Notes under the pieces: generated by a model
What the model was told of the DNA's origin: nothing
The model's input: only the letters and a program-made list of their open reading frames with translations
Databases searched by the model: none
Virus record (IMG/VR): IMGVR_UViG_3300030098_005634
Location: 1 to 38,633 of that record
Source: a virus
Reading direction: 5' to 3' (one strand)
DNA length: 38,633 nt
Position numbers and translations under genes: made by a program
In this document: positions 1 through 38,633 of the stretch, one piece after another
Numbering within the stretch: position 1 is the stretch's first letter
How the letters are laid out: every line of letters starts with the position of its first letter

Positions 1-189
1 GATTCTCGGCCAACGTCATCACGTCGCGCATGATTGCTGCCGTTCCAGCCGGGTAGAGTTCCTGGCCCAGCTTTGTCTGAGCGGCCTTCATGGCCCTCTG
101 CTGGAGAAAATCCATGTCGATAATATCAAGAACGACATTCTTTGCCTTGGTCACTCTGATCTGGTAAACCGCCCCAGTAATTAACTCCC
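1..189. repeat. Left copy of the 189-bp terminal near-repeat
   Basis: Positions 1-189 align without gaps to 38445-38633 with six substitutions (left positions 48, 61, 83, 103, 104 and 112). Both copies lie in the same frame of the giant gene. Four of the differences change amino acids (A/D, E/K, Q/E, D/N) and two are silent. The likely cause is a contig of a circular or terminally redundant molecule whose overlapping ends come from slightly different templates. Confidence 0.9.
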
Positions 190-3100
190 GTTCCCTGGAG
201 TCGTATTTTTTGCGGTTGTTGCGAGTCGTAATTGCAGGCTGGTAGTTGAACTTTAAAGACAACGAGTCGCCTATCGCCCTGCGCCTGAAAATTTCCCGGA
301 ACATTGCAATCTGCGACGAGTTGTAGATGCCGGCGCTTTCCAGGCGGTCCACTAGCTTTTCCCAGTCCTGCTCGTTAAACCTGTTTATCTTTTCGTCCAA
401 AGACAGTTTTTCAGGCATGCGGGCCGCGTCAGCAAACGTAAGCTCATCGGCAAAGGCTTTAATTTCTTCGCCTATGGTGATCCGTTGCAGCTTCAAGGTT
501 TTTGGCTGAACTGGAATGCGTCGGCCATTAACTTTTTTCTGCGAGCCATCTGCATTCGTCTCAAAGTCGATCAGGTTATTGCGATTGGCGTTTTCCTGCT
601 CTTCGGGAGTCAGAGGGCGATCTTTTGCTTTTTCAACTGCCTTGGTTGGGTCTGCTGCCGGCAAGTCTCCAGCAGTCGCTCTAAGGTAGCGATCCACAAT
701 TCGCGCCATTGCCGGGGAGCCCTCCACAATAGCTCCCATCGCGCCTTGGCCTTTTACCGGGCGTCCATTGCGGTCAAGAAGCACTCCGTTTCGCAAAAGC
801 AATTGCCTGCCGAGCGAGGTTTCCGGCAGTATTGATTCTGCAAGCCTTCTTGTGATCGGGTTGCGCCTGACAAGTTTTTGCAGGCTTTGTCGCCGCATAA
901 GGCCCGGCGCAGCGCTTTCTGCAAACCATTCTCGCGCAAGCGTTTCGTCACTTATAGGCCGGCGTAAATCCTTCTCATATTGCGCCTTAAATTTTCTGGC
1001 GCCTTCAACTAGAGACCCGTCTTCATTGCGAAGCAGCCCGTTCGGGCCAACCAGGTCGTCAATAATGTCCGCATCCAATCCGCGCTCTTGAATGGAATGG
1101 GCCACTTCGTGCGCCAAGAGAGCATCCAAAGGGCGCCTTGTGTTGGGGTCAATGTAGACTGTGTTTGTGTATTTATCGTAACCGCTTCCGCTTAAATCCC
1201 CCGGCGCTGGCTGAAACCGGAACTCCAAGTCAGGAAACATCGCGCTGTAAGACCCGATCATTCTGCGGATCTCGGGGCGGAAGTTGTCCAGCGCCTGTCG
1301 ATGCCTTTTGGGTAAGGTTCTTCTTAGTTCAGCTGCGTCATTGTTTGCTAGCTGGTCAAAGTATTCTTTTTGCATCACGGCAGGCATGCCGCCCATGCTG
1401 TGAATGAGCCCCTGCACTTGTCCTGGGGCGCCAAAAATCAAGCCCTCTGCAATTGCCTCGGCAAACCAGCCGTCTTGCCCTCCAGACGCAAGGTAGGAAA
1501 ACGGCATTTCCGCCAAGGTTGCCTGTGCCGCTCTCTTGCCAACATTGCGGACAGGAACAAGCGGCTTGGCAAACATGTCCATCGTGACAGCAGCGCCAGA
1601 AATCAGCTTGTTGTCTGCCATGCGTTTGCTGACTCCCCGCCAATACGGAAGCGTGCTTCGTCTTGCTACAAACTCGGCCCCAAGAGCATGCGTAGTTCTC
1701 GCCAGCGTTTTGGCGTTGCGGTAAAGGTGCGGAGCAAGCGCCAGCGCTGCTACTCCCTTGGCGATGTTGCTGCCTAGTTGCAAGCCAGGCACGCCGGAGG
1801 CTGCTGCCAATTGCTCTGCAGAGATTGCAGCGCCGGCAGCCGTTCCTGCAATGGCAAGGTTTCTTGCGTGTCCTGGCAGAGTTCTTGGCGCCGTGAAGTA
1901 GTTATCTATTGCTCGGCCAACGCCTCCAGCCCAAGTTCCGCTAACCCATTTAGCGCTTGCTGCCGTAGCGTCACCAACAGTGTCCAATGCGCGTCTGCCA
2001 ACCCCGCCCCTGTACCCTCGATCCGTTAGCTTCGCCGCCAAGTTGTTTAGCTCGTCAATCTCAGTGGTAAGCTCTTGCACGCTTTTTCGCAAAGCGGCGC
2101 GATCCACTCCTGCCCGGCCCAGGATTTCCGTAGCATTTGCGTTTGCGAGAGCGTTTTGAGCAGTTTCGCGCAGCACTTTTTTCTCAGCAATGTCGTCCGC
2201 AATTTTGGTGATCCTTTTTGCGGTCGATCTTCCTGCCCCGGCTATTATTCCCCGCACGCCAAAACTGCCAAAAGTCGGCGCCATCAACGACGGATCAAAA
2301 ATTTCACCAGCACTGACTCCGGCCTTCTCTGCGAATTCCGCTGCTTCCGGAGTAAGTTCGGAAGCGGCCAGCTCTACTCCCGCCCGCGCTCTTTGAGTCG
2401 CCTCTAGCATCTGCTCTTGTGACGCCGGATCATCCGGATCCACAACATGAGCAAGAGCGGTCGCAGCAGCAACAGCCTCTGCAGCATCTATCTCGTTGAG
2501 CAGGTATTGCGCTTTTTCAAATTCGTAAAGCGCGTCGATTTCCTCAGTGTCGTCCTGAGTCATGTCGGTGCCCCACTTAGCCCAAACCAACTTGGCGCCC
2601 TTGTCCATTAGCGCTTGATTCTGGGCAAGTCCCTTCAAAAAACCGCCTCCTGCTACGGCAGCCATTTTGTCGAGCTGGTCCTGAAGTTCTTGTCCTGTTG
2701 GAACAGGTTGCCCCGCCGCTTCTTGAACTTTCCGGTTAATTACAGATGCTCCAAGTGACGGAAAAACTGCCACTAGGCCAGAGGCCCAAGGTTGGTCTGC
2801 AACCCAGCCGTATAATTTTCCGAGGTTGAGATTTGAAGCAGCGACAACGGCAGCGCCTGCTGCAGCCTGCGGCAGTGTTTCCGTGACAATAGCGTCAACT
2901 GCCTTGCCGACTGCAACGTGCAGCGGGTCATTTGGCTTGTCGTTTTTGTAGCGCTCCCACCCGCCTTGGCGATACCATTTTCGGAACGTGTCCTTTCCTT
3001 CAAACAAGGCCGTGTCCTTGTCCATGAATTGGAGGCGCCCTGTTTCTGTAAACGAAAAGTCAGGGTTGATGAAACCTTGGTTGAACTGAGCAACGATTGC

Positions 3101-3247
3101 CTGCTTTTGGGCGTTTTGCAGGTTTGTTCCTGCAAGGTTGGCCGACAACGTGCCAAGCCCGGTTAGCTCATTGTCCTGGGTAATTAGCCCCTCGTTGAGC
3201 ATTTGTTGCCGGGTTTCTGCCGGCACAGTAGAAAAATCGAGAGGCAT
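1..3247 (-). CDS. Giant polyvalent protein, N-terminal 1,082 codons (runs off the left edge)
   Basis: This is the N-terminal part of a giant phage protein that starts at ATG 3245-3247, three bases after the stop of the upstream ejection-protein gene, and stays open to position 1. The right end of the window carries the same frame (see 33931-38633); joining the two copies gives about 2,586 residues. Visible features are an Ala/Gly-rich, partly hydrophobic N-terminal half (possible membrane-active helices around residues 100-140 and 430-480) and a zinc-peptidase motif HEVAH at residues 713-717. The motif is preceded by a VYIDP strand and followed by a REWFAES segment that could supply the third, Glu, ligand. 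Position after the ejection genes suggests that it is packaged and injected. Known for the family: polyvalent proteins are phage or plasmid fusions of many small domains delivered with DNA. The peptidase call rests on the motif and its context; substrate unknown. Confidence 0.8.
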   Translation of the reverse strand, partial: MPLDFSTVPAETRQQMLNEGLITQDNELTGLGTLSANLAGTNLQNAQKQAIVAQFNQGFINPDFSFTETGRLQFMDKDTALFEGKDTFRKWYRQGGWERYKNDKPNDPLHVAVGKAVDAIVTETLPQAAAGAAVVAASNLNLGKLYGWVADQPWASGLVAVFPSLGASVINRKVQEAAGQPVPTGQELQDQLDKMAAVAGGGFLKGLAQNQALMDKGAKLVWAKWGTDMTQDDTEEIDALYEFEKAQYLLNEIDAAEAVAAATALAHVVDPDDPASQEQMLEATQRARAGVELAASELTPEAAEFAEKAGVSAGEIFDPSLMAPTFGSFGVRGIIAGAGRSTAKRITKIADDIAEKKVLRETAQNALANANATEILGRAGVDRAALRKSVQELTTEIDELNNLAAKLTDRGYRGGVGRRALDTVGDATAASAKWVSGTWAGGVGRAIDNYFTAPRTLPGHARNLAIAGTAAGAAISAEQLAAASGVPGLQLGSNIAKGVAALALAPHLYRNAKTLARTTHALGAEFVARRSTLPYWRGVSKRMADNKLISGAAVTMDMFAKPLVPVRNVGKRAAQATLAEMPFSYLASGGQDGWFAEAIAEGLIFGAPGQVQGLIHSMGGMPAVMQKEYFDQLANNDAAELRRTLPKRHRQALDNFRPEIRRMIGSYSAMFPDLEFRFQPAPGDLSGSGYDKYTNTVYIDPNTRRPLDALLAHEVAHSIQERGLDADIIDDLVGPNGLLRNEDGSLVEGARKFKAQYEKDLRRPISDETLAREWFAESAAPGLMRRQSLQKLVRRNPITRRLAESILPETSLGRQLLLRNGVLLDRNGRPVKGQGAMGAIVEGSPAMARIVDRYLRATAGDLPAADPTKAVEKAKDRPLTPEEQENANRNNLIDFETNADGSQKKVNGRRIPVQPKTLKLQRITIGEEIKAFADELTFADAARMPEKLSLDEKINRFNEQDWEKLVDRLESAGIYNSSQIAMFREIFRRRAIGDSLSLKFNYQPAITTRNNRKKYDSRERELITGAVYQIRVTKAKNVVLDIIDMDFLQQRAMKAAQTKLGQELYPAGTAAIMRDVMTLAEN

Positions 3248-3250
3248 CGC

Positions 3251-5392
3251 TTATGGTCTGATCGCTGGTCGTCTGGGAACGCGGAAAAACTTGTCCTGGC
3301 TTGGGACTGTTGGGTCAACAAGCAGCACTCCGGGCACGGCGTTGCGTTCCCTGCCTGTCATGTCAATTTCCTTTCCCGTGTGCGGGCTAACAAAGACAAA
3401 CGGCCTGTTTGTTGGTTCTGCCACCGGGTATGTGGATCGTTTAGGCAAAGGTGGCTCCGGTGTGCCATCTGGCATCCGTTGCGGCGGAGGAGCCGGCTGT
3501 TGCGCGGGAACTGGCTGTTGCGCAGGAGCCGGCTGTTGCGCGGCAGGTTGCATGCCTTGTTGCAGCGCTCGCAGAGTGTTCCCCATCTCTACCGCTGCTG
3601 CCTCACTTGTTCCGGGGTTTCCTCCCGGTCTGCGATAGCGCTCATACTCAGCGTTTGGATCGTAGCCCTCTTCTCTGAGAGCGGCATTGATCCTCTCGTC
3701 AGAGAGTATGCGGTTGTTTTCGTAATACTCACCAACGGCTCTCTCAATTTCTGCAACAGTTTTGCCGTCGTAGCGCATTCTTCTGGTAAGCCTGCCTATA
3801 TCGACTTCGCGCTTTAAGAACCTTAATTGATTCTGAAGTATTCTTTTGTTTGTGGCTTCTTCTTTGTCCAGCCCAGGAGAGATCAAGGCAAAGTAGGTCA
3901 TTTCTTTCTCAGAAACGGCGCCCTTAGTCTTCTGGATTTGAGCCATTACCCCGTCACCAAAGAGCGAGTATAGCTCTTGCGCGTTTGCCGCCCTTATCCT
4001 TGCGTCTTCAAACCCAAGAAGCGATCCGACACGGTCAATTTTAAGTTTCAGCTCTGCACCAAGACCCGTGCCGGTTGCCGCAATGTCATCGTATGAGGCA
4101 TCTCTGCCTTCTTTCTCGCTGACGCCTTGGAGCAACTCTAGGGCTCTCACGTAATTAGCTGCGAGCTGCTCTTTCTCTCCAAGGGTGGTAATCCTTTCTT
4201 GTTGCGCCTCTTGGTCAAATTTCCGGCGATCTGATAGCTCTTGCTCCGCCGGGCTGGCATGCATTCCCCTGCTTACAACTTCCCCAATGATTTGCCCGGT
4301 AGGTCGCCCATTGATAAACACTTCCTCTTGTTTTACAGGAACGCCGTTTACAGTGCGCTCTACCGTTTTGGTGGTGTATTTAAGGTCGCCTGCTGTGCCT
4401 GAAAGTTTTTCCAGCTCCTGCACATAAGCGGCTGCTTTGGCTCTCCCGTCTTGTAGCGGAGGCAGCACGCCGGAACCACCGTCAAGGCCAGTTCCAAGGC
4501 CAGTTTGTAGCTCAAACGGAACAATAGGCATTTGCGGCGGCTGTTGACTCAGTAGCTCGTTCGCTAGCTGCAACTTCTCAGGTCCAAGGATGTCGGCAAC
4601 AGTTGGCGGCTTTTGGCGGCGGCTTGCGATCTCCTGGGCAATAAACGCTTGCCGTGCGCCAGCCGCTGCAGGGCCTGTGAAGTTTTGCGCGTCTGCCGCT
4701 GATTGAACTTGTGCCATTTCGGCCTCAGTAATCGGCGCGTCTACCGGCAACATGTTGGCGCGAGCAGTTGCTGCCTGTTGCTCGGCCATAGCGTACTCCT
4801 CAAACAATGCCTGGCGTTTAGCTTGCGCCTCCCGATACGCTTCTGGGTTCCTCCACGCTTGCATTCTTTGCTGCGCGACCCTTCTAAGCCCTTCTGGGTT
4901 GCCGGCATATTGCTGAGCGTCCGAGAAGGCCAGCGCGGTTGCGTCAGGCATATTGGACTCTACCCGTGCTTTGGCCTGCAATGCCGGCAGGGTTGCCTCA
5001 TGCACTTGTTGGTTTTGCGCTGCCGCTTCTTGTTTAATGTTGGACTCAATGCTTCGGAACGTGTCGTCAATCGATTGATTGAAGCCGGCTGCCATTGCTG
5101 CAGCCTGGCGGGAGCCCAAATCCGGGTTGGACAGCGCAGAAATTCCCTGCTGAAGCATAGCTGCTAGCGGACTTTTTGGGTCTTGCGCCTTTTTGAGAGA
5201 TTCCAGTCGAGAGACGGTTGCCGTAACCTCTTTTTCGTTTTGCTTCCGTTGCTGGATGTTGGCTCCTACGCCTGCTCCAAGCGCGGCAATGCCTTGCCCC
5301 AGCGCGGAGGCGCCTTGCATAGAGCCTCGCAAAATTCCGCTTGTGTCTGCTCGGCCTAATTCGGGCCTAACTGTGTCTCCAATTCTCGCCAT
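3251..5392 (-). CDS. Putative ejection (internal virion) protein, 713 aa
   Basis: A long, Ala/Gln-rich and largely helical protein without enzymatic motifs. Residues 40-260 look like heptad-rich coiled coil. Around residues 480-540 lies the segment SEKEMTYFALISPGLDKEEA, followed by basic helices and a YDG-containing strand; I have seen this pattern in long internal or tail-associated podovirus proteins. The C-terminal 120 residues contain a Pro/Gln/Ala repeat (AQQPAPAQQPVPAQQPAPPP), a flexible linker. The gene lies between a smaller ejection-type protein and the giant polyvalent protein, with 3-21 bp spacing, so all three are probably translated together and assembled in the capsid core. No membrane segment is obvious. 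The role is inferred from position and composition. Confidence 0.55.
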   Translation of the reverse strand: MARIGDTVRPELGRADTSGILRGSMQGASALGQGIAALGAGVGANIQQRKQNEKEVTATVSRLESLKKAQDPKSPLAAMLQQGISALSNPDLGSRQAAAMAAGFNQSIDDTFRSIESNIKQEAAAQNQQVHEATLPALQAKARVESNMPDATALAFSDAQQYAGNPEGLRRVAQQRMQAWRNPEAYREAQAKRQALFEEYAMAEQQAATARANMLPVDAPITEAEMAQVQSAADAQNFTGPAAAGARQAFIAQEIASRRQKPPTVADILGPEKLQLANELLSQQPPQMPIVPFELQTGLGTGLDGGSGVLPPLQDGRAKAAAYVQELEKLSGTAGDLKYTTKTVERTVNGVPVKQEEVFINGRPTGQIIGEVVSRGMHASPAEQELSDRRKFDQEAQQERITTLGEKEQLAANYVRALELLQGVSEKEGRDASYDDIAATGTGLGAELKLKIDRVGSLLGFEDARIRAANAQELYSLFGDGVMAQIQKTKGAVSEKEMTYFALISPGLDKEEATNKRILQNQLRFLKREVDIGRLTRRMRYDGKTVAEIERAVGEYYENNRILSDERINAALREEGYDPNAEYERYRRPGGNPGTSEAAAVEMGNTLRALQQGMQPAAQQPAPAQQPVPAQQPAPPPQRMPDGTPEPPLPKRSTYPVAEPTNRPFVFVSPHTGKEIDMTGRERNAVPGVLLVDPTVPSQDKFFRVPRRPAIRP

Positions 5393-5413
5393 TGCTCTAA
5401 TGCTCTGTGATTG

Positions 5414-6292
5414 CTAAAGGCCGCCAATAATGCTGCCCATGCCGCTAAAGAATCCACCCAAAGCAGACCCTCTGGCCGCTTGTTGCGCCCCGTAGACGTT
5501 TGCGTCGTACTCCATCTGCTGCCCGCGCTGTTGCAGCGCCAGGTTGATCCCAGTGTCCGGATTAAACGTGCTTGGCGTTGATTGCTGCGCCGCTCCCATG
5601 GCCGCTTGAGCGGTCTGGAAGTTGTAGGGCATCGATTGCGCTGGCCGACCGAGGACGGCTTGCATGGGGTCCGCCCCAGATGCAGACAGCATGCCATACA
5701 AGCTCTGCCCGGCGCCCATCGCTTCAGCCCTGTTTTGACGCATTATTTCCTCTCGGCCCAGGGCTTCGGCAAACATGCCCGCATTGTCCATTTCCCTCCC
5801 TCGGGCTCCAAACGCCTCCCTGGCGCTTTGCTGCGCCATCCGCCGCTGTTGGGGCGTCACGCCTTGTGCGCGGGCGTAAAGGTCGTCTGTAAGCGCTTGC
5901 TGCTGCTCAATTAGCCGGGCTCTCTCAGGATCGGCTTGCCGGATAGCTTCTACCGCCTGCGCTCCGTAGCGCTCCACGTCCGCTATATCGGAAGCGCGTT
6001 GAGCACTCGCCGTCTCGGCTCGCATGCGCTCAGTGATTGGCGCAGCCCTCTCGTAGAGCGCCAACAAGCCTTCTTGCCCGTCAGCGCCAAAAAGCGCCCT
6101 CTCTTGCCGCGCCAGCTCGTTCTGGACGTATTGCGGCCCGTAGGTGCGCTCGGCTTCAAGCAAGCGCCGTTGGAATTCAGGGTCAGTAATTCCGCCCCCC
6201 TTGGCAAAGTCATCGCCAAAAAGAAATTTCCCGGCGCTTTCGCCTGGGTCAATCGGATCTGGTGCTTGCGGCGCCCTACTTTTTCCTCCCAT
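5414..6292 (-). CDS. Putative internal virion/ejection protein, 292 aa
   Basis: A helical, Ala/Gln/Arg-rich protein. The N-terminus (MGGKSRAPQAPDPIDP) is a short basic and proline-rich stretch typical of small phage internal core proteins. The C-terminus (GSALGGFFSGMGSIIGGL) is glycine-rich and hydrophobic and could insert into membrane. The middle (residues 40-210) is rich in Arg/Glu/Gln helices. It overlaps the upstream 166-aa gene by 17 bp and lies 21 bp before the 713-aa gene, in the position of the T7 and P22 ejection proteins. The start is preceded only by an A-rich leader. Function inferred from order and composition. Confidence 0.5.
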   Translation of the reverse strand: MGGKSRAPQAPDPIDPGESAGKFLFGDDFAKGGGITDPEFQRRLLEAERTYGPQYVQNELARQERALFGADGQEGLLALYERAAPITERMRAETASAQRASDIADVERYGAQAVEAIRQADPERARLIEQQQALTDDLYARAQGVTPQQRRMAQQSAREAFGARGREMDNAGMFAEALGREEIMRQNRAEAMGAGQSLYGMLSASGADPMQAVLGRPAQSMPYNFQTAQAAMGAAQQSTPSTFNPDTGINLALQQRGQQMEYDANVYGAQQAARGSALGGFFSGMGSIIGGL

Positions 6293-6776
6293 TTTTCTGC
6301 AGTATTTTGACTAAAAGTCTTTGGTCGTATTCTACGACGCGGGGTCCATCCTGCCGCTCTCGGCAGCCAAAAAGGCGGCCCCGGATCACTTCAGGCTGTC
6401 GGTCAAGCAGCTCTAGGGTCATGCGCCGCAGGGCCTTGCCCTTTGCCCACAAAAACGCCAGGAAGTAGCAGTTGCCTTCTGAGTCGTCTGGCGTCCAGTT
6501 GACAATGTCGTCCCAGTCCCATTGATCGTTACAGCGATACCACATCACCAAGCCGTCAATCTTGCCGCCGGCAGTGTGATAAATGAGCGTGTTTTTGAGG
6601 TAATGATAGGCAATCAGCAGCTTGACTACCTCTGGTTCAAAGTGATCAAGCACGTAGGCGTTTTCTTCGCTTGATGTGGTGAAATCATAGAGCTGATCAA
6701 ACAGCCACTGCGTGCTGGGCGGCAATTCGCCCTGCTCCAGCCAAGCCGCTACATGTCCAGCTTTCAGCTGCATCAT
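6276..6776 (-). CDS. Small virion-operon protein, possibly GNAT-like (T7 gp13 position)
   Basis: A 166-aa protein between the tail fibre and the ejection genes. It starts in an overlap with the stop of the fibre gene (6773) and overlaps the next gene by 17 bp. The alternation of helix and strand, GKIDGLVMWYRCND followed by NCYFLAFLWAKGKALRRMTLELL, recalls an acetyltransferase-like fold without a convincing acetyl-CoA loop. T7-like phages carry a small gp13-type protein in this position. The C-terminus is basic (KNGRKK). I do not recognise it firmly; a degenerate GNAT fold with a structural or assembly role is the best guess. Confidence 0.4.
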   Translation of the reverse strand: MMQLKAGHVAAWLEQGELPPSTQWLFDQLYDFTTSSEENAYVLDHFEPEVVKLLIAYHYLKNTLIYHTAGGKIDGLVMWYRCNDQWDWDDIVNWTPDDSEGNCYFLAFLWAKGKALRRMTLELLDRQPEVIRGRLFGCRERQDGPRVVEYDQRLLVKILQKNGRKK

Positions 6777-7540
6777 GCAAGCGTTCCAAAGACGGCAAAA
6801 CTGACGTGCCTTGAGGTATAGTAAGAGGCGTCGCCGCCAACAAAGATGTGAATCTTGAACGTGTCTGCGTCAACAAGCTCTACTGCCGGCGTTTTGCTAT
6901 CGTCGTCGTAGTAGGTTGTGTTGTGAACCTGGGTGATGACCGTGTAGTTTGCGTTCGCCATAGCCGCCGACAAGTCAAACGTGTAGGTTCCGCTTGAGTA
7001 AGCCGTGCAAGAGCAGCCATACAAACTAATCGGGTCGGAAGTGTCTGGAGAGCCGTCCATCTTAATCAGCCCATAGGCGCGAGGAAGTGGCAAGTGCTTC
7101 ATCAGCGCAAACTTTTTAAGGGCTCCGTTGTCAGAAATCAGAATCTCATCCTGCGTAAGATGCGGAACTGCCGACAAGGCTGCTGACTGGCCGCTTATGA
7201 GGCTTGCTGCGAGATGCTCTGAATCGATGCTGGCGTCTGTGTAGTGTTCGCTGTCGATTGCGTTGTCGGCAATCTTGGAACCATTAACTGAATCCGCGCC
7301 CAGCTTTGCGTTGGTCACAGCGCCATCGCTAATCTTGGCTTCAATAACTGCGTCTGTTGCCAGTTGCGTAGCGGTAATCCCCCCGCTTTTAACAATGATG
7401 GCTTCAGACGAGATATCTGTCGTTGATCCATCGACCGCATTGGTTGTGAACTTCAGGTTGGTCTGTGCAAGGTTGAGCTTGGTTGCGGTTACCTGTTCAT
7501 CTTCGGTAAAGGTTTCACCTGCAGTGAATTGATCAGCCAT
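6773..7540 (-). CDS. Tail fibre / receptor-binding protein, 255 aa
   Basis: The chosen start ATG (7538-7540) lies 4 bp after the stop of the nozzle gene; longer forms would run into that gene. The leader is only A-rich (seven A before TGG), with no Shine-Dalgarno motif. The N-terminus (DQFTAGETFTEDEQVTATKL) looks like a short virion-attachment segment. Residues 35-115 contain short repeats such as AVIEAKISDGAVTNAKLGAD and AIDSEHYTDASIDSEHL, typical of trimeric beta-helical stalks. The C-terminal 110 residues (YGLIKMDGSPDTSD to the end) form a beta-rich head with a GTYTFDLSAAMANANYTV segment, probably the receptor-contacting tip. Stalk plus head right after the nozzle supports a short tail fibre. 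Confidence 0.7.
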   Translation of the reverse strand: MADQFTAGETFTEDEQVTATKLNLAQTNLKFTTNAVDGSTTDISSEAIIVKSGGITATQLATDAVIEAKISDGAVTNAKLGADSVNGSKIADNAIDSEHYTDASIDSEHLAASLISGQSAALSAVPHLTQDEILISDNGALKKFALMKHLPLPRAYGLIKMDGSPDTSDPISLYGCSCTAYSSGTYTFDLSAAMANANYTVITQVHNTTYYDDDSKTPAVELVDADTFKIHIFVGGDASYYTSRHVSFAVFGTLA

Positions 7541-7544
7541 TTTT

Positions 7545-9746
7545 TTAGGTCGTTGATGTTGGTTTGTTAAAGGTAGAGGTCGCCCTGAGAGCAACAGCGC
7601 GAAGCTCAGGGCGCCCAGCGCTAGGCACCCAGTCAATCTGAGCAGCAAAGCCTCGCGGATTACCGGCCCTGGCACGAACAGAGGCGCCTTCCCCCCTGGA
7701 CAACACTGCGCCGAGCCGACCTGACAGAGTGCCCAGGTCAACGGTTTCGTCAGGATCTTCAGTCACAATCTTGAGATCCCCATCCGAAGCGTGTTCGCTG
7801 TCGCTGGCTATGTGCGCCTCAACGTGATTGAAGCGTTTGCGCTCAATTGTGCCGTGAGTGTAGGCTCTGGTTCGCAACTGCGAAGTTATGCTGAAGACTG
7901 TAGCAGTCGCTGCGCCGGAGGAGATAGACAAACGGTCTTCGGCCAATCCTGTGCGAGTAATCTTGTGAACGCCACCCTCGTCCGTTACCGCGTAAAGCTC
8001 GTTAATTTTCCCAGAGCGAGCCGGAATCAAGTCAATGACTCCCCAGGTCTCGGCACCAGTAGTGTCAATGCTCTCCCAACCTTTGTTGAGAAATGAATAA
8101 ACGAAGATTTCGTTGTTTACCGTGCTATTGCCTGTCGGAACAGCAAGCCAGTAGCGATTGTCGTGGTAGATCCCGACAGCCCGGTCGGCATAGGCGCTGT
8201 TGATGCGCTTGATGTCCGGCTCAATTGCTTCGCTCAGAGGCTGCTCAGTTCCGCGCAAGTTTAGCGCGTCAAGAAAGCTGATCGAGTAAACGCCGGCATC
8301 CGACAGAAACAAAACCTGGTTGGCATAGGTAACAATGCTCTTGCGGGCGGTGCATCCAATTTCGTCCGTAAGCATGTGCGTTGAAATGTCGAGAAGGCTG
8401 CCAGAGCAGCCACGCACTTGATGGATAGAATTTCTGTTGAATACGATGAGGCGGTCGTCGTCAAAGGGCTGGGCGCCTACAATAAAGTCAGCCGTGCCAG
8501 CGGTAATCTTTAGCTGGTTCTGAACAGGGTCAAACGTGTTGTGGTCAAGCAGGTCAGAAGCGATCAGCTCGTCATACACTGCAGGTGACCGGCGTTGCGG
8601 AGAAGCTGCGCTGTCGTGTGTGTAAGGGCACCAGACACGGCGCTGGTGATATGTCCCCCAGGCTACAGCAGGAGGATGAACAAAGCCGCCGGCAACGCTG
8701 ACTTTTTTTCGCACTACTACCGTGCTTGATCCCGCTGTCTTAACGTCCGCAGAAAAAGAAAAGTTGTCGGCGTCTGTTTTAGTCACTCGATACTCTGTGC
8801 CGTTTGTCAGCCCGGAGCTGGCGGCATCGACTACCACTACTCGGTCGCCAGATTCCAGCCCGTGAGAGCTGACGTTCATTGCGACTTTTCCTGCAGTCGT
8901 AACCGTCGCAGAAGCCGACAAGTCAACCGGCTGAGTGTAAGTTCCGGAAGAAACCTTGGTAAAAGCAGGCGTTCCGCCAAGCCCGGTGCTCCCGTCATCC
9001 GGATCAAATTGCAGCGAAGTTTGTCCATCAACGCGCAGCATAACTACGTCAAACTCCTGCTGCAGTTGCGCGTCATCGTTTACGGTGACGCCTGCCGGAT
9101 AGGCAATTGAGGTGGTCGCCAGAGTGTCCAGTTTGATTGCGGTAGCGCTCTCGTTGTTTGCAATAATGATGTAATCGTCATTGTTGCTCGCAGGATTGCT
9201 GAACCGGCAGGCGCCGTAGATTGCGTTAACGCCGCCCGTGAGCTTAAATGATCCAACAACCTCGTTGTCGCTGACGTTGAAAACTTCGTCAGCCCCACTC
9301 AGCGGAAACGTGAATTGGTTTGCTGACACATAGGTTGCAATGCGGTTGCCGGTCGGGTCTGCTGTCTTCCCCGGAAAGTTGCCCGAGATGTTGACAAGCA
9401 CCTTCATGCCAGGGTCGGAGCCGATCCACGAAGCGGCAGTTGTGACGGTAACCAGGCCGGTCGAGTTGACCAACGACATAGCCGTTATGTCTACTTCTCC
9501 AATCAGAAAAAGCGCTCCCTGGCTTGCGTCTCCGGTGGCCTTCAGGGTTGGGAGAATTGTTGTCGTCACAAGAGTTCCCGAAACATTCTTGTAACCCTCC
9601 CGGACTTTCGCAGCGCCGGCCTCGTCAAAGCGCATGTTTCGCGAGATCGCCACATCGCCTTCCTTGAGCTGCGAAGGGCGCAGGCGCGAGACGAGAGCGC
9701 GGAAGCCCGCATCACCGTCCCCTAAAATGGGGCTGTCGAGGGGCAT
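7545..9746 (-). CDS. Tail nozzle / tail tubular protein B-like, 733 aa
   Basis: A large beta-rich protein in the position of P22 gp10 or T7 gp12, the nozzle of the short tail. The N-terminus (LRPSQLKEGDVAISRNMRFDEAGAAKVREGYKNV) is the start typical of this family, in which the protein lists input sites and then builds a beta-propeller. Residues 430-580 contain the family-like stretch FDDDRLIVFNRNSIHQVRG, GCTARKSIVTYANQVLFLSD and AVGIYHDNRYWLAVP. Residues 60-380 look like inserted beta domains with TTVTTAASW- and SSGLTNGTEY-type strands, perhaps Ig-like. The start is an ATG at 9746 that overlaps the stop of the 85-aa gene. No enzyme motif seen. Confidence 0.7.
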   Translation of the reverse strand: MPLDSPILGDGDAGFRALVSRLRPSQLKEGDVAISRNMRFDEAGAAKVREGYKNVSGTLVTTTILPTLKATGDASQGALFLIGEVDITAMSLVNSTGLVTVTTAASWIGSDPGMKVLVNISGNFPGKTADPTGNRIATYVSANQFTFPLSGADEVFNVSDNEVVGSFKLTGGVNAIYGACRFSNPASNNDDYIIIANNESATAIKLDTLATTSIAYPAGVTVNDDAQLQQEFDVVMLRVDGQTSLQFDPDDGSTGLGGTPAFTKVSSGTYTQPVDLSASATVTTAGKVAMNVSSHGLESGDRVVVVDAASSGLTNGTEYRVTKTDADNFSFSADVKTAGSSTVVVRKKVSVAGGFVHPPAVAWGTYHQRRVWCPYTHDSAASPQRRSPAVYDELIASDLLDHNTFDPVQNQLKITAGTADFIVGAQPFDDDRLIVFNRNSIHQVRGCSGSLLDISTHMLTDEIGCTARKSIVTYANQVLFLSDAGVYSISFLDALNLRGTEQPLSEAIEPDIKRINSAYADRAVGIYHDNRYWLAVPTGNSTVNNEIFVYSFLNKGWESIDTTGAETWGVIDLIPARSGKINELYAVTDEGGVHKITRTGLAEDRLSISSGAATATVFSITSQLRTRAYTHGTIERKRFNHVEAHIASDSEHASDGDLKIVTEDPDETVDLGTLSGRLGAVLSRGEGASVRARAGNPRGFAAQIDWVPSAGRPELRAVALRATSTFNKPTSTT

Positions 9747-10003
9747 TAGCGGTAATAGGCTAAGACGGCGCCAGAAACCAATGTGCAGTCGGCAAACTGT
9801 CCGTAAACCGTCTGGCCAGAGTCAATCGTGAGGTTTGCGTCAAAGTCGTCAATGTTGCTCTGCGTGCCTGTCGGATTGATGACCGCCTGGGCTCCGTTAA
9901 CGGCCTGAATGGCCATAAATGGTCCGCTGTGCGTCGAGGTATCATTGATAAATACGCTGCCGTTTCCGCCTGTGAGCGAGTATGCTACTTGTCCTTGAGC
10001 CAT
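9746..10003 (-). CDS. Small beta-structured virion-operon protein, 85 aa
   Basis: Unrecognised 85-residue protein rich in Gly, Ser, Asn and Thr (QVAYSLTGGNGSVFINDTST), with no charged helices. Its composition suggests a compact beta fold. It overlaps the nozzle gene by one base and follows a 40-aa basic gene. Expected to be a virion accessory such as a tail or head ornament; function not visible. Confidence 0.55.
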   Translation of the reverse strand: MAQGQVAYSLTGGNGSVFINDTSTHSGPFMAIQAVNGAQAVINPTGTQSNIDDFDANLTIDSGQTVYGQFADCTLVSGAVLAYYR

Positions 10004-10036
10004 GCATTATTTTGGCTCCGACTGTCTAAACTCGAC

Positions 10037-10159
10037 TTAGTAGCCCATCCGGGTCGGCGCCTTTTTGCGCTTTGCCGTTTTGCGTTTTTTTGTGGCCTTT
10101 GGCTTGTTGCCAAAAAGACCAGCAAGCGCAGATCCCTGCGTTTTTTTACCGTAAGGCAT
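10037..10159 (-). CDS. Short, highly basic protein, 40 aa
   Basis: ATG at 10157-10159, stop at 10037-10039. The protein starts MPYGKKTQGSALAGLFGNKP and ends in a run of Lys/Arg (KKRKTAKRKKAPTRMGY). It lies between the adaptor (stop 10163, 3 bp away) and the 85-aa gene, inside a tightly packed operon, so it is probably translated. A nucleic-acid-binding or capsid-interior role is plausible but unproven. Confidence 0.55.
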   Translation of the reverse strand: MPYGKKTQGSALAGLFGNKPKATKKRKTAKRKKAPTRMGY

Positions 10160-10162
10160 TGT

Positions 10163-11110
10163 CTAAAGAGTTGTGGTTTGCCGGCTTTGATCGCTGCCGT
10201 GCGTCCTGACGCGGTGATTTACAAATTGGTGGGCCCGGTTTCTGTCGATCCGCTCAAGCTCAGTCGCCAGGGCTTTGGATGCTCGGGCCTCCAGCGCTAG
10301 CGACTTTTCCACAAAGCCGTCGCTGGCCAGCATGTCGGCATAAACGCCGAGCGCGATGTAGTCTTTCCATTCCAAGGGAATGCTGGTCGTATCGCCGGTT
10401 TGGTCCCCGTAGGTCTCGGTCAACTGGCGCTTGTATGTGAGAAACACAACGGGAAACGAAACCTTTGCCGCCGAAATGTCGCTTGATGTCGCTTGGATAG
10501 AAAACGGATAACCAATCGCTGCAAGGTATGCTTGTGGCGACGTGTCTAAATTGGCAATGGCAGACACTGTAAACGTATCGTTTACGATTGCGTTTGCGCT
10601 GGTTGAACTTGTAACGACTCCTTCAACCTTGATGGTTCCCCCCACAATCGCGTCGCTTTTTGCTGCCGTCGTCACAAGGGCAATCCCGAATCCGCTTTCC
10701 CACGATACCACATCCTGCTGGGCGCCATAGGTCACCTTATAGCCCGGCAGCTCCACGCCGTCTTTGCCCATGAATACCTCGTATTCCTTGGCCGACTTTG
10801 TGGCGAATGGGTTGGCGTCGTGCGCTCGGAGCACGGTGTCGATATCTCCCGCCGTGATGCTGGTGACGCCATCTGCAGCAGAGGTTGTGCTCACAAATGG
10901 CACATGCAGCCGGTTTGCATCCGCGTCATTGACAACGCGCTCCTCCCCGGTCACCAAAAACTGATCCCAGAGATCGGATTCGCGGTAGGCCGCCCTGGCC
11001 CTGGCATTAACCAAGTGACGCACGCGGGTCTTCTCAATGTCGATCAGATTGGCGCCATGATAGCTCTCAATCAACGAGAGAAGGTTTGCGTAAGTCTCGG
11101 TCTGAGCCAT
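10163..11110 (-). CDS. Head-tail adaptor / tail tubular protein A-like, 315 aa
   Basis: The N-terminus is helical (TYANLLSLIESYHGANLIDI, then RVRHLVNARARAAYRES), as in adaptor proteins that bind under the portal. A beta-rich insert occupies residues 70-220 (threonine- and alanine-rich strands). The C-terminal helices (LEWKDYIALGVYADMLASDG followed by a basic helix to about residue 295) resemble the second helical pair of such adaptors. It lies upstream of the nozzle, as in T7 (gp11, gp12). It overlaps the 136-aa gene at 11110 by one base. The assignment comes from position and fold-like pattern, not from a catalytic signature. Confidence 0.6.
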   Translation of the reverse strand: MAQTETYANLLSLIESYHGANLIDIEKTRVRHLVNARARAAYRESDLWDQFLVTGEERVVNDADANRLHVPFVSTTSAADGVTSITAGDIDTVLRAHDANPFATKSAKEYEVFMGKDGVELPGYKVTYGAQQDVVSWESGFGIALVTTAAKSDAIVGGTIKVEGVVTSSTSANAIVNDTFTVSAIANLDTSPQAYLAAIGYPFSIQATSSDISAAKVSFPVVFLTYKRQLTETYGDQTGDTTSIPLEWKDYIALGVYADMLASDGFVEKSLALEARASKALATELERIDRNRAHQFVNHRVRTHGSDQSRQTTTL

Positions 11111-11520
11111 TAGCTGTTGGATTTCAGGTGCGGATTTCTTTTCAGGTAATCGCGGGTGAATTCTTCATCGTCCCAGCAGCCTGGGCGTGAAGTGGCAAAG
11201 GCAAAGTATTCGTCAGCAGGGATTTCTGCCTTGTGCTGCATCATTCTCTGCTTCTTAAAGCGCACGTCTTCCTGCATGGAGCGCGCTGTAGCAGCTGCAG
11301 CCTGATTGGATTTTCGCTCATTGGCAGCCAAGCGCTGCGCTCCCGCGTTTACTGCCGCGTGCATGTTGCGGTAGAGGCCCTCAATGTTGAGGTCTTCGTC
11401 GCGAGTGTTTTTCAAGGCGTCCTGCTGGCGCATAAACGCCTCCCGCCGGTCAAGCAATTGCCCTCCCCTGCGGAGTTCGCCTTCCTGGGCTCGCGTCAAA
11501 TTTTCAACGACTTCAATCAT
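11110..11520 (-). CDS. Helical late-operon protein, 136 aa
   Basis: An unrecognised charged helical protein (residues 5-90 rich in Arg, Glu, Gln and Ala, e.g. LTRAQEGELRRGGQLLDRRE), with a short C-terminal segment containing GCWDDEEFTRDYLKRNPH. It lies just downstream of the terminator after the head genes and overlaps the adaptor start by one base. A structural or assembly-chaperone role is possible; no family recognised. Confidence 0.55.
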   Translation of the reverse strand: MIEVVENLTRAQEGELRRGGQLLDRREAFMRQQDALKNTRDEDLNIEGLYRNMHAAVNAGAQRLAANERKSNQAAAATARSMQEDVRFKKQRMMQHKAEIPADEYFAFATSRPGCWDDEEFTRDYLKRNPHLKSNS

Positions 11521-11528
11521 GGTAAAAA

Positions 11529-11574
11529 AAGCGCCCCAGCCAATGTTGAAGTGATGTCCCTGGCTGGGGCGCTT
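11529..11574 (-). terminator. Rho-independent terminator between head and tail genes
   Basis: The arms AAGCGCCCCAGCCA (11529-11542) and TGGCTGGGGCGCTT (11561-11574) pair perfectly over 14 bp around an 18-nt loop. Reading leftward, the hairpin runs into a tract of seven U (11524-11530). It follows the 156-aa decoration gene and precedes the adaptor cluster, so it probably limits read-through and keeps capsid transcripts in excess. Confidence 0.85.
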
Positions 11575-11592
11575 TGGTCGGGCGGGACCAAA

Positions 11593-12063
11593 TTACTGAA
11601 GATTCGTCAGCCGCTTGATGTGGAAAAACACGGTGATCTTTCCAGCCGTCAGCTCAGAGAGCGCGTAGGACTGTCCGGTCGCCGTGTTGGGACTGAACTT
11701 GAGGTCGATGTTGTCGTCAGCCGTCTTGAGGACGCCATTCTCATTGTCGAGAAGAGCGCCGTCCGAGAAGGCGTAGGTGACCTCAGTTCCATCCGCGTGG
11801 ATTTCCTTGTCGGTGATGTACCCGTCATCGTCAGAGCTGGCGTCTCCGATCATCAGCGTAAGCTCGTCGCCGCCGCCGCTGTCGTTGAAAGCCTCGTCCA
11901 GCCTCCAGCCAACTGCCACCAGCGCTTCACCTGCCTTGAGCGGATACTGAATAATCACATCCGCGTCGTCAGTCGTCGATGCCACAAAGTCCGCATGCGA
12001 GTGGTCGATTGTGATGTAATCGGTCCAGCCGCTCTGCGCCTCATTGTTTGAAAGTCTAGCCAT
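11593..12063 (-). CDS. Probable head decoration protein, 156 aa
   Basis: The start ATG (12061-12063) has a clear AGAAAGGA ribosome binding site, shared with the capsid gene, which points to high expression. The protein is acidic and beta-rich (residues 15-60 with DYITIDHSHADFV, later DELTLMIGDASSDDDGY) and ends in a strand KITVFFHIKRLTNLQ. It follows the major capsid protein by 30 bp and precedes the terminator. Strong translation, small size and location suit a capsid decoration or head-fibre protein. The family is not recognised. Confidence 0.5.
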   Translation of the reverse strand: MARLSNNEAQSGWTDYITIDHSHADFVASTTDDADVIIQYPLKAGEALVAVGWRLDEAFNDSGGGDELTLMIGDASSDDDGYITDKEIHADGTEVTYAFSDGALLDNENGVLKTADDNIDLKFSPNTATGQSYALSELTAGKITVFFHIKRLTNLQ

Positions 12064-12093
12064 TGTAGTTGTTGTCCTTTCTACCAATTAGAG

Positions 12094-13086
12094 TTAGCTG
12101 CGAGCTTCGTCGATTGAAGCGTGAGCGCGAGGATCGTGACAAGCCAGTGTGGCCCAGGTCTCGCAGTAGCCTCTGGCGCCACCGCCTTGGTCTTCCAGTC
12201 CAACCTGCTTGGCCGGAATAAGAGTCGCCAGCGAGGCGTGATCCAGGTTCACAATGAGACCACGGTCGTGGAACGTGGTGTCCGGGGAGCAGTCAGGGTT
12301 GCTGTTTGCCACCTTAATGCTGCCAAAGTCACTCTCATAAAGAGAGACCGACAAAGTCACCGTCTTCCCGGTCCCTGAGACTGGGTAGCGAGTCGCAGTA
12401 GACGAATGGGCCGCACGCATGAAGTTGGCGATGGAGTCGCGAACTTTCGTGTCAGCAACAAGCGTCACGTTGGACAGGTTTCCAGACACGTTGAACATGC
12501 TGGCCAAAGCGCTTGAAAGCTTGGCCTCGGTAACTGCCGCATTGGACATTGCGATCACCTGGTCTGCCGGAGTCCGGTATGCGCTTGGCACGTCGGAAGG
12601 ACCGGAAGAGTCGAGCCAGTCGTTCATTCCGCGCATGACAGCGGCGGCAGAGCCGGAGCCCACCGTCTTGTCGTTTGCAGAGTAAACAGCCGCCTCAAGG
12701 TCACGCTTCAGTTCGCGCAGACACTTAACGCGGGCTGCAGCCTCACCGGCTGGGCCAACGCCGTCAACGGCCTGCTGAACTTGCGAGACCTGGTAGTCAC
12801 GGCGGAAGCCCTGAACAACATTGGAGAGGCGTGCGCGATTCTCAAACTTGTCGGAAAAGCTGGTCGTGTCAGCTCCCTCGATAAGCCCGGAAGTGTCAAC
12901 ACTTGCCAAACCGTCTACGGTCCATTCGTGCGAAGTTGCCCTCGCTTTGGTTTTCCTGAGCAGACTGACAAGCGGAGTCGATACAGGGTCGAGCTGCGTG
13001 AGGATGTTTGTAAGATCCTCCCGGTTGCTAACCGCTGCTCCCGTTCCAGGCGCTGCAGGGTTGTCATAGGATGCACTAAATGCCAT
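12094..13086 (-). CDS. Major capsid protein, SU10/DUF5309-like, 330 aa
   Basis: The N-terminus contains NREDLTNILTQLDPVSTPLV followed by a KTKARATSHEWTVDGLAS stretch; the pattern of TPL(V/F)S, K-x-KA and EW-x-D-L is typical of the SU10/DUF5309 group of HK97-fold capsid proteins. A helix around residues 100-130 (AAARVKCLRELKRDLEAAVY) corresponds to the spine helix. The P-domain-like middle (residues 170-260) contains VTLVADTKVRDSIANFMR. The start ATG 13084-13086 has a strong AGAAAGGA site. It lies directly after the scaffold gene. No protease gene is present beside it, so a scaffold-guided, unprocessed head is likely. Confidence 0.85.
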   Translation of the reverse strand: MAFSASYDNPAAPGTGAAVSNREDLTNILTQLDPVSTPLVSLLRKTKARATSHEWTVDGLASVDTSGLIEGADTTSFSDKFENRARLSNVVQGFRRDYQVSQVQQAVDGVGPAGEAAARVKCLRELKRDLEAAVYSANDKTVGSGSAAAVMRGMNDWLDSSGPSDVPSAYRTPADQVIAMSNAAVTEAKLSSALASMFNVSGNLSNVTLVADTKVRDSIANFMRAAHSSTATRYPVSGTGKTVTLSVSLYESDFGSIKVANSNPDCSPDTTFHDRGLIVNLDHASLATLIPAKQVGLEDQGGGARGYCETWATLACHDPRAHASIDEARS

Positions 13087-13104
13087 CTTTTGATTCCTTT
13101 CTGG

Positions 13105-14124
13105 TTAATTATTGGATTGAAGAGCGAGGATTTCTTCCAAGACGTGGTAGTCGCCAGTTTCGTTGTATTGCTCCTCCAAAGATTGAAGCGCTTTTGCCGG
13201 TGCCGCTTTGTGCTTGGCCGGAGCCGCTGCACTTGAGCTGGGATTCGCGGGCGGGCGCATCCGGGTCTGCTGTGGTGTTGCAGTTGCCTGGGCGGCCTTT
13301 CCGTTCCTCTTCAGTTCGGAGCGATGAATTGAGTCTGCCGCGTGCGCTAACACTAACGGGATCTCCGGAAAATCGTCTTTCAGTGCTGCTAGTCCGGGGT
13401 GATTCATCACTCCTTCGTAACGCTGCCTGATTGGCGAGTCTTCTTCCTTCATCCACGCAAACTCTTCCTCGGCAATCTTTCGCGCTTGCTGGCGTTGGAT
13501 CGATACCTGTTCCTTTCCTTGAAGTTCTTGGAATCGATTTACGAGGTGGGTCTTGCGTGCTTTCCTGGCATTCCGGAGCAGCGACCGAATCTCTGACTTG
13601 CTGTAAGCCTTCTCGTTTTCTTCGTGAATGATCGCGTCTCCGGTCTCATCCTCGTTGTCTTCAAGGAGGTCTTCAGCCCACTCAATCATCTCGTCAACGT
13701 CCGCTGCTTTCGCTTGCAGTTCGTCGATGGTCTCGACAGCGTGGTAGGGATTCTTTGTCGGATCAGAAGGCCGTTCAAACGGGTCTTCTTTCTGCTCTGG
13801 CCTGTCTTCCAACTTTGCCTGCAGTTGGCTTCTCTCCTTGATCAATCCCGCGATGCGATCTGCTCCGCGTGAGTTGAGGTGATCGGCAATCTGCTGCCAG
13901 CCGTCTTCAGTCAGGTTGTCCAGGTTAAGTCCGGCAATCTCCTCCGGGGCGTTTTCTTCGGGTGTCTGGTCGGCATCCTCATAGCCTTCCAGTCCCTCGG
14001 AGCTTTCCCCTTCGGCCTGGGCCAGAAGAGCGATGGCATCCTCTGGGGAGAGGTTGTCGCCTTCTGTATGTAGCGTGTCGTTTTCAGCGGGAGACACGAT
14101 CCCCGCTTCGTCTTGGTCTGTCAT
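13105..14124 (-). CDS. Capsid scaffold protein, 339 aa
   Basis: A very acidic, helical protein. The first 130 residues are Asp/Glu-rich (SPEDAIALLAQAEGESSEGL). The middle contains a long charged coiled coil (about residues 130-260, with YSKSEIRSLLRNARKARKTH). The C-terminal third is Ala/Pro/Lys-rich (AAAPAKHKAAPAKALQSLEE). It sits between the portal and capsid genes, the usual place of the podovirus scaffold, which directs shell assembly and then leaves. The AGAGAGAA sequence before the ATG may serve as RBS. Confidence 0.75.
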   Translation of the reverse strand: MTDQDEAGIVSPAENDTLHTEGDNLSPEDAIALLAQAEGESSEGLEGYEDADQTPEENAPEEIAGLNLDNLTEDGWQQIADHLNSRGADRIAGLIKERSQLQAKLEDRPEQKEDPFERPSDPTKNPYHAVETIDELQAKAADVDEMIEWAEDLLEDNEDETGDAIIHEENEKAYSKSEIRSLLRNARKARKTHLVNRFQELQGKEQVSIQRQQARKIAEEEFAWMKEEDSPIRQRYEGVMNHPGLAALKDDFPEIPLVLAHAADSIHRSELKRNGKAAQATATPQQTRMRPPANPSSSAAAPAKHKAAPAKALQSLEEQYNETGDYHVLEEILALQSNN

Positions 14125-14184
14125 TTGCGTTCTCTCTGCGCCTGAACGGTTGCGTGACTCAAAAATAATTTGCCCTGTCCAAAC

Positions 14185-14385
14185 CTATCCGGAAAAAATG
14201 TTTGCGAGGGTATCCAGCGCGTCCAAGCGCCCTACGCCCTTCCACACTTCACGCTCCTCGCCGGCCTCGCTGAGTGTTCCCAAAGCCGCCTCCCGGCGCT
14301 CCACTAGTTCACGCACGATGATTTTGGCCATGTGCGTGGCTCTCAGGTATTCTACGACCTCTTCAAAGGTCTGCTCGTTTTCCAT
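14185..14385 (-). CDS. Small helical protein between portal and scaffold, 66 aa
   Basis: A compact helical protein (MENEQTFEEVVEYLRATHMA, then a second helix EAALGTLSEAGEEREVWKG, then a third ending in LANIFSG). It follows the portal gene by 3 bp and precedes the scaffold by 60 bp. No family recognised; an accessory of portal or scaffold assembly is possible. Confidence 0.55.
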   Translation of the reverse strand: MENEQTFEEVVEYLRATHMAKIIVRELVERREAALGTLSEAGEEREVWKGVGRLDALDTLANIFSG

Positions 14386-14388
14386 GAT

Positions 14389-16425
14389 TTATCCTTCGGC
14401 CATGCCCTGCGCGTATGCAGGGGCGGTGCCTATTTTCCCGATCTGCGCGTTTTCCTGCTGCTGCATCGCAAACTGGTATTGCTCCATGTATTTCTGAAGC
14501 CGGGCAGCAAACGCTTCGTCCGATTGCAGGCGCTCGGCCACATCCGGCTGCTGAACGTATTGTTCACCCAGCTGCATCGCGATCTGAGCCCCTTGGGGCC
14601 TGGCAGGCACCTCGATGCCGGAATAGATCATGCTCAGATCAGTCGCCACGTCTCGCATGGTCTTAGCCGTTCCCTGCTCTTGCGGTTGCAAGACGGCATC
14701 TGCCAACACCGGATCAATACTGGCCGCAATAACCTCCAGTAGCGCCTCCACGTTTAGTTTGCCAACACGGTCGAGAGACAGCAGCTGCACAAACTGGCCG
14801 ATTTTCTTTTCCACGGTTTCCGGGTCATGCATCTGCGCGTCAAAGTGAACGCAAATGTCCATTTCCTTGTATTCGGCCTCTTTGTTGAATTGTTGCGGCT
14901 CGGGAACGCCCGACACCCGAAACATCAGCTGGTCCGGGCCGTAGCGCAGGAAGCACTTGTATGCCTCGCTCAACACGTTGCGAACGTGCGAGAGGAACTT
15001 GTCCAAGTAGAACGTGCGCTTGATTTGCGCGTCCGGGTCTTCGCTTGGGTTAGACAGCCCGACCATTCTGTCAGCCTGAGAAAGCATTGTCGCCTCAATC
15101 TCAATAGAGCCAGGGTCTGCCGGTGGCGGATCGACCCAGCCGTATTCTCCGGGGCGGCGCTCGGTAACGTGCCCTCCAGGCCGGAATTCCGGCTTCGGTC
15201 GGCCTACAGGCCCTTTGGATGCCGGCAAGGTCGCAAGAGAGCTGCGATCAATGCGGGCGTCTCTCTCGGCCTTTACCTGCCACTGCACGCCTCGGAGCAG
15301 GTCTACCATCGACCGGGCTTCGTAAAGCCGCTTGGAGTCTCTGTGCAGCTCCGTAACAACGAATGGATAGTCCTCTAGTCCGTTGAGCAGCTCAAACTTG
15401 CCAAAGTGGTCGGTCACCTTTGTGTGCCAGACTGTGCAGTAGATTCCCTCGGCGCCGTCGCGCATTAGGCGCTGGTACGTGTAAATGATCTCAATAAAAT
15501 CAGTCGCTCCCTCGTCAAAGCGGCCTTGCTCGCTGTAGGGATCGGAGCCGTCTACCATGCTGGAGTCAGTTCCACGCATGCGCTCAATAATGTGCTTGGC
15601 CCACTTTTCGTCCCATCCCTCTGTATTGACTCGCGACAGCACTTCCTGGGCAGTCATCAAAACGCGGCGATGCACGAATGGCGCCTTTTGCGGATCTGTG
15701 CAGTAGTGAGGAAAAAAGATGTCGATGTCGGTCGCCAGCGCTTGAACGATAGGCCGATCAATCGAGCGGACTTGGACAGGCAGCTCTGCCGCGCCCTCCT
15801 TGCGAAGTTTTCGGAGGGCCTTTTTGGCGTCCCGCTTTTGCAGGTTAGGATATTGCTGCTGCAGCATCAGGACCAGGTCGTCGTCGTATTGCTCGGTGAC
15901 GATCAGTTCAGCCAGCTCCGGGACAGTCGCGGCAATTTCCTGCAGGTTCAGCAGCTGCAGCCTGGTAACGTCTTTGCGCTCCCAGCCGACGTAGGTAATC
16001 GCGTGCGCTTTCTCAAAAAGGTAGTTGGAGGCCAGCTCCATTTCCCGGTCAAAATCCGGAATGTAATAGTCGCGCATCCACTTCAAAAAGCTCGAGACAA
16101 TCCTGGCGTGCGCTACGTCGCTGACTTCAATCGGATAGGCTCGGATGTTGGCGCGGGACAGCGCAAACGCGCACATTGCAACGTACGCCTGAATGCGCTC
16201 TGCAATCACAAGACTTTCAGAATCGGAGGCGCCCTCCCAAGGCGTTGCTGTTGGGCCGCTTTTGCGGAGGTCGTTCGTTTTTCCTGGCCAGTAATTGCGC
16301 CGGTCGTCGTAGCTAACTTGGCACTGGTCTCTCCAGTGCTCCAGCTCGGCCTGTGTTTCCTCGTAACTACGAAGAAGCTCCTTGATGTCTGGACGGTCTT
16401 CCGCCGCAAATTGCGCTTCGCTCAC
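14389..16425 (-). CDS. Portal protein, about 678 aa
   Basis: A large alpha/beta protein forming the packaging vertex. The N-terminal helices (VIAERIQAYVAMCAFALSRA, MRDYYIPDFDREMELASNYL) and the central beta region (DFIEIIYTYQRLMRDGAEGI followed by TVWHTKV) match the order of podovirus portals. A long helix near residues 455-500 precedes SNPSEDPDAQIKRTFYLDKF, as expected for stem and crown-side elements. The C-terminus is Gln-rich (YMEQYQFAMQQQENAQ), suggesting a barrel or coiled coil. The chosen start is GTG 16423-16425; the upstream phosphoesterase gene ends at 16454 and no ATG in frame is closer. An AAGGA motif lies about 22 bp before this GTG, which is distant, so the start is uncertain. 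Confidence 0.8.
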   Translation of the reverse strand: MSEAQFAAEDRPDIKELLRSYEETQAELEHWRDQCQVSYDDRRNYWPGKTNDLRKSGPTATPWEGASDSESLVIAERIQAYVAMCAFALSRANIRAYPIEVSDVAHARIVSSFLKWMRDYYIPDFDREMELASNYLFEKAHAITYVGWERKDVTRLQLLNLQEIAATVPELAELIVTEQYDDDLVLMLQQQYPNLQKRDAKKALRKLRKEGAAELPVQVRSIDRPIVQALATDIDIFFPHYCTDPQKAPFVHRRVLMTAQEVLSRVNTEGWDEKWAKHIIERMRGTDSSMVDGSDPYSEQGRFDEGATDFIEIIYTYQRLMRDGAEGIYCTVWHTKVTDHFGKFELLNGLEDYPFVVTELHRDSKRLYEARSMVDLLRGVQWQVKAERDARIDRSSLATLPASKGPVGRPKPEFRPGGHVTERRPGEYGWVDPPPADPGSIEIEATMLSQADRMVGLSNPSEDPDAQIKRTFYLDKFLSHVRNVLSEAYKCFLRYGPDQLMFRVSGVPEPQQFNKEAEYKEMDICVHFDAQMHDPETVEKKIGQFVQLLSLDRVGKLNVEALLEVIAASIDPVLADAVLQPQEQGTAKTMRDVATDLSMIYSGIEVPARPQGAQIAMQLGEQYVQQPDVAERLQSDEAFAARLQKYMEQYQFAMQQQENAQIGKIGTAPAYAQGMAEG

Positions 16426-16453
16426 AGAAAAAATATACGGCCAGCTGTCCTTA

Positions 16454-17380
16454 CTATGTCCAAACCACGTTGGAGACCACGTAGTGCAAGGGGAGTCGCC
16501 GGTTGCGGCCCTTGCACGTTGTGAGCAATCCGTCGTAATCCTTGGCAATCTTTAGCTCCAAAAACGTCCCGCCGATGGGTTTTGGGGAGCGCTCCAGCGA
16601 GGTATGCCAGGTGGTTTCGTGCATGGAAAATTCCTCCTTATACGTCGGACACTGCACATGCATAACCGGCGAAGTATAAGTCCTTCCGGTTCGCTCGTCA
16701 CATCGCGCTCGCATAGTCGTCAGCGCCCAGCGTTCATGGATGTGCCCGGTGATAAAACAATCGGAATCATACGCTGCTGCCCGCCTCGCAGTCGCTATTG
16801 TGCCCTTGGTCACAGGTCCACCGCTCGATCCAGTGCCATGATGAACCCAGATTTTGTACGTAAAACTGGCCGTCTTGGTAAGTTGCACTCGGACCAACAG
16901 CCAGCCGCCAATGCCGGCGGTAATAACCGGGGAGCCTTTCTTGCCCGCCCTCATTCTTTCCGTCAGACGGGAATTAAGGCACGTTTCATGCCGGCGTTTA
17001 ATACTTCCTTCGTGATTTCCCTCGTAAAAAACAGCAGCGTTTGGTGCCGCAAACTCAAGAAAATCGGCAGACGTTGTTACAAGGGAGTCCAAGTAATCCG
17101 GAACCATGTTCTCCGGGCGAATGTCCGCCTTGCTTTTTCTCGGATCCCAGGCGCCTTGCATGGCGCATGCCCAATCCCCGGCAGAAATCCAAGGCCAGCC
17201 GCCGTCAACGCATTCTTTGAGGTCGCGCTTTAGGATTTCTCTTTTGCACTTTGGATTATCAAAATGCACATCCGACGCTATAAATAGCCGGACTTTTTCG
17301 GTAGTTCCAATGGGATCAGGGAAATTGATCAGAGGCACCTTTCCTCGGCGCATCACGGTAAACTTGAGATTTTCAGGCAT
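16454..17380 (-). CDS. Calcineurin-like metallophosphoesterase, 308 aa
   Basis: It carries the metal-binding motifs of the family in order: D-x-H in ASDVHFDN (about residue 35), GDW (about residue 68), GNHEG (about residue 121), HHGTGSS (about residue 178) and GHIHE (about residue 213). The fold places two metal ions that hydrolyse phosphomono- or diesters. It lies between the small HExxH gene (6 bp) and the portal. Related phosphoesterases occur in many phage packaging clusters, but their substrate is usually unknown; DNA-end processing or nucleotide signalling are both possible. The start ATG 17378-17380 is the first in frame. Confidence 0.8.
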   Translation of the reverse strand: MPENLKFTVMRRGKVPLINFPDPIGTTEKVRLFIASDVHFDNPKCKREILKRDLKECVDGGWPWISAGDWACAMQGAWDPRKSKADIRPENMVPDYLDSLVTTSADFLEFAAPNAAVFYEGNHEGSIKRRHETCLNSRLTERMRAGKKGSPVITAGIGGWLLVRVQLTKTASFTYKIWVHHGTGSSGGPVTKGTIATARRAAAYDSDCFITGHIHERWALTTMRARCDERTGRTYTSPVMHVQCPTYKEEFSMHETTWHTSLERSPKPIGGTFLELKIAKDYDGLLTTCKGRNRRLPLHYVVSNVVWT

Positions 17381-17386
17381 GGGCCC

Positions 17387-17683
17387 TTAATTATCGCGCA
17401 TGCTGTCCTTAACCGTGTCGTAGAATGGCCGGAACAAGTCCCAGGCTCGTGCCAATGTTTCGTCAGGAAAGCCGTCGAGAAACGAAAGCCCAGACAAGTC
17501 CATGCAGGCGTGCCACATTTCGTGATACAGCGTTTGCTCGGCGTCGTCATCGCTCAGGCCCTTCTTTATAAAGATGGTTTTCTTGTCCAGATGCCACTCG
17601 CCAAAAGTGTCGTCGTCGGGCAATTGGCGAACAATTACCTTTAGCCTGACTCCTGCTACCGTAACCGATCTTGGCAGCGTCAC
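17387..17683 (-). CDS. Small zinc metallopeptidase-like protein (HExxH), 98 aa
   Basis: A compact protein with two N-terminal strands (RLKVIVRQL, EWHLDKKTIFIKKGL) and a helix carrying HEMWHACMD, an HExxH zinc motif, at about residue 54. The strand plus HExxH arrangement resembles small phage relatives of SprT or ImmA peptidases. It overlaps the upstream 65-aa gene by 4 bp and precedes the phosphoesterase. Possible roles are processing of a virion or host protein, or a purely structural zinc fold. No third zinc ligand is certain. Confidence 0.6.
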   Translation of the reverse strand: MTLPRSVTVAGVRLKVIVRQLPDDDTFGEWHLDKKTIFIKKGLSDDDAEQTLYHEMWHACMDLSGLSFLDGFPDETLARAWDLFRPFYDTVKDSMRDN

Positions 17684-17877
17684 GTCTCTCGCTTTGTTGC
17701 AAGAGATAGCGCAATCAAATCGCAGACTTCTTGTTCCTTGTTGGTCGTGAACGCTTCAAAGTTTTCAAGGTTGTAGTTCACAATCCAGTCGCCGTCGCCG
17801 CTCTGCATAGCAAACAAAAACGGGACTCTTTCCCGGTTGCATGATTCAACAGCGTCTTCTACGAAGTCCTGAGTCAT
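17680..17877 (-). CDS. Small acidic protein, 65 aa
   Basis: Unrecognised protein, MTQDFVEDAVESCNRERVPF followed by a strand DGDWIVNYN and a helix EQEVCDLIALSLATK. ATG at 17875-17877; the stop overlaps the next gene by 4 bp, in operon fashion. Function unknown. Confidence 0.5.
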   Translation of the reverse strand: MTQDFVEDAVESCNRERVPFLFAMQSGDGDWIVNYNLENFEAFTTNKEQEVCDLIALSLATKRET

Positions 17878-18077
17878 TATTTCTCTTTAAGTCGGCGCTG
17901 CAGATTGTTGATCACTTTATAGGCCCAGCGATCATCGTGCCCTGTTCGCTCACTAATTGCCTGCAAAGACGATTCTTCTGCACTTCCCAAGACAGCGCCC
18001 TTAATCTTGAGGTAGCAGTAGTCCCAAGCCAGAAAGCGGTCTCCTTGCTCAAGGGCAAAGGCTTTCGTGCCGATAGC
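17877..18077 (-). CDS. C-terminal segment of a split gene, in the +1 frame of 18049-18507
   Basis: This frame encodes a convincing small winged-helix-like segment (FLAWDYCYLKIKGAVLGSAE, SLQAISERTGHDDRWAYKVI, NNLQRRLKEK) but has no ATG, GTG or TTG in a sensible position. It overlaps the end of the 152-aa gene in the +1 frame and passes through a run of six A (18078-18083, minus strand). Removing one base from that run would fuse the two into one protein of about 209 residues. Alternatives are a programmed shift or a CTG start at 18030-18032, which has AAGGAG 8 bp upstream. It ends at 17877, one base into the next start. Confidence 0.45.
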   Translation of the reverse strand, partial: AIGTKAFALEQGDRFLAWDYCYLKIKGAVLGSAEESSLQAISERTGHDDRWAYKVINNLQRRLKEK

Positions 18078-18507
18078 TTTTTTCGCCCGTCTCCGTCTCG
18101 ACGAGTTGCACTTTGAACGGTTTTCCTGGGTCAAGGCGGGCACGAATTCTAGGGGTAACCAGCACTGGATGGCGTTCCCATTCTCCTCCAACCTGTCTAA
18201 TCCTTGCCCAAATGTGCCTGCTTCTTTCATTGATCGGATGTGGAAGGCAGATCGCCTCCTGAAAGCGGGGAACGGCCAACGGCAAGATGTCTGCAGCCGC
18301 CAAATGAATCCGTATTTTTGCCACTCCGGACGGCCGATACATAACCTTCGGCCGGCCCTTGCTTGCAACGCGATACCAGTCGTCGGTGGTCATGTGGCTT
18401 TCGCGCAATTTCTTGATCTTGGCTCCGGAAATCCGCAGCAAAGCCAAAACGTCTTTTTGCGGCAGGTCGTCTTTGCTTTCTATTTCGTCCAAAACGCTCA
18501 TGGCCAT
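18049..18507 (-). CDS. Putative HTH-like packaging-cluster protein, 152 aa (possibly frameshifted)
   Basis: The N-terminal 60 residues (LPQKDVLALLRISGAKIKKL, then WYRVASKGRPKVMYRPSGVA) look like a winged-helix or MerR-type DNA-binding unit. The rest is a mixed alpha/beta region ending LVETETGEKSYRHESLCP. The start may be 18507 or the ATG 18499-18501, which overlaps the large-terminase stop as ATGA. The C-terminal 12 residues differ in character from what precedes, and the +1 frame continues as a plausible protein, so the native product may be longer. Function not recognised. Confidence 0.5.
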   Translation of the reverse strand: MAMSVLDEIESKDDLPQKDVLALLRISGAKIKKLRESHMTTDDWYRVASKGRPKVMYRPSGVAKIRIHLAAADILPLAVPRFQEAICLPHPINERSRHIWARIRQVGGEWERHPVLVTPRIRARLDPGKPFKVQLVETETGEKSYRHESLCP

Positions 18508-20216
18508 TCGTTGCTTTTTCTTGCCGGCGCCCCATAGCTCGGAGGCGCCGTGCTTTGAACTGGTGATTCTGCAATCTCGTCTCCGTGATAGATTCCGCTA
18601 ATCGCTCCATACCTGGCGCAGTCAATAAAGTCCTTCCAAGGCATTTTAAGCCCCCCTTCCAGGGTGTATTCTGCCATCGCGGTTATCAGGTTGGCACATT
18701 TTTCAGACACAAAAAAACGAGGCCGGTTTACGCTGTCGATTGGCTTGGTGCGGTCGTAGGCCATTAAATTGTTCATCGCCTGCAGTCCTTGCTCAATCTC
18801 CTGCGTCCGGTCGCCGCCAGGAATCAAGGAAGGCTGACAGATAAAGTCGTAATCGTCCAAATTGCTCAAAATGCTCTCGCTTCCGCCGTCTTTGCTCGGC
18901 GTCTGGATTTTACACATCCTCGGGTCAATAATCCGCTCATGGATTGCCTCACCTTGGAACGTCGTATCAGTCGTGATCCTGCCGTCGTCGTGCTCTGTTA
19001 CCGTTCCTCCCTCCAGCTCGTAGAAAAGCTTTACGTAGTCGCGGATCCCCAGCCCCCTACCCCTGGCGCCGGGACCAGGACTCCAAGAGCCGTCTTTCCA
19101 GACCGCCCAGTCCATGTCGTCCGGGAATTCGCGGTAAACCCACCAGCTGCCAGAGGCGTCAACCGCTACCCACAAGCAGCACCAATTCTTGCTGCCTCCG
19201 GGGTCAATTAGCTGGAATCTCGTTACGTCCGAGGCCGGGATTTGATCGTGCGGGACCACATTGCTTTCCCGGCTGAACATTGGAAATACCGTGGCAGAGG
19301 AGCGCACCGGCACGCCGTAGGCACGGGTCAGGATCTCTTCTCTTGTGCGGCCTTTCAGGTCGTTCTTGATCCGCTCGTAGCCGCCAAACGGATTGTTTTC
19401 AGAGTGGAAGTAAATCACCGAGGCGTCTCGCAACTTGCTGCGCTGGGTTACCGGCACGCGCTCGCCGTCAAGCAGCTCGGCAGGCACTTGCTCGAGCGTG
19501 TCGGCCTGATGCAAGTATTCTCGCACTGTTGCCGTGTAGCCGTAAATCGGCGTGAACGTGAGAAGCATTTTCGCGTTCCTAGTCGCCAAGCGAAACCGCA
19601 ACGTGTTTACAAGCTCTGGCCCCAGGAGATATTCGTCCAGCCATACGCCCCAGTTTGGAGCCCCGTTTTCTTCAAAACTGCCAAGCTCGGCGCCCTCAAG
19701 AATGCTCTGGTCCTGCTGGTATTGGCTGTAGTGTTTAAAGACAATCTGGCTCTCGTTGGGAAAAATAATCGATGAGCCCGAAAAGCCGGTCTGCCGCTTG
19801 TAGCTGACGTAGTGCCCCTTGGATCGACTTGTTTTTCGCAACTCCGGAGGGAGCCAGTCGTAGACCGCCGCCTGAACCTGGCGCACCGATACCTCCGCAT
19901 TCTGAGCAAACACAAAAATCGTGCTGCCAGGATTTGAGATCGCGGCCCGGATCACGCTCTGGGCGCCGTAGATCGTTTTGCCAGATCGGTTGCCGCCCAG
20001 AACAATCAGCTCGTTCGTCGCGTCCTCCCCGGTCACTAACTGATCCGCTTTTTCCCAGTGCGGCATCTTAAAACCGCAATGTAGCGGGTCATCCGCCGCG
20101 TTCCGTATCGCCGCGTGGAACGACGTGTGCAGCTTCAATACCTGCTCAGGCTCCATCAGCGCCAGCTCTTCAGGAGTCGGCGGCTTTAAAACCGGGTGGT
20201 CCTGCCAGGTCAACAT
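18498..20216 (-). CDS. terL: Terminase large subunit, 572 aa
   Basis: This ATP-driven DNA-packaging motor and nuclease is built as usual. The N-terminal ATPase has Walker A GGNRSGKT (residues 74-81) and Walker B VWLDE (D194, E195). The C-terminal RNase H-like nuclease has an acidic strand in FQLIDPGG (about residue 338), a further acidic group in HERIIDP (about residue 448) and WKDFIDCARY near residue 540. The 572-aa length fits the family. It would work on the prohead through the portal encoded downstream. The start (20214-20216) overlaps the stop of the upstream gene by 7 bp. Headful or cos packaging cannot be told from the sequence alone. Confidence 0.93.
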   Translation of the reverse strand: MLTWQDHPVLKPPTPEELALMEPEQVLKLHTSFHAAIRNAADDPLHCGFKMPHWEKADQLVTGEDATNELIVLGGNRSGKTIYGAQSVIRAAISNPGSTIFVFAQNAEVSVRQVQAAVYDWLPPELRKTSRSKGHYVSYKRQTGFSGSSIIFPNESQIVFKHYSQYQQDQSILEGAELGSFEENGAPNWGVWLDEYLLGPELVNTLRFRLATRNAKMLLTFTPIYGYTATVREYLHQADTLEQVPAELLDGERVPVTQRSKLRDASVIYFHSENNPFGGYERIKNDLKGRTREEILTRAYGVPVRSSATVFPMFSRESNVVPHDQIPASDVTRFQLIDPGGSKNWCCLWVAVDASGSWWVYREFPDDMDWAVWKDGSWSPGPGARGRGLGIRDYVKLFYELEGGTVTEHDDGRITTDTTFQGEAIHERIIDPRMCKIQTPSKDGGSESILSNLDDYDFICQPSLIPGGDRTQEIEQGLQAMNNLMAYDRTKPIDSVNRPRFFVSEKCANLITAMAEYTLEGGLKMPWKDFIDCARYGAISGIYHGDEIAESPVQSTAPPSYGAPARKSNEWP

Positions 20217-20485
20217 CGCGAGTCATACAAAACCAAGAAGCCAGATCCGTTCGCCTGCAAGCCAAGCACGTTAAAGTCGATCCACTCGTAGGCTTCGTCC
20301 CGTGACATCCCCTCTTCTGCAAAATGGTCCACCATTTTTACGTAGCTGTAGACCAGGATTCCTGGATCCGTGTAGCCCATTACCGCGCCGTCCAATCCGC
20401 TAAGGACAATTGCGTCGGGACGCAGAAGCTCTTGCGGAATTCCCGCAATCAATTCGCCGGTATGTTTTTTAGCAGCACGGAACAT
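20210..20485 (-). CDS. Conserved-type small phage protein, 91 aa
   Basis: A compact alpha/beta protein with the signature GAVMGYTDPGILVYSYVKMV followed by GMSRDEAYEWIDFNVLG. This pattern (GY..., VY-Y-KM, GMS-EA-E-DFN) resembles small unknown proteins often seen in phages. It overlaps the large-terminase start by 7 bp. Function unknown; probably a host-interaction or packaging accessory. Confidence 0.6.
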   Translation of the reverse strand: MFRAAKKHTGELIAGIPQELLRPDAIVLSGLDGAVMGYTDPGILVYSYVKMVDHFAEEGMSRDEAYEWIDFNVLGLQANGSGFLVLYDSRC

Positions 20486-20679
20486 CGCACGTCACGGGGC
20501 TCCTCGCCCATCGTCCAAATCACCCTCTCCACAATTCCTTCAAACCCGTGGACGTTGAGCTTGTCGTCTTCCTCTGTGTGCCAGATCACATGGATTTCCT
20601 CATTCAGCCCTGGCTCGCGGCCAAAAACCCGCACTACTCGCTCTTTGTGCCGATCCGGCGATACAATTCTAATCTTCAT
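20449..20679 (-). CDS. Small unknown protein, 76 aa
   Basis: The start is taken at ATG 20677-20679 (MKIRIVSPDRHKERVVRVFG), overlapping the stop of the upstream gene by 11 bp, the usual spacing here; an in-frame upstream extension is very basic and unlikely. Strand-rich, with EEIHVIWHTEEDDKLNVHGF in the middle. It overlaps the next gene by 37 bp. No family recognised. Confidence 0.5.
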   Translation of the reverse strand: MKIRIVSPDRHKERVVRVFGREPGLNEEIHVIWHTEEDDKLNVHGFEGIVERVIWTMGEEPRDVRCSVLLKNIPAN

Positions 20680-20857
20680 TCTCAAGCTCCTGCGCTGCTT
20701 CCTCAATTTTGTTCTGCGCCGCACTACGCCTTTTCCCGCGTTTCGCCGCCTTGTTTACCATGTCGCGAAAAGTCGGCTGTTTTTCTCCGCGCTTCTCCAG
20801 AAATCTTTCGCAGGCGTCTTTAATTTCCTGTGTGTTGATTCGTCTTTGCTCTCTCAC
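20669..20857 (-). CDS. Small basic protein with an ACExFxxKRGxKxP motif, 62 aa
   Basis: Starts at GTG 20855-20857, overlapping the stop of the upstream gene. The central part (IKDACERFLEKRGEKQPTFR) resembles the 59-aa protein at 31378-31557 (DRACEAFWKKRGMKSPHA). The C-terminus is Lys/Arg then Glu-rich. A nucleic-acid-binding role is possible. It is one of at least two small relatives in the genome. Confidence 0.5.
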   Translation of the reverse strand: MREQRRINTQEIKDACERFLEKRGEKQPTFRDMVNKAAKRGKRRSAAQNKIEEAAQELENED

Positions 20858-21354
20858 AATTCTGTCTTTTTGGCTTCAAAACTTGGCATCCGGAAAAATT
20901 TCACATGCTCCAGTGGGCAGAAATAAAAGCTCTGCCGCACGTTCTCGCGTCGGCTGTCAGTTCGCTCTTCTGCCGACCAAAATGGTGATGACGTGCCCAG
21001 CACCACCGCCGCGTGCTGCCCGCTCTTTGACAGGATAAAGAAACAGTAAGGCTTCGGAGTCGCTCGCTCATACGCGCTCTTCGCACACACAATGAACTTT
21101 TGGCCAAACGGCCAGTCCCTCGCGCTCGTAAAGTCCACTCCCAGCTGCTTCACCTCAATGCGCTGCTCCAAAAACAGGTCGCCATCGTCTACATGATGCA
21201 ACGCCTCGCTGTAGCTGCTCGCCTTGCTCGTCACAGGCACGCGCACCATGTGGCCCCGGTCATTCAGCATCCTCGCAACCGACCAGACCGCACTGTGACT
21301 CTCGTCCAAACTCTGCATGATCCCCGCAAAGTCTTTCTCCTCCTCTCCAACCAT
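20854..21354 (-). CDS. Putative PD-(D/E)xK nuclease, 166 aa
   Basis: The chosen ATG 21352-21354 gives MVGEEEKDFAGIMQSLDESH; a TTG farther upstream (21415-21417) is less likely. The core pattern D-G-D-L-F-L-E-Q-R-I-E-V-K (about residues 57-70) matches the D-x(n)-ExK active-site strands of PD-(D/E)xK enzymes, followed by helix and strand KPYCFFILSKSG. Its position between small and large terminase genes suggests a resolvase or packaging-related nuclease clearing branched DNA. The fold is inferred from the motif only. Confidence 0.5.
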   Translation of the reverse strand: MVGEEEKDFAGIMQSLDESHSAVWSVARMLNDRGHMVRVPVTSKASSYSEALHHVDDGDLFLEQRIEVKQLGVDFTSARDWPFGQKFIVCAKSAYERATPKPYCFFILSKSGQHAAVVLGTSSPFWSAEERTDSRRENVRQSFYFCPLEHVKFFRMPSFEAKKTEL

Positions 21355-21450
21355 AAATCTCAACCACTCCGCACCGCCGCCAGGCAGGTAGCGCCCCGGG
21401 AGATGAGAATAGAGCAAACTATCTCCCGAGACGCCTCACCATGCCACTTG

Positions 21451-22041
21451 CTACACATCGATGACCTTCTCCCCCGCCGCTTTCGCGACACTCGCCTTCG
21501 CTTCATCGATGGCTGCTCGCGCATCTTCCAGTGTGACCTTCACTTCGTGACTCACAACAGTCCCTTCTCCATGGATGGAGCGCTGCTTGTCTGTCGTGAT
21601 GCCATAGCTAAGCGCCAGGTCTTTCACCGAAACCTTATCCAAGCTCTCCTCGTCGTCCATGACGCGGTCAAGCTTCTTCTCCAAAGCGTCCGCTGCCTTT
21701 AGCTGCAGCTTCGTTGCCTTCAAGCTGCGATGACTGCGAGTCGCCTCCACAATCTCCGCGTGCCTCCTCTTCAACGCCCGGATCACATCAAAACCCGTTC
21801 GCATCTCCTTGCAGATCGTCCGCTCCGGAACCGCTCGGCATACCATCCCCAGGATCGCACACGCACGCTCAGGACTCCGGATCTCCAGCACAGATGTGCT
21901 CCCCCGCTTCCGCTTCTCCTCCGCAATAAAACACACCGAGTCGTAGATGGCTTCCGCCAGCTTTTCGTCGTCTTCCGGCGTGCCCGGCGCAAACAACTCA
22001 GTGCTCATTCCAAGTAAATCGTTTGGCGAGTTGGTCACCAC
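21451..22041 (-). CDS. terS: Terminase small subunit-like protein, 196 aa
   Basis: First gene of the late operon. A helical N-terminal part includes ERTICKEMRTGFDVIRALKR (about residue 80), a helix-turn-helix style pair typical of DNA-recognition subunits. A coiled-coil segment follows (KATKLQLKAADALEKKLDRV), then KVSVKDLALSYGITTDKQRS and a C-terminal charged tail. Size and location 5' of the large subunit fit. The start is GTG 22039-22041 with AAGG 8 bases upstream; an internal ATG (residue 12) is the alternative. A dispersed operator-like palindrome ends about 10 bp upstream of the start. Confidence 0.65.
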   Translation of the reverse strand: MVTNSPNDLLGMSTELFAPGTPEDDEKLAEAIYDSVCFIAEEKRKRGSTSVLEIRSPERACAILGMVCRAVPERTICKEMRTGFDVIRALKRRHAEIVEATRSHRSLKATKLQLKAADALEKKLDRVMDDEESLDKVSVKDLALSYGITTDKQRSIHGEGTVVSHEVKVTLEDARAAIDEAKASVAKAAGEKVIDV

Positions 22042-22048
22042 TACAACC

Positions 22049-22066
22049 TTTTTCTGTCAGAAATAA
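22049..22066 (-). promoter_or_regulatory. Copy 1 of the dispersed element TTTCTGWCAGAAA, before terS
   Basis: TTTCTGTCAGAAA at 22051-22063, 10 bp upstream of the late-operon start codon. Reading leftward, CAGAAAAAGG merges into the ribosome binding region. Copies also lie at 25384, 28848, 31562, 32279 and 33515. Function unknown: operator, activator site or phage promoter element. Confidence 0.6.
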
Positions 22067-22077
22067 TTTCACGCCCA

Positions 22078-22563
22078 TCACGGTAGCAGAGAAGGCCCAA
22101 ACTTCTCAGGTAGCCATGCCCATGCCTGGCGACAACGAATCTCAGTCGCCGTCGAGATGCTAACGCCATACTTCTCAGCCAATCGAGACAGCTCCCCGCG
22201 TTGAGTTGCGGATCTTATTTCATAAACCTGCTCCTCCGTCAGCTTCGCCATCCCATTGCCAGCCCCTCGGTTAGCCTTAGTCGCTCGCCCCTTTTCCGCC
22301 ATGTCTCGCATGTTGTCAGCCGGCGTGCCCAGAAATAAATGGTCAGGACGAACGCATCGCCGGTTGTCGCAGCAATGACAAACATACATGCCAGCGGGAA
22401 TCTCCCCGTGCGTTAACATCCAAGAAACCCGGTGAGCGCCCACCACTTTCCCTTTGTAGCCAAAACTAGCGTAGCCAGTTCCACGCTTCCCAGATGCCCC
22501 AACAAACTCCCAGCAGCCGTCAGCCGCCGAATTCTTCTCAACCTTCGCCCAGAACCTCTCCAC
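22078..22563 (-). CDS. HNH endonuclease with C-terminal HTH, about 161 aa
   Basis: The sequence [20 protein letters not shown] followed by [20 protein letters not shown] carries the zinc ribbon (CHCC...C), His and Asn of an HNH_3-type nuclease; [11 protein letters not shown] is a family-like continuation. The C-terminal segment ([20 protein letters not shown], then [17 protein letters not shown]) is a helix-turn-helix as in free-standing homing endonucleases. The start is probably GTG 22561-22563 ([11 protein letters not shown]), because farther upstream the region carries a divergent gene. It lies one gene away from the small terminase. HNH enzymes near terminases can assist DNA maturation; a selfish homing role is the alternative. 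Confidence 0.75.
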
Positions 22564-22638
22564 CCTCCCACCCCAACCAGGGCTGTCCAAACAAGGCTTT
22601 TTGTTTGCCGCAACGCACTCGCTGCGTATGGTGGCGGA

Positions 22639-22869
22639 ATGGCACAAGTCATTGAGGAAAATAAACTGGTCGATGCGCGGAGATGCATTGACGCAATCTT
22701 CCATCAGGAAGCTCGTCCCGGTCTGCGAACCTGGATGGATTGGAAAGCAAAAGGCATAATCCCCTTCGTCAAAGTCGGGCGCAGGGTCTTCTACAACGTC
22801 GAGGAGTGCAGGCAGGCCATTAACAAGTTCAGCCGCCAAAACCCTCTTCCCGATACCGCTCAGGCGTAA
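22639..22869 (+). CDS. Small HTH protein, excisionase/MerR-like, 76 aa
   Basis: ATG 22639-22641. The C-terminal half, [20 protein letters not shown] followed by [17 protein letters not shown], has the recognition helix and wing typical of Xis/MerR-like proteins. It is divergent from the HNH gene, with about 75 bp between the starts, and is followed by the repeat-rich regulatory stretch 22870-23366. Candidate phage regulator. A longer in-frame extension from 22432 is rejected because it overlaps the HNH gene. Confidence 0.65.
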
Positions 22870-22888
22870 GCCCAAGGTGGCTTCAGGC

Positions 22889-22924
22889 ATTTGCTTGAGC
22901 GGTTGCTTGAGCATTTGCTTGAAG
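22889..22924. repeat. Three tandem 12-bp iterons
   Basis: ATTTGCTTGAGC, GGTTGCTTGAGC and ATTTGCTTGAAG lie head to tail just after the stop of the small HTH gene. The 12-bp period places each TTGCTTGA roughly one turn apart. Confidence 0.7.
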
Positions 22925-23207
22925 CGGGCCCGGTTTCAGGGATTTTTTCAGACGGTAGGTGACCGGTTTTTGGTGGCTGGCGCTGCGGATCCGGACCCCC
23001 CTCCCCCCCTATAACTTCACACAACAATGGTAATGCGGATTCCAAGTCGCAACCCATTGTAGAGCAAGGTTTTACGCAGATTTGGGCTCATGTTGAGCTT
23101 GTGTAACTCGTTGACTGTCAACGCTTGTCGTTTCGGGAATTACAGCTAAATACAGCGGGATCACGCGCCTGGGGGCCGCCATACCATGTATTGTGGTCTA
23201 AAGGCTA

Positions 23208-23230
23208 ATGTTGACTAAGTTACTCAACAT
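23208..23230. promoter_or_regulatory. Inverted repeat ATGTTGA-N9-TCAACAT
   Basis: Perfect 7-bp arms around a 9-bp spacer, 136 bp upstream of the VRR-NUC start. A related ATGTTGA is at 23090-23096 and the TTGAC/GTCAA palindrome is at 23109-23123. The pattern suits a dimeric repressor. Confidence 0.5.
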
Positions 23231-23366
23231 GCTGCACCTAAGCCCGACCGATCCCACACTCCCCTTCTAAGGCGTCCTGAGCACGGCCTAGACTGGCAAC
23301 CGCCTGAGAGCGCTCTGGGCCTTCTCTGGGGGCCCTGAGCGGCTTTGTGACAGTGTCTGCAACAAT

Positions 23367-23675
23367 ATGGTCATGGCTCGGTATGCCAAGCGTACTGACG
23401 AGAACCACAAGGCCATTGTGGACGAGCTGCGAGCGGCCTTGCCGGAAGCGTCTGTCTTTGACGCTAGCGGTGCTGGGCGAGGCTTCCCGGACTTGGTGGT
23501 AGGTTTCCGGGGGCGGAACTACTTGTTTGAGGTGAAGAACGGGGCCCAGGCTCCGAGCCGGCGGCGTTTAACGTCGGCCCAGGTGGGCATGCATAAGAGC
23601 TGGCAGGGTCAAGTGGCGGTTGTGATGAGCGCGGCAGAGATCTTGGCAGCGTTAGCGAGAGAGCGAGCAGAGTGA
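23367..23675 (+). CDS. VRR-NUC domain nuclease, 102 aa
   Basis: A compact PD-(D/E)xK nuclease of the VRR-NUC type: an N-terminal helix (MARYAKRTDENHKAIVDELR), then GAGRGFPDLVVGFRGRNYLF with the acidic PD strand, then EVKNG with the E-x-K motif and a helix with SAQVGMHKSW. Length of about 100 residues is usual for stand-alone phage members. They act on branched DNA such as Holliday junctions. ATG 23367-23369; another Met lies 3 codons downstream. It precedes a small gene translated from an overlap at 23672-23675. Confidence 0.8.
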   Translation: MVMARYAKRTDENHKAIVDELRAALPEASVFDASGAGRGFPDLVVGFRGRNYLFEVKNGAQAPSRRRLTSAQVGMHKSWQGQVAVVMSAAEILAALARERAE

Positions 23676-23881
23676 TGAGCGAGGGGCAGAGCGCAGAGAA
23701 GCGGTTAAAGGGGAACCTGGTGGACGTTGGGCCGTGGATGCCTGCGATCCGGCGCCGGGCGCGGGTGGTTGTGATAGCGGAGCAGTTGAACGAGCTGGAA
23801 AAAGAGCTTGGGCGGATGGTTGTCTCCCCTGAGACGCGGGAGCGCGTCCGGGCGATGCGAGAGCTTGTAAGGGAGCTGTAG
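23675..23881 (+). CDS. Small helical protein, 68 aa
   Basis: ATG 23675-23677 overlaps the VRR-NUC stop (TGATG). It contains RRRARVVVIAEQLNELEKEL followed by SPETRERVRAMRELVRE, a basic-then-acidic helical pattern. No family recognised. Co-translated with the nuclease, so perhaps its partner. Confidence 0.5.
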   Translation: MSEGQSAEKRLKGNLVDVGPWMPAIRRRARVVVIAEQLNELEKELGRMVVSPETRERVRAMRELVREL

Positions 23882-23895
23882 AGCTTTGTGACGAC

Positions 23896-23944
23896 TGAAT
23901 CGACACGTCGAGAGCATGAGTCGATCAGGCGGGGATGAATCGAC
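23896..23944. repeat. Three TGARTCGA words, 19-21 bp apart
   Basis: TGAATCGAC at 23896, TGAGTCGA at 23917 and TGAATCGAC at 23936, between two convergent genes (ends at 23881 and 23947). The spacing of about two helical turns suggests protein binding, though the location is odd for an operator. Confidence 0.5.
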
Positions 23945-23946
23945 TT

Positions 23947-24330
23947 CTAGAACGGGATTTCGTCTAGCTCTTTGGCTATGACGCTCTTAGGCGGGCGTGA
24001 CTCTGCTTCCAGGTTGATGGCTTCATAGGACGGGGAACGCAGGGTCGGCTCAGAGAGATCCTGATGGACGTGAGGCTTGATTCTCCAGGCGACGAGGTCG
24101 GTGTAGACACGGCCTTTATGCTCATTGCCCCGGAGGTCAAAGCTGACGGTGACTCCATCGCCTTCCTTGAGGTTTTGAGTGAGTTCCGTCTTTTCCTTCA
24201 TGAGCACAAGTCGGACGAGTTGCGGGAACTTCCCTTCTGTCTCGACAACGATTTCGCGTTTAGTGAATCCGGACGCGAAACTTTGAATCCCGCCGATGCT
24301 TTTGAGTTTACCCATCACGTCGTAAGCCAT
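23947..24330 (-). CDS. DUF3127 OB-fold (SSB-like) protein, 127 aa
   Basis: The protein has the DUF3127 pattern: GKLKSIGGIQSFASGFTKRE, IVVETEGKFPQLVRLVLMKE and GDGVTVSFDLRGNEHKGRVY, followed by TDLVAWRI. This is a single OB-fold thought to bind single-stranded DNA. The C-terminus ends ELDEIPF, like the acidic tip by which SSB proteins recruit replication and repair partners. It is transcribed against the VRR-NUC pair and lies upstream of the lysis arm. Likely role: ssDNA binding in replication and RecT-type recombination. Confidence 0.75.
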   Translation of the reverse strand: MAYDVMGKLKSIGGIQSFASGFTKREIVVETEGKFPQLVRLVLMKEKTELTQNLKEGDGVTVSFDLRGNEHKGRVYTDLVAWRIKPHVHQDLSEPTLRSPSYEAINLEAESRPPKSVIAKELDEIPF

Positions 24331-24739
24331 GGGGCAATGGTAGCGGAACTACGGCGTGCGTAGTAAACACGATGGTATTAGGCCTGCTATTCAAAAACCG
24401 TTCAGATTGTTTCAAAACCGTTCAGAACGTTTCACTGGTAAAAGAGCTGAAATCTGAGTGGTTGTTAGAGCTTGTCAGGTTAGTTAGAATCCTGCGGAGC
24501 AAGAGAAAAGGAAGGCGGCTCTGCCGCGTTACTCTTTGTAGCTTACCGCTCGCTTCGCTCACTAGCAGCGTATCGCTTCGCGCTACTCGCTGGTGGTATT
24601 TTTAGAGGTACATGTAGAGAGTTAAGGTTGATGAGCTAGGGTAGATGAGTACGAACACTGCGTACTGCTTGGTTGCCGGGGGTCTTAAGGACAGGTCTGC
24701 CTAGATGCCTGCAGCGGGGCTTGGACAGCGCGTGATTAG
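24331..24739. other. Intergenic stretch between the DUF3127 gene and the lysis genes
   Basis: About 400 bp. Besides the 20-bp tandem repeats it contains GC-rich self-complementary words: GCGGCTCTGCCGC near 24512 and several CGCTTCGCTC/GCTTCGCGC words at about 24545-24590, likely to fold as hairpins. A plus-strand open frame (24372-24605) spans these repeats and does not look like a protein. I see no RNA gene I could name. Confidence 0.4.
24392..24438. repeat. Tandem 20-bp repeat near the DUF3127 start
   Basis: Two copies of TTCAAAA(A)CCGTTCAGA (24391-24407 and 24411-24426), then a third start TTTCAC. The opposite strand reads TGAAACRNTCTGAACGGTTT, which resembles the TGAAACAGTCTGAAACAATT and GAAACAATTTGAAACGG sequences around 32181-32255 beside attP. 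Confidence 0.55.
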
Positions 24740-24889
24740 ATGGCGCTGATGAAGAAACTACTCGTATGGGCCTCAGTCGTCGCAGCGGCTGGCGTTGTCC
24801 TGACTATGACAAGTTGCGCTGGCCTCAAGGTCAGCCTGGAGACTGAACTCGACGCGAACACCGGCAGCCTGCTCAACCTTTTGCAGTAA
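24740..24889 (+). CDS. Small lipoprotein, 49 aa
   Basis: ATG 24740-24742 (or Met-4). MALMKKLLVWASVVAAAGVV is a signal peptide ending in the lipobox LTMTSC, so Cys-26 is probably acylated. A short mature part follows (CAGLKVSLETELDANTGSLL). It overlaps the next gene as TAATG. As first gene of a lysis cassette it could be an outer-membrane spanin-type partner, though the usual proline-rich mature part of Rz1 is absent. Confidence 0.65.
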   Translation: MALMKKLLVWASVVAAAGVVLTMTSCAGLKVSLETELDANTGSLLNLLQ

Positions 24890-25086
24890 TGGCAAAGAAA
24901 CCTTTAAAGAGCAAAACGATCTGGCTGGGATTGCTTACCTCAGTCGTTTCCGTAGTCGCGGCAAAATTCCCGGACTTGGCGTCGTTCATTGACGACAACT
25001 GGAACGTGATTGGCGCCTGCCTGGGCGGCCTGATTATTGTTCTGCGCGGCTTGACGGGGCGGCCTCTGTCTCTCTCTGGATCGTAG
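24889..25086 (+). CDS. Holin-like membrane protein, 65 aa
   Basis: Two hydrophobic segments, TIWLGLLTSVVSVVAAKF (about residues 10-27) and VIGACLGGLIIVLRGLTG (about 40-57), with a basic N-terminus (MAKKPLKSK). This is a common layout of small phage holins. The start overlaps the lipoprotein stop. It lies upstream of the endolysin gene, with a divergent small gene and another membrane protein between them. Confidence 0.65.
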   Translation: MAKKPLKSKTIWLGLLTSVVSVVAAKFPDLASFIDDNWNVIGACLGGLIIVLRGLTGRPLSLSGS

Positions 25087-25246
25087 CCTGCCCGTTTGTA
25101 AGGGCTCCCGTGAGCACTATCTGGGCTAAAACCTCTTCCACGTCGGCGAGCGATTCAAAACCTCTGGCCTTGATAACGACGGGCTCGCCGTCTTGAGAAG
25201 CCGTAATAGTTAATAGTGATTCGCGGTTATCGGCGGAAGCATCCAT
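25034..25246 (-). CDS. Possible small protein antisense to the holin 3' end, 70 aa
   Basis: MDASADNRESLLTITASQDG followed by VVIKARGFESLADVEEVLAQ reads like a real soluble alpha/beta protein, with strand and helix periodicity. Its last 18 codons overlap the holin gene on the other strand. No good ribosome binding site is seen. Kept because the sequence is protein-like. Confidence 0.4.
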   Translation of the reverse strand: MDASADNRESLLTITASQDGEPVVIKARGFESLADVEEVLAQIVLTGALTNGQATIQRETEAAPSSRAEQ

Positions 25247-25485
25247 AACGAAGCAAGGTTAGGCCGTCGTAATGCATCTACAAAATCGATTAAACAGCAC
25301 AATACATTGATTTGATTGATCGATTAGCAAGGTGCGTTTGCCATTGAAGTTCAGGGAAATAAGTCGGTTTCACTAAGAACAAATCTGTCAGAAAAAATCC
25401 ACAAGAAACTTTCACGGTTTGTTGCCGACCGGCGCCTGTAACACAAATCGACACAATTTGTTAAGATGGCAGAAACGAAGACGAG
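25247..25485 (+). promoter_or_regulatory. Regulatory region before the second lysis gene, with operator copy 2
   Basis: TCTGTCAGA at 25384-25392 inside AAATCTGTCAGAAAAAAT is copy 2 of the dispersed element, in the same orientation to the rightward genes as in other copies, but about 95 bp before the gene. The stretch also holds TTGATTTGATTGATCGATTA (about 25308-25327) and an A/T-rich approach to the gene at 25486. Likely a promoter. Confidence 0.45.
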
Positions 25486-25707
25486 ATGGATCCCTCAATT
25501 CTGTCGCTCCTAGAGCATGGAGGCCTGATTGCTGCCCTCGTGGTGGCCGTGGCTTTCTTAAACAAGCGCAACGACGCGCTAACCCAAAAAGTGGAGCAGA
25601 ATTACAACGCGCAGCTGGAGGACGTCAGGCGGCGGCTGTCTGACTGCGAAAGGGACCGGGAAAGCCTGCACTCCAAAATCGCCGACATTCTACAAGACAA
25701 TGAGTGA
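25486..25707 (+). CDS. Membrane-anchored coiled-coil protein, 73 aa
   Basis: A transmembrane segment (GGLIAALVVAVAFLN, about residues 12-26) is followed by a long charged coiled coil (DALTQKVEQNYNAQLEDVRR and on to the end). This one-membrane-pass, periplasmic-coil layout is that of inner-membrane spanins. It overlaps the endolysin start by 8 bp. A spanin role is likely but not certain; a second holin is the alternative. Confidence 0.6.
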   Translation: MDPSILSLLEHGGLIAALVVAVAFLNKRNDALTQKVEQNYNAQLEDVRRRLSDCERDRESLHSKIADILQDNE

Positions 25708-26146
25708 TTCTAATTTGAGAGAAGAATACGAGAGTTGGCTTGCTGCATTGCGGCTGCGCCATTTCCAACCTCGGGAGGTGACAAACTACGCCAACGCAAG
25801 CCGCAATGGCGTCCAGAACAGCCTGCCTGGCCGAGAGTTGTGGCAAAACCTTCCCCCTGTCTTGTGGGTTTTAGATCAGCTCCGGGAAAGCATCGATTTG
25901 CCCATCAGGCTGACATCTATCTACCGGAGCCCGGAATATAACCACAAAGGCGTCAAGGGCAGCCCCAGGAGCTTTCACATGCGTAACTGCGCCGTAGACT
26001 TCCAAATCGACGGCATGAGCCCGCAACAGGCGTTTAACAGGCTGAACAAGATGCGTCACGCCGGCTGCTTTACCGGAGGCCTGGGCGCCTACTCAACCTT
26101 CTGCCACATCGACGCCGGCCTGCGCGGTCGCAATGCGACTTGGTAG
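25700..26146 (+). CDS. Endolysin: M15-family DD-peptidase, 148 aa
   Basis: The zinc-binding motifs of M15_3 (DD-carboxypeptidase/endolysin) are clear: LTSIYRSPEYNHKGVKGSP, then SFHMRNCAVDF with His and Asp ligands, and FCHIDAG with the last His. They lie around residues 72-140. The enzyme would cleave peptide cross-links of peptidoglycan. No signal peptide, so it needs the holin. The start overlaps the membrane-coil gene and translation is probably coupled. Confidence 0.85.
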   Translation: MSDSNLREEYESWLAALRLRHFQPREVTNYANASRNGVQNSLPGRELWQNLPPVLWVLDQLRESIDLPIRLTSIYRSPEYNHKGVKGSPRSFHMRNCAVDFQIDGMSPQQAFNRLNKMRHAGCFTGGLGAYSTFCHIDAGLRGRNATW

Positions 26147-26160
26147 GCTAACATAACTAC

Positions 26161-26877
26161 ATGGCCCTCGGACTTTACAACGGCATCGCTGGCACTGGCG
26201 ATCCCCACTCGCAGCCGTTGCTGTCGCAGCTCAATATCACGCCTAGAATTGCAGCGTCCATGACGCGAAAGCTGGTGAGCAGCTACTCTGGTGACTTCTA
26301 CGCCACATCCGGCTCGGACGTAACAATTGTCTACGATCAGTCGGGCAACGGAACTAACCTGACCAACGACAGTACCACAAACGCTACCCTGTCCGGCTCA
26401 GGTGACTCAGCGCGAGCTGTGTTCGCATCGACTGGCTACACGGGGCTCACGACAAGCACTCAGGGCAGCGCGTTTGACGCAGGCACCTACGACATATTCA
26501 TTGTTTTTGACCCGATTTCAACAAACAGGCAGATGCTCTTTTCGCGTGGGAGCACAGGGAATGACCGCATTGCCTTGGAAAGCGGAAAATCCAGCGATGT
26601 GTTTTCTGGCGTTACAAGGGGAGATGTCCGGGTCAACGACAGTGTTCTTTCCCCTCAAACGCGCGGGGCACTTTATACCGCTGCCCTTGCAAGCGGCGTC
26701 AACGTAATTAGTGTTGAGGACCTGGACCTCAACACAATGGACAGCGTCGTGATGCTCGGAGTCAGGAACACGGTCTGGAGGGCAGAAGGATCGTTTGCGG
26801 AATTCATTGTCACGCCCTCGTTGAGCGATGCCCAGCACAGTGCCATCGTTGCCGATATTCGGGCTTTCTACGCCTGA
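26161..26877 (+). CDS. Lectin-like protein (AbfB/concanavalin-like), 238 aa
   Basis: The N-terminal part contains AASMTRKLVSSYSGDFYATS and VTIVYDQSGNGTNLTND, a pattern resembling the arabinofuranosidase B-type beta-sandwich found in some phage proteins. Further strands are GTYDIFIVFDPISTNRQM and the C-terminal segment ending SDAQHSAIVADIRAFYA. No catalytic residues can be assigned. It lies 15 bp after the endolysin, in the lysis cassette rather than the tail cluster. Possible roles are cell-wall or glycan binding, or a late-made fibre tip. The stop overlaps the convergent gene end at 26868. Confidence 0.55.
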   Translation: MALGLYNGIAGTGDPHSQPLLSQLNITPRIAASMTRKLVSSYSGDFYATSGSDVTIVYDQSGNGTNLTNDSTTNATLSGSGDSARAVFASTGYTGLTTSTQGSAFDAGTYDIFIVFDPISTNRQMLFSRGSTGNDRIALESGKSSDVFSGVTRGDVRVNDSVLSPQTRGALYTAALASGVNVISVEDLDLNTMDSVVMLGVRNTVWRAEGSFAEFIVTPSLSDAQHSAIVADIRAFYA

Positions 26878-27065
26878 CGCTTCCGGGCCTTGGCCTTGAC
26901 CTTGGGCGTCACCTTTACGGCGCCGTCTGCGATTGCGTAAATTAGCGCCCGCCAGGATGGCTTCCCGGCTGCAGGCCCGCGCTGTGCGTGACACTTCAAG
27001 CGGGCCGCCAACTTGTCCAGCTCCTCCCTCCTTTCGGAAGTCAGCTCTAAGCTCTCCCTCTTCAT
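26868..27065 (-). CDS. Small putative RHH DNA-binding protein, 65 aa
   Basis: The start taken is ATG 27063-27065 (MKRESLELTSERREELDKLA); an upstream GTG would lie within the palindrome 27076-27092. A strand (SLELTSE), then a helix (REELDKLAARLKCHA), then GKPSWRALIYAIADGAV match a ribbon-helix-helix regulator, and the Lys/Arg tail suits DNA contact. Last gene of the ard operon. The nearby palindrome may be its own operator. Confidence 0.5.
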   Translation of the reverse strand: MKRESLELTSERREELDKLAARLKCHAQRGPAAGKPSWRALIYAIADGAVKVTPKVKAKARKRQA

Positions 27066-27075
27066 CGAGGTGATA

Positions 27076-27092
27076 GTGCCAAATCTTGGCAC
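27076..27092. promoter_or_regulatory. Palindrome GTGCCAA-N3-TTGGCAC
   Basis: A perfect 7-bp inverted repeat around ATC, 11 bp before the ATG at 27065 of the putative RHH gene. Suits a dimeric repressor, perhaps for autoregulation; a small mRNA hairpin controlling translation is also possible. Confidence 0.55.
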
Positions 27093-27115
27093 CGGGTCAA
27101 TCAGTTGCGCTAGGG

Positions 27116-27445
27116 CTAGAATCTCGACTCAGCCTGGGCAAGATCGGCAAAGGAGGCCGGGGTTGCATCCGGAGTGACGGAGTATTCTTCCGTGTCGTCT
27201 ACGTAGATCACATCGTCGTTGTCATACCACCGATCCTTCCCGTCCACGGTGACTCGGGAGTAGCGGTCGATTACGCTCTGGCTTTCAAAGGTCAGCGCAA
27301 AGTCTAGCGCATCTTCTTCGCTCTCAAATTCATACCACTCGTTAAACGGAGATGATCCGCTGGTGACAGAGTGGTAGAAGTGGTCATCGTTTTCTTTGAA
27401 CCAGGCTGGCTGGCTTTCCTGCTGCTTGTAGTTAAGTAGGCTCAT
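27116..27445 (-). CDS. Acidic unknown protein, 109 aa
   Basis: Rich in Asp, Glu, Tyr and Phe (FNEWYEFESEEDALDFALTF, then RYSRVTVDGKDRWYDNDDVI). The start region is an A-rich leader (AAAAAAAGAAACCA before ATG) without a G-rich Shine-Dalgarno. The strongly acidic profile, in an operon with ArdA, would suit a DNA-mimic accessory, but this is conjecture; no family recognised. Confidence 0.5.
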   Translation of the reverse strand: MSLLNYKQQESQPAWFKENDDHFYHSVTSGSSPFNEWYEFESEEDALDFALTFESQSVIDRYSRVTVDGKDRWYDNDDVIYVDDTEEYSVTPDATPASFADLAQAESRF

Positions 27446-27464
27446 TGGTTTCTTTTTTTGTGGT

Positions 27465-27647
27465 TTAGAAAAGGATTTCGTTGGCGTCGAGATAATCCAG
27501 ATTCCGGGGTGACGGCTTCACTCCCGGCCACCGGATGTCGTAGACGCGCTCTCCTGGATCCCGGCTCACCAGCCAGGTAACGTAGGCCACAAGCTGGCAG
27601 GGCCTAAGATCGGGGATGAACAGCGTGATGTCTTGGGGTTCACTCAT
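27465..27647 (-). CDS. Small unknown protein, 60 aa
   Basis: ATG 27645-27647 lies 1 bp after the ArdA stop. MSEPQDITLFIPDLRPCQLV followed by WLVSRDPGERVYDIRWPGVK. The start is supported by tight coupling to ArdA. Function unknown. Confidence 0.5.
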   Translation of the reverse strand: MSEPQDITLFIPDLRPCQLVAYVTWLVSRDPGERVYDIRWPGVKPSPRNLDYLDANEILF

Positions 27648-27648
27648 C

Positions 27649-28158
27649 TTAATGATTGGAAAAGATCCAGCATTCTCCTTTGTGGTGAACCGCCGTAAAC
27701 TTATGGCGCAAATAGCCATTCCAGGTCGCTTGCCAATCGATCACAAGGTAGCAGGGAACCTCAACGTCGGCAGCGTGCTGCTCTGCGAAATCTGACTCGC
27801 TATCGTAACGCCCATAAAACCGCTCTTGCGCTTTTTCCAAGGAGGCGTCCCCATCTACGTTGTCCCTATACAGGGCAACAAGCTCTTGCTCGTCTTCGTC
27901 CAAGTCGAGCCACTCCCACAAGTCGTCCGCGTCGGCAAAGCCGCTTTCGTGAATAAACCCGCTTGGGATGTTCTCCCAGTCCTGGAACATAAACTCTGGG
28001 TCGTGTTCTCCCTTGTGGAGCTTGCGGCATGCCGCATAAAACTCCGAGGCATCTGAATAATCGGCCAGATCCAGCCAGGCTCCTGCAATGGAGCCACCAG
28101 CATATTTGCCGTAAGTGCCGACATATACGCGGGGGGAAGAGGTGATAGCAATGCTCAT
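27649..28158 (-). CDS. ardA: ArdA-like anti-restriction protein, 169 aa
   Basis: The N-terminus PRVYVGTYGKYAGGSIAGAW, the segment LHKGEHDPEFMFQDWENIPS and the acidic WEWLDLDEDEQELVALYRDN are hallmarks of ArdA, a dimeric DNA mimic that blocks Type I restriction-modification enzymes. Length about 170 residues is usual. Start ATG 28156-28158 is preceded by an (ACC)5 leader in place of a G-rich ribosome site. It protects incoming DNA and sits in an early operon with a palindrome-rich promoter. Confidence 0.9.
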   Translation of the reverse strand: MSIAITSSPRVYVGTYGKYAGGSIAGAWLDLADYSDASEFYAACRKLHKGEHDPEFMFQDWENIPSGFIHESGFADADDLWEWLDLDEDEQELVALYRDNVDGDASLEKAQERFYGRYDSESDFAEQHAADVEVPCYLVIDWQATWNGYLRHKFTAVHHKGECWIFSNH

Positions 28159-28183
28159 GGTGGTGGTGGTGGTTGGGTGTGCT

Positions 28184-28203
28184 GCCCTCCCCGGAGGGAG
28201 GGC
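28184..28203 (-). other. Strong hairpin between the DUF3846-like and ardA genes
   Basis: GCCCTCCC (28184-28191) pairs with GGGAGGGC (28196-28203) over 8 GC-rich bp around a CGGA loop, right after the stop at 28209. There is no U tract, so it is not an ordinary terminator; it may stabilise or process the mRNA, setting relative ardA output. Confidence 0.6.
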
Positions 28204-28208
28204 TTGTG

Positions 28209-28442
28209 TTAGCTCCACTGCGCGTCGCCTTTTAATAGCAAAGCGTTTCCGACGATAGGTCGTCCTGCAATCCGAGAGGCGGTTGGATTGAGAGGCAGGC
28301 TCATAAGCAGTCCCTCTTCATTCACGAGCAGCTGCCCGCGCTCGACGGGTATTACTTCTACAAAGCCTCCAACCGCCTCCTGAGCTTCCTCAAGAGACGG
28401 CCTGCTGGTTGTCATGGTGGTGGTGGTGTTTGTGTTGGACAT
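28209..28442 (-). CDS. DUF3846-like small protein, 77 aa
   Basis: AVGGFVEVIPVERGQLLVNE, then EGLLMSLPLNPTASRIAGRP and IVGNALLL match the small DUF3846-type proteins of phage and plasmid early operons. The start is at 28442 (MSNTNTTTT) or at the internal ATG 28413-28415, which has an (ACC)4 leader very like that of ardA. Function unknown; its usual companions are anti-restriction and regulatory genes. Confidence 0.65.
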   Translation of the reverse strand: MSNTNTTTTMTTSRPSLEEAQEAVGGFVEVIPVERGQLLVNEEGLLMSLPLNPTASRIAGRPIVGNALLLKGDAQWS

Positions 28443-28468
28443 GATCTTTTGTGGTTTAGAAAAGGATC

Positions 28469-28738
28469 TTATTTGTTCTCAAATAGAATAACCATTTCAC
28501 CGCATCCCGCGAAAAGCTCATCGACGTATGCGACCTTCTTTTGAACGAGAGAGGAGATTACCCCTCGGATTTTATTCGTTGGTATCTCTGTGTTATCACT
28601 AATGCTCTCGGCGCAGTCGGCGTGACAATCGTCCAGTTCCCCCCAATCCTTTATGGAGTTGTAAACATTGAGTTCCATTTCCGTCAGGGAGACAGGCTTG
28701 CCGTATACGTTTTTTACTTGGTCTTGGTTGTTGGACAT
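28469..28738 (-). CDS. Winged-helix-like regulator, 89 aa
   Basis: First gene of the ard operon. LTEMELNVYNSIKDWGELDD, then TEIPTNKIRGVISSLVQKKV and a C-terminal strand (GEMVILFENK) read as a helix-turn-helix with wing. ATG 28736-28738 follows AAAAAAGATC; the same CAAAAGATCATG leader precedes the next gene. Candidate repressor of its own operon through the twin palindromes at 28791-28835. Confidence 0.55.
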   Translation of the reverse strand: MSNNQDQVKNVYGKPVSLTEMELNVYNSIKDWGELDDCHADCAESISDNTEIPTNKIRGVISSLVQKKVAYVDELFAGCGEMVILFENK

Positions 28739-28790
28739 GATCTTTTTTGGTTGGTGCCGGTCTTCCGGGTTCTCCCTGCCGACAAAAGAA

Positions 28791-28857
28791 AACTAGCTAG
28801 TTATCTCCCCTTCCACAAGGAATAACTAGCTAGTTCCGCTCTTTTTTTCTGACAGAT
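28791..28857 (-). promoter_or_regulatory. ard operon control region: twin AACTAGCTAGTT plus operator copy 3
   Basis: Two identical 12-bp palindromes AACTAGCTAGTT (28791-28802 and 28824-28835) have centres 33 bp apart, about three helical turns, so dimers could bind on one face. Next to them TCTGACAGA (28848-28856) is copy 3 of the dispersed element. The genes downstream read leftward from 28738. Confidence 0.7.
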
Positions 28858-28900
28858 TTAAAAGCCCTGTTTTTGTAGGGCTAAAGCACGCTGCGCTATG

Positions 28901-29344
28901 TCACTCCGGCTGTCTCCGGCGCAATTGCTTCAGCGTTTCAGCAACGAGATCGCTGTTGCCGCTCTCTTTGTTGGCTCGGACCGCCTCCTCAACTTCCTCC
29001 TTGGTCTTGGGCTCCGGAATTACATTGTTGCCGCTGCAGTGAACAGCAGGCTCAACGCGACTCGGCCTCACCAAGCTGACCTCTTGTCGCCGTCCCAGCC
29101 AAGAAATGATAAAGCGCGGGTAGTTCTTCTTCCGGCGTGCCGGGTTTGCCCAAAGCCATTGGTTCATCGCCTCAAGCTCGGCCTGGATGTTAACGCCAGG
29201 GTAGGCCCGCTTCCATTGCTTGCGATGGTCAGCGGTGATGTTCACCCAACCGTTGTCCCAAGTAATTTTCTCCGCGTTCACAATGTCCTCAATTCCTTCG
29301 CTGAAGCCCAAGCCTGCCCTCTTTTCTCTCAATGAAGTTTTCAT
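28901..29344 (-). CDS. DnaT-like / replication accessory protein, 147 aa
   Basis: The central part, WVNITADHRKQWKRAYPGVN, IQAELEAMNQWLWANPARRK, KNYPRFIISWLGRR, has the pattern of phage and primosome DnaT-like domains that bind single-stranded DNA and help load helicase. A charged C-terminal helix follows. The start is taken at ATG 29342-29344, overlapping the exonuclease end by 56 bp; an in-frame ATG upstream is possible. It fits the recombination-replication block. Confidence 0.6.
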   Translation of the reverse strand: MKTSLREKRAGLGFSEGIEDIVNAEKITWDNGWVNITADHRKQWKRAYPGVNIQAELEAMNQWLWANPARRKKNYPRFIISWLGRRQEVSLVRPSRVEPAVHCSGNNVIPEPKTKEEVEEAVRANKESGNSDLVAETLKQLRRRQPE

Positions 29345-30416
29345 ACCGTGTCTCAAAATCTTCTTTTGCAACTTTGCCTTTCAAGCCGGTCGCCGCTTTG
29401 TGCAGCGCTTCAGCTTCAGTCACGCTTAACTTGATTGCTTTGTAGATGTCTTCCGGTTCTGCGCCGTCAGCTAGCAATTGCTCACAGAGCGCAGAGGCGT
29501 CGGTAACAGTTCGCCGGCCCCTTCCGGGCGCCATGTAGAACTGGGCAAACGCTTCTGGATTCTCTTCTGCTCTGGCAAGCATCTCGTCATTGAGCGCGCG
29601 CTCAAAAGCAGCCAGCTGAGTCAGCGCAACTTTCATCTCTTCCAGTTGGGTGTTCGCCAAGCTGGGAAGAAAGATGTCGTCCACGCTTTTCTTCGGCTCC
29701 ATGAGCATGAACTGTGCGTTCAGCGCGGGACAACGGAGCCTGCAGGGGCAATACTTACATCCGTCCGGATCAGGATGGAACGAAGACTCAAACGGGTTGT
29801 CTTCGCGCAACAACAGCAGCCCCGGCAAGACGAACGCAATAAGCGTGTCCAGGTCCGGCTTGGAGAAGATGTGCTCTGACGCAATGCGGCCTCCTTGAAT
29901 GAACGCAACGCGCACGCTGACGACTTCATGCTCTTGCGCGACCATGGCGGCGTAGGTCATGAGCTGCCAACTGTCGCTAGCTGCTGGCAACTGGCCCCAG
30001 CCGGTTTTGTAGTCAATTATCAGCGCCTCCTTTTCTCTCACCCAGACAACGTCCGCCTGCCCTGTCACATAAGGAACGCCGGTCTCGTCAGCCAAAAACA
30101 TGCGCTGTTCAAGAATGACTCTACCCTCGTCGTCGCTTCCCCAGGCCCGCACGGCAATGCTGCGAGCTTCTGTAACGTAAGCGGCAGCTTCCCGAATGTG
30201 CTGGTCTTCGTAACGCCCAAGTACGCTCTCGGCGTCATCCCACATCTCCTCACAGATTGTGTGGATTAGGCGACCGTGAGACGCTGCATCGCTGTCTTGG
30301 TCTTCCGGCAACTCGTTGCGCTTCCGCAATAGCTTCTCCAGAGGCAGGCTGGCGTCGCAGCGGTTGTATCGGTCCATCGAGCTTGCGCTCGGCAGCCCTT
30401 TTCGTTCGCCGTCCAT
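29289..30416 (-). CDS. Cas4/RecB-like exonuclease with Fe-S cysteines, 375 aa
   Basis: A PD-(D/E)xK nuclease: SASSMDRYNRCDAS (first Cys, about residue 19), RLIHTICEE (His), TGQADVVW (Asp, about 120) and LIIDYKTGW (D-x-K, about 135). The cluster CKYCPCRLRCPA near residue 223 supplies the remaining cysteines of a 4Fe-4S cluster, as in Cas4, AddB and DUF2800 proteins. It overlaps the RecT stop by one base, so it is the processing exonuclease that feeds 3' ssDNA to the annealing protein. Confidence 0.8.
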   Translation of the reverse strand: MDGERKGLPSASSMDRYNRCDASLPLEKLLRKRNELPEDQDSDAASHGRLIHTICEEMWDDAESVLGRYEDQHIREAAAYVTEARSIAVRAWGSDDEGRVILEQRMFLADETGVPYVTGQADVVWVREKEALIIDYKTGWGQLPAASDSWQLMTYAAMVAQEHEVVSVRVAFIQGGRIASEHIFSKPDLDTLIAFVLPGLLLLREDNPFESSFHPDPDGCKYCPCRLRCPALNAQFMLMEPKKSVDDIFLPSLANTQLEEMKVALTQLAAFERALNDEMLARAEENPEAFAQFYMAPGRGRRTVTDASALCEQLLADGAEPEDIYKAIKLSVTEAEALHKAATGLKGKVAKEDFETRYENFIERKEGRLGLQRRN

Positions 30417-31375
30417 TAGTCGTCAAAAGGCAACGGCTCACGCTTGTTCAGCGCTTCTGCCTCGATCTCAATCCAACAAGTCAAAATCTCTCGCAGCTTT
30501 GCTGTGCCCAGCCTCGGAAGCGTACCGTTGTCGCCCAAGAGCTTGCGCTTTCGCAACACGGCCTCGATATCGCTCGCATCTGCAGCGCTCTCGGTGATCT
30601 GCTGCACCACAGCCGCCAAAGCTGCCTGCCGCTCATCAACCTGGGGCTCCTCTTGGGCGACAACCTCAACCGCCTCGGCGCCAGGCAGCTCGTTTACCTC
30701 AATGGGTTTTGGCTCAGGCTTTGGCTCAGGCTTTGGCTCAGGAGCAGGCTCGGGCTCGGGCTTGGGCCTAACCGGAAACAGCTCTTTGCGCGGGCTCGGC
30801 GTTGCGTCCCGGATATCGACCTCTTCTTCCATGGTTCGCATTCCAAGGCAAAGGTCCGGGGCGTAAATCCGCGCAAAGAAGGCGCCGGCCCGGTATCTGA
30901 GCATGAGGTCAGGCATCGTTTTCCATTTGCTGCCGCCCTTGCCGTGCCATCCCTCTTCCTTGGCCATCCGGATGCTAATGGGCGGGCCTTCAATCGCATC
31001 TCCTGTCTCTTTGTCTTTTGCGTGAGCAAAACAGGTCAGGTCGTCGCCTTGGCCGGTCATCTTAAACTGCAGCGGCGTGAACCGACCGGAGGCATTCACC
31101 ATTGCGATCAAAAATTGAGCGCTCCAGGCCGGGCGACCGTGGACGATATACAGCGACTGCAAGACGCTAAACGGATCAGCCCCTAGCCGGCTCGCTATGT
31201 TGAGAGCGATCACGCAGTTAGCCACGTTCCCTCGGAATTGCTGCGGAACCAGGTCGCTTGCTGCGAGCATTTTGCCTGCCCGCTGGGCCAGCTCAAAACT
31301 GTCGTTTGTAGAAAAAAGGGAGAGTGCTGAAGCCTCCTCCGCTGCTTGCGTAACATTTGTGCTTAGTGAACTCAT
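30416..31375 (-). CDS. recT: RecT-family single-strand annealing protein, 319 aa
   Basis: The core, VPQQFRGNVANCVIALNIAS, RLGADPFSVLQSLYIVHGRP and WSAQFLIAMVNASGRF, is typical RecT, followed by KEEGWHGKGGSKWKTMPDLM and YRAGAFFARIYAPDLCLGM. The C-terminal part contains a Pro/Glu/Lys repeat (about residues 205-225, coded around 30707-30765) acting as a linker, then a helical tail. Role: annealing of ssDNA for phage recombination and replication, with the exonuclease encoded next to it. Confidence 0.9.
   Translation of the reverse strand: MSSLSTNVTQAAEEASALSLFSTNDSFELAQRAGKMLAASDLVPQQFRGNVANCVIALNIASRLGADPFSVLQSLYIVHGRPAWSAQFLIAMVNASGRFTPLQFKMTGQGDDLTCFAHAKDKETGDAIEGPPISIRMAKEEGWHGKGGSKWKTMPDLMLRYRAGAFFARIYAPDLCLGMRTMEEEVDIRDATPSPRKELFPVRPKPEPEPAPEPKPEPKPEPKPIEVNELPGAEAVEVVAQEEPQVDERQAALAAVVQQITESAADASDIEAVLRKRKLLGDNGTLPRLGTAKLREILTCWIEIEAEALNKREPLPFDD
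30707..30765 (-). repeat. Pro-Glu-Lys coding tandem repeat in recT
   Basis: Short tandem units of about 12 bp on the plus strand (TTGGCTCAGGCT) encode EPKPEPKPEPAPEP. Probably prone to length change, which would alter only the linker between core and tail of RecT. Confidence 0.7.
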
Positions 31376-31377
31376 TT

Positions 31378-31557
31378 TTAATTAACGGTAGTGTATTGAT
31401 CAATGCCGACATGGCTTGCATGCGGACTCTTCATGCCGCGCTTTTTCCAGAAGGCTTCGCAGGCCCGGTCTAGCGCGGCAAAGTTTACAACTCTCGGGCG
31501 GCGACGGCCCCTTCTGCCTCCAGGGCGAACTCTTATTTTGACTGTGTGTTGGTTCAT
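31378..31557 (-). CDS. Small basic protein related to 20669-20857, 59 aa
   Basis: ATG 31555-31557. The N-terminal RPGGRRGRRRPRVVNF is strongly basic. Then comes DRACEAFWKKRGMKSPHA, matching ACExFxxKRGxKxP of the 62-aa protein at 20669-20857. The stop is 3 bp upstream of the recT stop region. Operator copy 4 lies 5 bp before the start. A nucleic-acid-binding role is likely. Confidence 0.55.
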   Translation of the reverse strand: MNQHTVKIRVRPGGRRGRRRPRVVNFAALDRACEAFWKKRGMKSPHASHVGIDQYTTVN

Positions 31558-31561
31558 CGTT

Positions 31562-31578
31562 TTTTTCTGACAGAAAAA
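31562..31578 (-). promoter_or_regulatory. Operator copy 4: TTTTTCTGACAGAAAAA
   Basis: The longest copy, a perfect 17-bp palindrome, ending just before the start of the recombination operon. With TTATTTTT upstream (minus strand) it resembles the region at 22051. Confidence 0.65.
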
Positions 31579-31693
31579 TAATTTTTGGCGATTTGGACAC
31601 CGAATCAACCAGAAGAAGCGCACAATTTTCTCACAGCGTTTAGGTGCTGTTTACTTTTAGGGGAAAAAACCAAGGCGAACGCTTGCAGAACAT

Positions 31694-31704
31694 GCACATT
31701 GTGC
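31694..31704. promoter_or_regulatory. Palindrome GCACATTGTGC before the RHH gene
   Basis: An 11-bp perfect inverted repeat 22 bp before ATG 31727, with a related GCGCACAAT at 31618-31626. Candidate autoregulatory site of the RHH protein. Confidence 0.5.
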
Positions 31705-31726
31705 GCTTTATTTCGCCTCCCGCTGC

Positions 31727-31978
31727 ATGGCCACTGACGACGAAAACCCTAAAAGAGGTCGCCCGCCAATTGACCCCAGTGATCAACTGCGAGTCGCTAT
31801 TAGGCTCGACGTTGAAGACAGCACTGCTGACGCCGTTGAGGCCGAGATGGCTGCCTCCGGTCTCGCTCGCAGCAAGGTCATTCGCCAGCTCGTCAGAGAG
31901 GCTCTGAGGGCGCGAGGTTATGACCTGCCCGAGAGCCACGACGAGAAGCGCGACAGGGAGAAGGAAGAGGAGGCCTAG
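31727..31978 (+). CDS. Ribbon-helix-helix regulator, 83 aa
   Basis: MATDDENPKRGRPPIDPSDQ is a flexible basic N-terminus. LRVAIRLDVEDSTADAVEAE is the DNA-binding strand and first helix, SGLARSKVIRQLVREALRAR the second helix with the SKVIR pattern of the CopG/Arc fold. The tail is charged. It is divergent from the recombination operon and upstream of attP and integrase, so it could control the lysogeny or recombination switch. Confidence 0.7.
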   Translation: MATDDENPKRGRPPIDPSDQLRVAIRLDVEDSTADAVEAEMAASGLARSKVIRQLVREALRARGYDLPESHDEKRDREKEEEA

Positions 31979-32103
31979 CCAGCCCATAGCGGGCGACCAT
32001 AACGCCGCCTCGGGAGGATCAAGGACAAAGGAAGAGCTGCGCCTTTTGGGCTACGTCAGAGCCCTCAAAATGGGCCTGGTTTCGCGTCCCTCCAAAAAAA
32101 AGT

Positions 32104-32276
32104 TGTTGGACTTGTGTTGGACTTATTTGTAAGTCGTTGATAATCATGGCGGAGCGGACGGGACTCGAAACCGTCATAAATGAAACAGTCTGAAACAATT
32201 TGCACTGTTTTTAAAGGGTTTGAAAAAGTCGTGAAACAATTTGAAACGGTTTGAATGTTGGATTTTTGTTGGACTT
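32104..32276. other. attP: Phage attachment site (attP) with tRNA-derived core and paired arm sites
   Basis: The core 32147-32169 reads, on the minus strand, TTCGAGTCCCGTCCGCTCCG then CCA: T-loop, T-stem 3' arm, acceptor 3' strand, G73 and CCA of a tRNA gene. Identity to a proper T-stem ends just beyond (a G to T change at 32170), as expected where phage sequence starts. TGTTGGACTT pairs stand on the left (32104-32113, 32115-32124) and TGTTGGAYTT pairs on the right (32256-32265, 32267-32276), each 11 bp apart. Core, paired arms and the integrase 24 bp away form a classical attP. G73 suggests tRNA-Ser, uncertain. Confidence 0.85.
32181..32255. repeat. TGAAAC repeats between attP core and integrase
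   Basis: TGAAACAGTCTGAAACAATT (32181-32200), GTGAAACAATTTGAAACGG (32231-32249) and nearby variants form imperfect direct repeats. Reverse complements occur at 24392-24438. They may bind Xis or a second directional protein. Confidence 0.55.
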
Positions 32277-32278
32277 TT

Positions 32279-32286
32279 TCTGTCAG
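32279..32286 (+). promoter_or_regulatory. Operator copy 5 (TCTGTCAG) before int
   Basis: TTTTTCTGTCAGG ends 14 bp before the integrase ATG. It keeps the CTGTCAG core but the 3' arm is GGTTTTTT rather than AAAAA, the weakest of the six copies. Confidence 0.5.
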
Positions 32287-32299
32287 GTTTTTTATTGGC

Positions 32300-33514
32300 A
32301 TGACCATGGGCAAGGATCAAGCAGCTGCAGTTGTGAAGTCGGGCAATGTTTCTATCCCTATTTACTTTGTCCCGTCAAAAAACACTTATCGAGCGGTATG
32401 GGTAGAGGACAAGCGTAGGCGCAACATGCAAAAGCGCGACTTGGACATTCTAAAGGCCAAGGTCCGGAAGGTAGCCCAGCGGCTGTCCGGGGCGGTTGTG
32501 GAGGCGGCAAGTTTGTCGCCAGAAGACCAGTTGATCTTGGCCGAGATTCGGCGCCGTGGGATCTCTCTGAGCGATTTAGACCGCCTCAAGGGGCTTCCAG
32601 AACCAATCACGCTGGAGGAGGCCATAGACGAGTTCCTGGAGGCCGTAGCAGCTGACGTGACAGATTCTGAGAGGAACCAGCGAACGCTCAGAGGCCATTG
32701 CCGTAGCTTTGAAAAGGCAATCGGAAAAAAGAAATTGATCGGGCAGATTGCCCCCAAGCAGATCAACAAGTGGATTCGCTCGGGCAGCGTGTCTGGCAAA
32801 ACTCAGCACAATCGCCGCCGGTCTGTGATTACCCTGTTTCGCTGGTGCCGTAAAAACGAGATGCTCGACTCTGAACGTCTGACCGTTGCAGAGAAGACCG
32901 ACACGCCTAAGATAAAGAAGGCCGGCAGGAAGACCATCTGGACTCCCAGTGAGCTGAAGGCGATGCTGGAGAACTGCCGGGCCGACTACCTGCCTTGGCT
33001 CGTCATTTCCTGCTTCGCGGGCGTCAGGACAAACGAGTTGTGTCCAGAGCAACGCAAAGGTGTGGGCAAAGACCCCCTGCGCTGGGAGGACGTTAAGCTC
33101 GACTGGGATGCCCCTCACATCGAGATCCGACCGGAGACCAGCAAAACCGAAGACCGCCGGCTTATTCCAATTTGCCCTACCCTGCTGGCTTGGCTGCAGT
33201 TGCTTCACAAAGGCACAGGCCGCATCACGCCTTTAAAGAGTCCCTCCAGGCGGAATCACAACGAGCCCTCGATCACAGACGAGCTAGCGCGAGCTGCGGG
33301 GGTAGAAAAGTGGAAGGTCAATGCGAACCGGCACAGCTTTGGGTCATACCGCACTGCAATCACGAAGGATCTTGGTCTGGTCTCTTTGGAGATGGGCAAC
33401 TCTCCGCAAACGGTAAAAAGCCACTACTTGGAGGCTGTGAAGCAGTCTCAGGCTGAAGAGTATTTTGCCCTTACTCCGAGTGTCGTTAAGCGGACGTTGC
33501 AGGTTGTTGCTTAA
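32300..33514 (+). CDS. int: Tyrosine integrase, about 404 aa
   Basis: The catalytic domain has the Arg in CFAGVRTNE (about residue 241), Lys in RPETSKTEDRR (about 282), the N-x-x-R-H box NANRHSFGSYR (about 340; Asn replaces the usual first His) and the nucleophile Tyr in VKSHYLEAV (about 373). The middle (EEAIDEFLEAVAADVTDSER, CRSFEKAIG) is the SAM-like core-binding domain; the N-terminus contains an arm-type DNA-binding region (YFVPSKNTYRAVWVEDKRRR). The start is ATG 32300-32302 or 32306. The stop is followed at once by operator copy 6. Confidence 0.9.
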   Translation: MTMGKDQAAAVVKSGNVSIPIYFVPSKNTYRAVWVEDKRRRNMQKRDLDILKAKVRKVAQRLSGAVVEAASLSPEDQLILAEIRRRGISLSDLDRLKGLPEPITLEEAIDEFLEAVAADVTDSERNQRTLRGHCRSFEKAIGKKKLIGQIAPKQINKWIRSGSVSGKTQHNRRRSVITLFRWCRKNEMLDSERLTVAEKTDTPKIKKAGRKTIWTPSELKAMLENCRADYLPWLVISCFAGVRTNELCPEQRKGVGKDPLRWEDVKLDWDAPHIEIRPETSKTEDRRLIPICPTLLAWLQLLHKGTGRITPLKSPSRRNHNEPSITDELARAAGVEKWKVNANRHSFGSYRTAITKDLGLVSLEMGNSPQTVKSHYLEAVKQSQAEEYFALTPSVVKRTLQVVA

Positions 33515-33525
33515 TTCTGACAGAA
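33515..33525 (+). promoter_or_regulatory. Operator copy 6: TTCTGACAGAA, after int
   Basis: Starts directly after the integrase stop, 43 bp before the small HTH gene, and runs into AAAAATTG as in other copies. Confidence 0.55.
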
Positions 33526-33567
33526 AAATTGACCGCGTGACCAAGTCGCCAAACACTTGGGGCGGCG

Positions 33568-33744
33568 ATGAACGGATTTCAGCTCAAGCCGGTGTGGCAA
33601 CGAATAAAAAGGGCAGAAAAGACCTGCGACGTTTCTCGGATTACATTGTGGCGCTGGATTAAAAAAAGAGAGATTGACGTAATGCAGGTCGGCGGGGTCG
33701 TCTATGTAGACGTTGCCAGGTGGGTGCTGGAGGACGAGGGCTGA
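33568..33744 (+). CDS. Xis-like small HTH protein, 58 aa
   Basis: MNGFQLKPVWQRIKRAEKTC is followed by CDVSRITLWRWIKKREIDVM, a helix-turn-helix, and QVGGVVYVDVARWVLED, the wing, which match excisionase/MerR-like proteins. ATG 33568-33570 follows GGGGCGG. It lies just after int, where a recombination directionality factor is often encoded. The HTH gene at 22639 has a similar plan. Confidence 0.7.
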   Translation: MNGFQLKPVWQRIKRAEKTCDVSRITLWRWIKKREIDVMQVGGVVYVDVARWVLEDEG

Positions 33745-33800
33745 CTACCTCAGAGCCGGTAAGGCGGCTCCAGGGGCTATTGGGGGGGGGCGTGAGAAGG
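33745..33800. other. Short intergenic stretch between convergent gene ends
   Basis: Contains the inverted repeat GAGCCG-GTAAGG-CGGCTC (33752-33769) and a run of nine to ten G around 33781-33790. There is no U tract, so a terminator is not certain. Confidence 0.4.
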
Positions 33801-34010
33801 TTACTCTTTGCTCTCTTCCGCAATCGACTCAAACGCGCTGATCATAGCCCTCATGCCTGGGCTCATCTCCTGTTCCTCTTGAGCCTCCCGGCTTGCCTCT
33901 GCAAACCGCTTTGCGTCTTGGCCGTCGCCGTCAGTTGAGTTCAGGATTTCTCTCAAGGAACTCGGCAACTCCTGCCCGCTTCCTTGCTTTGGTGAGTTCT
34001 TTTCTGGCAT
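33801..34010 (-). CDS. Small acidic helical protein after the giant gene, 69 aa
   Basis: MPEKNSPKQGSGQELPSSLR, then REAQEEQEMSPGMRAMISAF, acidic and helical. ATG 34008-34010 lies within the last codons of the giant gene (overlap 80 bp). It would be the last gene of the late operon. No family recognised. Confidence 0.5.
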   Translation of the reverse strand: MPEKNSPKQGSGQELPSSLREILNSTDGDGQDAKRFAEASREAQEEQEMSPGMRAMISAFESIAEESKE

Positions 34011-37000
34011 TGCGTAAATTCCTTTTTGCTGTCGTTACTTTTCGGCCCGTTTGCCCGGCAAGAGCCTCAAGTTTTGTCACCGCGTTTTCAACTGCCCGGT
34101 GCTTTCGGATAAAGTTGAGGGAGCTTAGGCCCCTTCTATTAGCCTGTGCAAGCTGCGAAGCCGACATCTTTTGCCCCGGCGGGAAAAACGCATCAGCGGC
34201 TTGATCAAAGGAAGTCTTAATGGCGCCCGCGCCCTTTGTCCATCCAGCCTGATCCCATACATCCTTCTCCTTAAACCACATCAACGCTTGGAGATCGTCC
34301 GGGCTCATGCCCAGCTTGTCCGCAGCTCTTCTAAAGATTTCTTGCCCTAGCAAAAAGTCGGCATTGGAAACCCCTGTTTCGGATTTTGGCTGTATTCGCC
34401 ACTGCTTCACCTGGCCGGAATAAAGCCGGCGCCGCAAGTATCGAGCCGCCCATACGTCAATCGTTGCCGAGAGGCTGGACCCAAACAGGTTCATTGAGAA
34501 CTGAGGGGTCTTTGGGCTCAACTTGTCTTTTGCCCTTGGGCCTCTGACCTGCGTGAATTGTCCAGATAAAGCGCGAAAGACATGCGCCGAATTCATTCCA
34601 TACTTTGCGCCGTCAGCTCTACGAGGCTCCAAGTTGTAACGCTCAATCCACTTTTTGAGAAGCGCCTGTTGATCCATCCTCTTGGCCTGCCTTTTTCCAA
34701 TGATGCGCCGAGCAATCATTGTGTCTTTCAGCTTGCCGGAATCCGCAAGGTCAACGGCCTCTTGGAACCGCCGCAGCATCTTGTCAAACTTCCCTGCCTT
34801 GAATTGCCGGTAGGCGTCAAAGGCGTAAATAAAGTTTTGCTCTACGTCCGTGTTTGCGGAGGTGGCTCCAAGCAGGTCTGCAAACAATTCATGGTCTCCG
34901 GCCAAAGCGATTCTCAGTTTCTTTCGCATGCGAGAATACCAACCGATCCCGGAAGCGATCTCGGGGATATCCATTGCTTGCATCGCATCGGCCTCCAAAT
35001 CTGCCGCTGCAGCGTCAACCGCCCCGCTGTCTATCAGTTCGTCGATCCTCTCCCGGTCTTTTTTTGTTACATGGTAATGGAGCGAATCGTAGTCGGGCTT
35101 GGTTGTGTCTTGCGGAGGAGGAGCCTCTTGCTCTAGCGCCGGAGCGTGAAGCAAGTCATAGTCTACGGTTTCGTAGACCACCTTGTTGTCTTTCTTTTTT
35201 ACAGATCCATCCTCGTTCCGGGCTTCAACAATTGGCAGCGCGGTAGGGTCTTCCGGCATCCTCCAAATGTCGTCGCTCTTTAGATCAAACCGTTCCGACA
35301 GCGGGATCAGGTTGCCTTGTTCATCGTAGGTCGCAGGGAGGGTGCGTGCTGTGTCAACAAACTGATTCTGACCAACTTTGACGCCCTCTTTGGCTTTGAT
35401 TTTGGGTTCAATAAAAGAGTGCATTCCTTCATGGGCTTTCCAGATCCAGTGGTTTCCGCGAGAATCCTCTGTAAACCGCGTGGTAAAATAACCAGTTCCG
35501 TCGTCTCGAGCCATTGGAAATCTGGAGCGAACTTCAGCACTTATTTTTTTGCGATCTGCCACGGTTGGATTGCGGATCACCTCAACATCCCCTAGATAAA
35601 ATACTTCTCGGGGAAGAAGAGCCGCTTCATTTACCATCCTTTGAGCGGCTTCCATGTCCCCTGCCTCAACCGCCGCTCGATGGTCAGCATCTAGCTGCTC
35701 CGGCATCCTCCGGATGTCGTCGCTTTCTAAGTTAAACCGCTCAGACAACGGGATCAGGTTGCCTTGTTCATCGTAGGTGAATGGGTCGGCTGATTTGATC
35801 TGGTTGGGGTCAAAGACCGTTATTACATCTGCGTCAGGATGCGTAATATGCACTGAATCTTTTCCCTCTTTTCTAAACTGTGCAACGTCTTCTTCGTCCC
35901 ACTCAAAGTGCCGCCCCTCTTTCTCTCCGTCGATAATCTCGGGGTTATCAAATCGCACAAAATGCGTCCGGGTTTTAGAACCCCATGAGCGTGTCCAATC
36001 CTTGTTGGAGCTAAAGTAAGTGGGAGTTTCATAGACCGTAAATGAGTCGTCCTCCGTTGAGTGATAAAGTTTTTTGAGCCCTGCCTTTGCCGCAGCTTGA
36101 TCAACTAACGCTTGCCCAGCTTCAAAGTCTCCAGCTTGTTCCGCAGCCCGGTGGTCGGCGTCTAGCGGCTCCGGCATCCTTCGCCACTTAGGTGGACGCA
36201 TCTTGCGCCCTGGCGGACTGGTGAAGCGTGGGGATCTTACGCCCTTCTGTATTGGAGTTTGCGGGTCTCGCGCCATCCTCTTCCCTCTCTTTGTCACAAA
36301 TCCAAATCGTTCGTAGAACTGTTTAAGTTTTTCTTTGGATGGCCCCCCCACGAACTCTTCCACATCAAGAGTAATTCGCGTGCCAGTCGCGTCTGCGATT
36401 TCACCAAGGCGGGTCATGATTGCGCTACCCACGCCTTGTTGTCGCAAACTTGGAGCCACCTTAATTATGTCAAGATGAACAGTCTTCCCGCTTGTCGCTC
36501 TAATGTCTATCGCTTCAGACCCCGATGCTGATGAAGAGCGCTGGCGTTCCCTTCCCGTGTGCAGAAGATTTGTGGGCAATTCTGTAGTCTCTGCTTCATA
36601 GACAGACATAAAGGCTTGGGCAGAACTTTCCTTCCCCTCCGGCATCCTCCGGATGTCGTCGCTCGGCCCAAACCGTTCAGACAAGGGAATCAGGTTGTTT
36701 TGCTCGTCGTAGGTGACGGGGTCGGCAGACTTAACGGTTTTGAGATTCATTATAGCGTAGCTGTCTACTCCTTCTCCCTCGTCTAGAATTACAGCATCGT
36801 ATTCTCCCGTCCTTAAAATATCAGCCGCTTCATTTCTAGGGTCATCAAACAGCATCCAGGTGCTATCAACGTCCGGATCAAAAAGTCGGGGCTTATCAAC
36901 CCAGGGACGACCTGCATCCCATGCCCCACGCGAATTAAACTCTTTTATTAAAAGTTGAAGCTCTGCGCTGTTTGTTTTCTTTCTTAAATCAGCAATTTTG

Positions 37001-38633
37001 TTTTTAGGAAAAAAGTAATAGGGTTTGACCGGACCATACCCCTCGGCATACTTTCTATCTTTTTCCGTTACAAAATAAGCAGCACCTCCGGATCCTTCGT
37101 AAAATCCTTCTTTTGCGATGTCTTTGTGTCCGAAGCTGCCGTGCAAAAGAGCAATTCCCCCCGCCTTTACCGCAGCGTCATCGACCATCCTTTGGGCAGC
37201 TTCAAGGTCTCCAGCCTCAACCGCCGCCCGGTGGTCAGCGTCTAGCTGCTCCGGCATCCTCCGGATGTCCCCTTCTGGCGCCCTCTGAACTTCAGATAGC
37301 GGGCGGCCCGTTAACGTGAATCCTTCGGTTCCTGGCCCTCCGAGCTGTCGCCCTGGCTCCCCGAATTCTCTTGCTGCGAAGCTGTCGTAGACCCCCTGTA
37401 GACGGGCGCCGACCCGATCTGCCAGCCCCGCGAGTAAATCGGGTCGTCCGGTGCTGCGACTACGCGCAGCGATTTCTGCCGCATACGCTTCGCCGCTAGG
37501 GCTTGCTCGCTTAACTTCGCCATAGTCGGTGACAACATCCGTTGTTTTCCAGTTGTTATCAAGATAAAACGTGTCCGACGCATACTCCTTGTAATTAGGC
37601 GTCCCCAAAAGCTCTACTTGGTCGGCAAAAACATCGGTTCGGATTTGAGGAGTAACTGCTTCATTGAAGCCAAGGTGAACAAGGGAAAAGCCTTCTGGGT
37701 TGCCATAGAACGCGAAATCCTCGGCAGCAGCTGGCCCAAGCCCCGCCTCGTCCAGCGCGTTTATGATCCCGGTCATCACCTTTTTAACGCCTGCCTCGTC
37801 AAGCGCCGTGCCCACAAAGAAGTCAGCTGCTATTTTCTCGCCGTTAGAATTTGGCAAGTTACCTGCGACAGCCTCCTGCTTCATAAACAAGCCTCGCAGC
37901 AATGCATACAGCTCTGCGTCTTCTCGGGAACGGAATCCGCCAACTTGTTGCGCTGCATTTATTTCAATGCCGCCTTCCGTGTTGACGTAGACAGAAGGGG
38001 CCAAAGGGGCCAGCTTAACTTTTGTGTCAATTGCTCGACCAAAAGCATCGCCAAACTCTGGGTCGGCAATAGTTTCTAAAATGCTCTCCTCAAAATCTTG
38101 TCTTTGGGCCGGGCTAGCGGCATGAAGGTTTTGCAGCACGCCAGTATTCATGCCAGGCATGTTTTCCATGCTGACCACTGGCTCTGTTTCGCCAAAGAAC
38201 CGCTCATCTGCAGGCTCCGGCATCAAGTTGTCTCTCCACCTTTCTGGAATAAACGGGAGCCCTTTTTGTTGAGTAGGCGCAATTTGATTGATGCGATCAA
38301 GGCGCAGGCTCCTGACTGCCGGGCGCCCGGACGCCATTGGATTCTTTGCCTTGTGCTCCATGGAAAGCTTTCCAAGGACGCCGTTTAGAAAGTTGAGCTG
38401 GTTTGGCTTGGTGAATACCGCGCTGTTTGGGTCTTTGTTAACGTGATTCTCGGCCAACGTCATCACGTCGCGCATGATTGCTGCCGTTCCATCCGGGTAG
38501 AGTTTCTGGCCCAGCTTTGTCTGAGCAGCCTTCATGGCCCTCTGCTCAAGAAAATTCATGTCGATAATATCAAGAACGACATTCTTTGCCTTGGTCACTC
38601 TGATCTGGTAAACCGCCCCAGTAATTAACTCCC
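33931..38633 (-). CDS. Giant polyvalent protein, C-terminal part: ART-GNAT-ART modules and a glycosylase-like end (5' end off the right edge)
   Basis: Continuation of the gene that starts at 3247; open through the right edge, stop at 33931. In joined numbering: residues 1032-1477 are unrecognised. Residues 1478-1683 are an ADP-ribosyltransferase-like module (LLHGS, then GAAYFVTEKDRKYAEGYG). Residues 1683-1836 contain a GNAT acetyltransferase (VAPSLRQQGVGSAIM acetyl-CoA loop, then FYERFGF). Residues 1838-1995 are a second ART-like module (LYHST, then TYFSSNKDW). Residues 1995-2150 are a further polyvalent-type module (GNHWIWKAHEGMHSFI). Residues 2245-2500 hold a helical region (GATSANTDVEQNF, KTPQFSMNLFGSSLSATIDVW) like the helix-hairpin-helix glycosylase-like ends of polyvalent proteins. 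Modules are separated by repeats of IPLSERF, DDIRRMPE and LDADHRAA. Inferred role: multi-effector protein ejected into the host to protect or reprogram it. Catalytic residues of the ART modules are not certain. Confidence 0.8.
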   Translation of the reverse strand, partial: ELITGAVYQIRVTKAKNVVLDIIDMNFLEQRAMKAAQTKLGQKLYPDGTAAIMRDVMTLAENHVNKDPNSAVFTKPNQLNFLNGVLGKLSMEHKAKNPMASGRPAVRSLRLDRINQIAPTQQKGLPFIPERWRDNLMPEPADERFFGETEPVVSMENMPGMNTGVLQNLHAASPAQRQDFEESILETIADPEFGDAFGRAIDTKVKLAPLAPSVYVNTEGGIEINAAQQVGGFRSREDAELYALLRGLFMKQEAVAGNLPNSNGEKIAADFFVGTALDEAGVKKVMTGIINALDEAGLGPAAAEDFAFYGNPEGFSLVHLGFNEAVTPQIRTDVFADQVELLGTPNYKEYASDTFYLDNNWKTTDVVTDYGEVKRASPSGEAYAAEIAARSRSTGRPDLLAGLADRVGARLQGVYDSFAAREFGEPGRQLGGPGTEGFTLTGRPLSEVQRAPEGDIRRMPEQLDADHRAAVEAGDLEAAQRMVDDAAVKAGGIALLHGSFGHKDIAKEGFYEGSGGAAYFVTEKDRKYAEGYGPVKPYYFFPKNKIADLRKKTNSAELQLLIKEFNSRGAWDAGRPWVDKPRLFDPDVDSTWMLFDDPRNEAADILRTGEYDAVILDEGEGVDSYAIMNLKTVKSADPVTYDEQNNLIPLSERFGPSDDIRRMPEGKESSAQAFMSVYEAETTELPTNLLHTGRERQRSSSASGSEAIDIRATSGKTVHLDIIKVAPSLRQQGVGSAIMTRLGEIADATGTRITLDVEEFVGGPSKEKLKQFYERFGFVTKRGKRMARDPQTPIQKGVRSPRFTSPPGRKMRPPKWRRMPEPLDADHRAAEQAGDFEAGQALVDQAAAKAGLKKLYHSTEDDSFTVYETPTYFSSNKDWTRSWGSKTRTHFVRFDNPEIIDGEKEGRHFEWDEEDVAQFRKEGKDSVHITHPDADVITVFDPNQIKSADPFTYDEQGNLIPLSERFNLESDDIRRMPEQLDADHRAAVEAGDMEAAQRMVNEAALLPREVFYLGDVEVIRNPTVADRKKISAEVRSRFPMARDDGTGYFTTRFTEDSRGNHWIWKAHEGMHSFIEPKIKAKEGVKVGQNQFVDTARTLPATYDEQGNLIPLSERFDLKSDDIWRMPEDPTALPIVEARNEDGSVKKKDNKVVYETVDYDLLHAPALEQEAPPPQDTTKPDYDSLHYHVTKKDRERIDELIDSGAVDAAAADLEADAMQAMDIPEIASGIGWYSRMRKKLRIALAGDHELFADLLGATSANTDVEQNFIYAFDAYRQFKAGKFDKMLRRFQEAVDLADSGKLKDTMIARRIIGKRQAKRMDQQALLKKWIERYNLEPRRADGAKYGMNSAHVFRALSGQFTQVRGPRAKDKLSPKTPQFSMNLFGSSLSATIDVWAARYLRRRLYSGQVKQWRIQPKSETGVSNADFLLGQEIFRRAADKLGMSPDDLQALMWFKEKDVWDQAGWTKGAGAIKTSFDQAADAFFPPGQKMSASQLAQANRRGLSSLNFIRKHRAVENAVTKLEALAGQTGRKVTTAKRNLRNARKELTKARKRAGVAEFLERNPELN
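35225..37270 (-). repeat. Repeated linker units between modules of the giant protein
   Basis: A linker recurs at each module junction. The part encoding MPE-LDADHRAA...EAAQ lies at about 37190-37265, 36110-36180 and 35625-35710. The part encoding ADP-TYDEQ-NLIPLSERF-DDIRRMPE lies at about 36640-36725, 35700-35790 and 35250-35330. The copies are close at the DNA level: the word CTCCGGCATCCTCCGGATGT (plus strand) is intact at three junctions and slightly altered at the other two. They bracket ART1, GNAT, ART2 and the following module, so each domain sits in an interchangeable cassette. Confidence 0.85.
38445..38633. repeat. Right copy of the 189-bp terminal near-repeat
   Basis: Partner of 1-189, about 97 percent identical and in the same frame of the giant gene. 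It supports joining the two ends, which yields one uninterrupted reading frame from 3247 through the junction to 33931. Confidence 0.9.

Follow-up and report, generated by a model that had tools for sequence, protein, structure and literature searches.

Paired palindromes ahead of an ArdA-containing phage operon and a 65-residue protein as their candidate autoregulator

Gene organization around the paired sites

The window, which is the whole 38,633-nucleotide stretch of viral DNA analysed here, harbors two minus-strand gene blocks with a pair of short palindromes between them. The upstream block encodes RecT, an exonuclease (DUF2800/PD-(D/E)XK), and a 156-aa protein. It ends in a terminator-like hairpin (28863-28882, minus strand; AGCCCT-N8-AGGGCT, then TTTT) that is supported by sequence, predicted fold, and a three-phage alignment. 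An HTH_17/excisionase-like gene (L014 1819-2010, minus strand) lies between the 156-aa gene and the palindromes in the related phage G005 and is missing in the window.

The downstream block is an ArdA-containing operon of six minus-strand genes. The first gene (28469-28738) encodes an 89-aa protein with weak winged-helix-like matches and no homologue in related phages. The second (28209-28442) encodes a DUF3846 protein (Pfam PF12957, E 6e-10), and the third (27649-28158) encodes the antirestriction protein ArdA (Pfam PF07275, E 1.2e-18), for which no counterpart was found in the sister phages G005 and G019. The fourth (27465-27647), with a product of about 60 aa and a start set by comparison, is 95% identical in G005 and G007. 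The fifth (27116-27445; 109 aa) is 96% identical in G007 and was not found in G005. The last gene (26868-27065) encodes a 65-aa protein (MKRESLELTSERREEL...PSWRALIYAIADGAVKV...), which is proposed below as the autoregulator.

Two additional elements accompany these genes. A hairpin-forming sequence, GTGCCAAGATTTGGCAC, sits just before the 65-aa gene (27066-27100) and is kept with small changes in G005 and G007. Leaders of the type CCACCACCACC directly precede the ATG of several early genes (28158-28175 and 28415-28432; also in L007, the G005 contig), with no evident Shine-Dalgarno sequence.

The paired palindromes

The 12-bp palindrome AACTAGCTAGTT occurs at 28824-28835, the upstream site with respect to minus-strand transcription, and again at 28791-28802, the downstream site. 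The two copies are 33 bp apart from start to start and leave a gap of 21 bp. No further match was detected elsewhere in the window with up to two mismatches allowed, and the positions and spacing given in the preliminary description are exact. A scan for any two near-identical 12-bp near-palindromes 20-60 bp apart returned this pair as its only result. Such pairs occurred at a rate of 0.09 per genome in order-1 Markov controls, and a perfect pair was seen in 0 of 200 controls. The pair is far beyond chance.

The preliminary description placed the sites at the ard promoter. The operon downstream does contain ArdA, but as the product of its third gene. Around the sites of the window itself, no promoter of sigma-70 type could be recognised. 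A literature search found no paper describing the palindrome as an operator; the sole match to AACTAGCTAGTT was a Sulfolobus polymerase paper.

Conservation in related phages

When 2.9 million viral contigs were scanned for the pair, one of those recovered was G005 (L007), a phage colinear with the window at approximately 78% identity over the longest aligned blocks. Both palindromes and their flanks are kept in G005, and the intergenic block that holds them (28752-28874, minus strand) is 89% identical; the first three downstream genes of the window are not shared. Positions 28751-28802, which cover the downstream site and extend into the leader (AACTAGCTAGTTTTCTTTTGTCGGCAGGGAGAACCCGGAAGACCGGCACCA, minus strand), are identical in G005 despite a different gene following the leader. 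This leader is missing in G019.

G019 (L044) is a more distant relative, with an exonuclease 52% identical to that of the window. At the same locus it carries AAGTAGCTCCTT in place of the upstream palindrome and AAGTAGCTACTT in place of the downstream one, again 33 bp apart. Both differ from the window's sites by a symmetric change (C to G and G to C), and each is still palindromic, one of them with a single mismatch. An unbiased pair scan returned exactly one pair per genome in the window, G005, and G019, at the same locus and with a spacing of 33 bp each time. Because the G019 sites changed symmetrically yet remained palindromic, a constraint on dyad symmetry is indicated. Conserved symmetry and spacing combined with altered sequence form the expected signature of an operator pair for a dimeric protein. 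The earlier reading of the element as two operator sites serving a dimeric regulator is thus supported by comparative sequence evidence, namely the dyad symmetry and the 33-bp spacing retained in relatives.

The same comparison bears on a reading at the RNA level. Together the sites make up an inverted repeat with 14-bp arms at 28791-28804 and at 28822-28835 (28791-28835 overall, minus strand), predicted to fold as RNA into a hairpin of -29.4 kcal/mol (z -5.4). Together with TTTTCTTTTG after the stem on the minus strand and the conserved flanks, this stability would suit an RNA element in which the sites pair into a terminator or attenuator stem at the operon start, bordered by A-rich and T-rich sequence. 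We regard this explanation as very unlikely. A pure RNA stem needs no palindromic arms, the innermost stem pairs are partly lost in G005, and the G019 arms carry a one-base mismatch. The stem has G-C in 4 of its 12 outer pairs and a long loop; a terminator pattern scan covering loops of 3-8 made no call, and Rfam gave no match. The inverted repeat probably arises simply because the two palindromes are identical.

Scanning 84,980 genomes of bacteria and archaea for the exact pair gave zero matches, no prophage relative was found via the terminase, and a nucleotide search showed no isolated phage carrying the element. Most of the terminase relatives (L019-L031) are short contigs that lack the sites. 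Several other candidates were set aside: L003, a match in the pair scan, contains a TAGCTA-rich repeat without the 65-aa protein family; L016 and L017 represent a chance match within coding sequence; and gene order differs in L008.

Unrelated phages with the same protein family

Through the DNA pattern alone, the contig scan also recovered L004-L006, whose proteins have no detectable similarity to those of the window apart from the 65-aa family. These contigs carry AACTAGCTAGTT twice, 26 bp apart, and a homologue of the 65-aa protein (MERRSIELTPEQW...SSWRTLIKRIANGEI) is the second gene after the paired sites. In L005 and L006, the sites flank the -10 element of a TTGACA-17-TATACT promoter. In L004-L006, the promoter of a divergent ParB-like gene has another palindrome, CTAGCCAGGTGGCTAG (L004 690-715, L005 10170-10195).

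Two more distant homologues, L067 and L068, were retrieved by searching with the 65-aa protein. L068 has one palindrome, ACCTAGCTAGGT, which is the only perfect 12-bp palindrome in a 12-kb locus. This site falls within the 17-bp spacer between the two elements of TTGAAA-17-TTTAAT; the operon that follows has two genes, the homologue being the last. L067, which is related to L004-L006 by its terminase, has an imperfect site, AGATAGCTACCC, just upstream of the homologue start and between possible -35 and -10 elements. In these unrelated phages, homologues of the 65-aa family are located downstream of TAGCTA-core palindromes, and the sites lie in or beside sigma-70-type promoters (11/12 and 10/12 matches). 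A single site within a -35/-10 spacer (L068) and sites flanking a -10 (L005 and L006) also argue against the RNA element. The argument that the sites lie 33 bp apart and in phase, made in the preliminary description, does not generalize, as relatives of the regulator occur with a 26-bp spacing or a single site.

Which gene product accompanies the sites

The 65-aa protein (MKRESLELTSERREELDKLAARLKCHAQRGPAAGKPSWRALIYAIADGAVKV...) is the only product of the operon conserved across the window, G005, and G019. Identity of its homologues amounts to 86% in G005, 71% in G019, 49% in L067, 43% in L068, and 41% in L004-L006. Nine window proteins were tested, and this one alone had homologues in all site-bearing phages; likewise, when the window's open reading frames were compared with L004-L006, L067, and L068, no other gave any match. 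Codon differences between the window and G005 are mostly synonymous (15 versus 7). The gene is the last of the operon in the window, where it follows ArdA, and in G019. The end sequence of the G005 contig equals its start, so this genome is probably circular and the 65-aa gene would be the last of the operon there as well. Searches of phages and plasmids returned no convincing relatives of the family, and neither Pfam, PHROGs, nor NCBIfam contained a convincing model or a helix-turn-helix family match.

In the preliminary description, the 89-aa winged-helix protein was thought to bind both palindromes and autoregulate the operon. Its gene is indeed the first after the sites, and a role in DNA binding would fit its weak matches of winged-helix type, to TrmB (E 0.04) and to three PHROGs of unassigned function (best 6e-6). 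Yet G005 and G019 keep the sites while protein and profile searches detected no 89-aa homologue in either, and none was found in L004-L006, L067, or L068. We consider this assignment highly improbable. Autoregulation by an operon-encoded protein appears sound on comparative grounds, and the 89-aa protein appears to be the wrong member of the operon.

A different conserved regulator, either the 83-aa RHH_1 protein encoded at 31727-31978 (plus strand) or a host protein, is an unlikely ligand of the pair. In favor of the 83-aa protein are its presence in the window, G005, and G019 and an RHH_1 match with E 0.002 for the window copy and 2e-5 for the G005 copy. However, L004-L006, L067, and L068 have TAGCTA sites and lack this protein. 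The window and G005 have identical operators, yet the strand residues of their 83-aa proteins are not the same, and in the window the 83-aa gene adjoins a different palindrome, TTTTCTGACAGAAAA. Judged by this co-occurrence, the 65-aa protein, and not the 89-aa protein, is most likely the regulator of the sites.

The 83-aa gene is divergent from the RecT operon, and the perfect TTTTCTGACAGAAAA lies in the divergent region. Scattered over mostly intergenic places in the window is a second palindrome, an odd one, TTTTCTGNCAGAAAA (22050, 31563, and 33513; weaker at 25381, 28845, and 32276). It also occurs in G005 (4648, 6604, and 33256), at several places common to both genomes, and in G007 and G009. 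TTTTCTGNCAGAAAA is a candidate operator of another regulator, and the 83-aa protein is a candidate for binding the TTTTCTGACAGAAAA motif.

Fold and putative recognition residue of the 65-aa family

In the family alignment, the N-terminus M-K/E-R-E/R-S-L/I-x-L is nearly fixed, and its variable residue 7 follows the half-site. This residue is Glu where half-sites read AACTAG or ACCTAG (window, G005, L004-L006, and L068) and Lys where they read AAGTAG (G019). L067 also has Lys at this position, and one of its half-sites has G at position 3. Drawn from few lineages, the pattern fits an N-terminal strand that would read the major groove, with Glu7 facing C and Lys7 facing G at half-site position 3.

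A structure model built from nine sequences (pLDDT 77) shows an extended N-terminus and helices at residues 10-22 and 38-47. VIA-align matched it to one structure only, the antitoxin VapB12, with Z 2.3 across 34 residues. Foldseek returned no significant match for this model and none for an earlier, poorer one; the protein has no Pfam RHH match, and a profile comparison of the family with the conserved 83-aa ribbon-helix-helix protein gave nothing. From the model shape and the VapB12 similarity, a ribbon-helix-helix fold is likely.

Ribbon-helix-helix repressors, such as Arc, MetJ, CopG, and the VapB antitoxins, are small proteins with an N-terminal strand followed by two helices, and they bind short palindromic operators and autoregulate. 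The 65-aa protein resembles them in size, in an N-terminal strand-like alternating segment before two helices, and in its short palindromic sites. Unlike them, it lacks a Pfam RHH match and has a 15-residue loop between the helices, and the PSWRxLI signature of its family is not in the libraries searched.

Proposed regulatory mechanism and known systems

We consider it probable that the double operator is bound by the 65-aa protein, which would exert Aca-like autorepression on an accessory or anti-defence operon. Each palindrome would be bound by a dimer. Early in infection, the operon, including the genes for the 89-aa protein, DUF3846, ArdA, and others, would be expressed; the accumulating 65-aa protein would then occupy both sites, cover the promoter region, and shut the operon down. 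We infer binding, dimerisation, cooperativity, and early expression, as well as repression rather than activation, the direction being taken by analogy with Aca proteins on anti-CRISPR operons.

A dedicated repressor linked to anti-restriction (ard) genes is known from plasmids, namely ArdK. It is described as a plasmid-encoded helix-turn-helix regulator (PMC9723621). Compared by description, both systems pair a dedicated repressor, here a putative one, with anti-restriction genes. They differ in that ArdK is plasmid-encoded and of the helix-turn-helix type, whereas the 65-aa protein matches no such family.

The genes for Aca proteins follow the anti-CRISPR genes, and Aca proteins repress their own operon through inverted repeats, one or two in number, within its promoter; Aca1-10 have been described as helix-turn-helix proteins (PMC9410906). 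In archaeal viruses, Aca-like regulators have been proposed to control other anti-defence genes, and HTH or RHH domains occur among the predicted anti-defence genes (PMC11065993). The present system shares with Aca a small putative DNA-binding protein encoded after anti-defence genes in the same operon, with inverted repeats upstream. Their location in the core promoter is clear in L005, L006, and L068, whereas the promoter of the window is not recognisable. Unlike Aca proteins, the 65-aa protein matches no helix-turn-helix model and looks ribbon-helix-helix-like. Moreover, the known anti-defence gene here encodes ArdA rather than an Acr protein, and the sister phages have other cargo.

Implications

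Comparison alone has linked an orphan operator to its probable cognate regulator, and the regulator belongs to a family that is unnamed in Pfam, PHROGs, and NCBIfam. If the proposal is true, Aca-style autorepression would extend to an anti-restriction operon, with a DNA-binding fold that is probably different. The natural operator/protein pair of Glu7/AACTAG versus Lys7/AAGTAG offers a specificity-switch test.

More tentatively, the proteins may represent a new family of small phage autoregulators (MKRESL[E/K]L...PSWRxLI..IA.G) with AAsTAG half-sites and a one-residue code (Glu7/C, Lys7/G), marking accessory or anti-defence operons with exchangeable cargo. Since the cargo between sites and regulator differs among phages, the pair may be useful in the search for new anti-defence genes. 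If this is true, the regulator and its paired sites would serve as bait for such genes in uncultivated phages.
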